From Egicoccus sp. AB-alg6-2 (GTDB lineage Bacteria; Actinomycetota; Nitriliruptoria; Nitriliruptorales; Nitriliruptoraceae): DNA of 64,000 nucleotides. Positions within the stretch are counted from its first letter, which is position 1, and each line of letters starts with the position of its first letter. Made by a program: the position numbers and the translations under genes. The stretch spans positions 62,001-126,000 of the forward strand of contig NZ_JBGUAY010000001.1 of assembly GCF_041821025.1 (NCBI RefSeq), in the 5' to 3' direction. Shown here piece after piece: positions 1-64,000 of this stretch. The notes under the pieces are model-generated. The model was not told the origin of the DNA, ran no database searches, and saw only the letters and a list, made by a program, of their open reading frames with translations.

Positions 1-348
1 GAAGAACCCGGCCGGCTTGCCGACGAGCTTGCCGTCCTGCCACAACGGGCCGGTCTGGTCCATGAAGTTCTGCAGCTGCGCCGTCTTCGAGCCGTACCGC
101 GTCGGTGAGCCGAACATGATCGCGTCGAACTCCGGCAGTTCCTCGACCGTGGCCTCGGTGACGTGCGACTGGCGTTCGATGGCGGCCGCGACGCCCTCCA
201 TCTGCTTGACCTCGTCGGGCAGCAGCGGGTCCGCCACGCGACGCAGCTCACCTTCACCGCCGGCCTTCGAGACGCCCTCGGCGAGGATGTTGGCCATCTC
301 GTAGGTCGCGCCGTACATCGAGTGGTAGACGATCCCGATCCGGGCCAT
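1..348 (-). CDS. wrbA: WrbA-type NAD(P)H:quinone oxidoreductase, C-terminus cut by window edge
   Basis: A flavodoxin-fold FMN enzyme that reduces quinones by two electrons and so avoids semiquinone radicals; it is cytosolic. The 116 visible residues show the FMN phosphate loop near residues 9-19 (HSMYGATYEMA) and the WrbA signature SPTRYGS near 81-87. This is followed by NFMDQTGPLW, all typical of the family (about 200 residues in full). The ATG is preceded by AAGGA at 8 bases. The frame stays open to base 1, so the C-terminal part lies outside. A small inverted repeat upstream (375-390) could be an operator. The family call is secure; the physiological quinone is not known. Confidence 0.9.
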   Translation of the reverse strand, partial: MARIGIVYHSMYGATYEMANILAEGVSKAGGEGELRRVADPLLPDEVKQMEGVAAAIERQSHVTEATVEELPEFDAIMFGSPTRYGSKTAQLQNFMDQTGPLWQDGKLVGKPAGFF

Positions 349-374
349 GTGCGCATTCCTTCGTCGCGTGTGCT

Positions 375-390
375 GGTTGTCCATACAACC
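375..390. promoter_or_regulatory. Inverted repeat upstream of wrbA (possible operator)
   Basis: GGTTGT-CCAT-ACAACC: perfect 6-base arms with a 4-base spacer, 27 bases before the wrbA start and inside the only non-coding gap on that side. Quinone reductases are often controlled by MarR- or HxlR-type repressors at short palindromes, so an operator is plausible. No regulator gene lies next to it in the window. Confidence 0.35.
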
Positions 391-512
391 TGGGGTTCGG
401 AACCAGCCGCGGGATGTCTCCTGACCGGACGGACACACGAGTCCGAACCCCGCCGCCCGACCGCATCCCGGGGAACCTGCCAGGCCGGCCGCGACGGCGG
501 TCCCGCGTTGGG

Positions 513-1406
513 CTACGGCTGCTCGAGCCAGGCGGTGAAGGGCTGGCCGGTGAGGCGCTCGTAGGCCTCGACGTAGCGCGCCCGGGTCGCTTCGACGACG
601 TCGTCGGGGAGCGCGGGCGCAGGTGGGGTGCGGTTCCACCCCGTCGCGGTCGCGTAGTCACGTACGTACTGCTTGTCGAAGCTCGGCGGCGTGGCGCCCG
701 GGGTCCAGCGGTCGGCGGGCCAGTACCGCGAGGAGTCGGGCGTGAGGATCTCGTCGGCCAGGACCAGTTCGCCGTCGAGGAGGCCGAACTCGAACTTCGT
801 GTCGGCGAGCAGGATGCCCTGCTCGGCGGCATGGACAGCCGCCGCCAGGTACAGGGCGAGCGACCGGCTGCGCAGCCGGTCGGCCAACTCGGCGCCGACG
901 GCCGCCTCGACGACCTCGAAGGGCACGTTCTCGTCGTGCGCGCCCAGCTCCGCCTTGGTCGCCGGCGTGAAGATCGGCTCGGGGAGGCGGTCCGCCTCGA
1001 CCAGCCCCTCGGGCAGAACGAGGCCGCACACCGTGCCTCGCTCGCGGTACTCCTGCCAGCCGGAACCGGCCAGATAGCCGCGGACGACGCACTCGAAGGG
1101 CACGATCTCGACCTTGCGGACCAGCATGAACCGGCCCCGCAGGTGGTCGGCCTCGTCGGCGACGGCGTCGGGCAGGTCCCTGGTCGACGTCGAGACGAGG
1201 TGGTGCGGACCGAACTCGCGCAGGTGGTCGAACCAGAAGGCGGCCAGGCCGGTGAGCACGCGGCCCTTGTCCGGCACGGGCGTGGGATGGATGACGTCGT
1301 AGGTCGACACCCGGTCGGAGACGACCAGCAGGAGGTGGTGGTCGTCGACGTCGTAGAGGTCGCGGACCTTTCCCGAACGCAGGTGCGGCAGCGCATCCAG
1401 GGGCAT
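513..1406 (-). CDS. purC: Phosphoribosylaminoimidazole-succinocarboxamide (SAICAR) synthase
   Basis: Joins aspartate to CAIR with ATP to give SAICAR, a step of de novo purine synthesis in the cytosol. The protein has 297 residues, the usual length for the longer bacterial type. Visible motifs are SGKVRDLY (11-18), the nucleotide-site stretch VSDRVSTYDV (29-38), LVRKVEIVPFECVVRGY (95-111) and ADTKFEFGL near 200. The ATG at 1406 starts just before the conserved N-terminus. A TAGGCT -10-like hexamer lies at 1434-1439, inside the end of the mocA-like gene, so purC may have its own promoter. Other purine genes (purD, purA) lie 20 kb away. Confidence 0.95.
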   Translation of the reverse strand: MPLDALPHLRSGKVRDLYDVDDHHLLLVVSDRVSTYDVIHPTPVPDKGRVLTGLAAFWFDHLREFGPHHLVSTSTRDLPDAVADEADHLRGRFMLVRKVEIVPFECVVRGYLAGSGWQEYRERGTVCGLVLPEGLVEADRLPEPIFTPATKAELGAHDENVPFEVVEAAVGAELADRLRSRSLALYLAAAVHAAEQGILLADTKFEFGLLDGELVLADEILTPDSSRYWPADRWTPGATPPSFDKQYVRDYATATGWNRTPPAPALPDDVVEATRARYVEAYERLTGQPFTAWLEQP

Positions 1407-1436
1407 CGCGGGCTCGCCGGTCGGAGGAGCGCGAGC

Positions 1437-2072
1437 CTACTGCGCCGACGGGCGGCGCCCGCCGGGCTGGTGGGAGCGCGCGCGAGCCAGGTCGCCAGGC
1501 GTGTCGACGTCGCGCGGGGTGTCCTCCGCAACGGAAACGGTCGCCACGTCGTACCCCTCGAACAGCTGCCGCGCGCCTTCGTCGCCCGAGAGGTCCAGCA
1601 GTCGCGGCCACACCTGGTGGCCGAGCCCGACGGGATGGCCGTCGCCGTCGCGGTAGCGGGCCCGGGCGATGCCGTCGGGAGCGGCGGCGGCGGCGTCGGC
1701 GACGGCCGAGACGACCGCCGGACGCAGACCGGGCTGGTCGGCGAGCAGGACGACGACGACGTCGACGTCGGGGCCGGCCGCGACCGCTTCGATACCCCGC
1801 CGCAGCGAGCCGGCCTGGCCTGCCGCGTGGTCGGGATTGTCCACCACCTCCACCTCGCCGGCCTGACGTGCGGCGGCCGCGACCACGCCGCGGTCGTGAC
1901 CCACGACGACGTAGACCGGTCGCAGGCCGGCCGCGTGGGCCACCGCCACCGCATGGGCGACCATGGGCCGCCCGTCGACCTCGGCCACCTGCTTGGTCGC
2001 ACCGAAGCGGGTCGCCGAGCCGGCCGCGAGCACCAGGCCGGCGGCGACGGTCGGCGCGGCCGGAGTCGTCAC
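1437..2072 (-). CDS. mocA: MocA-like molybdenum cofactor nucleotidyltransferase
   Basis: Likely transfers CMP (possibly GMP) from NTP to molybdopterin, giving the dinucleotide cofactor used by xanthine-oxidase-type enzymes. The 211-residue protein begins with the glycosyltransferase-A nucleotide loop LAAGSATRFGATKQ (15-28) and has the metal-site motif LADQPGL (110-116), both standard for MobA/MocA/CoxC-like proteins. GTG 2072 is chosen because conserved sequence starts right after it; upstream sequence is the spacer to the divergent mog gene. CO-dehydrogenase-type enzymes use the cytosine dinucleotide, and the cox operon is close by, so MocA is favoured over MobA. Base specificity cannot be read from sequence alone. 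Confidence 0.8.
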   Translation of the reverse strand: MTTPAAPTVAAGLVLAAGSATRFGATKQVAEVDGRPMVAHAVAVAHAAGLRPVYVVVGHDRGVVAAAARQAGEVEVVDNPDHAAGQAGSLRRGIEAVAAGPDVDVVVVLLADQPGLRPAVVSAVADAAAAAPDGIARARYRDGDGHPVGLGHQVWPRLLDLSGDEGARQLFEGYDVATVSVAEDTPRDVDTPGDLARARSHQPGGRRPSAQ

Positions 2073-2117
2073 GCCCCACCCCCTACGCTCGCGGCCACGA
2101 TCGGGATCGGACCGCAC

Positions 2118-2612
2118 ATGCACACGGACGCACGCCGGCGAGCCGTCGTGGTCACCGCGTCGGACGGGGTGACCACGGGCCACCGGGAGGACCGGTCCGG
2201 CGCGGCGGTGAGCGAGCAACTCGTCACGGCCGGCTTCGAGGTGGTCGCACGAGAGGTCGTCCCCGACGAGCGCGGCCGCATCGCCACGCTGCTGCGCGAG
2301 ATCTGCGACACGGGCCGCGCCCGACTCGTCGTCGTCACCGGCGGGACGGGTTTCGGCCCTCGTGACGTGACCCCGGAGGCGACCCGCGACGTCATCGATC
2401 GGGAGGCACCGGGGCTCGCCGAAGCGATGCGGGCTGCGGGGCGTGCCGTCACGCCGATGGCGGACCTGTCCCGCGGGGTGTGCGGCGCGCGGGGAGCGAC
2501 GCTGATCGTCGACCTGCCGGGCAGCCCGAAGGGCGCCATCGAGAGCCTGGCCGCCATCCTGGATCTGCTGCCCCACGCCCTGGACCTGCTGGCCGGGGAC
2601 ACCGGGCACTGA
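2118..2612 (+). CDS. mog: MogA/MoaB-family molybdopterin adenylyltransferase
   Basis: Activates molybdopterin by adenylation before molybdate insertion. The 164 residues carry TASDGV (13-18), DRSG (25-28), the MPT-binding signature TGGTGFGPRDVTPEA (74-88) and LPGSPKG (133-139). It is divergent from the mocA-like gene (45 bases between starts). It ends 16 bases from the converging coxG stop, so it lies physically inside the cox/cofactor island. MogA and MoaB are hard to separate by length alone; the short form here resembles actinobacterial MoaB/Mog proteins. No moeA is present in the window, so the molybdate insertion step must be encoded elsewhere. Confidence 0.87.
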   Translation: MHTDARRRAVVVTASDGVTTGHREDRSGAAVSEQLVTAGFEVVAREVVPDERGRIATLLREICDTGRARLVVVTGGTGFGPRDVTPEATRDVIDREAPGLAEAMRAAGRAVTPMADLSRGVCGARGATLIVDLPGSPKGAIESLAAILDLLPHALDLLAGDTGH

Positions 2613-2628
2613 GGCAGCCGGGCGGGCA

Positions 2629-3357
2629 TCAGTCGCGCTTCCGTCGCAGCAGCAGCCACACGGCGGCGAGCGCGGCGAGGACGCCGACGAGCGGCAAGGC
2701 CCGCTTGAGCGTCGCACCACCGGCCACGTCGAAGAGGTCGAGCGCGTCGTCCTCCCGCGAGGGATCCTGGTCGAGTCGTCGCGTCCCACCGTCCGCGGCC
2801 GGCGCCGGGGCGGCGGCCGCGCCCACGCTGGCAGCGCCGGTCGCGGCCGCCTCGCCGCGGCCGGGAGCGGGCTCGGTCGAGGCGGAGGTGGCGGCCGCTT
2901 CGGTGGCTCCCTGCTCCTCCTGCAGCATCAGCCGCAGTCGCTCGGCGAAGCTGTCGATGATCTTCGTGCCGACCTCCTCCATGACGCCACGGCCGAACTG
3001 AGCCGGCTTGCCGGTCACGGTCAGGTCGGTCGTCACCAAGACGAGCGTGCCCTCGCCGCCCTCGCGCAGGGTGGCCACGACGTCGGCCTTCGCGGTGCCG
3101 CCGCCGCGGGCCTCCTTGCCGCTGGCCTCGATCCTGGCCCGCTTCGCCTCGGCGTCGGCTTCGACCATGCGTGCCTGCCCGCGGTAGGTCATCGAGATGG
3201 GACCGACCTTCACTTTGACACGCCCGGTGTAGACGTCGCCGTCGACCTCCTCGAGCTGTGCGCCGGGCAGGCACGGCGCCACGCGCTCGAGGTCGGTGAG
3301 GGTGGCGAAGGTGGTGTCCACGTCGGTGGGGACGCTGAACTCGTTGGTGAACTCCAC
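2629..3357 (-). CDS. coxG: CoxG-like SRPBCC protein with C-terminal membrane anchor
   Basis: CoxG proteins accompany aerobic CO-dehydrogenase-type enzymes and are thought to recruit them to the membrane. Residues 1-145 form an SRPBCC (START-like) domain with the family pattern PGAQLEEVDGDVYTGRVKVKVG-like strand, a GPISMTYRG stretch, and the TGKPAQFGRGVMEEVG helix. A low-complexity Ala/Glu-rich linker follows, then one membrane segment near 215-235 ending in RRKRD, which suggests a tail anchor with its charged end in the cytoplasm. GTG 3357 has AGGAG six bases upstream. It is the last gene of the coxSLMDEF-G run, 70 bases after xdhC. The exact role is known only for relatives. Confidence 0.85.
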   Translation of the reverse strand: MEFTNEFSVPTDVDTTFATLTDLERVAPCLPGAQLEEVDGDVYTGRVKVKVGPISMTYRGQARMVEADAEAKRARIEASGKEARGGGTAKADVVATLREGGEGTLVLVTTDLTVTGKPAQFGRGVMEEVGTKIIDSFAERLRLMLQEEQGATEAAATSASTEPAPGRGEAAATGAASVGAAAAPAPAADGGTRRLDQDPSREDDALDLFDVAGGATLKRALPLVGVLAALAAVWLLLRRKRD

Positions 3358-3427
3358 GGCGGACTCCTGGGGTGATCGTGGGGGTGGGCGGGGTGAAGGA
3401 CGATGGCGACGACGGGTGGTGTGCGGA

Positions 3428-4549
3428 TCATGCGTGGACGGGATCCACGTCGCGGTGGATGTCTCCCTCGGTCTCGCGCAGTGGGCGGCCGCTGCCGCCG
3501 TGGCGCAGCGACACGATCTCGGCCGCGATCGAGACGGCGGTCTCCTGCGGCGTGCGCGCTCCGAGGTCGAGACCGATCGGGGAGTGCAGGCGCCGCAGGT
3601 CCGCCTCGTCGACGCCGACCTCGCGCAGTCGCGCGAGACGGTCCTCGTGGGTACGGCGACTCCCCATCACGCCGATGTAGGCGGCGGGGGTGTCCAGCGC
3701 GACCTGCAGGACGGGCACGTCGAACTTCGGGTCGTGGGTCAGCACGCACACGACGGTGCGCGCATCGACCTCGGTGGCGGCGAGGTAGCGATGTGGCCAG
3801 TCGACGACGACCTCGTCGGCGTCGGGAAAGCGGAGCGCGGTCGCGAACCGGGCCCGTGCGTCGCAGACGGTGACGTGGAACCCGAGGTAGCGGCCGATGG
3901 TGGCCACCGCCGCGGCGAAGTCGATCGCGCCGAAGACGAGCATGCGGGGCCGGGGCGCGAACGACTCGACGAACACCGCCACGTCGTCCATCCGGCGCTC
4001 GCCGCGGGGGCCGACGTGACGCAGCCCGGTCTCGCCCTGCGCCAGCATCCCGCGGGCGTGCTCGACGATGGCCCGATCCAGGAAGTGCTCACCCGTTCCG
4101 CCGGTCGTGTCGGCGTCGGTCACCACCATCGCCCGGCCGACCAGGTCCGGCCGCGCGTCGTGCTCGACGATCGTGGCGACGGCGACGGGCTCGTCGGCCT
4201 CGATGCGCGCGGCGACGGCGACGAGGTCGAGATCGGACGGCGCGACCCGACGGACGAACACCTCGATGGTGCCGCCGCAGGTGAGTCCGACGGCGAACGC
4301 CTCGTCGTCGGAGATGCCATAGCGCACCCGCTGGGCGGTGCCGGAAGCCAGCACCTGCGTGGCCACCTCGACGACCGCACCTTCGACACAACCGCCCGAG
4401 ACGCTGCCGAGCACCTCGCCGTCGGGGTGCAGCGCGAGGGCCGCGCCGGGCTGGCGGGGCGCGCTGGCGCTGGTCGCGACCACGCTGGCGAGGGCGATGG
4501 TGGCGCCGTCGGCCTGCCACCGGCGCAGGACCGCGAGCTCGTCACGCAT
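3428..4549 (-). CDS. xdhC: XdhC/CoxF-family maturation factor for molybdenum hydroxylase
   Basis: XdhC-type proteins bind the molybdenum cofactor, help sulfurate it and load it into xanthine-dehydrogenase/CODH-type enzymes. The N-terminal XdhC/CoxI domain has GSVSGGCVEG (48-57) with the conserved Cys, and LTCGGTIEVFV (89-99). A Rossmann-like second domain starts near 204 (LVFGAIDFAAAVA) and continues with GVMGSRRT. The protein is 373 residues from ATG 4549, which has AAGGGG at 8 bases; an upstream in-frame ATG at 4579 lacks a site. The start overlaps the end of coxE by 8 bases, indicating translational coupling. Confidence 0.9.
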   Translation of the reverse strand: MRDELAVLRRWQADGATIALASVVATSASAPRQPGAALALHPDGEVLGSVSGGCVEGAVVEVATQVLASGTAQRVRYGISDDEAFAVGLTCGGTIEVFVRRVAPSDLDLVAVAARIEADEPVAVATIVEHDARPDLVGRAMVVTDADTTGGTGEHFLDRAIVEHARGMLAQGETGLRHVGPRGERRMDDVAVFVESFAPRPRMLVFGAIDFAAAVATIGRYLGFHVTVCDARARFATALRFPDADEVVVDWPHRYLAATEVDARTVVCVLTHDPKFDVPVLQVALDTPAAYIGVMGSRRTHEDRLARLREVGVDEADLRRLHSPIGLDLGARTPQETAVSIAAEIVSLRHGGSGRPLRETEGDIHRDVDPVHA

Positions 4550-5753
4550 CGTGCACCCCTTCCCGGTCGCCCGCCGCACCCGCCACGGTACGCGGGCCAG
4601 GCCCTTCCCGCCCTGTCGAGCGGGGGCCGGAGACGGCGGCCCCGGCGACGACCGAGGCCAGCTGTTCCAGCGACGCCAGGGAGTGCCCGGCCTGGAAGTG
4701 GTCGCAGTACGGCAGTGCCACGGCCATGCCCGCCGCGGTGGGCGCGAAGCCGGCCCGACCGGCGCGGGGATTGGCCCAGACGAGGCGGTGTGTCAACCGG
4801 GCCAGGCGCTGGACCTGCTGACCGAGCTCGGTCACGTCGCCGGTCTCCCACCCGTCGGAGAGCACGACCACCACCGCCCCACGCGCCATGCCGCGCTGAC
4901 CCCAGAGGTCGAGAAAGGCGCGCAAGGTCGGCCCCAGCCGGGTGCCCCCGGACCAGTCGGGAATCGCCGCCGACACCGCCCGCATCGCCGTGTCCGCGTC
5001 ACGGTGCGCGAGCGCGTCGGTCACGCGTGTCAGCCGGGTTCCGAGCGTGAAGACCTCGGTCGGTGCCTCGCGTCCCCGGACGGCGGCATGGGCGAACCGC
5101 AGCAGCGCGTCGGCATACCCGGCCATGGAACCGCTGACGTCGATCAGCAGGACGACACGTCGGGGCCGCGGGCGTGGACGGGTGGTGGGCAGCCGTGCCG
5201 GTTCCCCGCCGGCGGCAAGCAACCGCCGGACCGTCCGGCGCCGGTCGATCCGGCCGCGGTGCGCGCGCTGCCGGCGCCGGCTGCGACGGACCTCGCCGGC
5301 CAGGGAGAACCGGGCCAGCAGCCGCCGCAACTCGCGGCGCTCGGCCTCGGTGAGGTCGGCGACGTCGCGGTGACGCAGCGCCTCGACGGCACTGGCGTGA
5401 CGGGTGACGGTGGTCACGGACGGGGCGTCCTCCCCGACGTCACCGGCGCCGGGGACGCCCAGTGCGTCCGCGGTCACCTGGACCCGCCGGTTGGTGCGGG
5501 CACGTCCACCGACGGTGACGCCGGCGAAGTAGGCGTCGAAGACGCGGTCGTAGCGGGGCAGGTCGTCGGGGCCGGCACACAACGTGACCCGCCCGGCCCA
5601 GTAGACGTCCCGCACCCGGTCGGGTCGCACCTGCTCGAGCGCCGCGACGAAGGCCTGCACACGCCGCGGGTCGGCGTCGACCCCGGCCGCGCGCAGCGCC
5701 CGCCCGAATCCGACGGCGACGGGCGCCAACGACGGCGGGCTCACCTCAGTCAC
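4542..5753 (-). CDS. coxE: CoxE-like von Willebrand factor A domain protein
   Basis: Works with the MoxR/CoxD ATPase in late maturation of CODH-type enzymes (metal-cluster or cofactor assembly in relatives). The 403-residue protein has an Arg-rich N-terminal half and a C-terminal VWA domain whose MIDAS motif DVSGSM lies at 205-210 after a hydrophobic strand (RVVLLI). This matches the CoxE/MadC family. GTG 5753 is chosen: it overlaps the coxD stop by 8 bases, a spacing repeated at the next junction. A second GTG at 5744 is also possible. The tail overlaps xdhC by 8 bases. Confidence 0.87.
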   Translation of the reverse strand: MTEVSPPSLAPVAVGFGRALRAAGVDADPRRVQAFVAALEQVRPDRVRDVYWAGRVTLCAGPDDLPRYDRVFDAYFAGVTVGGRARTNRRVQVTADALGVPGAGDVGEDAPSVTTVTRHASAVEALRHRDVADLTEAERRELRRLLARFSLAGEVRRSRRRQRAHRGRIDRRRTVRRLLAAGGEPARLPTTRPRPRPRRVVLLIDVSGSMAGYADALLRFAHAAVRGREAPTEVFTLGTRLTRVTDALAHRDADTAMRAVSAAIPDWSGGTRLGPTLRAFLDLWGQRGMARGAVVVVLSDGWETGDVTELGQQVQRLARLTHRLVWANPRAGRAGFAPTAAGMAVALPYCDHFQAGHSLASLEQLASVVAGAAVSGPRSTGREGPGPRTVAGAAGDREGVHDA

Positions 5754-6708
5754 CGGCGACGGCGCGCGCGACGAGTCCGGCGACGTCCAGTGCACGCGCC
5801 CGCTCCTGGTCCTCACGGAACTTGAGCACCGACCCGAGCGTCGCCACCGCCAGGTCGGCATCGAGGTGGTCGGCACCGAGCGCCACCAGCGCCTGGGTCC
5901 AGTCGAGGGTCTCGGCCACACCGGGGACCTTCAGCAGGTCCTGCCCACGGAGGTTCTGCACGGCCGACACGACCTCCCTGGCGAGCCGCTCGGAAACGCC
6001 CGGCAACCGGGTACGGACGATCTCGACCTCGCGCGCGAAACCGGGATGGTCGAGCCAGTGGTAGTAGCAGCGGCGCTTGAGTGCGTCGTGGACCTCGCGG
6101 GTGCGGTTCGAGGTCAACACCACCACCGGGGGTGTCGCCGCCCGGATCGTGCCGAGCTCGGGCACGCTGATCGTGAAGTCGCTCAGGACCTCCAGCAGCA
6201 GGGCTTCGAACTCGTCGTCGGCCCGGTCGACCTCGTCGATGAGCAGCACGACCGGGTCGGTCTCCAGCGCCTGCAGCAGTGGTCGTGCCACCAGGAACCG
6301 GCGGTCGTACAGCTCGCCTTCGAGTACGTGCTCGTCGCGCCGCCCTCCCGCGGCCTCGGCGGCACGCAGGTGCAGGATCTGGGCCGGGAAGTTCCAGTCG
6401 TACAGGGCCTGGGCGGCGTCGATGCCCTCGTAGCACTGCAGCCGCAGCAGCGGAGCCTGCAGGACCGCGGCCAACGCGGCCGCCGTGGCGGTCTTGCCGA
6501 CACCGGCGTCGCCCTCCAGCAGCAGCGGCCGTCGCAGCACGCACGTCAGGTACGCCGCCGTCGCCAGCCCGGGGTCGGCGAGATAGCCCACCTGCGCCAG
6601 TCGTTCGGCGAGCGACCCCGGATCGGTGACGTCGACCGGCAGGCGGCCGCCGGGAGCGGCCGATGCCGCCCCCGGCGCGCCCGCTTCGGCGTGGTCGTCC
6701 TCGCTCAA
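5746..6708 (-). CDS. coxD: MoxR/CoxD-type AAA+ ATPase
   Basis: An AAA+ chaperone-like ATPase that partners a VWA protein (here CoxE) to activate the neighbouring molybdenum hydroxylase. The 320 residues show Walker A GDAGVGKT (66-73), Walker B VVLLIDEVDRAD (153-164) and a sensor-1-like VVLTSN. The N-terminus is an acidic, low-complexity 25 residues. It overlaps the coxM end by 4 bases (ATGA type) and coxE by 8, so the cox genes form one translation-coupled unit. Confidence 0.93.
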   Translation of the reverse strand: MSEDDHAEAGAPGAASAAPGGRLPVDVTDPGSLAERLAQVGYLADPGLATAAYLTCVLRRPLLLEGDAGVGKTATAAALAAVLQAPLLRLQCYEGIDAAQALYDWNFPAQILHLRAAEAAGGRRDEHVLEGELYDRRFLVARPLLQALETDPVVLLIDEVDRADDEFEALLLEVLSDFTISVPELGTIRAATPPVVVLTSNRTREVHDALKRRCYYHWLDHPGFAREVEIVRTRLPGVSERLAREVVSAVQNLRGQDLLKVPGVAETLDWTQALVALGADHLDADLAVATLGSVLKFREDQERARALDVAGLVARAVAGD

Positions 6709-7556
6709 GAGGCGGCGGCTTCCAGCGCCCGTCGGGTCAGGACCCGTGCGAGGTGCTCCCGGTAGGCCGGTGAGGCGTTGAGGTCCGCCGAGGGCGAGGT
6801 GCCCTCGGCGGCGGACTCCGCCGCACGACGGATCGCGTCCGTCCCGGCGCCGGCCAGTGCCTGCTCGACCGCACGCGCCCGCACCGGCACGGTCGCCATG
6901 TTGGTCAGCCCGACGCGCGCCTCGCCGACGTGGCCGTCGTCGCGACGGACGATCGCGACCGATCCGACGATGGCCCAGGCCTGCGAGACCCGGACGAACT
7001 TCTCGTACCGCCAGCCCCAGGCGCCGTCGAGGCGCGGAAACCGCACCTCGGTCAGCACCTCGGCGTCCTCGAGCGCGGTGTCGAGGTAGTCGACGAAGAA
7101 GTCGGCGGCCGCCACCTCGCGCTGGCCGCCGGGGCCCTGGCAGACGAACGTGGCGTCGAGCGCCAGTGCCGTGGCGGGCAGGTCGCCGGCGGCGTCACCG
7201 TGCGCGAGTGCGCCACCGATCGTGCCGCGGTGGCGAACCTGTGCGTCACCGACCATGGCCGTGACGTGCGCCAGCACGCCGCAGTGCTGCTGGACGAGGG
7301 GGTCATCGATGACGTCCTGGTGCCGGGTCATCGCGCCGATCGCCAGCCGGCCGTCGTCGGTCTCGCGCACGCCGCGCAGCGCCTCGACGCGGCCGAGGTC
7401 GACCAGCACCTCGGGCGCCGCCAGCCGCAGTTTCATCAGCGGCAGCAGGCTGTGCCCGCCAGCGATCAGCTTGGCTTCGTCGCCATGCTCGGCCAGCACC
7501 GACACGGCGTGGTCGACCGATTCGGCCCGGACGTAGTCGAAGGTCGCCGGGATCAT
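6705..7556 (-). CDS. coxM: FAD-binding medium subunit of CODH-type molybdenum hydroxylase
   Basis: Passes electrons from the [2Fe-2S] small subunit to FAD and then to a quinone or other acceptor. The 283-residue protein has both FAD motifs of the family: IAGGHSLLP (31-39) and TIGGALAHGD (112-121), followed by the CO-dehydrogenase flavoprotein C-terminal domain. ATG 7556 is preferred because it overlaps the coxL stop by 4 bases; an upstream in-frame start would sit deep in coxL. Position third in the operon (S-L-M order) is the layout typical of form II loci. Confidence 0.95.
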   Translation of the reverse strand: MIPATFDYVRAESVDHAVSVLAEHGDEAKLIAGGHSLLPLMKLRLAAPEVLVDLGRVEALRGVRETDDGRLAIGAMTRHQDVIDDPLVQQHCGVLAHVTAMVGDAQVRHRGTIGGALAHGDAAGDLPATALALDATFVCQGPGGQREVAAADFFVDYLDTALEDAEVLTEVRFPRLDGAWGWRYEKFVRVSQAWAIVGSVAIVRRDDGHVGEARVGLTNMATVPVRARAVEQALAGAGTDAIRRAAESAAEGTSPSADLNASPAYREHLARVLTRRALEAAAS

Positions 7557-9946
7557 GCCGCACCCCCGTCGGTCGCACCGGATGCTCGCTGCAGCGCTTC
7601 CCACACGTTCCTCGGTGACGCTGGGAGCCGGACGTCGTTGATCCCGAACGGTCGGAGCGCGTCGACGACGGCGTTCATCACCGCGGGCGTCGAGGCGATC
7701 GTGCCGGCCTCGCCCACCCCCTTGACGCCCAGCGGGTTGGTCGTCGCCGGCGTCTCCGTGCGGTCGGTGCGGAAGGTGGGCAGATCGGCGGCGGACGGGA
7801 CGTAGTAGTCCACGAGCGAGCCGGTCAGCAGGTTGCCCTCGTCGTCGTGGATCGCCTCCTCGAACAGGGCCTGCGCGATGCCCTGCGCCAACCCGCCGTG
7901 GACCTGCCCCTCGACGATCTGGGGGTTGATGACGCGGCCGACGTCGTCCACGGACACGTAGTCGCGCAGATGGACGTGGCCGGTCTCGGTGTCCACCTCG
8001 ACCGCGGCCAGGTGCGTGCCGTGCGGGTAGGAGAAGTTCTCGGGGTCGACGGTCGCGTCCGAGTCCAGGGAGGGTTCCATGTCGTCGGGGTAGTCATGGG
8101 CCGCGAACACCGCCAGCGCGACGTCCTGGATCGTCTTCGATGCGTCCGGGGACCCGCGGACCGCGAACGTGCCCCGGTCGAACTCGAGATCGTCCTCGCT
8201 GGCCTCGAGCAGGTGTGCCGCGACCCGTTTCGCCTTGGCCACCACCTTGTCGCAGGCGACCTGCACGGCATAACCACCGACGACCAGCGAGCGCGAGCCG
8301 TAGGTGTCCATGCCCTTGTGGGCGACGGCCGTGTCGCCGTGACGGACCTCGACGTCCTCGTAGGGCACCCCGAGCGCCTGGGCGGCGATCTGTGACCACG
8401 CCGTGACGTGTCCCTGACCGTGGGGCGAGGTACCGGTCACCACCTCGACCTTGCCCGACGGCAGCATGCGCACGCTGGCGTACTCCCACCCACCGGCGCC
8501 GTACGACAGCGAGCCGAGGACGCGCGACGGGGCCAGACCACACATCTCCGTGAAGGTGGAGATGCCGATGCCGAGCTGGACCGGGTCGTTCGCCTCGCGA
8601 CGACGGGTCTGCTCGGCCCGCAGCTCGTCGTAGGCGAACAACTCCTTGGCCTTCGCGGTCGCGGCCTCGTAGTTGCCCGAGTCGTAGGTGATCCCGGCGA
8701 TCGTCTCGTAGGGAAACTCCTCGTGCCGGATCCAGTTGCGCTCGCGCAGCTCGAACGGCTCCATGCCGAGCTCGTTGGCCGCCTCGTCGATCAGCCGCTC
8801 GATCGCGTAGGTCGCCTCCGGCCGGCCGGCACCGCGGTAGGCATCGGTCGGCGTCTTGTTGGTGAAGACGCCGGTGCACGTGAACGACAGCGCGTCCATC
8901 TTGTAGATCGCGTTGAACATGAACGCACCGAGCAGCGGTACGCCGGGGGTGACCAGCTGCAGGTAGGCGCCCATGTCGGCCAACAGCTTCACCTTCAGGC
9001 CCCGGATGCGACCGTCGGCATCCAACGCCAGCGACAGGTCCTGGATCTGGTCGCGACCGTGGATGGTGGCCTGATAGCCCTCCGTGCGCGACTCGGTCCA
9101 CTTCACCGGCTGGTCGAGCAGCTTCGCGAGCACGAGGCAGATCGCTTCCTCGGCGTAGACGTTGAGCTTCGACCCGAAGCCGCCGCCGACGTCGGGCGCG
9201 ATGACCCGCAACTCGTGCTCGGGAACGCCACAGGTGAGCGCGAGCATCAGCCGCAGGATGTGGGGCACCTGCGTGGCCGACCACATCGTGTACTCCCGCT
9301 GGTCGCGGGGCGGGGCACAGACCACGGCCCGCGGCTCGATCGCCGTCGGGATGAGGCGCTGGTTGACGAAGCGACGGGACACGACGTGGGCGGCGCCGTC
9401 GAACGCGGCGTCGATGTCGCCGTTGACCATCGGCCACGTGAAGCACTCGTTGGCATCCAGCGAGGTGTCGGCGAGGTCGGCGCCATCGGCGAGCGCCGCC
9501 TCCATGTCGGTCACCACCGGGAGCGGGTCGTACTCGACGTCGACGAACTCGGTGGCGTCCGCAGCCTCGTAGCGGCTGCGTGCCACGACCACCGCGACCG
9601 CGTCCCCGACGTAGCGGACCTCGTCGGTCGCGATCGGCAGGTGGACGGGCGCACGCATGTCCTCGGTCACCGGCCAGGCGCACGGCAGGCCGCCGGCCCA
9701 GTGCTCCTGCAGTTCGGCGCCGGTGTAGGCCGCGACGACGCCGGGCTGCTCCAGCGCGGCGGAGACGTCCACCCGGGTGACCCGGGCGTGCGCCATCGGC
9801 GAGCGGACGACGGCGACGTGCAGCATGCCGGGCAGTTGGACGTTGTCGGTCCAACGGGTGCGGCCGGTGACGAGGTGGGCATCCTCCTTGCGCAGCTTCG
9901 TGACGCCGACGACGGCGTCCGCTGGAGGCGTCTCGAGCGTGGTCAC
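7553..9946 (-). CDS. coxL: Form II CoxL-like molybdenum hydroxylase large subunit
   Basis: Catalytic subunit that holds the molybdopterin cofactor and hydroxylates or oxidizes a small substrate. The protein has 797 residues, normal for CoxL. Visible features are the Gln-containing SATQVPH near 224-230, APDVGGGFGSK near 250-260, the active-site loop AYRGAGR at 369-375 (bases 8822-8842) and the catalytic Glu motif GVGEAGT near the C-terminus. Proven CO dehydrogenases (form I) have a loop with Cys (AYxCSFR) binding the Mo-Cu cluster. Here the Cys is replaced by Gly, which defines form II, whose substrates are mostly unproven. GTG 9946 overlaps the coxS stop by 4 bases. CO oxidation is not supported by the loop sequence. 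Confidence 0.95.
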   Translation of the reverse strand: MTTLETPPADAVVGVTKLRKEDAHLVTGRTRWTDNVQLPGMLHVAVVRSPMAHARVTRVDVSAALEQPGVVAAYTGAELQEHWAGGLPCAWPVTEDMRAPVHLPIATDEVRYVGDAVAVVVARSRYEAADATEFVDVEYDPLPVVTDMEAALADGADLADTSLDANECFTWPMVNGDIDAAFDGAAHVVSRRFVNQRLIPTAIEPRAVVCAPPRDQREYTMWSATQVPHILRLMLALTCGVPEHELRVIAPDVGGGFGSKLNVYAEEAICLVLAKLLDQPVKWTESRTEGYQATIHGRDQIQDLSLALDADGRIRGLKVKLLADMGAYLQLVTPGVPLLGAFMFNAIYKMDALSFTCTGVFTNKTPTDAYRGAGRPEATYAIERLIDEAANELGMEPFELRERNWIRHEEFPYETIAGITYDSGNYEAATAKAKELFAYDELRAEQTRRREANDPVQLGIGISTFTEMCGLAPSRVLGSLSYGAGGWEYASVRMLPSGKVEVVTGTSPHGQGHVTAWSQIAAQALGVPYEDVEVRHGDTAVAHKGMDTYGSRSLVVGGYAVQVACDKVVAKAKRVAAHLLEASEDDLEFDRGTFAVRGSPDASKTIQDVALAVFAAHDYPDDMEPSLDSDATVDPENFSYPHGTHLAAVEVDTETGHVHLRDYVSVDDVGRVINPQIVEGQVHGGLAQGIAQALFEEAIHDDEGNLLTGSLVDYYVPSAADLPTFRTDRTETPATTNPLGVKGVGEAGTIASTPAVMNAVVDALRPFGINDVRLPASPRNVWEALQRASGATDGGAA

Positions 9947-10530
9947 GGCGCCACCTCCAGGTTCTCGAGCTGTTCGACGTGGTCGGGGTCGGACACCACG
10001 TCGGCCTCGCCGACCGTCCCCTCGTCGGGGTCGGGCATCGGCTCGCCGCGCAGTTCGGCAGCGGCGCGCAACACCGAACGGACGATGTTGACGTAGCCGG
10101 TGCAGCGGCACAGGTTGCCCTCGAGACCGTGCCGCACCTCCTCTTCGGTGGGGTCGGGGTTGCGTTCGAGCAGGTCGATCGACGACATGATCATGCCCGG
10201 GGTGCAGTAGCCACACTGCAGCCCGTGCTCGGTGTGGAACGCCTTCTGCAGCGGGTGCCACCCGCTGGTCGCGTCACCGTCGGCGGGCGGCTGCGCCAGT
10301 CCCTCGATGGTGCGCACCTCGGCGCCGTCGGCCTGCACGGCCAGGATCGTGCAGCTCTTGACCGACTGACCGTCGAGGTGGACGGTGCAGGCGCCGCAGT
10401 TGGACGTGTCGCAGCCGATGTTGGTGCCGGTCCGGCCCAGCACGTCGCGCAGGTAGTGGACCAGCAGCAGCCTCGGCTCGACGTCGTCGTCGTGCGTGGC
10501 GCCGTCCACCTTTATCTGGACTCTGGTCAT
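9943..10530 (-). CDS. coxS: [2Fe-2S] small subunit of CODH-type molybdenum hydroxylase
   Basis: Carries two [2Fe-2S] clusters that take electrons from the Mo site to FAD. The plant-ferredoxin-type domain has Cys40, Cys45, Cys48 and Cys60; the second, helical domain has Cys106, Cys109, Cys141 and Cys143 (CGYCTPG and CRCTGY). At 195 residues it is about 30 longer than usual, owing to an acidic tail rich in Asp/Glu. ATG 10530 follows GGGAGGG. First gene of the operon, with a promoter candidate about 130 bases upstream. Confidence 0.96.
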
Positions 10531-10658
10531 CGTGCCCTCCCGTGGTCGAGCCCTCGCAGGCCGCGCCGACGGGTCGCCCCCGCGCGACACACGATGCGTT
10601 CGAAACGCCCCCTCCCGCCGGAGGTCCCGCCCCCCGGCCCGCTCCCGGGCGCCGGCCA

Positions 10659-10687
10659 ACCGTAAGTCGTGGCCGCTTCCGTGTCAC
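10659..10687 (-). promoter_or_regulatory. Candidate promoter of the cox operon
   Basis: On the minus strand, GTGACA (10682-10687), a 17-base spacer and TACGGT (10659-10664) resemble a housekeeping promoter. It would give a leader of about 120 bases before coxS. A 13-base inverted repeat, GCGTT-CGA-AACGC at 10596-10608, lies in that leader and could be an operator. Further up, CGGAGCGCTCCG (10718-10729) is a perfect 12-base palindrome between the end of the lipoprotein gene and the promoter. None of these sites is proven by sequence alone. Confidence 0.4.
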
Positions 10688-10750
10688 CCGCTCTTTCAGC
10701 GGCGGCGCACGTCGTCACGGAGCGCTCCGCTGCATCCGCTCCGACCGGCG

Positions 10751-11938
10751 TCAGTCCGACGAGAACGTGGCGACGTCGGCGGGGCGGCCGTCGCGGGGGT
10801 CGTCGTCGTGCGGGACCCGCAACGGCAGGTCGTCGGCGTCCGGCAACCGGTCGCGGTCGACGGCGAGCACGACGCGGTACGGGTTGAAGTCGTCGGTGCA
10901 AGCACCGGCGCCGACCGCGCCTTCGTCGACGGCGACATACCCGGCATCGACGGTCGTCACGCTGATCACGTACGCGGGGCAGCTTCCCGACTCGCCACCG
11001 AAGTACACGGCGAGGGCCTGTCGCTCGGACGCCACCTGATCGAGTTCGCCGTACACACCGCCGGTCGCGGGCGGATCGTCGTCGGTGTCCGGCGTCCGGT
11101 CGCCGACGTGCAGGTCCCACAGCTCCGCCGCCGCGTCCTCGTCCCACGCGATCTCGAGGAAGCCCCAACGTGGCTCGGACGGCGGCCCCTGACCCCAACC
11201 GTCGAGCTTCGCCAGCGTCGTGGCGGCACGCGACGGCGGCGGCGGGGGCTCCTGGATCTCGAAGCAGATGGCGTCGGCGCCATGGTCGTCGCTCAGCTGC
11301 TCCAGCCGTTCGGGCGGCGGGTCGTAGAGGCCGAGCGCGACCCGGTTGCGCATGACGTCCAGCCCACTGGAGGTCAACAGGCCGGGTACCGGCTCACCGG
11401 AGGGGTTCTCCTGGGACCAGATCCGCTCCTGCCGTGCCTGGAGTTCGGCCTCGCCGAACGTGGCATCGGCGACGGCGACGGCGGGGTGCACGGCGTCACG
11501 GACGCCGGCGGCGTACGCCTCGACGTCACCCGTGAACGCGACGACCAGTCCACCGGCGTCCTGGTCGAACCACAGCCCGGCGAAGTCGTCGCCGGCGTGC
11601 TCGCGCGCCCAGCGCTGTACCGCCGGGGCAAGGGTCTCGACCGTCGGGCCGCCCGTCGTCGTGTCGTCGAGCGGCGCCCCCGTGGTGCCGAGCGGTTCCA
11701 CCCCTTCTGGCCGCTGTGCCTCGAGCGGAGCCACGTCCTGGCACCTCGGCGCGATGCCGGCGGCCGCGCCTGCGGCGGACGGGGGATCCTCGTGGTCGGC
11801 CGACGGGGCGACGACACCGTCGCCATCGGAGACCTCGCCACAGGCACCGAGCAGCGCCGCGGCCGCCACGACACCGACGAGACGACGTGATGGGGCAGCC
11901 ATCGGGTACCGGTCGCGTCGTCCGGGTGCGTCCTGCAT
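10751..11938 (-). CDS. Unrecognised lipoprotein
   Basis: I do not recognise the family. The 395-residue product has a lipoprotein signal with lipobox LLGAC (Cys33 from the ATG at 11938, Cys21 from the alternative ATG at 11902), so it should be anchored outside the cytoplasmic membrane. The first ATG has AGGA at 9 bases, the second has no clear site. The mature part is acidic and contains few Cys. It has a Pro run (EPPPPPSR) near the middle and several WD/GLW-type aromatic patches. It sits between the cox operon (same strand, downstream) and a divergent SnoaL-like gene. Nothing shows that it belongs to the cox operon, which has its own promoter candidate. Confidence 0.75.
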   Translation of the reverse strand: MQDAPGRRDRYPMAAPSRRLVGVVAAAALLGACGEVSDGDGVVAPSADHEDPPSAAGAAAGIAPRCQDVAPLEAQRPEGVEPLGTTGAPLDDTTTGGPTVETLAPAVQRWAREHAGDDFAGLWFDQDAGGLVVAFTGDVEAYAAGVRDAVHPAVAVADATFGEAELQARQERIWSQENPSGEPVPGLLTSSGLDVMRNRVALGLYDPPPERLEQLSDDHGADAICFEIQEPPPPPSRAATTLAKLDGWGQGPPSEPRWGFLEIAWDEDAAAELWDLHVGDRTPDTDDDPPATGGVYGELDQVASERQALAVYFGGESGSCPAYVISVTTVDAGYVAVDEGAVGAGACTDDFNPYRVVLAVDRDRLPDADDLPLRVPHDDDPRDGRPADVATFSSD

Positions 11939-12192
11939 CGTGGTCCGTCCTTGCGAGCTTCAGATGCCGGCGTGGACTCCGGGACGGATCCCCGCCGGTT
12001 GCCTCGTGGAGCGCCGACATGCCGCCTTCCCGACCGTGCCAAGTTCACGACGTCGTGGCCCTCGCCCGCGAGGCGGCTAGCCGCGGTTCTCGGGCTGAGG
12101 AACACCACATTCCTGGCATGGTGATCAGGTGTTGTTCTGCCCATCATTACCAGACCGCCCGCAGCGGAGCGGGCTGCCACGAGGAGGACACC

Positions 12193-12621
12193 ATGGAGCG
12201 GTTCGAAAACGTCGTCGACAAGTTCATCGAGTCGATCGAGGCGGGTGACAGCGAGGCGTTCGCGGCGCTGTTCGCCGAGGACGCCGTGGGGCACCACCCG
12301 CTGTACCCCGAACCGGTCCGTGGACGGGAGGCGATCCGGCAGAGCGAGCAGGCGCTCTTCGACGCGTTCTCGGACATCTCCGTCGACGTGCGTTCGGTGC
12401 TGGTCGACGGCGACCGCAGCGCCCTGGAGGTCGTCATCGAGGCGGTGAACACCGGGCCGCTAGACCTGGGTGAAGGCGAGCCGGTGCCGGCGACGGGACG
12501 CACCGTCGCGCTGCCCGCCAGCTGGTGGCTGGACCTCGGCCCCGACGACCTCATCGTCGAGACGCGCGACTACCTCGACACCGCGACATTCCTGCGCCAG
12601 CTCGGCCTCGAGGCGACGTAG
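12193..12621 (+). CDS. SnoaL-like / NTF2-fold protein
   Basis: A small alpha+beta barrel protein of 142 residues, of the SnoaL/ester-cyclase superfamily: helix VDKFIESIEAGD, FAALFAEDAVGHHPL, then EAIRQSEQALFDAFSDISVDV, and a final strand with SWWLDLGPDDLI. Members include polyketide cyclases, hydrolases and stress-response proteins, so the reaction cannot be assigned. The ATG follows GAGGAGG at a good distance. A short hairpin (GCCCGC, 6-base loop, GCGGGC; 12157-12174) lies just before the ribosome site and could affect translation. It is transcribed alone, toward the glycosyltransferase gene. Confidence 0.8.
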   Translation: MERFENVVDKFIESIEAGDSEAFAALFAEDAVGHHPLYPEPVRGREAIRQSEQALFDAFSDISVDVRSVLVDGDRSALEVVIEAVNTGPLDLGEGEPVPATGRTVALPASWWLDLGPDDLIVETRDYLDTATFLRQLGLEAT

Positions 12622-12677
12622 CGCTTCGCCTGCGGCGACTCCCGGCCACACCTCAGCGAGACCGCGCGCCACGATCG

Positions 12678-13931
12678 TCACGTAACCGGTGGATGCGGCT
12701 CGACGAGCGCCTCGATCTCGCGGACCGCACGGTCCTCGGACACCTCGTCCGCGATCTCGTGGGCCAGTCGGACGGCCGCCTGCCGGTACGACTCCTCGCT
12801 GAGCACCTTCATCGCCACGGCGGCGATCTCCTCGGCAGCCGCGGACGGCTCCAGTCGAAGACCGGCGCCGTGGTGCACCACCCGGGCGGCCACGTCGAGC
12901 TGGTCCCGGCCGAGCGGTAGACAGACGAGGGGCACCCCGGCGGCCAGGGCCTTGATCGTCGTGCCGTGTCCGCCGTGGGTGACGACCAGCGCCGCCTCGG
13001 GCAGGATCTGCCGGTGCGGGGCGAGGCGGAGGACCTGCAGGTTGCTCGGAGCGTCGATGGCATCGGGGTCGACGCCCCGACCGGTGGTCACCACCGCCCG
13101 GACCGGCAGTCGGCCCATCGCGTCGGTCACCCTTCGAAGGACGTCCTCATGGTCCTGAAAGTCGCAGCTGAGCGCGACGAGGACGAGCGGCTCGTCCCCC
13201 GCGGGCGGCGCCCACTGGCCGCAGTCGAGCAAATCGTCCAGCCGCGGGCCCACGTGCTTGACCACCGGGGGCAGCGGGCCAAGGAAGTCGAACGCTGCGC
13301 TCGTCAGGACGAGAACGAGCGCGGCGCTGCGTGCCTGGTCGAGGACGTGGTCGAGCGGTGGCAGGCCGTGCTCGGCACGGGCGGCGTTCAGAGCGGGCAG
13401 GGCGACGTCCCACATCTGCACGTTCCGCTCGGCCACCTTCCGGTCACGCTCGCGCTCCTGGTCGTCGGCGGCCGGGAGCAGGCCGGGGCCGAACGGGGGC
13501 ACGCCGTCGGCAGGGACCATGTTGATCGTGGTGCCGAGGACAACGCAGGGCACCCCGGCGGCTTCGGCTGCGATGAGCGATCCGAACAACAGTGACTCGG
13601 TCAGCAGAGCTGCGGTCGGGCGACGCTCGAGTTCGGCGCGGACGTCGGCCGCGAAGGCGGCGGCGGGCCCGATCGCCAACCGATCGCGCATGGCGGCGAA
13701 CGCGTCGGGACCCCAGTCTCCGACGAACAGCGTAGAGCGGGAACGTTCCTTGCGATGAGGCGCCCGTGTCCATGACACGTGCACCGCCCCGGTCGCTTCG
13801 ACGTCTGCCCGCAGCACCGGATCGGCCAGCACCCGGACGTGATGGCCCCGCTCTACCAGCGCTCGCGCCACGCTCATCAGCGGCGGAACAGCCCCGGCCC
13901 CGTCCCAGGCCGTCATCAAGAACTCGCTCAT
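12678..13931 (-). CDS. MGT-family (GT1) glycosyltransferase
   Basis: Transfers a sugar from an NDP-sugar to a small hydrophobic acceptor, as in macrolide-inactivating or polyketide-decorating enzymes. The 417-residue protein has the GT1 signature HGGHGTTIKALAAGVPLV (starts at 319) and the downstream DQ pair near 343 that contacts the sugar. The N-terminal domain begins with the usual AWDGAGAVPPL loop. ATG 13931 overlaps the stop of the upstream TetR gene by 4 bases, so the two are co-translated. Such TetR-MGT pairs often serve self-defence against antibiotics, but the acceptor here is unknown. Confidence 0.88.
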   Translation of the reverse strand: MSEFLMTAWDGAGAVPPLMSVARALVERGHHVRVLADPVLRADVEATGAVHVSWTRAPHRKERSRSTLFVGDWGPDAFAAMRDRLAIGPAAAFAADVRAELERRPTAALLTESLLFGSLIAAEAAGVPCVVLGTTINMVPADGVPPFGPGLLPAADDQERERDRKVAERNVQMWDVALPALNAARAEHGLPPLDHVLDQARSAALVLVLTSAAFDFLGPLPPVVKHVGPRLDDLLDCGQWAPPAGDEPLVLVALSCDFQDHEDVLRRVTDAMGRLPVRAVVTTGRGVDPDAIDAPSNLQVLRLAPHRQILPEAALVVTHGGHGTTIKALAAGVPLVCLPLGRDQLDVAARVVHHGAGLRLEPSAAAEEIAAVAMKVLSEESYRQAAVRLAHEIADEVSEDRAVREIEALVEPHPPVT

Positions 13932-14536
13932 GACCCTGCCCCCGCTTCGGGTAGCTCGTGCAGCGCGGTGACGAGTTCGCACACCGCAGTGATGGTGTCC
14001 TGCCTGCTCAGGCGCTTGTCGTGCCTGAGCAGCTTCCAGGTATAGACGTCGGTGGCGACGACCAACTGGGCGAGGCGGCGCGTCCGACGCTTACCCTGAA
14101 GACCATCGAGCGCAGCGGCGAAGGTCTGCTCGACCCACGCCTCGTGGCGCCGTCGACCGAAGTCGAGCCAAGGCCGAACGGCGGGCACGCGTTCCTCGAC
14201 AGCGAGCATCCGCAGACTGCTCTCGCCCGTTCGCTCGTAGTCGTCCACGAGCGTGGTCACCGCGGTGCGGACCGCACCCGGCGTCGCCGGCCAACGGGCA
14301 TTCTCGATCGAGGATGCCAAGCGCTCGGCGGCAGCCGCGAACAGTGCGTCTTTGGTCGGGAAGTGGTTCAGCACGGTCTGGAGCGCCACGCCCGCCGCGG
14401 CCGCGACGTCGCGGATCGTGACGTCGTCGTACCACCGCTCCATGAACGCCCGCTCCGCGGCTTCGGCGATCCGCTTCCTCGTCGCCTCGGTCGCAGCAGC
14501 GCGCGCCGACATTCGGTAGGTTCTTGTACCACTCAT
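13928..14536 (-). CDS. TetR-family transcriptional regulator
   Basis: A one-component repressor of 202 residues. The helix-turn-helix lies in about residues 20-65 (ERWYDDVTIRDVAAAAGVALQTVLNHFPTKDALFAA pattern). The C-terminal ligand domain is rich in Arg and Trp and has no recognisable ligand signature. It is translationally coupled to the glycosyltransferase and so likely controls it. The start ATG at 14536 lies inside a spaced inverted repeat (CTCATT-N18-AATGAG, 14532-14561), a possible autoregulatory operator. A second in-frame ATG at 14512 is also possible. Confidence 0.87.
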   Translation of the reverse strand: MSGTRTYRMSARAAATEATRKRIAEAAERAFMERWYDDVTIRDVAAAAGVALQTVLNHFPTKDALFAAAAERLASSIENARWPATPGAVRTAVTTLVDDYERTGESSLRMLAVEERVPAVRPWLDFGRRRHEAWVEQTFAAALDGLQGKRRTRRLAQLVVATDVYTWKLLRHDKRLSRQDTITAVCELVTALHELPEAGAGS

Positions 14537-14686
14537 TGGGACATCATCACATCGAAATGAGACGACGTCAAGCGCCGTCAGCACCCTCAGGGCGGACGGG
14601 TCGAACGACCGTGCGGCGTGGAACGGACGACGCCCGACAGGCGTCACGTTCGCGATCGACATGATCGCCGCCCGGTTCCCTGGCCC

Positions 14687-15733
14687 CTACCCGCCGATGT
14701 AGGACATTTCGACGCGTGGGCCGCTGAGACCGGCCTCGGCACGCAGCTCCGAGGCGCGGTCACTTCGCGCGGACCAGACAGCGGCGACCGCCGCGGTCAG
14801 CTCCCCGTCGGACGCGCCGCCGCGCACGAGGGCGCGGAGGTCGGTGCCCCTGGCGGCGAACAGGCAGGTGTAGAGCTCGCCGACCGCCGACAGACGCGCA
14901 CGGGTGCAGTCGCCGCAGAAGGGTCGGCTGACCGACGCGATGATGCCGACCTCGCCGGCCCCGTCGAGGTAGCGGTAACGCTCGGCGACCTCCCCGTGGT
15001 GCGTCGGCTCGACCGGCTCGATGGCCCAGCGGGCCGCGATGCGCTCGGCCACCTCGGCGGCGGGAACCATGCGGTCCCGCAACCAGCCGTTGGTGGTGCC
15101 GACGTCCATGAACTCGATGAACCGCAGGGTGACGCCGGTGTCGCGGGCCCAGCCGGCCAACTCCTCGAGCCGACCGTCGTTCACCCCCCGTTGCAGCACG
15201 CAGTTGATCTTCACCGGGTCCAACCCGGCCTCGCGCGCGGCCACGATGCCGTCGAGCACCGTGCCGACCGGTGCGTTCGTGTCGGCCAGCTGACGGAAGG
15301 TCGCGTCGTCGAGCGCATCGAGGCTGACGGTGATCCGACGCAGGCCGGCCTCGGCCAGCGCCGGCGCGAACCGGCGGAGCAGCACGCCGTTGGTGGTGAG
15401 GGCGAGGTCGGCGAGTCCGGGCTGGTCCTCCGTGGGCGCGGGGATGGCCGACAGCGCGGCGACCAGGTCCGGCAGGTCGCGGCGCAGCAACGGTTCACCC
15501 CCCGTCAACCGCAGCTTGCGGACCCCGAGCCCGACGAAGATCCGCGCGAGCCGCGTCAGCTCCTCGAAGCGCAACAACTCGTCGCGTTCGAGGAAGGCGT
15601 ACTCCGGCCCGAACACCTCACGCGGCATGCAGTAGCGGCAACGCAGGTTGCACCGGTCGGTGACCGACAGGCGCAGGTCGCGGACCGGCCGGCCCAACCG
15701 GTCGAGCAACGGTGACGCGACGGAGCTCTCCAT
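14687..15733 (-). CDS. moaA: GTP 3',8-cyclase (MoaA)
   Basis: Radical-SAM enzyme for the first step of molybdenum cofactor synthesis, GTP to 3',8-cyclo-GTP. The 348-residue protein shows the N-terminal radical-SAM cluster CNLRCRYC (Cys28, Cys32, Cys35). The second cluster ligands at the C-terminal end are Cys273, Cys276 and Cys290, and the protein ends in the required Gly-Gly. ATG 15733 is used; a TACCGT box ends only 6 bases before it, so the message may be leaderless. It is divergent from moaX. No moaC is seen in the window. Confidence 0.96.
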   Translation of the reverse strand: MESSVASPLLDRLGRPVRDLRLSVTDRCNLRCRYCMPREVFGPEYAFLERDELLRFEELTRLARIFVGLGVRKLRLTGGEPLLRRDLPDLVAALSAIPAPTEDQPGLADLALTTNGVLLRRFAPALAEAGLRRITVSLDALDDATFRQLADTNAPVGTVLDGIVAAREAGLDPVKINCVLQRGVNDGRLEELAGWARDTGVTLRFIEFMDVGTTNGWLRDRMVPAAEVAERIAARWAIEPVEPTHHGEVAERYRYLDGAGEVGIIASVSRPFCGDCTRARLSAVGELYTCLFAARGTDLRALVRGGASDGELTAAVAAVWSARSDRASELRAEAGLSGPRVEMSYIGG

Positions 15734-15794
15734 GGCCGAACGGTACCCCTCGCGGCAGGCAGTAGCCTCGGTCGCGGACGAGGGAGGGCGTGCC

Positions 15795-16490
15795 GTGGAG
15801 GTCGAGGTGCGGCTGTTCGGCGGTCTCGCGGAGCACGCCGGGGGCGCCAGGACACGGGTCGAGGTGGCCGACGACGCGACCGTCGCGGACCTGCGACCGG
15901 CACTGGCCGCGAAGCACCCGGCGCTGGCGCCGTTGCTGGCGCGGGTGAACGTCGCGGTCGACCTCGAGGTCGCTGGCGAGGACCGCTCGCTGGCCGGGGC
16001 GCGCGAGGTGGCCGTCTTGCCGCCGGTGGCGGGCGGGGCAGCGACCGACGACGTCCGCGTGGTCACCGGGCTGCGCCGGCCTCCCCTACCGGTCGAGGCA
16101 ACCATCGAGGCGGTCAGCACCCCCGATGTCGGGGCGACGGCGGTCTTCCTCGGCAGCGTGCGCGACCACGCCGGCGACCTCGACGACGTCGTGCGCCTCG
16201 ACTACTCGGCCTACGACGAGATGGCCGAGCGGATGCTGTCCGACCTGGCCGCCGAGATCGCCACCGACCATCCGCAGGTCCGCGGCATCGCCCTGCTGCA
16301 CAGCACCGGCGAGCTGCCGGTGGGTGCCCACACCATCCTGGTGGTGTGTACCGCGCCACACCGCGCCGAGGCCTTCTCCGCCTGCGAGGACGCCCTGGAA
16401 CGGGTCAAGGACCGGCTGCCCGTGTGGAAACGGGAGGTGACCGCCGACGGGGCCCACCGCTGGGTCGGCCTGCCACCGACCGGCGACTGA
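15795..16490 (+). CDS. moaX: MoaX: MoaD-MoaE fusion (molybdopterin synthase)
   Basis: Both molybdopterin synthase subunits in one chain of 231 residues. Residues 1-81 are a MoaD ubiquitin-like domain ending in PPVAGG (Gly80-Gly81). Residues 82-231 are MoaE, with the two active-site lysines in RVKDRLPVWKREV (Lys205 and Lys212). MoaD needs a free C-terminal Gly-Gly thiocarboxylate, so the fusion must be cut after Gly81, as known for mycobacterial MoaX. GTG 15795 follows GAGGGAGGG. Its stop is one base from the converging modC stop. Confidence 0.93.
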   Translation: MEVEVRLFGGLAEHAGGARTRVEVADDATVADLRPALAAKHPALAPLLARVNVAVDLEVAGEDRSLAGAREVAVLPPVAGGAATDDVRVVTGLRRPPLPVEATIEAVSTPDVGATAVFLGSVRDHAGDLDDVVRLDYSAYDEMAERMLSDLAAEIATDHPQVRGIALLHSTGELPVGAHTILVVCTAPHRAEAFSACEDALERVKDRLPVWKREVTADGAHRWVGLPPTGD

Positions 16491-16491
16491 G

Positions 16492-17181
16492 TCAGCCGCC
16501 CGGACGTCGCAGGCGTTCGGTGACCTCCGCCACACCCGAGATGTCGGTGATCCGGCCGGGCTCGGCCAGCAGCACCTGATCGGCGAGCACCGCCAGTTCG
16601 TCGGGATCGTGGGTCACGAACAGCGCCGGGATGCCGGTCTCGTCGACGAGGTCACGGACGAGCCGCCGCAGTCGGTGCCGCCGCTGCAGGTCGAGTGCGT
16701 TGAACGGCTCGTCGAGCAGCAGCAGGCGGGGGGCTCCCGCCAAGGCGCGGGCGAGGGCGACCCGCTGCTGTTGGCCGCCCGAGAGCGTGTGCGGACGGCG
16801 ATCGGCGAACGGTGCCGCGCCGGTGCGCTCGAGCCAGTCGGTGGCGATGCGCCGGCGCTGCTCGCGCGTCCCGCTGGCCGCGGCGAGGGCGACGTTGGCC
16901 AGCACCGTGCGGTGCGGCAACAGGTAGGCCTGCTGGAAGACCATGCCGATGCGACGACGGTGCACGGGCAACCGGTGGCCCGCGACGGTGTCGACGAAGC
17001 CGACGCCATCGAGGCTGATGCGTCCCGCGACGGGGTCGTCCAGTCCGGCGATCAGCCGCAGCAGCCGGGTCTTGCCAGCGCCGGACGGCCCGAACAGCAC
17101 CGTGAGGCCGGGGGGGAGCGCAAAGTCGGCGTGGAGTTCGAAGTCGCCGACCCGGGCGCGGACGTCGACCTCGAGGCTCAC
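16492..17181 (-). CDS. modC: Molybdate ABC transporter ATPase, short form
   Basis: Energises molybdate uptake through ModB. The 229 residues contain Walker A GPSGAGKT (31-38), signature LSGGQQQR (133-140) and Walker B LLLLDEPF (153-160), with a His in the switch (TH) after it. Standard ModC is about 350 residues and ends in a molybdate-binding TOBE/Mop domain that gives feedback inhibition; that domain is absent here. GTG 17181 overlaps the modB stop by 4 bases. Confidence 0.9.
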   Translation of the reverse strand: MSLEVDVRARVGDFELHADFALPPGLTVLFGPSGAGKTRLLRLIAGLDDPVAGRISLDGVGFVDTVAGHRLPVHRRRIGMVFQQAYLLPHRTVLANVALAAASGTREQRRRIATDWLERTGAAPFADRRPHTLSGGQQQRVALARALAGAPRLLLLDEPFNALDLQRRHRLRRLVRDLVDETGIPALFVTHDPDELAVLADQVLLAEPGRITDISGVAEVTERLRRPGG

Positions 17182-17834
17182 AGTGCCGCCCGCTCGAGCC
17201 GGCGGACCAGCAGCAGGATCGCCACCGCAACGGCCGAGAGCACCCCCGCGAGCACTCCGGCGGTGGCGTAGTCGAACGCCTGCACCCGGTCGTAGACCGC
17301 GATCGGCATGGTCTGGGTCCGGCCGGGGATGTTGCCCGCCACCAGCAGCGTGGTGCCGAAGTCGCCGAGCGCACGCGCGAACGCGAGCGAGATCCCGGCC
17401 ACGATGCCGCGTCCGGCCAGCGGCAGGGTCACCATGAACGCCAACCGCCGCCCGTGCAGCCCGGCGACGCGTGCGGCCTCCTCGTAGCCGCGGTCGACCG
17501 CGGCGATGGCGGCGGTCGCCGTCCGCAGGCAGTACGGCAGGCTGGCGATGGTCGCGGCGATCACCGCCGCCTGCCACGTGAAGACCAGCGGAAAGCCCGT
17601 GACGGCCTCCCAGGCGCGCCCGATCGGTGAAGTGCGTCCGATCGTGACCAGCAGGTAGTAGCCCAGAACGGTGGGTGGCAGCACGATCGGCAGGCTCGCG
17701 ACCGCCTCGACCAAGCCGTGGCCGGGGAACCGCCACCGCGCCAGGGCGTAGGCGCCGGCGACCCCGATGATGGTGGTGAACAGCGTCGCGAGGACGGCGA
17801 CACGCAACGACAGCAGCAGTGGGAACCAGTCCAC
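17178..17834 (-). CDS. modB: Molybdate ABC transporter permease
   Basis: Membrane channel of the molybdate importer: 218 residues, about five to six hydrophobic segments. The cytoplasmic EAA loop is recognisable as EEAARVAGLHGRRLAFMVTLPLA-like sequence (approximately 118-140), and the conserved AFARALGDFGTTLLVAGNIPGRT follows. The start lies 2 bases after the modA stop, and its stop overlaps modC, so modA-modB-modC are tightly coupled. Tungstate could also be carried by such a system. Confidence 0.94.
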   Translation of the reverse strand: MDWFPLLLSLRVAVLATLFTTIIGVAGAYALARWRFPGHGLVEAVASLPIVLPPTVLGYYLLVTIGRTSPIGRAWEAVTGFPLVFTWQAAVIAATIASLPYCLRTATAAIAAVDRGYEEAARVAGLHGRRLAFMVTLPLAGRGIVAGISLAFARALGDFGTTLLVAGNIPGRTQTMPIAVYDRVQAFDYATAGVLAGVLSAVAVAILLLVRRLERAAL

Positions 17835-17836
17835 GA

Positions 17837-18697
17837 TCAGTGGTCGCCCATGGCGTCCGGGCCTTCCGCGCCCGACCCGCCCTCGTCCGGGGTCGTCTCG
17901 CCGGGCAACGACAACCCGAACCTGCGCATCACCGCCCGCCCCTGTTCGCCGTTGACGAACGCGGCGAACCGCGCCGCCCGTCGCGCCCGATCCGGGTCGG
18001 ACGCGACGATCAGCAGGTCCTGCTGCAACGGCTCGTGGAGTCCCGCGTCGACCGCCTGCCAGTCCCCCTCACCGGCCTCGTCGGCCGCCAGGGCGAGCGA
18101 GAGCGCCACGATCGCGACGTCGGCGTTGCCGGTGGCGGCCAGGCGCTGGGCGTCGGACACGTTCTCGCCATGGACCAGCTTCGGCCCGATGCGGTCGAGC
18201 ACGCCCGCAGACTCCAGCGCCTGCCGGGCGGCGAGTCCGTACGGCGCATGCTCGGGGTTGGCGATGGCCACGGTGCGGATGCGATCGTCGGCCGCCAACT
18301 CCTCGAGGTCGTCCCATTCGCGCCACCTCGCCGCCGGGGACCACATCGCGAGGCGCCCGTGGGCATAGGTCGCCTGCGTCGCCGCGTCCCCGACCCCGGC
18401 CTCGAGCACCCGCTCGACGTAAGCGACGCTGGCCGACGCGAACAGGTCCATCGGCGCACCCTCGATGATCTGCTGCGCCAACTGCCCCGACGAACCGAAG
18501 TTGAACACGACCCGCTCGCCGGCCTCGGCCTCGAATGCCGCCCCGAGCTCCGCGAATGCCGGACGCAGGTCGGACGCCGCAGCCACCAGCAGCGGGTCGT
18601 CGGTGGCCGCGCCAGCGCCCCCACCCGAGCACCCCACCACGCCGAGCACGCCGATGGCGAGCAGCAGGCACACGGGCCGAAACCGGACGGGCCCCAT
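17837..18697 (-). CDS. modA: Molybdate-binding lipoprotein of ABC transporter
   Basis: Captures molybdate outside the membrane and hands it to ModB. The 286-residue precursor has a lipobox VVGC with Cys23, then a Gly/Ala linker and a type-II periplasmic binding fold: LLVAAASDLRPAF at the mature start, NFGSSGQLAQQI, and the WxAVDAGL region. The start ATG directly abuts the stop of the upstream regulator gene (TGAATG). The C-terminal tail is acidic. Confidence 0.95.
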   Translation of the reverse strand: MGPVRFRPVCLLLAIGVLGVVGCSGGGAGAATDDPLLVAAASDLRPAFAELGAAFEAEAGERVVFNFGSSGQLAQQIIEGAPMDLFASASVAYVERVLEAGVGDAATQATYAHGRLAMWSPAARWREWDDLEELAADDRIRTVAIANPEHAPYGLAARQALESAGVLDRIGPKLVHGENVSDAQRLAATGNADVAIVALSLALAADEAGEGDWQAVDAGLHEPLQQDLLIVASDPDRARRAARFAAFVNGEQGRAVMRRFGLSLPGETTPDEGGSGAEGPDAMGDH

Positions 18698-19708
18698 TCA
18701 GGCCGCCTCGAGGGCGTAGCCCGGTAGGATCGCCAGACGCCGACGCAGCCGCGCCGACGCCAGCAGTTCACCGAGCGCGACGGCGCCGGGGTGGTCCGCG
18801 GAGCGGGCGTCGATCCAGACCTCGACCCGGTGGGTCTCGAGCGCGTGGAAGACCATGCCAGCGGCCAGCGCCACGGGCTCGATGGTGACCGCGGCGATCC
18901 CGCCGACGCTCGCCTGCCTGGCCGCATCGAGGTGCCCCGTCGCCAACGGCCCGTCGGGGCAGGGCCGCCCCTCCGCGAGCAGGGCCCGCTCGTAGGCCGC
19001 CTGCGCCGCTGCGCCGGCGTCACGCTGCACCACGGGACCCTCTCCGGCGACTGCCGCGGCCAGCGCGGCCTCGGCGCCCTGCGGTACGGCAAGACCGGTT
19101 CGCCACGCCGCCAGGGGCAGGCGGTGGACGCTGGTGGGGTGCTGCGGTCCGGCCACCTGGACATCGTGGACGACCGCGGCGTGGGCACGACCGGTGACGA
19201 GCGCGAGCCTGGCCGCCGAGGACGACGCGAGGACCGGCACGATACGGCCGTTGCCGCGTTCCGGGCCGAGTGCCGCGACGATGCCGAGTGACGGGTCGCA
19301 GCCGGCGACGAGGAAGCCGTCGGTGTCCGCGCCGGGCAACAGTGCGACCCGCCTGTCGTCGATGACCGCGTCCGGTGCCGACCACACCTCGCCGTCGTCG
19401 GTGCCCGGTGTCGGGATGCAGACGTGGTGATCACCGACCTGGACGACCCGGACGGCCTGGCCGTCGGCGAGGGCGTCGCCGAGCACGTGCAGTGCCCGCG
19501 GGGGTCCGACGGCCAGCAGGTCCTCGACGGTCGTGCCAAGCACGCCGGCCAGGGCGACGGCGGCGTCGACCCGCGGCAGGTGCCGGCCGGCCTCGAGGGT
19601 GCCCAGCGCCTGGCGGCTGATGCCGGCCCGGTCAGCCAGCTCGGCCTGGCTCAGGCCGAGGGCACGGCGCATGCGCCGCACGCGCTGCCCGATCGCCGCC
19701 GGATCCAT
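18698..19708 (-). CDS. XRE-type HTH regulator with PBP-like ligand domain (probable molybdate sensor)
   Basis: A one-component regulator that likely reads molybdate or molybdenum cofactor status. Residues 5-65 form an XRE helix-turn-helix (LGLSQAELADRAGISRQALG). From about 110 to 336 there is a substrate-binding-protein-like domain (PBP_like family), with patterns such as DAAVALAGVLGTTVEDLL before it and AAAVAGEGPVVQRDAGAAAQ within. The family is commonly encoded next to molybdate transport genes in actinobacteria and replaces ModE. ATG 19708 has AGGAG at 5 bases. First gene of the mod operon, with the stop fused to the modA start. The ligand is inferred from context. Confidence 0.85.
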   Translation of the reverse strand: MDPAAIGQRVRRMRRALGLSQAELADRAGISRQALGTLEAGRHLPRVDAAVALAGVLGTTVEDLLAVGPPRALHVLGDALADGQAVRVVQVGDHHVCIPTPGTDDGEVWSAPDAVIDDRRVALLPGADTDGFLVAGCDPSLGIVAALGPERGNGRIVPVLASSSAARLALVTGRAHAAVVHDVQVAGPQHPTSVHRLPLAAWRTGLAVPQGAEAALAAAVAGEGPVVQRDAGAAAQAAYERALLAEGRPCPDGPLATGHLDAARQASVGGIAAVTIEPVALAAGMVFHALETHRVEVWIDARSADHPGAVALGELLASARLRRRLAILPGYALEAA

Positions 19709-19719
19709 GCCGCTCCTGC

Positions 19720-19743
19720 GTGACGCCCACTTCCTGGCGTCAC
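19720..19743. promoter_or_regulatory. Inverted repeat just upstream of the mod regulator gene
   Basis: GTGACGCC-N8-GGCGTCAC, perfect 8-base arms, begins 12 bases upstream of the ATG at 19708. A third GGCGTCA half-site occurs at 19776-19782. Placement over the transcript start or ribosome site fits an autoregulatory operator for the XRE-PBP regulator. This is inference from symmetry and position. Confidence 0.5.
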
Positions 19744-19758
19744 TATGCCAGATAACTA

Positions 19759-19778
19759 GCCGGCCTGTACAGGCCGGC
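19759..19778. promoter_or_regulatory. Perfect 20-base palindrome between mod operon and SLH gene
   Basis: A fully symmetrical 20-base sequence (core GCCTGTACAGGC) lies midway between the divergent mod operon and the SLH-transpeptidase gene. It could be a second operator, or a cruciform/terminator-like element insulating the two directions. It overlaps no gene. Confidence 0.5.
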
Positions 19779-19858
19779 GTCAGGACCAGCCCCGCCGAGC
19801 GGACGGGGTGGTGATCGTTCGGGTCCGTACGGTGGGAACAATCGATCTCGGAGCCTCC

Positions 19859-21079
19859 ATGCCACGTCGCACCACCTTCACGCTGCTCGCGATGGTCCTG
19901 GCCGTCCTGCTGCCCGCCCTGCCGGCGGCCGCGCAGACCGGGGACTTCGACGACGTGTCGGGGGTGCACGCGGAGGCGATCGCGGCGATCAGCGACGCGG
20001 GCATCACCGAAGGGTGCACCGCGGACCGCTACTGCCCGCAGGAGCTGGTGCGCCGCGACCAGATGGCCTCGTTCCTCGCCCGCGCCCTCGGCCTGGACAC
20101 GTCCGGGACCACGAGCTTCGCCGACGTCCCGGCCGGCAACCCGCACAGCGGCGCCATCGCGGCCATCCACGCGGAGGGCATCACGACCGGCTGTGAGGAC
20201 GGCCGCTACTGCCCGTCGGCTCCCGTGCAACGCCAGGAGATGGCCAGCTTCCTCGCCCGCGCGTTCGACCTCCAAGCGACGGACACGACCTGGTTCCACG
20301 ACATCGGGGGGACGCACGGCGACGCGGCCCAGCGCCTGGGCGCGGCCGGCGTGAGCGGCGGCTGCGACGACCTGGGCCTGCAATACTGCCCGACCGAGGA
20401 CGTCCGTCGAGACCAGATGGCCTCGTTCATCGGCCGCGCGCTCGAACTGGTGCCCGGTACCGAGATCGCCCTGCTTCTCGAGCCGGGCGACAGCGGGCCG
20501 ACCGTCACCGCGCTGCAGAAGTACCTCACCGCCAACGACTACTGGGTCGGACCGGTGGACGGCGTCTACGGCAACCTGACCGAGCAGGCCGTCCTCGCGG
20601 CCCAGAAGGTCCACGGGCTGGCCCGGGACGGGATCTACGGTCCGCTCACCCGCGGCGCGCTCGCGGCGCCGCGGACACCGGCGACGCGGAGCACTTGGGG
20701 CTACGTGGTCGAGTTCGACGAGGACCGCCAGATCGTCATGCTCGTTGAGGACGGGGTCCCCGGGATGATTTTCCACGCCTCCGGCGGGGACGAGAGCTAC
20801 TACACCCACGAGGGCACCGAGTACTGGGCAGAGACGCCCAACGGCGACTGGCACATCTACCGCGAGATCAACGACTGGCGCACCTCGCACCTCGGCGAGC
20901 TGTACCGGCCCAAGTACTTCCACACCGACGGCATCGCGTTCCACGGCTACGACGTCGTGCCTGCCCAGGCCGCGTCACACGGCTGCGTGCGCGTCAGCAT
21001 CGAGGCGATGGACTGGATCTGGGCCAACGACGCCATGCCGATCGGCACCGACGTCCTGGTCTACGGCGACCCGAACTGA
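19859..21079 (+). CDS. Secreted SLH-repeat, peptidoglycan-binding, L,D-transpeptidase protein
   Basis: A cell-wall enzyme that likely cross-links peptidoglycan. The 406 residues show a signal peptide (about 1-25, ending AAAQ), then three SLH-like repeats of about 50 residues, each with the pattern GC..(R)YCP and a QMASFL/EMASFL helix. A peptidoglycan-binding helix bundle follows (GPTVTALQKYL...GVYGNLTEQAVLAAQ), then a YkuD domain with His362 and the catalytic motif SHGCVR (Cys376). The paired Cys in each repeat may form disulfides. ATG 19859 precedes the signal peptide; an earlier in-frame start would spoil it. It stands alone between two operons. Confidence 0.9.
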   Translation: MPRRTTFTLLAMVLAVLLPALPAAAQTGDFDDVSGVHAEAIAAISDAGITEGCTADRYCPQELVRRDQMASFLARALGLDTSGTTSFADVPAGNPHSGAIAAIHAEGITTGCEDGRYCPSAPVQRQEMASFLARAFDLQATDTTWFHDIGGTHGDAAQRLGAAGVSGGCDDLGLQYCPTEDVRRDQMASFIGRALELVPGTEIALLLEPGDSGPTVTALQKYLTANDYWVGPVDGVYGNLTEQAVLAAQKVHGLARDGIYGPLTRGALAAPRTPATRSTWGYVVEFDEDRQIVMLVEDGVPGMIFHASGGDESYYTHEGTEYWAETPNGDWHIYREINDWRTSHLGELYRPKYFHTDGIAFHGYDVVPAQAASHGCVRVSIEAMDWIWANDAMPIGTDVLVYGDPN

Positions 21080-21087
21080 ACCCGGGG

Positions 21088-22359
21088 TCAGATGCCGGCG
21101 GCGATGTCGGTGCGGTGCTGCATCCCGTCGAACGAGATGTACCGCACGGCGTCGTACGCCCGCGCCCTTGCATCGGTCACGTCGACGCCACGAGCGGTGA
21201 CGTCCAGCACCCGTCCACCGGCGGTGTGCAAGGCGCCGCTGGTGTCGCGCGCCGTTCCCGCATGGAAGACCTGCACGCCGTCGAGGGCGTCGGCGGCACC
21301 GACCCCGTCGATCGGCACCCCGGTGTCGTACGGGCCCGGATATCCGCCGCTGGCCAGGACGACGGTCGCGACGGCGCCCTCGTGCCAGGTCACCTCGACG
21401 TCACGCACGGTCCCGGTCGCCGACGCCCACAGCAGTTCGCCGAGGTCGCTGGCCAGGTGCGGCAGGACGACCTGCGTCTCGGGATCGCCGAAGCGGGCGT
21501 TGAACTCCAGCAGTCGCGGTCCCGTCGCCGTCTCGACCAGTCCGGCGTACAGCAGCCCCCGGTAGGGCGAGCCACGACGCGCCAGCTCACGGAGGACGGG
21601 CAGGAAGATCAGCTCACGCAGGCGGGCGACGTCGGCGAGCCCGAAGCCGGGCACCGGGGTGTAGGCCCCCATCCCGCCGGTGTTGAGGCCCCCGTCGCCG
21701 TCGAGGGCGCGCTTGTAGTCCTGCGCGGGTGCGAGGAGCACCACGTCCTCGCCGTCGCAGACCCCGAACAGGCTGCGTTCGGGCCCGTCGAGGAACTCCT
21801 CGACGACGACGTTGGCGCCCGCCTCGCCGAAGACGCGACGCACCAACGCGTCGTCCACGGCGTCGCGGGCGTCGTCGAGGTCGTCGCAGATCCGCACGCC
21901 CTTGCCGGCGGCGAGACCGTCGGCCTTGACCACGTACGGCGGCGCGAAACGTTCCAGCGCCGCCTGGGCGACCTCACGGTCCCCCGTGGCGACGTAGCCG
22001 GCGGTCGGCGCTCCGGCCGCCACCATGATCTCCTTGGCGAACTGCTTCGATCCCTCGATACGGGCGCCTGCGGCCACGGGCCCGAACGCGGGGATCTCGC
22101 GCTGCTGGAGCTGGTCGACGACGCCTGCGACCAGCGGCGCCTCGGGACCGACGACCACCAGGTCGATGTCGCGTTCCTCGGCGAGGACGGCGACGGCCTC
22201 GGGGTCGGCCGGGTCGATGGCGTGCACCGGCCCGAGCTCGGCCAGCCCGGGATTGCCCGGTGCGGACTCGATCACCGACACCGAGGGCGAGGTGGACAGC
22301 CGCCAGCCGAGCGCGTGCTCGCGCCCGCCGCCGCCGACCACCAGTACCCGCCTACCCAC
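21088..22359 (-). CDS. purD: Phosphoribosylamine-glycine ligase
   Basis: ATP-grasp ligase of purine synthesis: phosphoribosylamine plus glycine gives GAR. At 423 residues it is full length, with VLVVGGGGREHAL at the N-terminus, the KADGLAAGKGV nucleotide loop, and LEFNARFGDPETQ near the C-terminal third, all diagnostic. GTG 22359 follows GAGGAACGAAC. It lies 109 bases downstream of purA on the same strand, so the two may be co-transcribed. The 8-base gap to the converging SLH gene leaves no room for a separate terminator. Confidence 0.97.
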   Translation of the reverse strand: MGRRVLVVGGGGREHALGWRLSTSPSVSVIESAPGNPGLAELGPVHAIDPADPEAVAVLAEERDIDLVVVGPEAPLVAGVVDQLQQREIPAFGPVAAGARIEGSKQFAKEIMVAAGAPTAGYVATGDREVAQAALERFAPPYVVKADGLAAGKGVRICDDLDDARDAVDDALVRRVFGEAGANVVVEEFLDGPERSLFGVCDGEDVVLLAPAQDYKRALDGDGGLNTGGMGAYTPVPGFGLADVARLRELIFLPVLRELARRGSPYRGLLYAGLVETATGPRLLEFNARFGDPETQVVLPHLASDLGELLWASATGTVRDVEVTWHEGAVATVVLASGGYPGPYDTGVPIDGVGAADALDGVQVFHAGTARDTSGALHTAGGRVLDVTARGVDVTDARARAYDAVRYISFDGMQHRTDIAAGI

Positions 22360-22468
22360 GTTCGTTCCTCGTCACGGTCGCCGGCAGCGTAGGCGCGCCC
22401 GCCGATCGTGGCTCTCGCGGCGGATGCGTGCATTCCGAGGCGACTCCGTGCGCGTCACGGTGCACGCA

Positions 22469-23776
<1,308 letters not shown>

Positions 23777-23964
23777 GCGATGTCCTTCGCTTCGGTCAGC
23801 GGCGGAGCGCGCACGATCTGGCGGCACGTCTCCGGCGGCCGTCACGTGCGCCCGCAACACGACGGAGGTCGCCTCGGGGCCGGTGCCGGGAGTCGTCCCG
23901 GGCCGCCGTGTCGGGAGCCTACCGGCCGCGGACTCCCCACGGGGTGCCCGCCGCCGGCCGTGGC

Positions 23965-24213
23965 TCAGGTGTCGTCGCGGGTGTCGTCGTCGAGGTTCCG
24001 ACCGTCCGCGGTCGCCTCGGCGGGCACCGCACCGTCGTCACGACGGGCGGCCGACACCACAAGCGCCACGCCGATCAGCACCAGGACGCCGGGGCCGATC
24101 CAGCGCAGGTCGGCGAACGTGAGCACCGCGACGTCGGTGAGTCCGAGGACACCGACGGTGGCGAACAGGGCGCCGAAGACGAAGGAGAGCAGGTCGAATC
24201 GGTGGGTGCGCAT
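23965..24213 (-). CDS. Small two-helix membrane protein
   Basis: An 82-residue protein with two membrane segments (about 8-30 and 38-58) and an acidic hydrophilic tail ending in repeated Asp. I do not recognise a named family. It overlaps the stop of the PspC-LiaF-like gene by one base (TGATG), so it is its co-translated partner and probably belongs to the same envelope-stress unit. The 188 bases between it and purA hold purA's likely promoter. Confidence 0.8.
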
Positions 24214-25646
24214 CAGGACAGCCCTTCCTCGTCGTCGGGCGCGGTCTCGGGAGCGGTGTCGGTCGTGCGGTCGCCGTCGTCCTCCGGGGTCGCGGCGGCG
24301 GCACGGGTCACGTTGGCCTCACCGAAGCCGACGGCCACGGCGAGGGTCAGTCGCGCCTCGGACCCCTCCACCTCGTCGACGACGGTGCGCTCGAGTCCGA
24401 CCCCGTCGTTGGTGCGGTCGAGCAGGTGGAGTTCGCCCGCACCGACGCGACCGACGACCTCGACGGTCACGTCGGCAGGCACGATCACGTGGAGTTGACC
24501 GAACCCGACGTTGACGGCGACGCGCTCGTCCTCGGTGAACGTGATCTGGCTGAGGTCCAGCCGCAACTCCCCGGCGCCGACCTGGTAGCTCTCGCGCAGG
24601 ACCGAGACGTCGTCGGGCCGCTCGACCTGCGTTCCCACGGCCTGCCCGTTCCCGCCGAACACGTCGGCCGGGAACGGTTGCAGCACCTGCAGGACGAGCA
24701 GGACCGGCACCAGGAGCAGGCCGACGCCGATGAGGCCGCGCCCACGGCCGACGACGCTGCCGACCAGCAGACCGAGGCCGATCACCAGCATCGCCGCGGA
24801 GACGAGTCGGCCCGGACCCATCACCAGGGTTCCTGCGACGTCGAGCAACCACAGCACGCCGACCGTCACGGCGGCGATGCCCAACGTGACTCGTGTCAGG
24901 ACGCTGCGCGACGGCGGCATGGGTGGCGGCGTCCAGTCGCGCCCGTCGTCGCCTCCACCGGAACGTCCCGGTGGAGGGCCGGACGGCGGTGCCGACCACG
25001 GCGAGGGATCCAGCACGTGCGTGTCGCCTGCCCGCTCGCCGGACCCGGCCCAGGACGCCCCGGGGCCGTCGATGCGCACGGTGTCCGCGCGCGAGGGATC
25101 GGTGCTGCTCATGGCGGTCTCCGGGGGCCGTGCCGTGTGGTGGACGGGTGTGGGGGCGCGGTCGGCGGCGCGCCACAGCGCGACGCCGACGGCGATCAGG
25201 ACGAGCGGGACCAGGACGGAACGGTCGGCGCCGACCCGGAAGGGTCCGGGACCGTGGAAGGGGCCCTCGATCAGCCACAGGGCGCCGACGATCAGGGTGC
25301 CGACACCGACCCAGAACAGCGGGTCGCGGCCACCCAACTGCTCGCGCCGCTGGGGACGCGGTGCGCGGCTCTCCTCCTCGGTCTCCTCCGGCACGAAGAT
25401 CCAGGCCAGCACGTAGGCGACCAGGAACACCCCCTGGGTCAGCAGGGTGAGGACGACGAACAGGACCCGGGCGACGGCGACGTCGATGCCGAGGTGGTCG
25501 GCGAGGCCGGCGAGGACGCCGGCGAGCAGCCGCCCCTCGCGACGACGACGCAGCGGAGGCGCAGGTGGCGGCGGGACGGAGGAGGACACGGCAGACTCGA
25601 GGTGGAGGTCGGCGACGGCAGGCGACCGCAGGCGCGGTGGTCCCAT
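24213..25646 (-). CDS. PspC-domain membrane protein with LiaF-like C-terminal domain
   Basis: Probable sensor or inhibitor part of an envelope-stress system. The N-terminal PspC domain (about 35-95) has the pattern RLLAGVLAGLADHLGIDVAVARV, two hydrophobic helices follow, and a second cluster of helices lies around 260-340. The C-terminal 100 residues form repeated beta-strands like the LiaF/'toast-rack' domain (NVGFGQLHVIVPADV, then VGRVGAGELHL). In Bacillus, LiaF holds the LiaSR pair inactive. The start is unsure: ATG 25646 or GTG 25589 (both in frame, neither with a strong ribosome site). It is divergent from the kinase gene. Confidence 0.8.
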   Translation of the reverse strand: MGPPRLRSPAVADLHLESAVSSSVPPPPAPPLRRRREGRLLAGVLAGLADHLGIDVAVARVLFVVLTLLTQGVFLVAYVLAWIFVPEETEEESRAPRPQRREQLGGRDPLFWVGVGTLIVGALWLIEGPFHGPGPFRVGADRSVLVPLVLIAVGVALWRAADRAPTPVHHTARPPETAMSSTDPSRADTVRIDGPGASWAGSGERAGDTHVLDPSPWSAPPSGPPPGRSGGGDDGRDWTPPPMPPSRSVLTRVTLGIAAVTVGVLWLLDVAGTLVMGPGRLVSAAMLVIGLGLLVGSVVGRGRGLIGVGLLLVPVLLVLQVLQPFPADVFGGNGQAVGTQVERPDDVSVLRESYQVGAGELRLDLSQITFTEDERVAVNVGFGQLHVIVPADVTVEVVGRVGAGELHLLDRTNDGVGLERTVVDEVEGSEARLTLAVAVGFGEANVTRAAAATPEDDGDRTTDTAPETAPDDEEGLS

Positions 25647-25840
25647 GGTGCGCCGGCACGCCCCCTCCGGCCATCGGGGACCACCCTGGGACGACCCTGA
25701 GCGCGCGGCGACAGCTCCGGGGCGGCTCCGGTGCCGCACGGCGGGACCATGTGCGACGCTGCTGATGGACGCACACGCGAGGCAGTGCCATCGACCACGT
25801 TCCCGGCCCGGACACCGCGCCGCCGCCCGCGCCGGGCGGT

Positions 25841-27175
25841 GTGCCGTCGTACCCGCCCCCACCGCCGCGTGCGGACCGCGGGGGACGGGGGGAGCCGCCC
25901 GCCGCGAGGCTGCCCGAGCCACTGGGACCCAGCCGGGTGATCGGCGGCGTGGCCGCGGGTCTCGGCGCCCGGCTGGGTGTGGACCCGGTCCTGATCCGCA
26001 TCGCCTTCGTCGTGCTCAGCCTGGCCGGTGGCGCCGGCGTGCTGCTGTACGGCGTGCTGTGGGCCTTCACCCCGGTCGCCGCGCCGGGCGTGCCGCGACG
26101 GCCGGCGACCCTGCAGCAGGCCACGTCGCTCGGCCTGATCTGCCTCGGAGTCCTGCTGCTCCTGCGCGGCCTCGGCCTGTGGTTCGGCGACGCGCTGGTC
26201 TTCCCGGTGACGCTGGCGGCGGTCGGTTCGGCGATCGTCTGGACCCGAGGCGACGACGCCGACCGATCGCGCTGGTCCCAGGTCACCGCCCGCATCCCGG
26301 GCAGTCACGCGCTGTCCAGTGCCGCGCCCGGGCCTGCTTCGCCCGTGCGGCTGCTGGTGGGCACGCTGCTGGTGGCCGGGGCGGTGGCCGGTTTCCTCGC
26401 CGGCCAGGACGGGCTCGACGCCCTGCGCGAGCTGGGCTTCGCCGTCCTCGCCGCACTCGTCGGACTCGGCCTGCTGTTCGGACCCTGGCTGTGGCGCCTC
26501 GTCGACCAGCTCGGCCTCGAGCGTCGGGAACGCATCCGGCAGGAGGAGCGGGCGGAACTGGCCGCGCACCTGCACGACTCGGTGCTGCAGACCCTCGCCC
26601 TGATCCAACGCAACGCCGACCAGCCCCGGCGCATGGTGGCGTTGGCGCGCAGCCAGGAACGGGAGCTGCGGGGCTGGCTGTACGGCCAGCGCGACCGCCT
26701 CCACGAGCAGACCCACCTCGGCGCGGCCGTCGAGCAGGTCGTCGAGGAGGTGGAGGCGGTGCACGACCTGCAGGTCGACGTGGTCGTGGTCGGCGAGGCG
26801 GCCGTCGACGACCCGGTACTCGCACTCCTGGCCGCGATGCGCGAGGCCTGCGTCAACGTGGCGAAGCACGCCGGCGTGACCACGGCCTCGGTCTACGTCG
26901 AGGTCGAGGACGACCAGGTCACCGCCTTCGTGCGCGACCGCGGCGCGGGCTTCGAGCTGGCCGCCATCCCGGCGGACCGCCGCGGGGTGCGCGAGTCGAT
27001 CATCGGCCGGCTCGACCGCCACGGCGGCCACGGGCGCGTGCGGTCACGTCCGGGCGAGGGGACCGAGATCGAGCTGTGCGTGCCGCGACGCCGCCAACCG
27101 CAGGGTCCGCCCCAGCCGGACGGCGAAGCCGCCAACGACCACCACGCGTCCCACCCACGGGAGATCCACCCATGA
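25841..27175 (+). CDS. PspC-fused NarL-type sensor histidine kinase
   Basis: Membrane kinase of a two-component pair. The 444 residues contain an N-terminal PspC helix pair (about 30-80, RVIGGVAAGLGARLGVDP), further membrane segments at about 95-135 and 170-220, and a HisKA_3 box with phospho-acceptor His245 (HDSVLQTL). The ATPase N box is EACVNVAKHAG near 335-345, with a glycine-rich G box (RDRGAGFEL). GTG 25841 is the first possible start after an in-frame stop at 25763. The stop overlaps the regulator start by 4 bases. PspC fused to LiaS-like kinases is known in actinobacteria. Confidence 0.92.
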   Translation: MPSYPPPPPRADRGGRGEPPAARLPEPLGPSRVIGGVAAGLGARLGVDPVLIRIAFVVLSLAGGAGVLLYGVLWAFTPVAAPGVPRRPATLQQATSLGLICLGVLLLLRGLGLWFGDALVFPVTLAAVGSAIVWTRGDDADRSRWSQVTARIPGSHALSSAAPGPASPVRLLVGTLLVAGAVAGFLAGQDGLDALRELGFAVLAALVGLGLLFGPWLWRLVDQLGLERRERIRQEERAELAAHLHDSVLQTLALIQRNADQPRRMVALARSQERELRGWLYGQRDRLHEQTHLGAAVEQVVEEVEAVHDLQVDVVVVGEAAVDDPVLALLAAMREACVNVAKHAGVTTASVYVEVEDDQVTAFVRDRGAGFELAAIPADRRGVRESIIGRLDRHGGHGRVRSRPGEGTEIELCVPRRRQPQGPPQPDGEAANDHHASHPREIHP

Positions 27176-27822
27176 CTCGCGCCATCCGTGTCTTCCTCGT
27201 CGACGACCACCGCCTGTTTCGGGCCGGGGTCCGCGCCGAACTCGGACCCCACGTCACCATCGTCGGCGACGCCGGCGACGTGGACACCGCCATCCAGGGC
27301 ATCCGCCAGACCAAGCCGGACGTCGTCCTCCTCGACGTGCACATGCCCGGCGGCGGTGGTCGCGCCGTCATCCAGGCGGTGCACGAGAGCCTGCCCGACG
27401 TGCGGTTCCTGGCCCTGTCGGTGTCCGACGCGGCCGAGGACGTCATCGCCGTCATCCGGGCCGGCGCCCGCGGGTACGTCACCAAGACGATCGCTCCCGA
27501 CGACCTCGTGGTCGCCATCGGCCGGATCCAGCAGGGCGATGCGGTGTTCTCGCCGCGGCTGGCCGGGTTCGTGCTCGACGCCTTCGCCGGCGACCTGCCG
27601 CCCGGCGTCACCAGCGACGACCCCGAGATGGACCAGCTGACGACCCGCGAGAAGGAGGTGCTGCGCCACATCGCCCGCGGCTACACCTACAAGGAGGTCG
27701 CCAGCCGGCTGTTCATCTCCGTGAAGACGGTCGAGACCCATGTGTCGGCCGTCCTCCGCAAGCTGCAGCTGTCCAACCGACACGAGCTGACCGCCTGGGC
27801 GGCAGGCCGCGACCTGCTCTGA
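27172..27822 (+). CDS. LuxR/NarL-family response regulator
   Basis: Partner of the PspC kinase. The receiver domain has Asp11-Asp12 and phospho-acceptor Asp55 (VVLLDVHMPG), with the conserved Lys in GYVTKTI near 107. The C-terminal LuxR helix-turn-helix (about 150-210) reads LTTREKEVLRHIARGYTYKEVA...SVKTVETHV. At 216 residues it is of standard length. It is a likely activator of its own operon and of the divergent PspC-LiaF unit, by analogy with LiaR. Confidence 0.95.
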   Translation: MTRAIRVFLVDDHRLFRAGVRAELGPHVTIVGDAGDVDTAIQGIRQTKPDVVLLDVHMPGGGGRAVIQAVHESLPDVRFLALSVSDAAEDVIAVIRAGARGYVTKTIAPDDLVVAIGRIQQGDAVFSPRLAGFVLDAFAGDLPPGVTSDDPEMDQLTTREKEVLRHIARGYTYKEVASRLFISVKTVETHVSAVLRKLQLSNRHELTAWAAGRDLL

Positions 27823-27863
27823 GCGCCGAGATTCTCCGGGCGGCCGCCGGCGCATTCGGTCTG

Positions 27864-29207
27864 TCAGTCGACGTTGCCGGGCCGTGCGACGACCAGTCCC
27901 AGCACGACCTGGGGCACCTGCAGGCCGACCAGCACCAGCAGCGGGGGCGTCCATGAGCCGGTGGCGTCGTGGAGCAACCCGATCGCGACGGGCCCGCTCG
28001 CGGCGATGAGGTAGCCGACGCCCTGGCTGAGCGCCGACAGACTCGCGGTGCCCTCCGGTCCCCGGGCCCGCAGGCCGATCAGGACCAGCGCCAGCGGGAA
28101 AGCACCCATCCCGAGCCCGACGAGGGCCGCCCACACCACCGGCAGGGCGGCCGGTGCCACGAGCAGGCCGAGGTAGCCCGTGACGGCCAGGCTGCCCAGC
28201 AGCACCACGTAGATGCGCTGGTCGTCGCGCCGCGCGGCGAGTTCGGGCAGCACGATGCTGATCGGCGCACCGATCAGGGTCACCAGTGCCAGCAGCAGCC
28301 CGGCCCGGGCGGCATCGACCCCGGCGTCCTGGTAGATCGACGGCAGCCATCCCATCACGGCGTAGGCGCCGAGGCTCTGCAGCCCGAAGTAGCCGGCGAG
28401 GGCCCAGGCCTTGAACTGCCGGTGCACGGCGGGCCGCACGACGACCGGCGCGGCGTCGCTCGCCGTCGCTCGCCGGTCGGTCGCCGGCGGGCGGTCCGTG
28501 TCCGGCGGGTCGTTCGTGAGCGGCGGGCGGTCCGCGTCCGACGGGCGGTCCGTCGCCGGGGCATCGTCGGTCGGCGCGCGCCCGCGCAGCCACAGCCACG
28601 CCGGCACGGCGGCGAGCGGAGGCAGGGCCCAAACGCCCAGACCGGCGCGCCACGAGCCGAACGCCTCGGCGATCGGCACGGATGCCGCGGCCGCGATGGC
28701 CGTGCCGACCGCCAGCGCCATCGAGTACAGCCCGGTCGCCCGGCCGACGTGGCGGGGGAACCAGCGTTTCACGGCGACCGGCATCAGCACGTTGCCGATC
28801 CCCATGCCGGCCAGGGCGGGCACCGTCCACGCCAGGACCGCCTCGGGCCGGTCGACCAGCACCCGACCCAGGAGGCTGACGGAGGTCAGCACCATCGCGG
28901 CGCTCAACACCAGGGCCGTGTCGCGCCGCCGGGCCCACCGGCCGATCAGCAGCCCGAACACGCCGAAGCAGATCGGGGGCAGCGTGGTGACCACCCCGGC
29001 CAGCGCCGACGGCATGCCGATGTCCTGGCGCAGATCCGGCAGCAGCGCACCGAAGCTGGTGACCGCGGGCCGGAGGTTCAGCGCCGTCAGCACGACCGCC
29101 AGTGCCGCGAGCAGGTCCATCGCACCCAGCGGGCCGCTCCGACGCGACCAGCGTTGCGACGCCGCCCGTCCGGCCGCGCCGTCGGGGCGGTGCGGGGTGG
29201 AGGGCAC
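27864..29207 (-). CDS. CynX/NimT-type MFS transporter
   Basis: A 12-helix exporter-like permease of 447 residues. The signature LNLRPAVTSFGALLPDLRQDIGM in the first helix is typical of the cyanate permease/nitroimidazole (CynX/NimT) branch; the substrate is unknown. The loop between helices 6 and 7 is a run of Asp/Arg/Pro/Thr repeats encoded by four 18-base DNA repeats. GTG 29207 overlaps the upstream dehydrogenase stop by one base (TAGTG); ATG 29120 is an alternative that starts at the first helix. Confidence 0.87.
   Translation of the reverse strand: MPSTPHRPDGAAGRAASQRWSRRSGPLGAMDLLAALAVVLTALNLRPAVTSFGALLPDLRQDIGMPSALAGVVTTLPPICFGVFGLLIGRWARRRDTALVLSAAMVLTSVSLLGRVLVDRPEAVLAWTVPALAGMGIGNVLMPVAVKRWFPRHVGRATGLYSMALAVGTAIAAAASVPIAEAFGSWRAGLGVWALPPLAAVPAWLWLRGRAPTDDAPATDRPSDADRPPLTNDPPDTDRPPATDRRATASDAAPVVVRPAVHRQFKAWALAGYFGLQSLGAYAVMGWLPSIYQDAGVDAARAGLLLALVTLIGAPISIVLPELAARRDDQRIYVVLLGSLAVTGYLGLLVAPAALPVVWAALVGLGMGAFPLALVLIGLRARGPEGTASLSALSQGVGYLIAASGPVAIGLLHDATGSWTPPLLVLVGLQVPQVVLGLVVARPGNVD
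28486..28557. repeat. Four 18-base tandem repeats in transporter loop
   Basis: Four contiguous 18-mers of the type GGCGGGCGGTCCGYGTCC, imperfect, encode the Asp-Arg-Pro-Pro/Ser-rich cytoplasmic loop of the MFS transporter. The unit keeps the reading frame, so copy number can vary without frameshift. Confidence 0.75.
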
Positions 29208-30712
29208 TAGCGGTGCAGGTCCGGGTCGTGTTGACGGACCCGCGAACGCACGGTGTGGATCGCGGCGCCGGAAAGGATGCCGCTGCGGCCGAAGAGGCGC
29301 CCGAGTTCCCAGTTCGACAGCCCGAGCTCGGGCGTACCCAGCGCGTACTGGCCGTCCACCCAGCGGGTGAAGCCGTCGCCGACGTACGGCGCCTCGGCGA
29401 GCCGCCAGGCACGGTCGAGGTCGGCCGGGTGGGAGGAGAGCACCGACAACACGAACCGGGGACTGTGGCGGTTGAACAGCGACACGGCGTGGTCGAGGTC
29501 GTCGACGACCACCAGTGACACCTCGGGGCTGTTCTCCCACTCCCACTCGGTACCGAGGTCGGCGTCGTCGAGCGGCTGCGCCCACGGCTCCTGTGCCGTA
29601 CCCGTGGCGCGTTCGATCGCGACCTCGGCGGCGAACCGCTCGTCGGGGACGAAGGCCAGGCTGGACCGCAGGACGTGCAGTTTCGCGTTCGCGTCGCGCT
29701 CGGCGGCGGCCCGGTCCAGTGCGTCGAGGAAGACGGGCACGAGGTCCTCGGCGCGGTCACGGGCGATGCAGCAGACGTTGAGGGTGTTGCAGACCTTGCG
29801 GTCGAGCGAGTGTCGGACCGCGGCGGCGAACCGTTCCGCGTCGGCGTCGCTGGTCGCGACCAGCCAGGCGCCACCGGTGCCGTGCGCGGACACCGCGTTG
29901 CCGGCCTGCTGTGCCACGGCCGACAGCTGGCGTACCGCCTCGCCGGAGCCCCGGGCGACGGCCAGCGCCAGCCGTGGGTCGGCGAACAGTGCCCAGCCCG
30001 CTGCGTGCGACGGCGCGTCGACCAGCGAGGCAGCACCCGGTGGCAGGCCGGCGACCTCGAGGGCCGGATCGAGCGCGTGCATGACGATCGCCCGTGCCGT
30101 CCGGAGGGCGTCGGAGCCGATGCGGAACACGACGGTGTTGCCCCCGCGCAGCACGCCGCAGGCGTCCGCGAAGACGTTGGGGCGTCCCTCGAACACGAAC
30201 GCGACCACGCCGAGCCGGTCACTGACCTGCTCCAGGGTCCAGCCGTCGTGGTCGAGCGTGTCGAGGACCCGCCCGCGGGGCGAGGGGATCCGGGTCCAGT
30301 TGCGCAGTCCGGCCACCATGTCGGCCCGCATCCGGTCGGTGAGGACCAGGCGCGTGGTCGAGCGGCCGCGGTCGCGCGCGGCGGCGACGTCGTCGGCGTT
30401 GGCGGCGGCGATCGGCGCGAACCGCTCCTCGTCCTCGAGGTGGTCGGCGAACGCGGTGTAGAACGCATCGAGGCGGTCGTCGTCGATCTCGCCCATCGCG
30501 GCGAAGGCCGCCGTCGCGGCTTCGACGGCGGTCCGCGCCGCCACGCGGTCCGCTTCGGGCAGGTGCAGGATCTCACCCGTGTCCTGGAGCACGACCAGCG
30601 CGTCACCTGCCGAGAACGCGGCCGCCAGACGCGGGTCGACGTGCGTGACCCGGTCGCCGCCGAAGAGCAGCGGCTGGCCGGGTTGCAGCGATTCGAGCGG
30701 TTGGACGTCCAT
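29207..30712 (-). CDS. ProA-like aldehyde dehydrogenase family protein
   Basis: Resembles glutamate-5-semialdehyde dehydrogenase (ProA), which reduces gamma-glutamyl phosphate. Matching stretches are GVVAFVFEGRPNVFADA (near 168-184), the KVCNTLN motif holding the probable catalytic Cys308, and the end region SNWELGRLFGRSGIL. At 501 residues it is about 80 longer than ProA, mostly N-terminal, and the nucleotide-binding part is divergent. No proB is nearby. It could be a true ProA, or a paralogue with another aldehyde substrate. ATG 30712 fits. It is coupled to the MFS gene by a one-base overlap. Confidence 0.7.
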   Translation of the reverse strand: MDVQPLESLQPGQPLLFGGDRVTHVDPRLAAAFSAGDALVVLQDTGEILHLPEADRVAARTAVEAATAAFAAMGEIDDDRLDAFYTAFADHLEDEERFAPIAAANADDVAAARDRGRSTTRLVLTDRMRADMVAGLRNWTRIPSPRGRVLDTLDHDGWTLEQVSDRLGVVAFVFEGRPNVFADACGVLRGGNTVVFRIGSDALRTARAIVMHALDPALEVAGLPPGAASLVDAPSHAAGWALFADPRLALAVARGSGEAVRQLSAVAQQAGNAVSAHGTGGAWLVATSDADAERFAAAVRHSLDRKVCNTLNVCCIARDRAEDLVPVFLDALDRAAAERDANAKLHVLRSSLAFVPDERFAAEVAIERATGTAQEPWAQPLDDADLGTEWEWENSPEVSLVVVDDLDHAVSLFNRHSPRFVLSVLSSHPADLDRAWRLAEAPYVGDGFTRWVDGQYALGTPELGLSNWELGRLFGRSGILSGAAIHTVRSRVRQHDPDLHR

Positions 30713-30814
30713 GGCACCCAACGTAGCCTGGGCCAGATGCGTGGCCCGTCCGTCGCGACCGCCAGCATCGAACCCCGCGCGTCCCGTGACCCAGACCGAG
30801 GGTGACCCCGCTCC

Positions 30815-31720
30815 GTGACCGATCCACGTGCCGTCCTGCGCATCGGCGAGGTCTCGCGCCGTACGGGCGTCGCCGTGCCGACCCTGCGGGCGTGGGAACG
30901 ACGCTACGGCCTGTTGTCCCCTGACCGGACCGACGGCGGGCACCGCCTCTACAGCGACCGTGACGTGCATCGGGTCGTGGCCATGACCGGTCTTCTCGAG
31001 CAGGGCTGGTCGGCGGCCGCCGCGGCCCGCGAGGTGCTGCGTGCGCCCGCGACGGTCACCCGGCTACGACCGGTCGGGAGGGACGGTACGGCGGCGACGA
31101 GCCTGATCGAGCGCCTGCGTGCCGCGATCGACGCCTTCGACGCGCCGGCGGCGGAGGGCGTCGTCGACGACGTCATGGCACGGTTCGAGATCCCGCGCGC
31201 CCTGGACGAGGTGCTGCTGCCGGTGCTCCGCCAGTTGGGCGACGGCTGGGAGCAGGACCCGCGCGTCATCGCCCGCGAGCACTTCGCGACCAACACGCTG
31301 CGTCCCCGCCTGCAGCGCCTGCTCCGTGGTCAGGCGCGTTCCACGGGCGCGGGCGTGGTCGCGGTCGCTCCCGAGGGCGAGGAGCACGACCTGGGACTGC
31401 TGGCGGCGGCCGCCGTGGCGGCGGACGCCGGCTGGCGGGTCCACTATCTCGGCGCACGCACGCCGACGCCCGCGATCGAGCGCGCCGTCGAGGAACTGGA
31501 TCCCGAGGTCGTGCTGGTCGGCGCCGTCTTCCGCGAGCATGCCGAGGCGTTCCTGGCCGGGGGCCCGGCCTTCGTGCGCGCGGGGGTGGTGCTCGGCGGA
31601 AGTGGCTTCGTGCCCGCCGACACCGCGAGGCTGCCGGGCGCGGTCGTCCACCGGGGCGCGCTCACCGAGATCCCGGCCAGCCTGGACCGTGCCGTCGCGG
31701 CGCGGCACGACGTGGTCTGA
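30815..31720 (+). CDS. carH: MerR-type regulator with B12-binding domain (CarH-like photoreceptor candidate)
   Basis: CarH proteins bind adenosylcobalamin, repress in the dark and release DNA in light. The 301-residue protein has an N-terminal MerR domain (RIGEVSRRTGVAVPTLRAWERRYG, 9-32), a four-helix cap and a C-terminal cobalamin fold. Trp145 and Glu155-His156 form the Wx9EH motif that defines AdoCbl light sensing. The base-off ligand motif ExHxxG is at Glu189-His191-Gly194. GTG 30815 is the start. It is divergent from the ProA-like/MFS pair, which are candidate targets. Light sensing is inferred from these motifs. Confidence 0.85.
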   Translation: MTDPRAVLRIGEVSRRTGVAVPTLRAWERRYGLLSPDRTDGGHRLYSDRDVHRVVAMTGLLEQGWSAAAAAREVLRAPATVTRLRPVGRDGTAATSLIERLRAAIDAFDAPAAEGVVDDVMARFEIPRALDEVLLPVLRQLGDGWEQDPRVIAREHFATNTLRPRLQRLLRGQARSTGAGVVAVAPEGEEHDLGLLAAAAVAADAGWRVHYLGARTPTPAIERAVEELDPEVVLVGAVFREHAEAFLAGGPAFVRAGVVLGGSGFVPADTARLPGAVVHRGALTEIPASLDRAVAARHDVV

Positions 31721-31733
31721 CCCGGCTCCGCCT

Positions 31734-31765
31734 CGACACTCCCGGATCGGGATCCCGAGCGTGTC
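31734..31765. terminator. Hairpin between converging carH-like and dodecin genes
   Basis: GACACTC pairs with GAG-C-GTGTC around an inner CGGGATCCCG palindrome in the gap between two converging genes. There is no U-tract, as is usual in very GC-rich actinobacteria. It could stop transcription both ways. Confidence 0.4.
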
Positions 31766-31793
31766 CGGTCGCCCTACGGGATCAGCGGCGGGG

Positions 31794-31997
31794 TCAGCGG
31801 CTGATCCGGAACTTGATCCGCACGTGCGTGTGGTACTCGCTGATCTCGGTGCCCTCGACCACCGCCGAGGTGTCGAGCACGCTGAACCCCTCCACGTTGC
31901 GAAGGGTCTTGGTGGCCTCCTCGAGTGCCTTGTGCGCGGCGTCGCGCCAGGACTCGGTGGACACGCCGACCAGGTCGATTGTCTTGATGACCGCCAT
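31794..31997 (-). CDS. Dodecin (flavin-storage protein)
   Basis: A 67-residue protein that assembles into a hollow dodecamer and binds riboflavin, FMN or FAD pairs, buffering and photo-protecting flavins. The sequence shows the family pattern: KTIDLVGVSTESWRDAAHKA, VEGFSVLDTSAVVEG and a final strand YHTHVRIKFRI. The Trp in SxESWxDA is the flavin-stacking residue. It is transcribed toward the CarH-like gene; both deal with light-sensitive cofactors, though no shared control is visible. Confidence 0.92.
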   Translation of the reverse strand: MAVIKTIDLVGVSTESWRDAAHKALEEATKTLRNVEGFSVLDTSAVVEGTEISEYHTHVRIKFRISR

Positions 31998-32087
31998 CTC
32001 GAGAGATCTCCTCGCGTGCTCGGCACGCGCGTCGTGCTTCGCCTGGGTGCGGGCCGGGCCCGGGTGGGGCGCGGCGTTGCGTGGCGA

Positions 32088-32918
32088 TCACGCCACGCGC
32101 GTCGCCGCGGCGATCGCCTGGCGCAGCCGGTCGGCGATCGCGGTCGCCGCCGCGTCGTCGTCGAGCACGCCCGTGCGCCACTGCGCGAGCGCATCCGACC
32201 AGATGGAGGGGCCCAGCACGAAACCGCGGTAGCCCGCGACGCCGGCGACGCGGCCGAGCGCGGCCACGACGTCGTGGTCGGTCGCGTCGGTGCCGTCGCG
32301 CACGAGGACGCCGACGTCGTCGCGTCCGGCGTCCCGGACGAGTTCGGCGACCGCCGCGGCCTCCTCGACGTCGCGGGGGGCCGGGAGCGCCCACAGGTCG
32401 GCCTCGATGCCGACCTCGCGCACCTCCCGGACCGACTTCAACCAGGTGTCGAGGCGGTCGGCGTCCGACGCCGACGGACCCGTGGGCTCGAGGTCGACGA
32501 GCAGCACCCGGTCGGTCTCGTGCAGCCACGCCGACAGGCGGGTCAGCTCCAGCGCCTGGGCCTTCTTGGCGTCGGGGTCGAGGTCGGGGCCCCATCGCAC
32601 CTCGACCTGGGCGATGCGCGGGGAGAACCGGTCGACGAACGCACCGAAGTCGTCACCCGGCGCGAGGCTGAACTCGGCGGCACCACCGCTCAGCGGCAGG
32701 ACCAGCTGGATCGACTCGCCCGGTATCGCGTCGGCCAGTCGCTGCTGCGTGCGCCCGTCGACGAGCACCCCGAGGTCGGTCGGGTCGGCCGCGCTTCCGG
32801 CGGCACCCACCTGCTGGATCCCGCTCCAGACGAGGGCGGCCGCCTGCGCGTCGAGGGCAGCGCCCCCACGGTCACCGAAGCGCACCGCGTACAGGGCACG
32901 GTCGTAACCAGGCTGCAC
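32088..32918 (-). CDS. DUF2090-type (LacD/aldolase-fold-like) protein
   Basis: 276 residues starting GYDRALYAVRFGDRGG and ending in a stretch like GFVLGPSIWSDALAQWRTGVLDDDAA, both patterns of DUF2090. That domain occurs in myo-inositol pathway kinases (IolC fusions) and in stand-alone proteins thought to have a class-I aldolase-like barrel. The usual Schiff-base Lys cannot be assigned with confidence. GTG 32918 follows a GGAGAGGTGG stretch. It is alone on its strand, 90 bases upstream of dodecin. Confidence 0.7.
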   Translation of the reverse strand: MQPGYDRALYAVRFGDRGGAALDAQAAALVWSGIQQVGAAGSAADPTDLGVLVDGRTQQRLADAIPGESIQLVLPLSGGAAEFSLAPGDDFGAFVDRFSPRIAQVEVRWGPDLDPDAKKAQALELTRLSAWLHETDRVLLVDLEPTGPSASDADRLDTWLKSVREVREVGIEADLWALPAPRDVEEAAAVAELVRDAGRDDVGVLVRDGTDATDHDVVAALGRVAGVAGYRGFVLGPSIWSDALAQWRTGVLDDDAAATAIADRLRQAIAAATRVA

Positions 32919-33028
32919 TCGACCACCTCTCCTCGACGGGCCGCGAGCGTAGTGACGCGCCCGAGCCGGCCGCCTCGCCGCCCCTCTCCCCCGGACGTGG
33001 TCCGCGGGGGGCCGTCGCGGGGACGACC

Positions 33029-33292
33029 TCAGCGCAACAAGAAGGTGATCGACATCCCGACGATCATGGCGAGGGCGGCGACGATCGCGGCCGGCATGCC
33101 CAGCCGGCTGCCCTTGACGTGGGCGATGAGCCCGAGCGCCATGCCGAGCGGGCCCAGGAACACCTCGGCGTAGCTGACGACGCTGAGCACGGCACAGGCC
33201 AGCGCAAGGACCGCGAGCGGAGTCGCGAACCGGGGCGACGCCTCGACGGGAGCGAAGGGGTCGCGATCGGATGCCTGCGCCCGTTTCGCCAC
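33029..33292 (-). CDS. Small membrane protein (DUF4190-like)
   Basis: 87 residues with three hydrophobic stretches (about 25-45, 47-62 and 68-86) and a Lys-Gly-Ser turn (HVKGSRLG) like DUF4190 proteins. No function is known. GTG 33292 has AGGAGG 7 bases upstream. It begins 19 bases after the GDPD-PAP2 gene ends on the same strand, so the two may be co-transcribed. Confidence 0.75.
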   Translation of the reverse strand: MAKRAQASDRDPFAPVEASPRFATPLAVLALACAVLSVVSYAEVFLGPLGMALGLIAHVKGSRLGMPAAIVAALAMIVGMSITFLLR

Positions 33293-33311
33293 GGCGGTCC
33301 TCCTGGGGTGC

Positions 33312-35240
33312 TCAGGCGCGCAAGGTATCCCGTCGGGCGTGCGCGTCCGGGCCCGTCGTCGTGGGTGCCGGCGCCGGGGCCGCGAGGCCGAGGCGCACGA
33401 ACAGCAGCGGCGCGAGACCACCGACCCAGGCCCCGACGAGGAGGTAGCGCAGGTAGCGCAGGACGAGTGCCACGACGTCGCCGCCGTCCGGGAAGAGTGC
33501 GCCGAGTCCCTGCCACAGCACGACCACGCCGACCAGGCCGACGGCGACGCGTCCGGCTCGCCGGCCCAGCGGTCCCCCGCTGTCGAAGCCGCCGCGGGGC
33601 AGCAGCAGGGCGAGCCCGATGGCGAGTCCCGCGAGGGTGGCCGCCGGGGTCACGACGTCGGCGAACCCGCTCGCCTCGGCCGGGTCGAGCAGGCCCGGCC
33701 AACCCGGGTCGATGCCGCGCAGCCGACCCGAGAGCAGCCCGCCGACCAGGATGAGCGTCCAGGACGCGACCACGGCCGCCATGACCCATTCGACGGGGCC
33801 ACGGGCGGCCGCCCATCGGCGCACGCGGGGTTCGAGCAGCAGGAACAGCACGAGCAGGATCGCGCCGACCGCCCAGCCCACCAGGATGTCCTCGACGAAG
33901 TGCGCGCCCAGGTGGATCCGCGACCAGCCGATGGCCAGGATCAGCCCCACCAGCGCGACCCGGACCCACCAGCGTCGCAGACGCACCGCCAGCAGGCCCC
34001 ACACGGCGGCGCCGTTCTGGGCGTGTCCGGACGGGATGCCATAGGTGGCTTCCGGCACCCGCTCCAGCGACGGGTCCAGGAACGCCGGCCGGGGCGTGAC
34101 GGCCACCAACTTCCCGATCGAGTTGATGCTGGCGGTCGCGAGCAGCATCACGCCGAGGCGGACGCCGAGGCGGCGGCTCACGGCCCAGTACAGCAACGGG
34201 AAGGCGAGCAGGTAGAACTCCTCGTCGCCGAGGAAGGTGACCGCGTGCAACACCGTGGTCCGCCAGCCCGGCCCGGCCTGCAGGTCCGCCGCACGCTGCA
34301 GCTGGACGCCGTACCCCCCGGGATCGGCCGCCTCGGCCAGCGCTCGCTCCTCGAGCACCTGCACGAGCCGGTCGGGGAAGTCGGTCATGATGCCGTGCAC
34401 GCCCGCGTCGAGGAGGCGGTGCATCTGTTCGGGCTCGTTGACCGTCCAGACCTGTACGTCCACGCCCAGGCGTTCCGCCGCACGCACGAAGCGGGGCGTG
34501 ACGACGCGCCGGCCGTCGTGGAACTCGGGGACCTGGAACACCGCGCCGGGCGGCGTCCACCAGGGGTGCAGCCCGACGAGTTGGCGGACGTAGAAGCCGG
34601 TCGTCTCGCCCTCGGGCATGTTGGTGGGCACGTCGGGCAGGGCGGCCCGGACCGGTTCGAGGTAGTCGGTCGAGAAGCTCGCGACCGTGACGCTGCCGTC
34701 GTCGCGACCGTACGCGCGCAGCAGGTCGATCACCGGTTCGGCGATCGCGACCGGTGACTCCGTCTTGAGCTCCACGACCAGGTGCGTGTCGGGATAGCGG
34801 TCGAGCACCTCACGCAGCGTCGGGATCCGGACACCGGCACCGCGGAACGGATACGCGCCGTCGGCGTCCTCGAAGTACCACCCGGCGTCGAGTGCCCGCA
34901 GCTCCGCCAGGGTCAGGTCGACGACCGCGCCGGTGGCACCGGTGGTCCGGTCGACGGTGCCGTCGTGGATGACGACCACCTCGGCGTCGGCGGTGAGCTG
35001 CAGGTCCATCTCCAGGACGTGCGCGCCCTGCTCGAGCGCGACGTCGAACGCGACCAGCGTGTTGGTGGGCGCGTGCCCCTGGGCGCCGGAGTGGGCGATG
35101 ACGCTGACGTCGTTGGCGGCGAAGTCCGGGACGCGGTCCCGGGGCGGGCCCTGCAGGGCCAGCGCGACGAGTCCGCACAGCAGGAGCACGCCGACGATGC
35201 CGAGCCGTCGACGACTGCGCTGCCCCAGGGTCCCCTCCAC
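33312..35240 (-). CDS. GDPD-PAP2 fusion membrane protein
   Basis: One 642-residue chain joins two lipid-headgroup hydrolase folds. After a membrane anchor (12-30), residues 43-300 form a glycerophosphodiester phosphodiesterase barrel with His50, EMD (77-79), His92-Asp93 and VELKTE. The classic HRG and PENT motifs read HSG and PTNT, so one metal-binding Glu is missing. From about 330 a PAP2/type-2 phosphatidic acid phosphatase follows with Lys377-x6-RP, PSGH (403-406) and SR-x5-H (440-447), then more helices. It may process phospholipids or teichoic-acid-like polymers outside the membrane. GTG 35240 follows AGGG. Confidence 0.87.
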   Translation of the reverse strand: MEGTLGQRSRRRLGIVGVLLLCGLVALALQGPPRDRVPDFAANDVSVIAHSGAQGHAPTNTLVAFDVALEQGAHVLEMDLQLTADAEVVVIHDGTVDRTTGATGAVVDLTLAELRALDAGWYFEDADGAYPFRGAGVRIPTLREVLDRYPDTHLVVELKTESPVAIAEPVIDLLRAYGRDDGSVTVASFSTDYLEPVRAALPDVPTNMPEGETTGFYVRQLVGLHPWWTPPGAVFQVPEFHDGRRVVTPRFVRAAERLGVDVQVWTVNEPEQMHRLLDAGVHGIMTDFPDRLVQVLEERALAEAADPGGYGVQLQRAADLQAGPGWRTTVLHAVTFLGDEEFYLLAFPLLYWAVSRRLGVRLGVMLLATASINSIGKLVAVTPRPAFLDPSLERVPEATYGIPSGHAQNGAAVWGLLAVRLRRWWVRVALVGLILAIGWSRIHLGAHFVEDILVGWAVGAILLVLFLLLEPRVRRWAAARGPVEWVMAAVVASWTLILVGGLLSGRLRGIDPGWPGLLDPAEASGFADVVTPAATLAGLAIGLALLLPRGGFDSGGPLGRRAGRVAVGLVGVVVLWQGLGALFPDGGDVVALVLRYLRYLLVGAWVGGLAPLLFVRLGLAAPAPAPTTTGPDAHARRDTLRA

Positions 35241-35401
35241 GCCGGGAACCCTAGCGGCGAGGACCGCGCGGATCGGGCGAGGACAGCGCGTTGCGCCGCG
35301 TTGCCGTCGCCGCCGATTAGGGTGTCTGGTGTACCGACGGCCACTGTCCGGCCTCGGGCTCCGCACCACTCGGCATCAGGTCGGCACCAGGAGAGCGCGC
35401 C

Positions 35402-36726
35402 GTGAGCGAGGACGTCCGCACCACCGAGGCCCCGGGCCGCGCCCCGTCGCCTCTCGACCGCTTCTTCAAGCTGCGCGAGCACGGCACCGACGTGCGGACC
35501 GAGGTCATCGCCGGGCTCACGACGTTCCTGGCGATGGCGTACATCGTCTTCGTCAACCCGCTGATCCTCGGCGACGCGGGCATGGACGTCGGCGCGGTCT
35601 TCGTCGCCACCTGCCTGGCGGCCGCGCTGGGCACGCTGGTCATGGGCCTGTACGCGAACTTTCCGATCGCGCAGGCGCCGGGCATGGGTCTCAACGCATT
35701 CTTCGCCTACACCGTCGTGCTGGGCCTCGGCGTGCCGTGGGAGACGGCGTTGGCCGGCACCTTCGTGTCCGGCGCGATCTTCTTCGTGCTCACGCTCACC
35801 GGGGCGCGCGAGGCGGTCATCAACGCGATCCCGTTGCAACTGAAGCTGGCCGTCGGCGCCGGCATCGGTCTGTTCATCGCGTTCATCGGACTCAAGAACG
35901 CCGGCATCGTGGTGCCGAGCGAGGCCACGACCGTCGCGCTGGGCGACCTCGGGTCCTCCACCACCCTGCTGGCCATCTTCGGGATCCTGGTCACCGCCCT
36001 GTTCCTGATGCGCGGCCTCCGTGGCGCGATCTTCTACGGCATCGCGGCGACGGCCGTCGTCGGCGTGGTCTTCGGCGTGACCGAGTTCGGCGGCGTGGTC
36101 TCCAGCGTGCCCAGTGTCGGCCCGACGTTGGGTGCCGCCTTCGGCGCCTTCGGTGAACTGCTCACCGTCCAGATGCTGGTCGTGGTCTTCACGATGCTGT
36201 TCGTCGACTTCTTCGACACCGCCGGCACCCTGATCGCGGTCACCAACCAGGCCGGCCTGCTCAACGCCGACGGCACGCTGCCCAACGGCAACCGCGCGTT
36301 GGTGTCGGACTCGGTCGCCACCATGGGTGGTGCAGCCCTCGGCACCTCGACGACCACGTCGTACATCGAGTCCTCCGCCGGTGTGGGCGCGGGCGGACGC
36401 ACGGGCCTGACCGCGGTCACGACGGCCGGCTTCTTCCTGCTCGCGTTGTTCTTCTCGCCGTTGCTGTTGATCATCAGCGCCGAGGTGACCGCGGCCGCGC
36501 TCATCCTGGTCGGGGTGATGATGGCGCGTGGGCTGGGACAGATCGAGTGGGACCGGATGGAGTACGCCATCCCGGCCTTCGTGACGGTGCTGGCGATGCC
36601 ACTGACCTACTCGATCGCGACCGGCATCGCGCTCGGCCTGCTGCTGTTCCCGCTGATGATGCTGTTCAAGGGCCGCGTGCGCGAGGTCCACCCGATCATG
36701 TGGGTGCTGCTGGTGGTCTTCGCCGG

Positions 36727-36751
<25 letters not shown>
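35402..36751 (+). CDS. NCS2-family purine permease (AzgA/PbuG type)
   Basis: Proton-linked uptake of adenine, guanine or hypoxanthine. The 449-residue protein begins with FFKLREHGTDVRTEVIAGLTTFLAMAYI, has GMGLNAFFAYTV and the TSPxIxxxE-equivalent GTSTTTSYIESSAG, all diagnostic of the AzgA subfamily. GTG 35402 lies after CAGGAGAG. A TAGGGT box at about 35319-35324 may be its -10. The last 25 bases overlap the end of clpB on the other strand. No purine riboswitch is recognisable upstream. Confidence 0.93.
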
Positions 36752-39339
<2,588 letters not shown>

Positions 39340-39488
39340 GTCACCTCACCTCCTGGGCCAGTGTCGGGGCGGAGTACGGGCCAACGTACGCACGACGCCC
39401 GTCGATCGCGACGGTCCTGCGGGCAGGCGGCGCGGAGAACCTGCGCCGGCCGAACGCAGGGCTTCCTCGTCGCCGACCGGGCACGGTC

Positions 39489-39965
39489 TCACGCGTCGTC
39501 GCGGGTCACGATCGGCCAGTGCGTGGCGAGCACGTGCTCGTAGACGATCGCCGTCTCCAGGCGCGCGACCTCCGGGCGGGTCGTGAAAGCGTCCAGGGCC
39601 AGGTCGCGGAGATGGTCGCTGTCCCGCACGCCGACCCGGACGAGGAAGTCCATGGCGCCGGTCACGTGGGCCACCGCCAGGGTCTCCGGCAGCGAGAGCG
39701 CATGCGCACGGAACGACGCCAGCGATGCACGGGAGTGCTGCCGCAGCTGCACCTGGATCAACGCCTGCAGCCCGATCCCGACCGAGGCGGGATCGAGCGC
39801 GGCGAGATGTCCGGTGATCACGCCGGCGCGTTGCAGCCGCCGCACCCGGTCGTGAGCCGCCGACGGCGACAGACCGCTGGCCGCCGCCAACTCCTTGACC
39901 GTCGCGCGCGCGTCCGCCTGCAGGGCGTGCAGCAACACCCGATCTGTCCGGTCCAACGGGTACAT
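39489..39965 (-). CDS. Lrp/AsnC-family regulator
   Basis: 158 residues: an N-terminal helix-turn-helix (LDRTDRVLLHALQADARATVKELAAASGLSPSAAHDRV) and a C-terminal RAM/AsnC ligand domain (VTGAMDFLVRVGVRDSDHLRDLALD). It is divergent from the PLP-dependent sulfur amino-acid enzyme, 88 bases apart, and likely controls it in response to an amino acid. A TTCCGGAA palindrome (39976-39983) lies 10 bases before its start and may be part of the operator. Confidence 0.9.
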   Translation of the reverse strand: MYPLDRTDRVLLHALQADARATVKELAAASGLSPSAAHDRVRRLQRAGVITGHLAALDPASVGIGLQALIQVQLRQHSRASLASFRAHALSLPETLAVAHVTGAMDFLVRVGVRDSDHLRDLALDAFTTRPEVARLETAIVYEHVLATHWPIVTRDDA

Positions 39966-40053
39966 CGAGGCCTCATTCCGGAAGATGTCCGATGGACGGC
40001 GAACCTAGCCGGTGAGAGGATGCCGAGGATTGTTTCCCAGGGGAGGATCTCCG

Positions 40054-41229
40054 GTGTCGGCTGGCATGAGCACGACCGCCGTCCATGCGGGGCGGGAGCA
40101 GTTCCGAGCGCTCGGGGTGCACACGCCGCCGCTCGACCGTTCCACCACCTACCCGCTGACGAGCCTGGACGCCGGCACGGCGAGCCTCGACGCCATGGCG
40201 GCCGGTGGACGGCCCGAGGGGTCGCCGGTCTACGCACGCCTGCACAATCCGACGGTCGCCCGGTGGGAAGCCGGCATCGCGCAACTCGAGCAGGCCGACG
40301 AGGCGGTGGCCTTCGGATCCGGGATGGCGGCGATGACCGCGGTGCTGCTGGCGGCGGGCGCCGTCGGCCGTCACGTCGTCGCGGTGCGGCCGCTGTACGG
40401 CTGCACCGATCACCTGCTCGGCAGTGACCTCCTGGGCTGCCAGGTCACCTGGGCCTCGCCGGACGGGGTGGCCGACGCGATCCGCGACGACACCGCGCTG
40501 GTGGTCGCCGAGACACCGGCGAACCCGACCCTGCGACTGATCGACCTGGACGCGCTGGTCGCCGCCGCCGGCGACGTTCCGGTCGTGGTCGACAACACCT
40601 TCGCCACCCCGATCCTGCAACGTCCGCTGCTCCATGGCGTCGCCTGGTCGTTGCACAGCGCGACGAAGGCCCTGTCCGGACACGGCGACGTCATGGCGGG
40701 CGTCGTGGCGACCAGCGGCGAGCGCGCGGCGGCCCTGCGGCAGGTCCGGATCCTGACCGGCGGGCTGCTGGACCCCCAGGCGGCCTACCTGCTGCACCGC
40801 AGCCTGCCGACGCTGCCCCTGCGGGTCCGTGCCGCCCAGGCCAATGCCATGGAGCTGGCCCGGCGGCTGCACGCACACCCTGCCGTGTCCGCCGTGCACT
40901 ACCCCGGACTGCCGGGCAGCGACCCGTCGGGGCTCGTCGGACGCCAGATGGACGGGCCCGGCGGCATCCTCGCCTTCGAGCTCGTCGGCGGCCACGACGC
41001 CGCGGCCGGGGTCATGAAGTCGGTCGAGCTCATCACGCCGGCCGTGAGCCTGGGCTCGACCGACACGCTTCTCCAGCACCCGGCCGGACTCACGCACCGC
41101 ATCGTCGGCGACGAGGGGCGCGCCGCCGGCGGGATCACCCCGGGCATGCTGCGACTGTCGGCCGGCATCGAGGACGTCGAGGACCTCTGGGCCGACCTGG
41201 CCGCGGCCCTCGAGCTGACGGCGGGCTAG
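40054..41229 (+). CDS. Cys/Met-metabolism PLP enzyme (gamma-lyase/synthase family)
   Basis: A trans-sulfuration-family enzyme such as methionine gamma-lyase, cystathionine gamma-synthase or gamma-lyase. The 391-residue protein has YARLHNPT (60-67), GSGMAA (89-94), Tyr115, Asp180 (VVVDNTFATP) and the PLP lysine Lys205 in SATKALSGHGD. GTG 40054 is chosen for its GGAGG 7 bases upstream; ATG 40066 would leave that site too distant. The divergent Lrp regulator suggests a catabolic role. The substrate cannot be settled from sequence. Confidence 0.87.
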   Translation: MSAGMSTTAVHAGREQFRALGVHTPPLDRSTTYPLTSLDAGTASLDAMAAGGRPEGSPVYARLHNPTVARWEAGIAQLEQADEAVAFGSGMAAMTAVLLAAGAVGRHVVAVRPLYGCTDHLLGSDLLGCQVTWASPDGVADAIRDDTALVVAETPANPTLRLIDLDALVAAAGDVPVVVDNTFATPILQRPLLHGVAWSLHSATKALSGHGDVMAGVVATSGERAAALRQVRILTGGLLDPQAAYLLHRSLPTLPLRVRAAQANAMELARRLHAHPAVSAVHYPGLPGSDPSGLVGRQMDGPGGILAFELVGGHDAAAGVMKSVELITPAVSLGSTDTLLQHPAGLTHRIVGDEGRAAGGITPGMLRLSAGIEDVEDLWADLAAALELTAG

Positions 41230-41235
41230 CCACCC

Positions 41236-41850
41236 TCAGCCCTCGGCGACATGCCGGTCGGGCGGCGGGATCGGCGTCGCCCGCTGAGCGGGCGGGTGGC
41301 TGCCGGCCGGCCGCTGCCCCGTCCGTCGGCGCAGCTGGTGCACCTCGACGTCGCGGGTCGGCGCCTTGATGATCTCGAAGCGGTCACCGGCGGGACGCTG
41401 GTCGACCCGTGCCGCGAGGACGCGCACCATCTCCTCGAGTTCACCGATCCGGCGGCGCGCCCCCTCGAGCTTCTCGCCCAGTTCGAGCACGACCCGGACG
41501 CCGGCGAGGTTGAGTCCCTCGTCCTGGGTCAGCGTGCGGATGAAGCGCAGCCGCTCGACGTCGCGGCGCGAGTAGCGACGCGTCCCGCCCTCGGTCCTGG
41601 CCGGGTGCAGCAGCCCCTCGCGCTCGTAGGCCCGCAGCGTCTGCGGGTGGAGATCGGCGAGTTCGGCCGCCACGGAGATCACGTACAGCGGCGCGTCGTC
41701 GTCGTCGGTCTGCCGGAAGCGGTCGGCGGGCTCGGCGGGCTCGTCCCGGCGCTGTGACCACGACCAGTTGGGAGCGGCGTGCGGCTCCAGGAAGCGCTGC
41801 GGCTCGGCGCCCGCGGTGGGCGCCTGCTCGTCGGTCGGGGCTGCAGCCAC
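41236..41850 (-). CDS. hspR: HspR heat-shock repressor (MerR family)
   Basis: Represses the dnaK operon by binding HAIR boxes, using DnaK as co-repressor in actinobacteria. The helix-turn-helix region (about 54-120) reads [39 protein letters not shown], the hallmark of HspR. At 204 residues it is longer than typical (about 140-150), with an acidic N-terminal 50 residues and a Pro-rich tail. It begins 10 bases after dnaJ and is the last gene of the operon, the classic actinobacterial position. Confidence 0.95.
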
Positions 41851-41860
41851 GATGATCTCC

Positions 41861-43021
41861 TCAGCTGCCGACGTCGGAGCCGAACAGGAGTCGCTCCCGC
41901 TCGATCGGCGTCTGGTCGAGCTCGCCCAGCTCCTGCAACAGCCGCTTCTGGTCGCGGCCGACCTTGCCCGGGACGTGCACCTTGACGGTCACGAGCAGGT
42001 CGCCGTGACCACCTCCCCGGCTGGGCGCGCCCTCGCCGCGGATGCGGAAGGTGCGACCGCTGGAGGTGCCGGCCGGCACCTTGATGGTGCGCGCGTGGCC
42101 GCTGGGAGTGGGAACGGTGACCTTGGTACCGAGCACGGCCTCGCTGAAGCTGATCGGCACCTCGAGCGTCACGTCGTCGCCGCGGCGACCGAAGTGGGGG
42201 TGGGGCGCGACGTGGACGCTGACGAGGACGTCCCCCGACGGCCCGCCGCCGGATCCCGGGCCGCCACGACCGGGGACCCGGATCACGGCGCCGTCCTTGA
42301 CGCCGGCGGGTACCCGAACGTTGAGCTCACGGGGCTTGACGACGCGCCCACTGCCACCGCAGGTGCCGCAGGGGTTGGGGATCTGCTGGCCCCGCCCTCC
42401 GCAGGCCTGACAGGGCTGCGCGAACGAGAACGGTCCCTGGTCGATGGCGATCTGGCCGCGACCGCCGCAGACCCCACACGTCACGGGAACGGTGCCCGGT
42501 GCCGCGCCATTGCCCTTGCACGTCTCGCAGGCGCCGTCGCCGGTGACGCGCAGCGTCGTGCGCACGCCCGCGAGCGCGTCCTCGAAGGTCAGGTGCACGT
42601 CGGCGCGCAGGTCGGCGCCTTTGCGGGACTGGGTCCGGCGGCCGGCGAACGGCGAGCCGGTGAACCCGGCGGTCGGGCCGGCCTGGCCGCGGCCGTTGCC
42701 GAACATCTGCGACAGCAGGTCGCCGAGGTCACCACCGTCGAAGCCGAACCCGCCGGGCGCACCTCCGCCACCGAACCCGGTGGCGCCGAGGCGCCGGATC
42801 TCGTCGTACTCGCGCCGACGGCTGTGGTCGCCGAGAACCGAGTACGCCTCGCCGACCTCCTTGAACCGTCGCTCGGCCTGACCGTCGTCGGGGTTGGCGT
42901 CGGGATGGTTCTCGCGCGCGAGGCGGCGGTACGCCTTCTTGATCTCGTCGGCCGAGGCGTCCTGCGCGACGCCGAGGACGTCGTAGTAGTTCTTCTCGAG
43001 CCATTCACGCTGTGGTGCCAC
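41861..43021 (-). CDS. dnaJ: DnaJ co-chaperone
   Basis: Stimulates DnaK ATPase and delivers substrates. The J-domain has His39-Pro40-Asp41. A Gly/Phe-rich stretch follows, then four zinc-finger repeats CxxCxGxG ([32 protein letters not shown]), and the substrate-binding C-terminal domains. The length is 386 residues from GTG 43021, which has AGGAGG 8 bases upstream. The GTG at 43030 sits on top of that ribosome site and is not credible. Confidence 0.96.
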
Positions 43022-43054
43022 GCGGTTCACCTCCTCCGGGGATCGGTCCGGCTC

Positions 43055-43684
43055 CTACTGTTCGACGACCACCATGGCCGGGCGCAGCACCCGGTCGCCG
43101 AGGCGGTAGCCGGGGCGGAACACCTGCGCGACCACGGGGTGGTCGGACGCTTCCTCGGCGGCCTGCTGGCTCACCGCTTCGTGGTGGTTCGGATCGAACG
43201 CCACGCCGGTCTCGTCGAGCCGCTCGAGCCCCATCCCCTGCAGGGTCCTGACCAGCTTGTCGGCCACCAGCGTGACGCCCTTGGCCAGGCTGTCGTCGGT
43301 GGACTGCTCGGCGGCCTCCAGCGTGCGGTCGAGGTCGTCGAGCACCTCGAGCAGCGCGCCGGCGACGTCGGCGCGCCCGACGTCGCGCTGTCCCGCGGAC
43401 TCGCGTGCGGTGCGCTTGCGGAAGTTCTCGAACTCTGCGCGGGCACGCCTGAGGTCGTCGAGGTACTCGTCGCGCTGGGCCTGCACCGCCTGCAGTTCGG
43501 CCCGGAGGTCGTCCGCCGACCGGGGGTCTTCGGGCTCGGCGTCGCTGGTGGCATCCTCGTCGACCGGGGCCTCGGCACCGGCCTCGGTGCCGCCGTCAGC
43601 CGTGGCATCGCTGACGTCCTGCAGCGCGGTCGGCTCGGCCTGGTCGGTCTCGTCCATCGGGATCGGGTCACCGGCGTCGGTCAC
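43055..43684 (-). CDS. grpE: GrpE nucleotide exchange factor
   Basis: Releases ADP from DnaK. The 209 residues have an acidic, disordered 55-residue N-terminus and a coiled coil (LRAELQAVQAQRDEYLDDLRRARAEFENFRKRT). The beta domain holds HHEAVSQ and ends in the family signature PGYRLGDRVLRPAMVVV. GTG 43684 has AGGAG 7 bases upstream. It lies between hsp20 and dnaJ in the operon. Confidence 0.96.
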   Translation of the reverse strand: MTDAGDPIPMDETDQAEPTALQDVSDATADGGTEAGAEAPVDEDATSDAEPEDPRSADDLRAELQAVQAQRDEYLDDLRRARAEFENFRKRTARESAGQRDVGRADVAGALLEVLDDLDRTLEAAEQSTDDSLAKGVTLVADKLVRTLQGMGLERLDETGVAFDPNHHEAVSQQAAEEASDHPVVAQVFRPGYRLGDRVLRPAMVVVEQ

Positions 43685-43756
43685 GAAGTGCTCCTGGCGG
43701 AAGAATCGGGTGATGGTGGGAGGGGCGGCGCACCTGGCGCCGCCCCGTCGTGTTCC

Positions 43757-44197
43757 TCAGCTGGCCTTGACCGTGATCCGGCGCGGCTTGGCCTCCTCGG
43801 CCTTGGGTACCGTGATGGTCAACAGGCCGTCGCGATAGGTCGCCGAGACCTTGTCTCCGTCGACCCGGTCGGGGAGTCGGACCGCGCGGTGGAAGCGCCC
43901 GAAGTGGCGTTCGATGCGCCGGAAGCCGTCAGCGGCCTTCTCGTCGTAGAAGCGGCGCTCACCGGCGATGGTCAGCACGTTCTCCTCGAGCGACACCTCG
44001 ACGTCGTCGGCGGTGACGCCGGGCAGCTCGACGTGCAGCGTGAAGACGTCCTCGGTCTCCTCGACGTCGAGTGCCGGGCTGAACGCACCGGCGGTCGCGG
44101 TGCCCGACCCGAACGCCTCGCGGAACATGCGCTCGACCTCGTCGTGGAGCGACGCGACGTCGCGGTGGGGTTCGTAGCGGCGGGACAGCGTGGTCAT
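43757..44197 (-). CDS. Small heat-shock protein (Hsp20/alpha-crystallin)
   Basis: A holdase chaperone of 146 residues. The alpha-crystallin domain (about 42-140) reads LDVEETEDVFTLHVELPGVTADDVEVSLEENVLTIAGER. The C-terminal part carries GLLTITVPKAEE, but no clear IxI tail follows. ATG 44197 is best placed after AGGAGG (5 bases); a GTG one codon earlier is too close. Its insertion between dnaK and grpE is unusual. The gap to dnaK is filled by the 44-base repeats. Confidence 0.93.
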   Translation of the reverse strand: MTTLSRRYEPHRDVASLHDEVERMFREAFGSGTATAGAFSPALDVEETEDVFTLHVELPGVTADDVEVSLEENVLTIAGERRFYDEKAADGFRRIERHFGRFHRAVRLPDRVDGDKVSATYRDGLLTITVPKAEEAKPRRITVKAS

Positions 44198-44244
44198 CAC
44201 GTCCTCCTCTCGGTTGGTGGGTGTGGTGCGGTGCAGCAGCCGGG

Positions 44245-44376
44245 GTCAGCCGGCCCGTTGGTCGCCCCGTGCTCGGGGCGCGGTCGGCGTCAGCCGGCCC
44301 GTTGTTCGCCCCGTGCTCGGGGCGCGGTCGGCGTCAGCCGGCCCGTTGGTCGCCCCGTGCTCGGGCGCGGTCGGCG

Positions 44377-44397
<21 letters not shown>
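44245..44397. repeat. 44-base tandem repeat copied from the 3' end of dnaK
   Basis: Units at 44245-44288, 44289-44332 and 44333-44375 (one base shorter) are followed by a partial fourth at 44376-44397 that is the end of dnaK itself, including its stop codon. Units 1 and 3 share TTGGTCG, whereas units 2 and 4 share TTGTTCG, so an 88-base dimer was probably duplicated. Units 1 and 2 hold the hairpin CGCCCCG-TGCT-CGGGGCG; unit 3 has a weakened stem. On the mRNA this puts stacked hairpins between dnaK and hsp20. Confidence 0.92.
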
Positions 44398-46227
<1,830 letters not shown>

Positions 46228-46292
46228 GTGGGGCCTCCTCGCAGCAGGGTCGTTTTCCGGCGCGGCGGGCGGTGGCCCGCGGTTCGGGCACA

Positions 46293-46320
46293 ACGGTACG
46301 CCAGCGATCCGGCTACGCAA
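46293..46320 (-). promoter_or_regulatory. Candidate dnaK promoter
   Basis: TTGCGT (46315-46320), 16-base spacer and TACCGT (46293-46298) on the minus strand, about 65 bases before the dnaK start. This resembles a housekeeping sigma promoter, as used for HspR-controlled operons. Confidence 0.45.
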
Positions 46321-46348
46321 CCCGTCCGCAGCTCAGCGAGGCAGGAAA

Positions 46349-46369
46349 TCTGAGTCGGTTCGACGCAGG
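46349..46369. promoter_or_regulatory. Degenerate HAIR-like (HspR) box
   Basis: TCTGAGT-N7-ACGCAGG matches 10 of 14 positions of the known HAIR consensus (CTTGAGT-N7-ACTCAAG). It lies just upstream of the -35 of the dnaK promoter candidate. The match is imperfect, so this is tentative. Confidence 0.3.
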
Positions 46370-46397
46370 CTTTCGACGGGCATGGCCGCGGCGACGC

Positions 46398-46568
46398 TCA
46401 GTGGTGCTCGTCGTGGCCGTCGACCCGCGGGTGGTACTGCCGACGCCAGGGCCGGGGCAGCGGGCGACCGCGGTAGTCCAGGCGTTCCCGGTCGGGCCAG
46501 AAGTCGATCATCAGCACCAGGGGCAGCAACGCGAGCACGATGAACCCGACGACCTGCCATGCCTCCAT
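46398..46568 (-). CDS. 56-residue single-pass membrane microprotein
   Basis: A very short gene with a good ribosome site (GGAGG, 7 bases) before ATG 46568. Residues 5-22 are one hydrophobic helix (VVGFIVLALLPLVLMIDF). The rest is basic and aromatic (RPWRRQYHPR), ending in HDEHH. The codon use is strongly GC3-biased like its neighbours. No family is recognised. It lies directly upstream of the dnaK promoter region on the same strand. Confidence 0.65.
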   Translation of the reverse strand: MEAWQVVGFIVLALLPLVLMIDFWPDRERLDYRGRPLPRPWRRQYHPRVDGHDEHH

Positions 46569-46623
46569 GTGCCCGCCTCCCGCTCGCGACGACGTCCGCG
46601 CAGCCTACGTCGCGGCGCGGTCG

Positions 46624-47496
46624 TCACCGCAGTTCGACGCCCGCGGTTCGTTCCACCATCCGCACGAGTTCGGTGTGGTCGACGTCGGCGCCCAGCGTCT
46701 CCGCGGCCTCGGCGGTCAGGCGATCGACCAGGTGCAGGACCGGGCCGTCCACGTCCGCGGCGTCGAGGGTCGCCCGCGCCAGGCCGACGTCCTTGGCCAG
46801 CAGCGCCAGGCCGAAGGTGTTGGGAAACGCGCGGGTGACGACCCGCTCCGGGAACAGGTTCTCGGTCGCGTTGGACCGACCCGACGAGGCATTGACGACC
46901 TCGAGGGCCACGGAGGTCGCCACACCGGCCTTCTGCAGCGCGGCAAAGCCCTCGGCGGCCGCCCACAGCGACGCCGCGAGCATGGCGTTGTTCACCGCTT
47001 TGACCGCCATGCCGGCACCGGAGGGACCGACGTGGACGACGCGGGCCGCCACCACGTCCAGCACCGTTCGCACCCGGTCGAGCGCGTCGGCGTCCCCGCC
47101 GACCATGACGGTCAGCGCGCCGGCCTCGGCGCCGCCCGTCCCGCCGGACACCGGCGCGTCGAGGTAGTCGACCCCTTCGGCGCCCAGGAGCGCGGCCAGG
47201 TCCCGGGCCTGCTGCGGGTCCCCGCTGGTGTGGTCCAGCCACACGGTGCCCTCGGCGAGTGCGGGCGCGAGCACCTGCGCCACCGCCTCGACCTCGACGG
47301 TCGTGGGCAGGCAGGTGCAGATCACGTCGGCGTCGGCCAGCTCGGTCAGTTCATCGACGGCCGTGCTGCCGTGTGCGCGGGCATGGTCGTGCGCCACGCT
47401 GGAGGTCCGGTTCCACACCCGCAGATCGAACGTGCCGGCGAGGTTGGCGGCCATCGGGCGTCCCATGGCACCCAGGCCGATGTAGGCGATCCGCAT
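46624..47496 (-). CDS. Beta-hydroxyacid dehydrogenase (3-hydroxyisobutyrate dehydrogenase-like)
   Basis: NAD(P)-dependent oxidoreductase of 290 residues. It has the Rossmann motif GLGAMGRPMA (7-16), substrate loop DAPVSGGTGGA (113-123) and catalytic Lys166 in GMAVKAVNN. Family members act on 3-hydroxyisobutyrate, tartronate semialdehyde or succinic semialdehyde; the exact one is open. ATG 47496 has AAGGAG 6 bases upstream, better than the in-frame ATG at 47514 that overlaps the DUF192 gene. It is 14 bases downstream of that gene. Confidence 0.9.
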   Translation of the reverse strand: MRIAYIGLGAMGRPMAANLAGTFDLRVWNRTSSVAHDHARAHGSTAVDELTELADADVICTCLPTTVEVEAVAQVLAPALAEGTVWLDHTSGDPQQARDLAALLGAEGVDYLDAPVSGGTGGAEAGALTVMVGGDADALDRVRTVLDVVAARVVHVGPSGAGMAVKAVNNAMLAASLWAAAEGFAALQKAGVATSVALEVVNASSGRSNATENLFPERVVTRAFPNTFGLALLAKDVGLARATLDAADVDGPVLHLVDRLTAEAAETLGADVDHTELVRMVERTAGVELR

Positions 47497-47510
47497 CCGT
47501 GGCTCCTTCG

Positions 47511-48152
47511 TCATCCGGTGGTCGTGTCGAGCGGTTGCCAGTCGAGCCGGTCGCCGACCCCGATCCCGGTGTTGTCGAGCCAGCCCTGCGGTACCTCGAG
47601 CGCCGAGCGGTACGGCTGGTCGGGCCGGTAGGTCGGGCAGGGGTCGGCGTCGCACGGCTCCATGGCGAGGATGGTGTGGATCTCGCCGTCCGCGGCGACG
47701 AACGCGATGTCGAGCGGCACGAGGGCGTTCTTCATCCAGAAGCCACCGTCGCGGTCCTGGTCGAAGACGAACAGCATGCCGGTCCCCTCCGGCAGGTCCT
47801 CGACCTCCATCAGGCCATGAGACCGTCGTTCCGCGTCGTCGGCCAGCTTCACCGGCAGGTCGAGTGCGACCTCGCCACTCCGGAGCGACACGAGCGCTTC
47901 GGGATAGGCGTCCACCGAGGGGTGCAGGGGCGGCACCGTCGGTGTCGTCGGCTCGGCCGGCTTCGTGGGCTCGGCCGGCGTCGTGGGCTCGGCCGGTGTC
48001 GTGGGCTCGACGGGCGCTGGCTCGGGTGCGTCGTCGGCCGTGACCGATGGCGAGTCGGGAGGCGGCTCGTGGTCCGCGCCGCCGGCGGCCAGGCTGTCGG
48101 CGCACCCGGTCAGCAACAGGACGAGAACGACGAGGAGACGGAACGGCGGCAT
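47511..48152 (-). CDS. DUF192 lipoprotein
   Basis: 213 residues with lipobox LLTGC (Cys17), a Pro/Thr/Glu linker of PTTPAE repeats (about 45-72), and a C-terminal DUF192 domain (about 95-210) with SHGLMEVEDLPEGTGMLFVF and GFWMKNALVPLDIAFV. DUF192 is a small secreted beta-fold often found with adhesion or stress proteins; its biochemical role is unknown. The repeat linker likely spans the cell wall layer. It probably shares an mRNA with the dehydrogenase. Confidence 0.88.
   Translation of the reverse strand: MPPFRLLVVLVLLLTGCADSLAAGGADHEPPPDSPSVTADDAPEPAPVEPTTPAEPTTPAEPTKPAEPTTPTVPPLHPSVDAYPEALVSLRSGEVALDLPVKLADDAERRSHGLMEVEDLPEGTGMLFVFDQDRDGGFWMKNALVPLDIAFVAADGEIHTILAMEPCDADPCPTYRPDQPYRSALEVPQGWLDNTGIGVGDRLDWQPLDTTTG
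47943..48014. repeat. Four 18-base repeats in DUF192 lipoprotein linker
   Basis: Four in-frame 18-mers of the type GTCGTGGGCTCGGCCGGY encode the PTTPAE repeats (minus strand). They are copy-number variable in principle. Confidence 0.8.
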
Positions 48153-48279
48153 GGCGGCACGCTACCCGGCGGCACGGCGGATCTGGGCGCTGCCGGCGGG
48201 TGGCCGGCACGCGTGGCGAGACAGCCGGGAGCGTGCATGGTCTACGCTCGACTGCTGCCGTTCGCTCCAGGAGAACTTC

Positions 48280-48792
48280 GTGTCCGAGCTCGCCGTCACT
48301 GCCGTCGGCGCCGACCGTCCCGGGATCGTCGCCGCCGTCGCCGAGGTGCTGCACCAGCGCGGCGGCAACGTCGAGGACTCGGCGATGACGATCCTCGGTG
48401 GCCACTTCGCGATCGTGCTCATCGTGGCCGGCGACGACGACGCCGACGAACTGCGTCACGCCCTCGAGGAGGCCACCTCGCCGCTCGGGCTGGCGATCTC
48501 GGTCAGTCGCGCCGACGGCCGGCGTCGGCCCCAGGAACCCACGCACCTGTTGTCGGTGTACGGCGCCGATCGGCCCGGGATCGTCGCGGGCGTCACCCGT
48601 GCCATCGCCGACCTCGGCGCCAACATCACCGATCTCGAGACCCAGGTCATCGGCCACGACGAACCGGTCTACGCCATGGTCATCGAGGTCGTCGCGGACG
48701 ACGAGGACGCCCTCGAGCAACGCCTGTCGGCGGTCTGCGGTGAGCTCGGCGTCGACCACACGCTGCGCACCATCGAGGCGGAGACGTACTGA
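48280..48792 (+). CDS. Double-ACT-domain protein (GcvR-like)
   Basis: 170 residues made of two ACT domains (about 3-75 and 87-165), each opening with (V/Y)GADRPGIVAxV. Proteins of this type sense amino acids and regulate metabolism, like the glycine-cleavage regulator GcvR, without DNA-binding parts. GTG 48280 follows AGGAG at 6 bases. It is separated from def by 2 bases, so the two are co-transcribed. Confidence 0.88.
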   Translation: MSELAVTAVGADRPGIVAAVAEVLHQRGGNVEDSAMTILGGHFAIVLIVAGDDDADELRHALEEATSPLGLAISVSRADGRRRPQEPTHLLSVYGADRPGIVAGVTRAIADLGANITDLETQVIGHDEPVYAMVIEVVADDEDALEQRLSAVCGELGVDHTLRTIEAETY

Positions 48793-48794
48793 GC

Positions 48795-49322
48795 GTGGCG
48801 GTCAAACGGGTCGTCCACTACCCCGCACGGGTCCTCAAGGGACTTGCCGGCCCCGTCGGCGAGATCGGCCCGCGTGAACGGCAGCTGGGCCAGGACCTCG
48901 TCGACGCCATGTACGACGCGCCGGGATGCGTCGGGCTGGCCGCCCCGCAGATCGGCGTGCCCCTGCGCGCCTTCGCGCTGGACGTGTCGGTGATGAAGAA
49001 GCCACCCCCGGGCAACCACGGCCTGGTGGTGCTGTTCGACCCCGAACTGTTGCTCGCCAGCGGGTCGGACTACCGCCGCGAGGGCTGCATGTCGGTCCCC
49101 GACTACACCTGCGACGTGCGGCGAGCCACCGAGGTGGTCGTCCGCGGCACGACCCCCGAGGGCGAGGTCCGGGTCGTTGAGGCGGAAGGCTTCGAGGCAC
49201 GCGCCTTCCAGCACGAACTCGACCACCTCGACGGGCTGCTCATCCTCGACCGGGTCGCCTCGGCCCGGACCGACGTGTTCCGCCGGAAGCGCTACGCGGA
49301 CAAGGGCCAGCACCTCAAGTAG
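48795..49322 (+). CDS. def: Peptide deformylase
   Basis: Removes the formyl group from nascent proteins. The 175 residues carry the three motifs: GLAAPQIG (47-54), EGCMSVP with metal ligand Cys98, and QHELDHLDG with His140, Glu141 and His144. GTG 48795 starts 2 bases after the ACT gene stop. The second-motif Leu is replaced by Met, a common variant. Confidence 0.96.
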   Translation: MAVKRVVHYPARVLKGLAGPVGEIGPRERQLGQDLVDAMYDAPGCVGLAAPQIGVPLRAFALDVSVMKKPPPGNHGLVVLFDPELLLASGSDYRREGCMSVPDYTCDVRRATEVVVRGTTPEGEVRVVEAEGFEARAFQHELDHLDGLLILDRVASARTDVFRRKRYADKGQHLK

Positions 49323-49369
49323 CGCTCGCCGCGACGGGATCCGGTCGCCGGTTCGACGTGCGCGTCACC

Positions 49370-49398
49370 TTGGGTGGCCTGTGGGCCAGACCTACACT
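49370..49398 (+). promoter_or_regulatory. Promoter of the EtfD-like gene
   Basis: TTGGGT (49370-49375), 17-base spacer, TACACT (49393-49398): a good housekeeping-type match in the 147-base gap after def. A TGGCC-TGTG-GGCCA inverted repeat fills the spacer and may be an operator. Confidence 0.55.
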
Positions 49399-49469
49399 CG
49401 CGCGATCGGTCGGGCTCGGCCGGCGTGAGGTGTCCCCGGGACGGGACATCCAGGAGAGGGGAACCGCGC

Positions 49470-51701
<2,232 letters not shown>

Positions 51702-51712
51702 CCGGCCCTGCG

Positions 51713-52666
51713 TCAGCGCTGCAGCGCCGGTTGCGGGGGCTGCGCCTCGACGCCGACGTGTTCGTAGCCGCGCTGTGACAGGCGGCTGACCGCGACCAGC
51801 GTGCCGGCGAGCAGGCCCATCCCGATCCACTGGGTCGTGGTGAGGGTGGTGCCGAAGGCGATGCGGTTGATGACGATGGCGCTGAGCGGGAAGGCGAGTT
51901 CGGCGAGCGTCGCGGCCGACGCGGGGGTGCCGGCGAGCCCGCGGTAGTACAGCCACAGGGCGAGCAGGCCGGGGACGGCCGCCAGAGCCACGAGGCCCGG
52001 GAGGTCGGTGGTGGTGACCGCCGCGAAGCCGGCCGGCCCCTGGTCGACGAGCACCACCAGGGCGCTGGCCGGCAATCCGATCGCGAATCGCAACGCGGTC
52101 AGCTGAGCAGGGGCGAACGTCGTGGACAGGCCACGCCCCAGCACCGTCCCCAGGCCCCAGAGGGCGGCCGCCCCGACGGCCAACAGGGCCGGAGCGAGCT
52201 GCGCCACGCTCGTGCGCGCCGGATCGGGCACGCTGATCAGGTAGGCGCCGACGATGGCGAGCGCCGCAAACCCACCCAGCCGGACCCGCGGCCGTTCGCC
52301 GAGCAGGAGCCACGCCGCGCCGACGGCGATCAGCGGTTGCAGCTTCTGCAGGAGCAGCGGCGTGGTGGGATCGCCGTAGCGGAATGCCAGGGTGAACAGG
52401 AACGTCGCGGTGGCCGAAGCACCGGCACCGATGAGCACCAGCGAGCCGAGCACACGGGGGCTCCACCGCACCTGCCGCCATGGCACGCGGGCGAGCAACG
52501 GCAGGCAGGCCAGGGTCAGGAAGAGGTGCTCGTAGAAGACCACCACGCCGGCGGGCAACTCGAGAGCCAGCGCGCGGCGGAACAGCGCGTCCGTGCCCCA
52601 GAGGGCGGCCGCCGCGGCGACCAGGACGATGGCGGGCACCGAGCGGCGGGATGGGGCACGTGACAC
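51713..52666 (-). CDS. DMT/EamA-family transporter
   Basis: A ten-helix exporter of 317 residues made of two EamA repeats (AAAALWGTDALFRRA at 18-32 and VGAAALWGLGTVLGR in the second half). Substrates of this family are metabolites or amino acids; none can be assigned. GTG 52666 starts it. Its tail is 11 bases from the converging EtfD-like gene. Confidence 0.88.
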   Translation of the reverse strand: MSRAPSRRSVPAIVLVAAAAALWGTDALFRRALALELPAGVVVFYEHLFLTLACLPLLARVPWRQVRWSPRVLGSLVLIGAGASATATFLFTLAFRYGDPTTPLLLQKLQPLIAVGAAWLLLGERPRVRLGGFAALAIVGAYLISVPDPARTSVAQLAPALLAVGAAALWGLGTVLGRGLSTTFAPAQLTALRFAIGLPASALVVLVDQGPAGFAAVTTTDLPGLVALAAVPGLLALWLYYRGLAGTPASAATLAELAFPLSAIVINRIAFGTTLTTTQWIGMGLLAGTLVAVSRLSQRGYEHVGVEAQPPQPALQR

Positions 52667-52751
52667 GTCGACCTCGCGCGTGGTCCTCGAGCAGCTACCG
52701 GGGGGTGCACGCTAATGCCCGCGGAGCTCCGCCCGGTCGCCGACAAAGAGT

Positions 52752-52782
52752 GGGCCCCCGGCGTGGAGATCGCCGGGGGCCC
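52752..52782 (-). terminator. Strong GC hairpin downstream of dcd
   Basis: GGGCCCCCGGCG, 7-base loop, CGCCGGGGGCCC: a perfect 12-base stem in the 282-base gap between the DMT gene start and the dcd stop. With no other gene in the gap, it most likely ends dcd transcription; it lacks a U-tract. The rest of the gap shows nothing convincing. Confidence 0.5.
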
Positions 52783-52948
52783 GGTCGACCCGCCCGACAG
52801 GGGATCGTCCGCAGCGGTCGGAGGGGACGTCCGGCCGCCGGGCGGCAGGTACTGCCGCGGAAGGGTCGTGGTACGACGAGGGTGGATCCGGGACAAGGAA
52901 CCGTTCCCCGTACGCCCACCGTACCAGGGGATGGTCACATGTCACTAG

Positions 52949-53533
52949 TCATGCGACGGGCCTAGGATCCTCGATGCGGTTGAGGTGGTACCGGGACGCC
53001 GTGGGACCGCGTTGGCCCTGGTACTTCGAGCCCGGCGTGTCGCTGCCGTAGGGATGTTCCGCGGGCCGGTCGAGTTGGAAGAACGCGAACTGGGCGATGC
53101 GCATCCCGGGATAGAGCAGGATGGGCAGGGTCGCGACGTTCGACAACTCCAGGGTCACGTCCCCGTCGAAGCCGGCGTCGACGAAGCCGGCGGTGCTGTG
53201 GATGACCAGGCCGAGGCGCGCGAGCGAACTCTTGCCCTCGATCCGCGCCACGAGGTCGTCGGGCAGCCCGATCCGTTCGACCGTGGAGCCGAGCACGAAC
53301 TCGCCCGGGTGCAACACGAACGGCTCGCCGTGCGGGACCTCGACGAGATCGGTCAGGTCCGACTGCTCGGCCCGCACGTCGATCACCGCGTAGCGGTGGT
53401 TGGCGAAGACGCGGAACTGCGGCGCGAGCCGGACGTCGACGCTGGAGGGCTGGACCGCACCGTCGTCGAGCGGGTCGATCACGAGCCGGCCGGATGCCAG
53501 GGCGTCACGGATGGAGCGGTCGGACAGGATCAC
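52949..53533 (-). CDS. dcd: dCTP deaminase
   Basis: Makes dUTP (or dUMP in the bifunctional type) from dCTP for thymidylate synthesis. The 194-residue protein has SSVDVRL (31-37), the [21 protein letters not shown] stretch (99-119) with the substrate-binding Ser/Arg, catalytic Glu129 in TLEL, and [12 protein letters not shown] near the C-terminus. GTG 53533 is used. Actinobacterial versions are often bifunctional; that cannot be decided here. It lies 92 bases upstream of, and divergent to, the tRNA. Confidence 0.95.
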
Positions 53534-53584
53534 GCGGACTCCGCATGCGCGTCGGGACGGCGCTGGCGATGGGCTCGTGTCGCA

Positions 53585-53614
53585 TTGCCACCGCTGCCGT
53601 CTGGGCAGTACCTT
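53585..53614 (+). promoter_or_regulatory. Candidate tRNA-Gly promoter
   Basis: TTGCCA (53585-53590), 18-base spacer, TACCTT (53609-53614), ending 11 bases before the tRNA 5' end. Confidence 0.5.
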
Positions 53615-53625
53615 CCGCAATCCTC

Positions 53626-53699
53626 GCGGGTGTAGCTCAATGGTAGAGCCCCAGCTTCCCAAGCTGGTGACGGGGGTTCGATTCCCCTCACCCGCTCCA
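53626..53699 (+). tRNA. tRNA-Gly (anticodon CCC)
   Basis: A 74-base gene with a 7-base acceptor stem (GCGGGTG/CACCCGC), D arm AGCTCAATGGTAGAGC, anticodon stem CCAGC/GCTGG around TTCCCAA (anticodon CCC, reading GGG), T arm GGGGG-TTCGATT-CCCCT, discriminator T and encoded CCA. It is not flanked by any duplicated attachment-like end or integrase. Confidence 0.96.
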
Positions 53700-53748
53700 T
53701 CCACTCCGCCCTTCCACCCCGGCGGCTTCGTGTCACCGCTGATCGCCC

Positions 53749-53800
53749 GTGTCGCGGCTGGCGGTCAGTTCTGCGGTGTTCTGCGGGGATGTCGCGACAC
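53749..53800 (+). other. Hairpin with internal direct repeat downstream of tRNA
   Basis: GTGTCGCG (53749-53756) pairs with CGCGACAC (53793-53800). The loop holds two back-to-back copies of GTTCTGCGG (about 53768-53786). It may be the tRNA terminator or a remnant of recombination. No gene is assigned here. Confidence 0.35.
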
Positions 53801-53860
53801 CGGCCACGACGTGTAACGCGGCCATGGTTGGACATCGCCGCGTGGTCGGTTCATGCTCGG

Positions 53861-54742
53861 GTGTCCGCGTCGATCGGGGCGGCCGTGGACGTCGCCAGCC
53901 CGCGCCCGGACGCCTCCCAGGCGCCGCCTGCGGGAAGCAGCTCCGCCGCCACCTTCCTGGCCACGGAGCACTGGAGCCTGCTCGGTACCCGATCGATGAT
54001 GTGGCAGGAGTCGATGACCCGGACCACGATCTTCCTCACGGTGGTGTCGGCGACGCTGGTCGCACTGGCGCTGACCGCGGACGCCAGCACGTTCGGGACC
54101 ACGTTCACCCTCGTGTCGCTGGTCGCCCTGCCGGCCGTGTGGCTGCTCGGGCTGGCCACCTACGTCCGCCTGGTCCACATCAACATCAGTGACGTCTACC
54201 TGGTCATCGCCATGAACCGGCTGCGGCGGGCCTATCTCGACGTGGCACCGGAACTGGCGCCGTACCTGACGGCCGGCGCCGCCGACGACGAGCCGGGCAT
54301 CGCGGCGACCTACGGTCTCGGCCATCCCGCGAAGGCGTCGCTCGGAAACTTCCTGGTGACCACGCCAACCCTCGTGATGACGGTCGACGCGGCGCTCGCG
54401 GCCGGCTTCGCCGCGTTCCTGGCCTCGCGTCTGGGGTCGACGACGCCGGGCATCACGGCCGTGGCGCTGGCCGTGTTCGCGCTGGTGTGGCTGCTGTTGC
54501 TCGTGGTCCAGATCCGCCCGCTGTTCGTCATCCGCCGCACGCTCGAGTCACGGTTCCCGACGCCCGTCGACCCGCTCGCGACGGGGCCTGCCTCCGCTTC
54601 GGTGACGAAGGCTCGGCCGGAGCGGGCGCAGGAGCAGCCCGAGCACGGCCCCCAGCACGACGCCGACGGTGTTGAGGATCAGGTCGTCGACGTTGGTGCC
54701 GCGCCCCGGATGGAACAATTGCAGGACCTCGACGGTCAGTGA
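53861..54742 (+). CDS. Unrecognised multi-pass membrane protein with antisense-overlapping tail
   Basis: I do not recognise a named family. The product (293 residues from GTG 53861, start uncertain) has four hydrophobic segments. These are FLTVVSATLVALALT and LVSLVALPAVWLLGLATYV in the first half, and VDAALAAGFAAFLASRL and ALAVFALVWLLLLVVQI in the second. A central soluble part holds DVYLVIAMNRLRRAYLDV. After about residue 235 the chain turns hydrophilic and is encoded opposite the conserved part of vanZ. That tail looks like read-through of antisense sequence, not a conserved domain. Confidence 0.65.
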   Translation: MSASIGAAVDVASPRPDASQAPPAGSSSAATFLATEHWSLLGTRSMMWQESMTRTTIFLTVVSATLVALALTADASTFGTTFTLVSLVALPAVWLLGLATYVRLVHINISDVYLVIAMNRLRRAYLDVAPELAPYLTAGAADDEPGIAATYGLGHPAKASLGNFLVTTPTLVMTVDAALAAGFAAFLASRLGSTTPGITAVALAVFALVWLLLLVVQIRPLFVIRRTLESRFPTPVDPLATGPASASVTKARPERAQEQPEHGPQHDADGVEDQVVDVGAAPRMEQLQDLDGQ

Positions 54743-55105
54743 GGTAACCGCCCCGAACAGCACGGCGCGGAGAAGGTTCGCGCGCAGGCCCCGAAGCACC
54801 AGCAGCAAGCCGACTGGCGCGAGCAGGAGCAGGTTGACGACCGCGTACTCGGCCGGCGCACCCGGCAGGCGCGCGAACGGATCGAGCACGACCTCGGGCG
54901 CAGGCGTGAGCTGGCCGAACTCGCCCAGCGGCGACAACGTCGCGACGCCGACGGCCACCAGCCAGCCGACGAGGGCTCCGTCGATCCACGCGTCGCGGGT
55001 CGCGCGGTGCGCAGCGCGTCGCCGACGCCACACGACCAGGCCGACGAGCAGACCGACGGGGACCGCCGCAGCGGCCGCGGCGACGACGTCGATGGGTCCG
55101 AACAC
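54548..55105 (-). CDS. VanZ-like membrane protein
   Basis: 185 residues with four to five membrane segments. It has the VanZ pattern: NLLLLAPVGLLLVLRG, SLTVEVLQLFHPGRGTNVDDLILNTVGVVLGAVLG. VanZ of enterococci gives low-level teicoplanin resistance; most bacterial homologues are general envelope proteins of unknown role. Its last 195 bases overlap the converging membrane gene, including codons for the conserved GTNVDD motif. Confidence 0.87.
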   Translation of the reverse strand: MFGPIDVVAAAAAAVPVGLLVGLVVWRRRRAAHRATRDAWIDGALVGWLVAVGVATLSPLGEFGQLTPAPEVVLDPFARLPGAPAEYAVVNLLLLAPVGLLLVLRGLRANLLRAVLFGAVTSLTVEVLQLFHPGRGTNVDDLILNTVGVVLGAVLGLLLRPLRPSLRHRSGGRPRRERVDGRREP

Positions 55106-55222
55106 GGCGATGCATCCTTGCCGCGAGGCGGCGGCGACCGGGGCACGCTATCCGTGGCGCACAGCGACGCGCGGAATTGCCGTGGACGTCCGACCAACCC
55201 GGCAGGTGGCTACAGTTCCCGT

Positions 55223-55252
55223 CCGGACCCGTCGAGACCGCTGCGGGTCCGG
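55223..55252 (+). promoter_or_regulatory. Inverted repeat before TetR gene
   Basis: CCGGACCCG, 12-base loop, CGGGTCCGG: perfect 9-base arms, ending 3 bases before the GGAG ribosome site of the TetR gene. It could be the TetR operator or a leader hairpin. Confidence 0.4.
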
Positions 55253-55270
55253 TCCGGAGCCGGTTTGACC

Positions 55271-55870
55271 GTGCAACGCACCAGGCGAAGCGTGGACGAG
55301 CGCCGCGAGGAACTTGTCGACGCCACCCTGGCAATTCTCGCCACCGAAGGCCTGACGGCCGCCACGACCCGTCGCATCACCGACGAGGCCGACATGGCGC
55401 TCGGTGCCTTCCACTACGCCTTCCGTTCCAAGGACGAGCTGCTTCGTGCCGTCATCGAACGCATGGCCAACCAGATGGACGAGGCCCTGCGCGCCGCCGT
55501 GGCCGCCGACGGCGAGAGCCTCGGCAGTGCGCTCGAGGCCATCGTCCAGGCCTACTGGGATTACGTCGAAGGCACGCCCCACGTGCAGTTGGCGCAGTTC
55601 GAGCTGGTCATCCATGCCATGCGTGACCCTGAACTGGAACCGCTGGCGGCCTGGCACTACGAGCGGCTGGCCAACACCGTCGCCGGTGTGCTCGCCTCGG
55701 TCCCGTGCACGCTCGACGAGATCGAGCGGGAACAGCTGGCGCGGTACCTGATCGCGACGATGGACGGACTGATCCTGCACCACTGCGTGCAGGCCGACCT
55801 GAAGGCCGCCCGCGAACGTCTCAAGCGCTACCTCGCGGCGATGCACAGCGCGCCGTGGGCGCGGAGCTGA
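55271..55870 (+). CDS. TetR-family regulator (fatty-acid type by context)
   Basis: 199 residues. The helix-turn-helix (about 10-55) reads LVDATLAILATEGLTAATTRRITDEADMALGAFHYAFRSKDELL; the C-terminal domain has YWDYVEGTPHVQLAQFELV. The start is GTG 55271, or TTG 55265, which is better spaced from GGAG. It converges with an acyl-CoA dehydrogenase gene, 3 bases apart, suggesting control of acyl-CoA metabolism. The ligand is unknown. Confidence 0.87.
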   Translation: MQRTRRSVDERREELVDATLAILATEGLTAATTRRITDEADMALGAFHYAFRSKDELLRAVIERMANQMDEALRAAVAADGESLGSALEAIVQAYWDYVEGTPHVQLAQFELVIHAMRDPELEPLAAWHYERLANTVAGVLASVPCTLDEIEREQLARYLIATMDGLILHHCVQADLKAARERLKRYLAAMHSAPWARS

Positions 55871-55873
55871 TCC

Positions 55874-57019
55874 TCACAGGCCCATCGCCCGCCCGATGAT
55901 CTCCTTCATGATCTCGTTGGTGCCGCCGTAGATGCGCTGGACCCGCGCGTCGACGAACGCCCGGGCGATGGGGTACTCGCGCATGTAGCCGTAGCCGCCG
56001 TGCAGTTGCACGCACTGGTCGACGACCCGGCCCAACAGTTCCGTGGTCCAGTACTTGGCCATCGCCGCCTCGTCGACGCTCAACTCGCCGGCGTTGTGGA
56101 GCTCGATGCAGCGATCGACGAACTGGCGCCCGATGGTCACCTCGGTGTGCAGTTCGGCCAGCACGAACCGCGAGTTCTGGAACGAGCCGATGGGGCGGCC
56201 GAACGCCTCGCGCTGCTGGCTGTACTCGACGGTCTGCGCGACGGCCGCCTCGGCCCCGGCGACGGCGGCAACCGCGATCGACAGCCGCTCCTGCGGGAGC
56301 GCCTGCATCAGGTAGAGAAACCCCTGGCCCGGTTCGCCCAGCAGGTTGTCCGCAGGGACGCGCACGTCATCGAAGAACAGCTCGGCGGTGTCCTGCGCGT
56401 GCATGCCGATCTTGTCGAGCTTGCGGCCGCGCGTGAATCCGTGCATGCCCTCCTCGACGACCACCAGGCTCGTCCCGGCGTGTCTGGCGGACGGATCGGT
56501 CTTGGCGACCACGATGACGAGGTCGGCGTTGATGCCGTTGGTGATGAAGGTCTTGGCGCCGTTGAGCAGGTAGCTGCCGTCGTCCTGCGGGATGGCGGTG
56601 GTGGTCACGGCGGCCAGGTCGGAGCCCGTCGCCGGTTCGGTCATCGCGATGGCCGTGATGGTCGTCCCGGCCGCCATGCCCGGAAGCCAGCGCCGCTTCT
56701 GCTCGTCGTTGGCGTGGGCGAGCAGGTAGGGGACGACGACGTCGTTGTGCAGGGGAAAGCCGACCCCGCTCGCGCCGATCCGGCACAGCTCCTCGGTGAC
56801 GATCGCGTTGTAGCGGAAGTCGGCGACGCCCCCGCCCCCGTAGGCCTCGGGCACGTCGGTGCACAACAGTCCGAGCTCGCCCGCGCGCTTCCAGAGCTCC
56901 CGCGGGACCAGGCCCTGGTCTTCCCACGCGGCGTGGTGGGGCGCGATCTCCTCGTCGACGAAGCGGGCGACGGTGGCGCGGAAGGCCGCATGGTCCTCGG
57001 TGAAGATGCGACGGTCCAT
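55874..57019 (-). CDS. Acyl-CoA dehydrogenase
   Basis: FAD enzyme that makes a 2,3-double bond in acyl-CoA and passes electrons to ETF. The 381 residues have MTEPATGSDLA (126-136), NGAKTFITNG (153-162) and QREAFGRPI. The usual catalytic Glu of the YEGT motif is Gly here (YGGTNEI). Instead Glu244 in LPQERLSIA is the likely base, as in long-chain and isovaleryl-CoA dehydrogenases. The substrate may thus be long or branched acyl-CoA. It could feed the EtfD-like reductase 4 kb away via ETF. Confidence 0.94.
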   Translation of the reverse strand: MDRRIFTEDHAAFRATVARFVDEEIAPHHAAWEDQGLVPRELWKRAGELGLLCTDVPEAYGGGGVADFRYNAIVTEELCRIGASGVGFPLHNDVVVPYLLAHANDEQKRRWLPGMAAGTTITAIAMTEPATGSDLAAVTTTAIPQDDGSYLLNGAKTFITNGINADLVIVVAKTDPSARHAGTSLVVVEEGMHGFTRGRKLDKIGMHAQDTAELFFDDVRVPADNLLGEPGQGFLYLMQALPQERLSIAVAAVAGAEAAVAQTVEYSQQREAFGRPIGSFQNSRFVLAELHTEVTIGRQFVDRCIELHNAGELSVDEAAMAKYWTTELLGRVVDQCVQLHGGYGYMREYPIARAFVDARVQRIYGGTNEIMKEIIGRAMGL

Positions 57020-57094
57020 GCAGCGCTCCGGCGACGAGGGAACGATTCGAGCCGTCCCGTTCCGTTTCCGTCGGCACGCTAGCCGAGGTGGTCG

Positions 57095-57334
57095 CTACAG
57101 CAGCCCCTGGCGTTGCAGCGCCACCACGCCGATGGCCGTCAGCACGGCGCCGACCCCGACCCTGGCCCACAACGCGACCAGCCGGCCGCGGGGCACGGAC
57201 TCGCCCGCGGCTGCTCCCGGGAACTCCCCGGTCCGGCGATAGCGCAGCAAGGCCGCGAGGGTGCCGAGGGCCATCGCGGCGCCGACCGCCGCGAAGCTGC
57301 CGACGATCAGGAAGGACCAGGACGGGTCGCTCAT
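57095..57334 (-). CDS. Small two-helix membrane protein
   Basis: 79 residues from ATG 57334, with two hydrophobic stretches (about 8-28 and 58-75) joined by a basic/Gly-rich loop (YRRTGEFPGAAAGESVPRGR). No family is recognised. It lies 75 bases upstream of the acyl-CoA dehydrogenase on the same strand and may be co-transcribed with it. Confidence 0.7.
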   Translation of the reverse strand: MSDPSWSFLIVGSFAAVGAAMALGTLAALLRYRRTGEFPGAAAGESVPRGRLVALWARVGVGAVLTAIGVVALQRQGLL

Positions 57335-57416
57335 GACGCACTCTTGCCGTGGTGGCGCAGGTCGGGGCAGTCTACGGTGGCCGGCAGCCAACCCTTCCGC
57401 CCGCACTCGGGGAGTC

Positions 57417-57815
57417 ATGCGCCTCGGCACGATGCCGGTCGTCGGCACGATCGCGGCGATCGCCCTGGCGTTGGGCGGCTGCGGCGGGAGCGACGGAGGC
57501 GACGGGATGTCGGATCACGAGGCGGCGGACGGAGCGGTTCGACTGGCCGTGGCCGACGCCGCGGAGCGCACCGGCGTGGACGAGCGCGAGGTCCGGGTGG
57601 TCCTCGACGAGGCGGTCACCTGGCCCGACGGATCGCTGGGCTGCCCGCAGCCCGACCAGTTCTACACCCAGGCACTGGTCGAGGGCTACCGCATCGTCGT
57701 CGAGGCGGACGGTCGCACCCTGCACTACCACGGACGCCAGGGCGGCGACCCGGCGTACTGCGCGGAGCCGCAGGATCCCGTCGCCGGGGACGGACCAGGC
57801 ACGGTGGATCGTTGA
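57417..57815 (+). CDS. Small lipoprotein
   Basis: 132 residues with lipobox ALGGC (Cys22), a Gly/Asp linker and a compact domain containing WPDGSLGCPQPDQFYTQALVEGYRIVVEADGRTLHYH. The pattern WPDxSLGCP...GYRI with a second Cys near the end recalls small secreted proteins of unknown function in actinobacteria. The two Cys may form a disulfide. Divergent from the 79-residue gene. Confidence 0.8.
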   Translation: MRLGTMPVVGTIAAIALALGGCGGSDGGDGMSDHEAADGAVRLAVADAAERTGVDEREVRVVLDEAVTWPDGSLGCPQPDQFYTQALVEGYRIVVEADGRTLHYHGRQGGDPAYCAEPQDPVAGDGPGTVDR

Positions 57816-57842
57816 GCCGGGAGCCGCGGCCTGCTGCCCCGA

Positions 57843-58400
57843 TCAGTTCAGGCTGGGATCTTCGGGGAAGGTGGCGAACAGCGCCAACTCGTCGGGCTGG
57901 CGGCGGAGGACCGCCTGCCACAGTCGGCCCGGATCGGCGGTGAACACGTCGGCCGGGTCGGCGTCGACGGTGAACCAGGCACCGGCGTCCACCTCGGCCT
58001 CGAGCTGTCCGGGGCCCCAGCCGGCATAGCCGGCGAACACGCGGACGCGCTCGAGGTCGACGGCGGCGAGGGCGGGGTCGTCGCCGAGGTCGACCAGGCG
58101 GACGCGGTCGAGGCGGGGCGAGAGTCCCTGGTCGGCGGGCACGCTGGCCGTCGCACGACCGAGGGCGACCACGGCGGTCGGTTCGACCGGGCCGCCGCCG
58201 AACACCACCGACGGCGCGGCAACGAGATCGACCCAGCCCGACAGGGCGTCGTCGATGGCGAGGTCCGAGGCCCGGTTGAGCACGACGCCAAGGGCGCCGT
58301 CGTGGTCGTGGTCGAGGATCAGTACGACGGAGCGCTCGAAGTTGGGGTCCTCGAGCGCGGGGGTCGCGACCACCAGGCGGCCGGTCTGCCAGTCGTGCAT
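57843..58400 (-). CDS. YqgE/AlgH-family protein
   Basis: 185 residues with the family N-terminus (GRLVVATPALEDPNFERSVVLILDHDHDGALGVVLNR) and the later FAGYAGWGPGQLEAEV. It is widely conserved; the biochemical role is unknown. ATG 58400 has AGGA 6 bases upstream. It is separate from rocD by 109 bases that include a hairpin. Confidence 0.93.
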   Translation of the reverse strand: MHDWQTGRLVVATPALEDPNFERSVVLILDHDHDGALGVVLNRASDLAIDDALSGWVDLVAAPSVVFGGGPVEPTAVVALGRATASVPADQGLSPRLDRVRLVDLGDDPALAAVDLERVRVFAGYAGWGPGQLEAEVDAGAWFTVDADPADVFTADPGRLWQAVLRRQPDELALFATFPEDPSLN

Positions 58401-58479
58401 GGGGCATCCTCCTGCCCGGCACGGTACCGCCCGCGGGGCGCCTCCCGGCCCAGACCTTCGAACGGACCGGGGGGCGCTC

Positions 58480-58499
58480 CCCGTCACCGTCGTGACGGG
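58480..58499 (-). terminator. Hairpin downstream of rocD
   Basis: CCCGTCAC-4 base loop-GTGACGGG, a perfect 8-base stem starting 11 bases past the rocD stop. It has no U-tract. Confidence 0.5.
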
Positions 58500-58509
58500 A
58501 AGGGGATGC

Positions 58510-59699
<1,190 letters not shown>

Positions 59700-59703
<4 letters not shown>

Positions 59704-60623
59704 GACCACTCCTGTCCATCGGTGTCGGGTGCGGAACGCAGCTCCATGGTGCAGCACTTGGCGCCGCCGCCGGCCTTGCGCAGCTCGGAGAGGTCGATCG
59801 GGATCGGCACGTAGCCGCGCTCGGTGACGTCACGGATGAGCTGCTCCGCCTCGTGCGCCACGATCACGTGTCGGCCGTCGCTGACGGAGTTGAGGCCGAA
59901 GACCAGCGCGTCCGCCTCGCTGACCACGACGGCGTCCGGGTAGCGGCGCTCGAGCTCCGCGCGACCGGAGGCGTCGAAGGCGCCCGGATAGTAGGCCACG
60001 TTGTCGTCGTCGAGGGCGAAGACGGCGACGTCGAGGTGGTAGAAGCGCGGATCGGTCAGCCGCAGCGAGACCACCTCACGGCCGGTCAGCCGGGCGAGCT
60101 CGTCGTGGGCACGCACGTCGGTGCGGAAGCCCGTGCCGGCCAGGATGGTGTCACCGACGACGACGAAGTCGCCCTCGCCCTCGTTGACGTGCGTGGGCTC
60201 GTGTACGACCGCGACACCGGCGGCGAACAGCGCCTCGCGGTAGAGCGCGGCCTCGGGGGCACGCTGCGGCGTGGCGAACCGCGCACCGACCGCGATGCCA
60301 CCGACGACCACGGCGCCGTTGGCGGCGAAGACCATGTCCGGCAGCTTCGGTGCGGCCTCGGCGAGCACGACTTCATGACCGAGCGAGCGGTAGACCGCGA
60401 CGAGGTCCTCCCACTGGCGCATGGCGCGCTGCCGGTCGATCGGCTGCGAGGGGTCCATCCACGCGTTGATGGCGTAGGCGACCTCGAAATGGGTCGGCGG
60501 GGTCATGAGGTAGCGACGGAGGGTCGCACGGCGGTCGCTGCGGGCGGGGTCGGCCTGGGGCGCCCCGCGGTCGCCCTGGTGGGCAGCGGGCCGCACGGCG
60601 TCCGGAGAGGCGAATGGCGTCAC
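59700..60623 (-). CDS. ddaH: Arginine/dimethylarginine deiminase-family hydrolase (DDAH-like)
   Basis: A guanidino-group hydrolase of the amidinotransferase fold. The 307 residues hold MVFAANGAVV (97-106), His196 in FYHLDVAV, NSVSDG (245-250) and the nucleophile Cys290 in GGGAKCCT, as in dimethylargininases and arginine dihydrolases. With rocD it would turn arginine-type substrates toward citrulline/ornithine and glutamate semialdehyde. GTG 60623 has AGGA 8 bases upstream; ATG 60506 is a shorter alternative. The same gene order (Lrp, deiminase-like, rocD) is known from mycobacteria. The substrate is uncertain. Confidence 0.85.
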
Positions 60624-60722
60624 GAGCGTCGTCCTGGAAGTGACCGGTCGGGGGGATCGCGCACCATAGGATCGTCGAGCCGGCGCAAGCAGCCGCATCC
60701 ATTGCGAACCAGGAGTGTAATC

Positions 60723-61184
60723 GTGCGTCTGGACGAGCTCGACCAGCGAATCGTTGCGTGGCTGTCCGCTGACGCCCGCGCCAGCTTCCGGGCGATCGGC
60801 GACGCGATCGGGCTCTCGGCGCCGGCGGTGAAGCGCCGGGTCGACCGTCTCCTCGATGCCGGGGTCATCGAACGCTTCGCCGCCGTGATCGATCCGAGCG
60901 CCCTCGGCTGGGACACCGAGGCGTTCATCGAACTGTTCTGCGAGGGCCGCACCCCGCCGTCGCGCATCGGCACGGCCCTCTCGCGCCATCCCGAGGTCGT
61001 CGGCGCGTACACCATCACGGGGGACCCCGACGCACTCGTGCACGTGCGGGCCCGCGACACGACCCACCTCGAGGTCACGCTGGAGCAGATCCGCAGCGAG
61101 CCCTTCGTCACCCGGACGCGCTCGGTGCTGGTGCTCTCGCGGCTCCTCGAGCGGCAGGTGCGACCCACCGAACGACCCGCCTGA
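60723..61184 (+). CDS. Lrp/AsnC-family regulator of arginine/ornithine genes
   Basis: 153 residues with an N-terminal helix-turn-helix (LDQRIVAWLSADARASFRAIGDAIGLSAPAVKRRVDRL) and a RAM ligand domain (GAYTITGDPDALVHVRARDTTHL). GTG 60723 has AGGAG 7 bases upstream. It is divergent from the deiminase-rocD operon with a 99-base intergenic region that must hold the operator, and its stop abuts the MFS stop (shared TGATCA). Likely senses arginine or ornithine. Confidence 0.9.
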   Translation: MRLDELDQRIVAWLSADARASFRAIGDAIGLSAPAVKRRVDRLLDAGVIERFAAVIDPSALGWDTEAFIELFCEGRTPPSRIGTALSRHPEVVGAYTITGDPDALVHVRARDTTHLEVTLEQIRSEPFVTRTRSVLVLSRLLERQVRPTERPA

Positions 61185-62432
61185 TCAGCGTTCGACCGTC
61201 GCGCCCGCGGTCGCCGCGGCCACCGTCTCGGCGGTGACGGGACGCAGCAGAAACCGCGCGAACAGGATCGCGCCGACCGAGACCGCAGCGGGCCAGCGCA
61301 CGCCGTGGTGCTCGGCGACGAAACCGCCGAGCAGCCCGCCGGCGGGTGCGGCGATGAGTGCCACGAACGCCACGGTGGCGGTCACGCGCCCGAGCACCTC
61401 GTCGGCGACGATCGTCTGGCGCAGCACGCGGCTGCCGACGTTCCAGACCATGCCGACCATGCCGGCCAGGACGATGGCGACGATGGCGACGTCGAGGCGC
61501 GGGAACAGCCCGAGCGCACCGAAGATGCCCGCGATCACGACGCTCGCCGTCCGCAGCACCGAAGCGAGCCCGAGCCGACGGAGGACCCGGTCGGCGACGA
61601 CGGAGCCCACGACGCCGCCGGCGGCCACGCCGGTCAAGAACAACCCGTAGGCGGCGGCGGGCAGCCCGAGCGGTCCCGTGACGTACACCGGCAGCACGGC
61701 CACGAACGCCATGTTGCCGAAGTTGAAGATGCAGGCGACCACGGCGAGGCGCAGCAGCAGGGGGTTGGCGGCCAGGTAACGCATCCCGCCGCCGAGGTCG
61801 GACCGCAGACCGACGAACAGCGGGCCCGACGAGGCGCGCGCCGGGGCGGTCGGCAGACGCAGGCGCAGCACGAGGGCGGCAGCCAGCGCGAACAGCAGCA
61901 GCGGCGCCGCAAGGAACAACGTGGCGCCCATGCCGGCCAGGAAGCTGCCGACGGGGGCGCCGACGGCATCGTTCATCACCACCTGCGTCCCGCCGAGACG
62001 TGCGTGCGCACGGCCGAGGTCGTCCCGATCGGTCAGCGAGGGGACCGTGGTCTGTGCGGTGGTGTCGACCACGATTTCGCTGGCACCCGCCAGCGCGGCG
62101 ACGGCGTAGACGACGGCGAGGTGGAGTTCACCCACGACCACCGCGATGACCGCGGCGAGCAGTCCGAGCGCCCGGACGACGTTGCCGAGTACGAGTAGGC
62201 GCCTTCGATCGAGCCGGTCGGCCAGAACCCCGGCCGGCAGCGCCGTCAACGCCATCGGAAGCTGGATGGCCACCGCGACCCCCGCGACCAGCGCAGGCGA
62301 ATCCGTGACCTGCAGCGCCAGGACGGGAAGTCCCGCGAACAGGATCCCGTCGGCGAGGTTCGAGGCGCCGGCGCCCAGCCACAGCCGCCCGAAACCGCTG
62401 CGCACCCCCACCCCCGCGGTGGTGGCCGTCAC
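61185..62432 (-). CDS. MFS exporter (Tet/EntS-like)
   Basis: A 12-helix major facilitator of 415 residues. The first loop motif is LPAGVLADRLDRRRLLVLGN, with ASEIVVDTTAQTTVPSL later, patterns of the DHA3/EntS-type drug and siderophore exporters. GTG 62432 overlaps the stop of the upstream small basic gene by 4 bases. The pair is controlled through the operator array and the divergent winged-helix regulator; the exported substrate is unknown. Confidence 0.88.
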   Translation of the reverse strand: MTATTAGVGVRSGFGRLWLGAGASNLADGILFAGLPVLALQVTDSPALVAGVAVAIQLPMALTALPAGVLADRLDRRRLLVLGNVVRALGLLAAVIAVVVGELHLAVVYAVAALAGASEIVVDTTAQTTVPSLTDRDDLGRAHARLGGTQVVMNDAVGAPVGSFLAGMGATLFLAAPLLLFALAAALVLRLRLPTAPARASSGPLFVGLRSDLGGGMRYLAANPLLLRLAVVACIFNFGNMAFVAVLPVYVTGPLGLPAAAYGLFLTGVAAGGVVGSVVADRVLRRLGLASVLRTASVVIAGIFGALGLFPRLDVAIVAIVLAGMVGMVWNVGSRVLRQTIVADEVLGRVTATVAFVALIAAPAGGLLGGFVAEHHGVRWPAAVSVGAILFARFLLRPVTAETVAAATAGATVER

Positions 62433-62635
62433 TGGCGTGCCGGGCGGCGGTCGGCCGGCGCGTGGGGCGCCGGTCCGACGCCCTGGCCCCTCCGGACGCG
62501 CCGCGGGGCCGCGGTGGCGCGGCGGCGGGCCGAGGCGGCGCGGCGCAGGCGACGTCGCTGCCGCCGCTGCGCCGCGTCGGCGTGGGCGGCGGCGATCTCG
62601 AGTGCCGCCAGGTCGGAGAGCAGACGCGGGTGCAT
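62429..62635 (-). CDS. Small Arg-rich protein coupled to MFS exporter
   Basis: 68 residues from ATG 62635 with AAAGGGGA upstream. The N-terminus (MHPRLLSDLAALEIAAAHADAA) is an amphipathic helix, the rest is Arg/Ala-rich and probably disordered (about 17 Arg). It lies between the operator array and the exporter and overlaps the latter by 4 bases, so it is translated with it. No function is known; similar short helical proteins are scattered in actinobacteria. Confidence 0.7.
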   Translation of the reverse strand: MHPRLLSDLAALEIAAAHADAAQRRQRRRLRRAASARRRATAAPRRVRRGQGVGPAPHAPADRRPARQ

Positions 62636-62660
62636 GGCGTCCCCTTTGGCTAGTCTGACC

Positions 62661-62739
62661 GCAAAGAATCCTTTGCAGTCCTGCCACCGTACACCGCAAA
62701 GGGAACTTTGCAAAGACTTCTTTGCAAAGTTCTCTTGGC
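62661..62739. promoter_or_regulatory. Array of GCAAAG-N4-CTTTGC operators
   Basis: Perfect copies lie at 62661-62676, 62696-62711 and 62710-62725, and a degenerate one (GCAAAG-N4-CTTGGC) at 62724-62739. The last three share end bases and are spaced by exactly 14 bases. The array fills the 124-base region between the divergent exporter unit and winged-helix gene, so the regulator most likely binds it as stacked dimers. Confidence 0.85.
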
Positions 62740-62759
62740 GTTCTCCTCTCGAGGCGGCC

Positions 62760-63410
62760 GTGACCCGAACCGACGACGCAAACCCCGCCCCGACGGCGAG
62801 GACCATGCCCGACGACCGCGTCCTCGATGCGGCCGCGCTGAAGGCGCTGGCTCATCCGCTGCGGTTCCAGCTGGTCGAGCTTCTCATCGAGCATGGACCG
62901 TCGACGGCCAGCGGGCTGGGTCGCCTCGTCGGCGAGAGCAGCGGCTCGACGAGCTACCACCTCCGACAGCTGGCCGACCAGGGACTGATCGAGGAAGCGG
63001 AGGAACTGGGATCCAGACGCGACCGGTACTGGCAGGTCCCGCGTGGGGGCTGGACGCTGGAGGGTTTCGAACTGCTCCAGCGACCTGACACCCGTGACGA
63101 CGCCCAGATGGTCCTCGACGAGGTCCTGCGCGCGCGGATCGACCGACTGCGCCGCTGGCACCGCGACGGCGCCGCCTGGGGCGAGGACTGGGTGTCGGCC
63201 ACCATGGAGATGACGGCCCGCTTCCGCCTGACCCTCGACGAGACCCGGGCCTTGCGCGACGAGCTGGTCGCGGTCGTCGACCGCTACCGCGAACTCCAGG
63301 TCGAGCGGCGCGAGGCGGGCACGGAACCGGCCGGCGTCGCGCCCCTGATCGTCCAGCTCGACGTGTTCCCCTCCGGCGACGCGCCGACGGACGCGAGGGC
63401 CAGCGGCTGA
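62760..63410 (+). CDS. ArsR-like winged-helix transcriptional regulator
   Basis: 216 residues. The winged helix (about 20-95) reads LDAAALKALAHPLRFQLVELLIEHGPSTASGLGRLVGESSGSTSYHLRQLADQGLIEE, the pattern of ArsR-like regulators paired with MFS exporters. The C-terminal half is helical with Trp-rich patches (RLRRWHRDGAAWGEDW) and may bind an aromatic or lipophilic ligand; no metal-binding Cys are present. GTG 62760 with GAGG 5 bases upstream is preferred over ATG 62805. The 3' end overlaps the converging EAL-DICT gene by 127 bases. Confidence 0.88.
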   Translation: MTRTDDANPAPTARTMPDDRVLDAAALKALAHPLRFQLVELLIEHGPSTASGLGRLVGESSGSTSYHLRQLADQGLIEEAEELGSRRDRYWQVPRGGWTLEGFELLQRPDTRDDAQMVLDEVLRARIDRLRRWHRDGAAWGEDWVSATMEMTARFRLTLDETRALRDELVAVVDRYRELQVERREAGTEPAGVAPLIVQLDVFPSGDAPTDARASG

Positions 63411-64000
63411 TCGCCGAGGTCGGGCCAGATCCGCACCAGCAGCGACCGCGCGAGGTCCTGGACGACGTCGCGGTCGTAGGTGACCAGGTAGTCGAAGCGG
63501 CGCTCCGCTTCGACGCCGGTGTCGCCGCGGTCGACGGCGACGAGTGCACCGGCGAAGTGGGCAGCGATGACCACGACGTCCCACTCTCCCTCGAGCGGGT
63601 CGCCGGCCGCCAGCATGCCCCCACGCACGCCGGCCACCGGCTCGATCGGCATGTCGACGCCGAAGGCGCCCACGAAGGAGCAGACCGAGGCGAGCTCGAC
63701 GTACCGGCGGACGGCGTTGCCGTGGAAGTAGCGCACGTGCTGGAAGGTGCCCAGCACGATCGCCGTCTCGCCCGCCTCACGGGCCTGGCGTTCCAGGTGC
63801 CGGCTGATCTGGATCAGCAGGGGCTTGGTGGCCTCTCGCAGCTCGCGCCGGGGGTGCACCAGTCGGGCCGGCGTCTCGTGCCGTGCCGGGCGGGTGTCGT
63901 CGCGGAGCAGGGAGGTGAGATCCACACGTCCGGGCCGGGGCGCGGGTGGGTCCTCCTCGGGCCGGCCGTGGTACCAGCCTTGCGACAGCGTGGCCCCCAG
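63284..64000 (-). CDS. EAL-DICT signalling protein, N-terminal part beyond window edge
   Basis: The frame is open to base 64000. The first visible residues read GATLSQGWYHGRPEEDP, matching the very end of EAL domains (the QGxxxGRP signature), which hydrolyse cyclic-di-GMP. A DICT sensory domain follows (about 45-190), with GTFQHVRYFHGNAVRRYVELAS, FVGAFGVDMPI and EWDVVVIAAHFAGALVAVD. DICT domains are found with cyclic-di-GMP and two-component proteins. In this frame GTG 63925 is an internal codon, not the start. The last 127 bases lie antisense to the winged-helix gene. Confidence 0.8.
   Translation of the reverse strand: MGATLSQGWYHGRPEEDPPAPRPGRVDLTSLLRDDTRPARHETPARLVHPRRELREATKPLLIQISRHLERQAREAGETAIVLGTFQHVRYFHGNAVRRYVELASVCSFVGAFGVDMPIEPVAGVRGGMLAAGDPLEGEWDVVVIAAHFAGALVAVDRGDTGVEAERRFDYLVTYDRDVVQDLARSLLVRIWPDLGDQPLALASVGASPEGNTSSWTIRGATPAGSVPASRRSTWSSR

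Follow-up and report, generated by a model that had tools for sequence, protein, structure and literature searches.

A candidate tandem operator upstream of a probable XRE-type, PBP-like regulator of modABC in Egicoccus sp. AB-alg6-2 and related loci

The regulator-modABC operon and its proteins

Analysis of a 64,000-nucleotide stretch of the Egicoccus sp. AB-alg6-2 genome (here called the window) revealed a minus-strand operon in which a regulator gene precedes modA, modB and modC (Table 1). The regulator stop codon directly abuts the modA start codon, modA and modB are separated by 2 bases, and the start of modC overlaps the stop of modB by 4 bases. An earlier note on this DNA had placed the regulator at the head of the operon and described a TGAATG junction with modA, which is indeed exact (TGA and ATG at 18698/18697). 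It had also described ModC as lacking its own molybdate-sensing domain, in agreement with a domain scan that found ATPase-type domains and no TOBE domain in this protein.

Table 1. Features of the regulator-modABC locus and of its surroundings in the window
Feature	Position	Strand	Remarks
CO-dehydrogenase-type molybdoenzyme cluster	2629-10261	minus	CoxG, XdhC/CoxI, AAA ATPase, FAD subunit, Moco subunit
Fusion protein of a ThiS-family (MoaD-like) and a MoaE domain	15762-16487	plus	divergent from moaA
modC, ATPase	16492..17181	minus	TIGR02142, 3e-63 over positions 1-222 of 353, below cut-off
modB, permease	17178..17834	minus	TIGR02141, 7.4e-66, above cut-off
modA, molybdate-binding protein	17837..18697	minus	TIGR01256, 5.7e-57, above cut-off
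Regulator ORF	18698..19708	minus	336 aa, ATG at 19708
XRE (Cro/CI) helix-turn-helix of regulator	residues ~6-66		HTH_3, 4.4e-13, above cut-off
C-terminal periplasmic-binding-protein-like domain of regulator	residues ~129-334		from fold and relatives
Inverted repeat GTGACGCC-N8-GGCGTCAC	19720..19743		exactly the same centre as O2; no conservation of the outer bases
O2, weaker predicted operator CGCCCACTTCCTGGCG	19724..19739		-16 to -31 from ATG; 5.8 bits
O1, main predicted operator, imperfect 16-bp palindrome TGCCAGATAACTAGCC (minus strand GGCTAGTTATCTGGCA)	19746..19761		-38 to -53 from ATG
Perfect 20-bp palindrome GCCGGCCTGTACAGGCCGGC	19759..19778		absent from other upstream regions; motif score nowhere above 0
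SLH/PG_binding/YkuD (L,D-transpeptidase) gene	19859-21079	plus	between purD and regulator in the window

The N-terminal part of the regulator was assigned to the HTH_3 family in the domain-family scan, and in the predicted structure (mean pLDDT of 87) residues 2 to 68 resembled the helix-turn-helix (HTH) of the P22 c2 repressor (Z = 13.2, 28% identity), in line with the XRE-type HTH proposed in the earlier note. The C-terminal domain of the predicted model has a ModA-like fold: upon structure comparison of residues 129 to 334, ModA structures headed the list (Z = 16.5 over 198 residues, root mean square deviation of 3.5). The comparison does not by itself single out molybdate as the ligand, since a phosphate-binding protein was tied with ModA (Z = 16.0) and LysR effector domains followed at Z values of 13 to 14. 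At the sequence level, regulators and ModA proteins showed no significant similarity when their profiles were compared (probability of 0.4%, E = 0.14), the C-terminal 213 residues retrieved nothing credible from the PDB in a sequence search, and the matches listed in a profile search were nearly all HTH proteins. HTH_3 and HTH_31 were found in all 18 aligned regulator proteins and PF12727 (PBP_like) in 17 of them, the sole exception being the regulator of the window itself; the alignment (A1) excluded L022, whose first codon is a stop, as well as L023 to L025, which are incomplete. The PBP-like nature claimed earlier finds support in the fold and in the relatives, but not in a PF12727 match of the protein itself.

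A conserved tandem palindrome upstream of the regulator gene

Related loci were collected from two sources. A search of 61 genomes, including that of the window, gave 19 near-full-length matches, and a scan of a species genome collection gave 79 loci from the best 80 of 197 matches, of which 76 were used (L070, L103 and L112 had no usable N terminus or an HTH-only match). Six loci from the 61-genome search (L001, L006, L007, L008, L011 and L018) were added, yielding 82 loci in total; L018 duplicates L051 and was dropped from the count of tandem pairs. Start codons of the relatives were estimated from the alignment, several probably being misplaced, and the promoters of L065 and L080 have an exact 20-mer in common. 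The 23 distant loci were set apart post hoc, after the upstream regions had been viewed. In the 82 upstream regions, whose main source was the best 80 of the 197 matches, the word GCCAGGA was over-represented (24 loci versus 4.3 in shuffles), as were TCTGGCA (16 versus 2.4) and ATTCTGT (11 versus 0.8).

A 16-bp palindromic motif was trained by expectation-maximization on 54 upstream regions, with the window, its four closest relatives and the 23 distant loci left out. The learned motif reads TGCCAG-gATc-CTGGCA; out of 250 random starts, the top 12 without exception converged on TGCCAGgATcCTGGCA, with an estimated use in 91% of the 54 regions. The gain in log likelihood was 288.5, compared to 22.7 to 26.3 in four shuffled sets (60 starts each, with fewer iterations). 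In the first scan with this motif, sites of at least 10 bits were present in 52 of all 82 upstream regions (mainly from the best 80 of 197 matches); in the separate count of tandem pairs, 56 of the 58 close loci had such a site, compared to 1.02 in shuffles.

When the window, which had been held out of the training, was scanned with this motif, the site here named O1 ranked first among 63,985 positions with 14.5 bits, although its outer arm carries mismatches. Positions as good as O1 were expected 0.13 times per shuffled window in 30 shuffles and 0.12 times in 100 shuffles. The next matches in the window, at 12103, 60138 and 60779, reached 10.4 to 11.2 bits and were rejected as further sites: four positions of at least 10.3 bits, O1 included, compare with 2.2 in shuffles. 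The weaker site O2 starts 22 bp from the start of O1, and apart from these two no tandem pair was present in the 64 kb.

The tandem arrangement is conserved. Secondary sites cluster 19 to 22 bp from the best site and almost nowhere else, and pairs with this spacing occurred in 47 of the 58 close loci, including the window, versus 0.07 in shuffles (loci taken mostly from the best 80 of 197 matches); the other 11 had no tandem pair. A spacing of 20 bp was most frequent (27 pairs), followed by 19 (11), 21 (5) and 22 bp (4), and five other classes of four offsets each yielded 0, 1, 1, 0 and 1 pairs in the same 58 loci. The four nearest relatives, which were not part of the training set, carry a second copy at 21 or 22 bp. 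The bases between the paired sites vary, while the spacing stays locked to about two helical turns. With regard to the promoter, a -10-like TANNNT hexamer occupies positions 4 to 9 of the downstream copy in 34 of the 47 pairs and of the upstream copy in 5. Neither copy in the window has TANNNT at these positions; a -10 candidate, CATAGT at 19742-19747 on the minus strand, was picked by eye only.

The tandem operator was absent from the promoters of 22 of the 23 distant loci. The one distant locus with a promoter pair, L110 from a metagenome-assembled genome (MAG) labelled Bacillota, has a weak pair of 15.4 bits at 4893-4929. In other distant homologues (L089, L091, L092, L093 and L109, from Thermomicrobium and others), another upstream motif, roughly TTACTATCC...GAAAGTAAA, seems to be present as judged by eye; it may serve as operator in the classical PBP_like branch.

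The regulator is linked to molybdate transporter genes well beyond the window. Genes resembling mod adjoin it in 72 of the 82 loci (best 80 of 197 matches as the main source), lying downstream in 60 cases and divergently in 12; five other loci have such genes elsewhere and five show none. Adjacency was called by a loose tblastn search, so that some of the modB and modC hits may stem from other ABC transporters. Out of 62 neighboring frames, 50 were scanned, cut-off frames and distant loci being left out; 43 of these matched ModA and 4 matched permease models. At L047, where the order is modABC-regulator, a pair of 28.7 bits precedes modA and the region upstream of the regulator has no site. 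Across 742,899 bp, no more than two pairs were located elsewhere than at such promoters. Two ModABC subtypes appear in combination with the regulator and its operator, since ModA is only 28 to 31% identical to that of the window in the same-genus loci L034 and L006 and the same-genus locus L007 has a TIGR01581-type permease, whereas ModA of L008, from the same family, is 59% identical. Behind the same regulator in L034, L006 and L007, the transporter thus appears to have been exchanged in place.

The palindromes noticed earlier and the extent of control

The earlier note had pointed to two other palindromes at this promoter, and both exist exactly as described: the inverted repeat GTGACGCC-N8-GGCGTCAC, separated from the regulator ATG by 11 bases (19709-19719), and the perfect 20-mer. 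No other perfect inverted repeat in the window combines arms of 8 bases or more with an 8-base spacer. By itself the former is only mildly unusual, because perfect repeats with such arms and any spacer from 0 to 12 number 62 in the 64 kb, about one per 1,000 bases. The 20-mer is one of two perfect palindromes of at least 20 bp in the window.

As conserved control elements, the two did not stand up. Among 81 other upstream regions, a single one contained the arms of the inverted repeat (versus 1.3 in shuffles) and none contained the 20-mer core, both in loci mostly from the best 80 of 197 matches, and both palindromes are absent from same-genus relatives whose regulators are 77 to 85% identical. 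Conservation at homologous operons was one of the tests that the earlier note itself had set; the 20-mer failed it, and the conserved O1 between the two palindromes had been missed. The inverted repeat survives in part, solely because it shares its center (19731.5) with O2, the weaker of the two conserved operators; the GTGA/TCAC bases at its outer ends are peculiar to this genome. At L034 (identical in place to L005) and L007, both from the same genus, purD ends 74 to 95 bases before the regulator, while in the window the SLH/PG_binding/YkuD gene intervenes; judging from this arrangement, the 20-mer probably belongs to a stretch gained together with that gene. At L006 and L008, the search for purD gave no match.

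Other known means of molybdate control were searched for in the window and in the genome. TOBE/Mop (PF03459) had no match in the genome, whose assembly is rated 98.4% complete, while the control was positive in 12 of 14 genomes. The ModE HTH (TIGR00637) had no match in the genome either, although the control was weak here, with just 2 of 14 control genomes scoring over the cut-off of the model. Within the promoter, the best match to an Escherichia coli-type ModE box agreed with the consensus at 10 of 20 positions, and the best in the whole window at 11, consistent with the earlier statement that no such box is seen. No molybdenum cofactor (Moco) riboswitch reached the gathering threshold in the window, and the promoter region had no Rfam match. 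Since neither ModE nor a TOBE domain was found in the genome, molybdate control may well rest mainly on this regulator; the earlier note had suggested that it may do so wholly.

The earlier note had also proposed a search for the same repeats upstream of cox and moa genes in related genomes. Within the window, the best score of the learned motif in the moaA-moaDE intergenic region was -2.1 bits, and the cox-type cluster holds three single matches of 5.4 to 7.0 bits that rank within the top 20 of the window, none of them paired. Two pattern searches of the genome gave no excess of sites elsewhere, and a genome-wide regulon was therefore rejected: TGMCAGNATNCTGKCA with up to two mismatches had 12 forward sites versus 15 for the control pattern, and GCYAGNWWNCTGGCA occurred exactly only at the window site, in addition to six one-mismatch rows (7 in total versus 23 for the control). 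The other candidates from these searches lie in stretches that contain open frames of more than 300 codons, although such frames mean little where GC content is high; in the case of L119 and L121, the open-frame check used another, better-scoring position. Control hence appears to be local to the regulator-modABC operon.

A proposed repressor and its relation to known systems

We consider it most likely that the regulator is an autoregulatory repressor of the regulator-modABC operon that responds to molybdate (or tungstate) and acts as two dimers on O1 and O2, with the oxyanion as corepressor. The constant association of the sites with the regulator points to this protein as their binder, and the fold, the gene neighbors and the analogy to ModE and TaoR suggest molybdate as ligand and corepressor. 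A dimer of the XRE HTH would recognize the 16-bp palindrome TGCCAG-N4-CTGGCA and its variants. As the palindromes lie about 20 bp apart, two dimers would occupy O1 and O2 as neighbors on the same face of the DNA, at a distance of about two helical turns and possibly in a cooperative manner, and would cover the core promoter; binding at the -10-like hexamer of the downstream copy would block it. With cytoplasmic oxyanion filling the ModA-like C-terminal domain, the repressor would bind and uptake would stop, while under molybdate scarcity both regulator and transporter would be made. Because the regulator is encoded within its own operon, this would amount to negative feedback.

Other readings of the data are less probable. 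The regulator might activate modABC in its apo form when molybdate is scarce; the upstream copies mostly lack a -10-like element, so that contact between RNA polymerase and one of the bound dimers is conceivable, but the frequent position of the downstream copy on the -10-like hexamer is that of a repressor, which makes activation unlikely. We regard it as equally unlikely that the ligand is another oxyanion (sulfate, phosphate or selenate) or a Moco intermediate instead of molybdate or tungstate. The tie between ModA and phosphate-binding structures and the insignificant profile match to ModA would be compatible with such a ligand, yet the neighboring transporters look predominantly like ModA types, also at the same-genus loci with the other ModABC subtype.

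Very unlikely is an assignment of the two palindromes noticed earlier as operators of the regulator, perhaps for two states or two partners. Their exactness, the rarity of the 20-mer and the center shared by the first repeat and O2 speak for it, and are outweighed by their absence from nearly all other upstream regions, close relatives included, and by the probable gain of the 20-mer with the neighbor gene. Finally, the conserved block could be an RNA element made of leader hairpins, as the palindromes could pair in RNA. This is hardly credible given a spacing locked to helical turns across variable intervening bases and the lack of an Rfam match here; moreover, many pairs overlap the -10-like hexamer, in which case at least the upstream copy would not be transcribed.

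The repressor thus proposed combines traits of several known systems. TaoR (Rajeev et al. 2019, Environ Microbiol 21:784) is reported to repress tupABC when tungsten is plentiful and to have an excisionase-like DNA-binding domain. TaoR-like proteins have an N-terminal HTH (helix-turn-helix-17) and a C-terminal PBP-like sensor (PMC11980592), and TaoR is linked to tungstate uptake (PMC10102598). The regulator shares the overall plan of HTH plus C-terminal PBP-like sensor, and differs in having a Cro/CI-type HTH_3 in place of the excisionase-like HTH_17, which was not among the 23 families listed. ModE is a single regulator that controls modABC in a molybdate-dependent manner (PMC545781), a role that the regulator would share. 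Its architecture is another, however, and the regulator is not ModE: it was examined for the three defining features, and neither a ModE-type HTH nor TOBE nor a ModE box was found here.

The CI repressors of lambda, P22 and 434 bind paired palindromic operators near a promoter and carry a LexA-type peptidase domain. The regulator resembles them in its DNA-binding fold (P22 c2) and in the paired palindromes near the promoter, whereas its sensor domain is ModA-like in the predicted model. Closest are the HTH_3 plus PBP_like (PF12727) proteins, which have the same domain order; all six distant loci scanned showed HTH_3 together with a strong PF12727 match. An association with molybdate/tungstate transporter genes was found both in the window, with modABC, and across the related loci, and the subfamily of the window stands apart by its diverged PBP_like domain and its own tandem operator. 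The regulator is therefore best filed as a diverged subfamily of HTH_3 plus PBP-like oxyanion regulators with a tandem operator. No description of this operator was found in the open-license PMC literature, and an earlier description elsewhere is possible.

Taken further, the data favor, with more reserve than the repressor model itself, a separate subfamily of molybdate repressors that takes the place of ModE in several actinobacterial groups (as well as in a small number of MAGs with the labels Chloroflexi, Myxococcota and Deltaproteobacteria). It would read a previously undescribed tandem operator via two dimers two helical turns apart and would have kept control through the exchange of ModABC subtypes. 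The genome encodes a CO-dehydrogenase-type molybdoenzyme cluster, yet no ModE or TOBE was found in it. With a concrete operator and a sensor-repressor candidate at hand, molybdate control becomes directly testable in this organism and its relatives. The clean two-turn spacing may offer a simple system for cooperative repressor binding, and the motif can aid the annotation of molybdate operons in uncultured lineages.

Follow-up and report, generated by a model that had tools for sequence, protein, structure and literature searches.

The region analyzed here is a 64-kb window (G000:C1:62001-126000) of the 3.74-Mb, 98%-complete, high-GC genome of a salt-lake-type actinobacterium of the family Nitriliruptoraceae. 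Its forward strand codes for a 301-aa protein (30815-31720, GTG start) combining MerR, B12-binding_2 and B12-binding domains, which is the only close CarH homolog in this genome. Divergent from this gene, on the reverse strand, lies a gene for a 501-aa ProA-like protein (29207-30712), followed in the same direction by one for a CynX/NimT-family MFS transporter (27864-29171, start codon provisional). On its other side carH is arranged tail to tail with a gene for a 67-aa dodecin (31794-31997, reverse strand). The preliminary description had reported this divergent pair and the adjacent dodecin, and all the genes are present as it stated; its interval (30713-31997) spans carH and dodecin, with the operator candidate and promoters discussed below lying at 30701-30790. 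A small ORF of ~96 aa (33029-33319), for which Pfam and NCBIfam searches gave no match, is a neighbor of dodecin/carH in the family's related loci too; the gene for a DUF2090-like protein between it and the dodecin (32088-32918) is confined to this genus and G010.

Pfam profiles detect in the CarH-like protein a MerR domain (residues 9-72), a B12-binding_2 domain (97-169), which is a four-helix bundle, and a B12-binding domain (181-281), which is a Rossmann domain, all above the curated cut-offs. Its best solved relatives by sequence are chains of Thermus thermophilus CarH (TtCarH; 112 bits), and a Foldseek search with its AlphaFold2 model (mean pLDDT 90.4) yielded 50 listed matches, every one a TtCarH entry (best 2.5e-18), with the B12-binding half superposing on TtCarH at ~2.3 Å rmsd. 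The published signature of light-responsive B12 domains, namely GxxW, EH, GxxH and GxxxP (PMC11796333), is complete in the alignment as G142-W145, E155-H156, G188-H191 and G213-P217, encoded at 31238-31465 (+). GxxW, EH and GxxxP are found in 30/30 aligned homologs, across which W145, E155-H156 and H191 are invariant; this bears out the earlier assignment of the protein to the CarH type on the strength of intact Wx9EH (Trp145, His156) and ExHxxG (His191) motifs. With 149.2 bits it falls below the cut-off of 400 for the NCBIfam CarH equivalog NF052513, and is a relative of that family outside the curated equivalog. At the protein level its identity as a class I CarH/LitR is well supported. The genome encodes a PduO-type adenosyltransferase, so that AdoCbl can be made; a missing AdoCbl supply, considered since no CobO-type adenosyltransferase was found in the genome, is overruled by the enzyme of the PduO type.

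The counterpart of TtCarH His132 is Glu146, and family orthologs have Gln, Glu or Arg at this position. On illumination His132 is recruited as a second histidine ligand (bis-His), and H132A TtCarH fails to monomerize (PMC11796333). Glu146 may alter the lit state. Given that other tested light-responsive proteins have Arg, Gln or Tyr here (PMC11796333), and that a Priestia CarH homolog (L159) has Glu, light sensing is compatible with this residue. The head-to-tail dimer of TtCarH is held by two salt bridges, R176-D201 and D178-R149 (PMC8221060). In the alignment, the R149-D178 pair is preserved as R163-D192 and the small residue G192 as G206, and the R176-D201 pair is charge-swapped to E190-R215. 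Sequences with R215 have Glu or Asp at position 190 in 20 of 20 cases, where TtCarH has the Arg/Asp pair, which suggests that the dimer surface remains under selection. As judged from the alignment, the contacts of the head-to-tail dimer appear compatible with those of TtCarH, with the first pair charge-swapped.

Comparison of 23 related loci reveals that the carH-proA-dodecin order holds across Nitriliruptoraceae. The carH gene is divergent from the 501-aa ProA-like gene in 21 of them, the remaining two stopping at a contig edge, and is tail to tail with the dodecin, followed by the small ORF, in 19; the four dodecin-less carH loci belong to genus g12. In 12 of the 23, proA is followed by the MFS gene on the same strand. 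Two further genomes (G012 and G016; loci L095, L096) keep the proA-dodecin-ORF96 order with carH absent, apparently through natural losses that make them a natural control for what carH does, and two others (G005 and G017) retain proA in a different setting, likewise without carH. The presence of proA without carH in these four loci indicates that control by carH is not essential. A regulatory tie between carH and the dodecin found no support: two genomes dispense with carH while keeping proA-dodecin-ORF96, and the conserved element described below was not found upstream of the dodecin gene. The class, along with a few members of the family, also has another type of CarH-like protein, which shares 38-46% identity with that of the window. 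Its gene frequently diverges from one for a DUF4397 protein (the set L060:11917-12696, L061, L062, L057 and L059), with individual copies situated near a heliorhodopsin (L060), followed by methylmalonyl-CoA mutase (L057) or divergent from an ECF sigma factor (L059).

The best-known role of CarH is the switching of carotenoid genes. In agreement with the preliminary description, which had seen no carotenoid genes here, tblastn with the crt proteins of this very genome found none in the 64-kb window, and none were found in the related neighborhoods searched (L037-L066, L093-L096). The crt operon lies on another contig (G000:C4, ~259,500-267,000) and codes for GGPP synthase, phytoene synthase, lycopene cyclase, a glycosyltransferase, a P450 and a desaturase-like oxidase. 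Divergent from it is a gene for a MEDS-domain histidine kinase (L035:7616-9064, G000:C4), a candidate for the actual regulator of that operon.

The conserved divergent neighbor of carH had been described as a dehydrogenase, alongside a transporter and a flavin-storage protein; the three genes are there, and the first of them is here recast as, very probably, the only gamma-glutamyl phosphate reductase (ProA) of the organism. The 501-aa protein falls below the cut-off of the ProA family TIGR00407 (102.7 versus 317 bits). The solved structures most closely related to it are those of gamma-glutamyl phosphate reductases, among them PDB 4JBE, and the alignment includes the catalytic-region VCN motif. 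The same genome encodes a normal ProB (405 bits), and no other ProA was found in it (window 29207-30712 and G000:C7:148023 for the diverged ProA and the normal ProB). Across 28 genomes, canonical ProA above the cut-off is absent from 21/21 with the ProA-like gene and present in 7/7 without it, counting among the latter a G008 copy truncated at a contig end. This mutual exclusion, together with the relatedness to ProA, suggests that the ProA-like branch is most likely the ProA of Nitriliruptoraceae, standing in for the canonical enzyme. It differs from the latter in forming a separate and longer branch (501 aa; 103 of 317 bits), and recognizing it settles how a central enzyme of the family should be annotated. 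The carH gene would thus be divergent from a gene for a step of proline synthesis.

Proven CarH operators are described, in the passages of PMC9304148 that deal with them, as tandem 11-bp repeats of the form nnnnTnnACAn, often degenerate and varying widely among members, with one TtCarH dimer contacting repeats 1 and 3, which are 22 bp apart. The preliminary description had pointed to the interval 30713-30814 as the place to search for an operator. No tandem nnnnTnnACAn repeats were found in this gap, and across 22 readable carH-proA gaps (100 to 496 bp) two TnnACA repeats in phase were seen in L045 only, with single scattered matches elsewhere. The search did recover a conserved element with other letters: CCGTCC-N16-nCGAAC is common to 22/22 readable gaps, always in one orientation, with its halves 22 bp apart in 19 gaps and 21 bp apart in three. 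A scan of spacings from 12 to 33 returned 22 as the best (10 or more of the 11 letters matched in 16 gaps), followed by 33 (6 gaps). Further CGWMC copies are most frequent at +11 from CGAAC, a position occupied in six cases that comprise all four species of the window genus, in which this third copy is at +33 from the first, and two of g12, and hence at least two lineages. In the window the element occupies 30747-30790 (+) in four 11-bp steps: CGTCC (30747-30751), a degenerate step (30758-30768), CGAAC (30769-30773) and CGTCC (30780-30784). Its 11-bp phase fits that of CarH operators (22 bp = 2 x 11), but its letters differ from TnnACA.

As the motif was first chosen by eye, the initial shuffle test was biased; we therefore built leave-one-genus-out matrices, trained on the other genera only, and compared each gap with 200 dinucleotide shuffles. 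The best site in every left-out gap fell at the same element position. In 16 of the 22 gaps, which as orthologs are related by descent, 0/200 shuffles scored as well; three gaps were beaten by 1-2 of 200 shuffles and three g12 gaps by 4-8. The element is absent from 4/4 proA loci lacking carH, where the proA -10 persists, and was likewise not found at the crt operon region. A search for a larger regulon gave 56 sites with at most one mismatch in this genome versus 49-54 in genomes without this carH; a backward-pattern control for these counts was poor owing to CG content. There is one other perfect match in the genome (G000:C9:126784), a number equal to chance expectation; it sits among membrane-protein genes that by eye resemble a Na+/H+ antiporter cluster. 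Together, the phase, the conservation and the loss alongside carH suggest that the element is probably the site at which CarH binds in the dark, and we regard it as a candidate operator.

A sigma-A promoter for carH is predicted at 30701-30729 (+; TTGGAC at 30701-30706, a 17-bp spacer and TAGCCT at 30724-30729), and its hexamers are identical in the four species of the genus, even though the first lies within proA codons. On the opposite strand a -10 hexamer for proA, TACGTT (30720-30725, -), is predicted 7 nt before the ATG, pointing to a leaderless proA transcript. A proA-directed TAnnnT is present in 22/22 gaps and is placed ~7 nt before the proA ATG in nearly all genomes, the start codon being uncertain in three g12 gaps. 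In the window genus the element overlaps the -35 region predicted for proA, and the start predicted for carH transcription is a short way upstream of it.

In light of these observations, we propose that the CarH-like protein depends on AdoCbl to repress, in the dark, its own gene and, within this genus, proA as well, a reading to which we give about even chances. In the dark, the four-helix bundle and the Rossmann domain would hold AdoCbl between them, His191 serving as its lower ligand and Trp145 lying against its adenosyl group, and the AdoCbl-bound protein would form head-to-tail dimers and probably tetramers. These oligomers would bind the 11-bp-phased element, which spans positions from about +11 to about +54 relative to the predicted carH start, and so block transcription initiation of carH; in this genus, the leaderless promoter of proA would be blocked as well at its -35 region, from where the element extends upward. 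Light would break the Co-C bond, whereupon the oligomer would fall apart and release carH and proA(-MFS). Illumination would thereby increase the supply of proline precursor, which is plausible for a haloalkaliphile, where proline can be an osmolyte and a quencher of oxidants.

The most serious competitor of this proposal, although in our estimate an unlikely one, holds that the light-dependent repression by CarH is limited to carH itself, with the adjacency of proA being inherited gene order. It draws on the position of the element, which lies 32 to 428 bp from the proA start overall (42-428 bp in most other genera), versus 40-42 bp from the carH start in eight genomes of three genera, as well as on the persistence of the proA -10 in the carH-less loci and on ORF96 and dodecin being kept almost as faithfully as proA. 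Against it, the element lies over the proA -35 region, ~20 bp from the proA -10, in the window genus and also in two g12 genomes, and a one-gene regulon would be unusual for a CarH. In the other genera the element is mostly too far from proA for a direct block of that promoter to be likely. Its placement relative to carH varies as well, as in five genomes it lies upstream of the sole carH-directed TAnnnT; given these differences, the data establish neither a single uniform mechanism nor one specific to proA. Control of proA may therefore be confined to the window genus, or be weak, and this is the main reason why our confidence is moderate.

It appears improbable that the element is instead the core promoter of carH for an alternative sigma factor, with CCGTCC as the -35, CGAAC as the -10 and 17 bp between them. 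Its fixed orientation towards carH, the 17-bp inner gap and its loss together with carH would suit such a role; however, all four species of the genus have a sigma-A-like promoter (17-bp spacer) ahead of the element, whose distance to the carH start codon ranges from 15 to 247 bp, and sites are not in excess relative to genomes without this carH. The order of its halves is also the reverse of that in ECF promoters, which have an AAC-type -35 and a CGTC-type -10. Least probable to us is that the protein binds B12 and DNA but serves as a sensor of AdoCbl levels rather than as a light switch, as the loss of the bis-His ligand and the behavior of H132A TtCarH (PMC11796333) might hint were it not for the Arg, Gln, Tyr and Glu found in other light-responsive proteins and the Priestia homolog, or that it regulates distant genes such as the carotenoid operon, which does exist in the genome but has no element in its region.

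The proposed dark repressor of carH and proA shares with TtCarH (PDB 5C8D/5C8E/5C8F), and with the class I LitR/CarH proteins of Bacillus megaterium, Myxococcus xanthus and Streptomyces coelicolor, the MerR, four-helix-bundle and Rossmann B12 domains and the GxxW/EH/GxxH/GxxxP signature, as well as a gene divergent from a target-like neighbor and an operator, here a candidate, in 11-bp steps. It differs from TtCarH in sequence (34% identity), in Glu146 for His132 and in the charge-swapped interface salt bridge, and from known CarH systems in having CGWMC in place of TnnACA in the candidate operator and proA in place of phytoene synthase or photolyase as the neighbor. The carH genes of the myxobacteria S. 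amylolyticus, L. luteola and N. exedens similarly lie apart from crt genes; however, the passages of PMC9304148 on them mention no conserved alternative neighbor, whereas here proA-carH is kept family-wide. The class II LitR proteins of Pseudomonas (PmlR2, PplR) also have light-induced non-carotenoid targets, namely photolyase, folE and ufaM, but retain one of the two B12-binding domains and act via LOV proteins (PMC9758184). The literature searched contained no paper linking CarH with dodecin, and none of the papers listed linked it with ProA. What is new here is the candidate operator, its absence where carH is missing, and the likely identity of the neighbor as the ProA of the family.

The 44-bp element may represent a DNA specificity new to CarH that could be put to use for controlling genes with green light in high-GC hosts, and the charge-swapped interface a natural and possibly orthogonal CarH pair. 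More broadly, though only tentatively, we suggest that in Nitriliruptoraceae a B12 photoreceptor may have left pigment control and come to switch proline biosynthesis via a new CGWMC 11-bp operator. If true, this would be a light sensor rewired to amino-acid or osmolyte metabolism and kept throughout the family beside its only proA, through which light would act directly on an osmolyte pathway of haloalkaliphilic bacteria.
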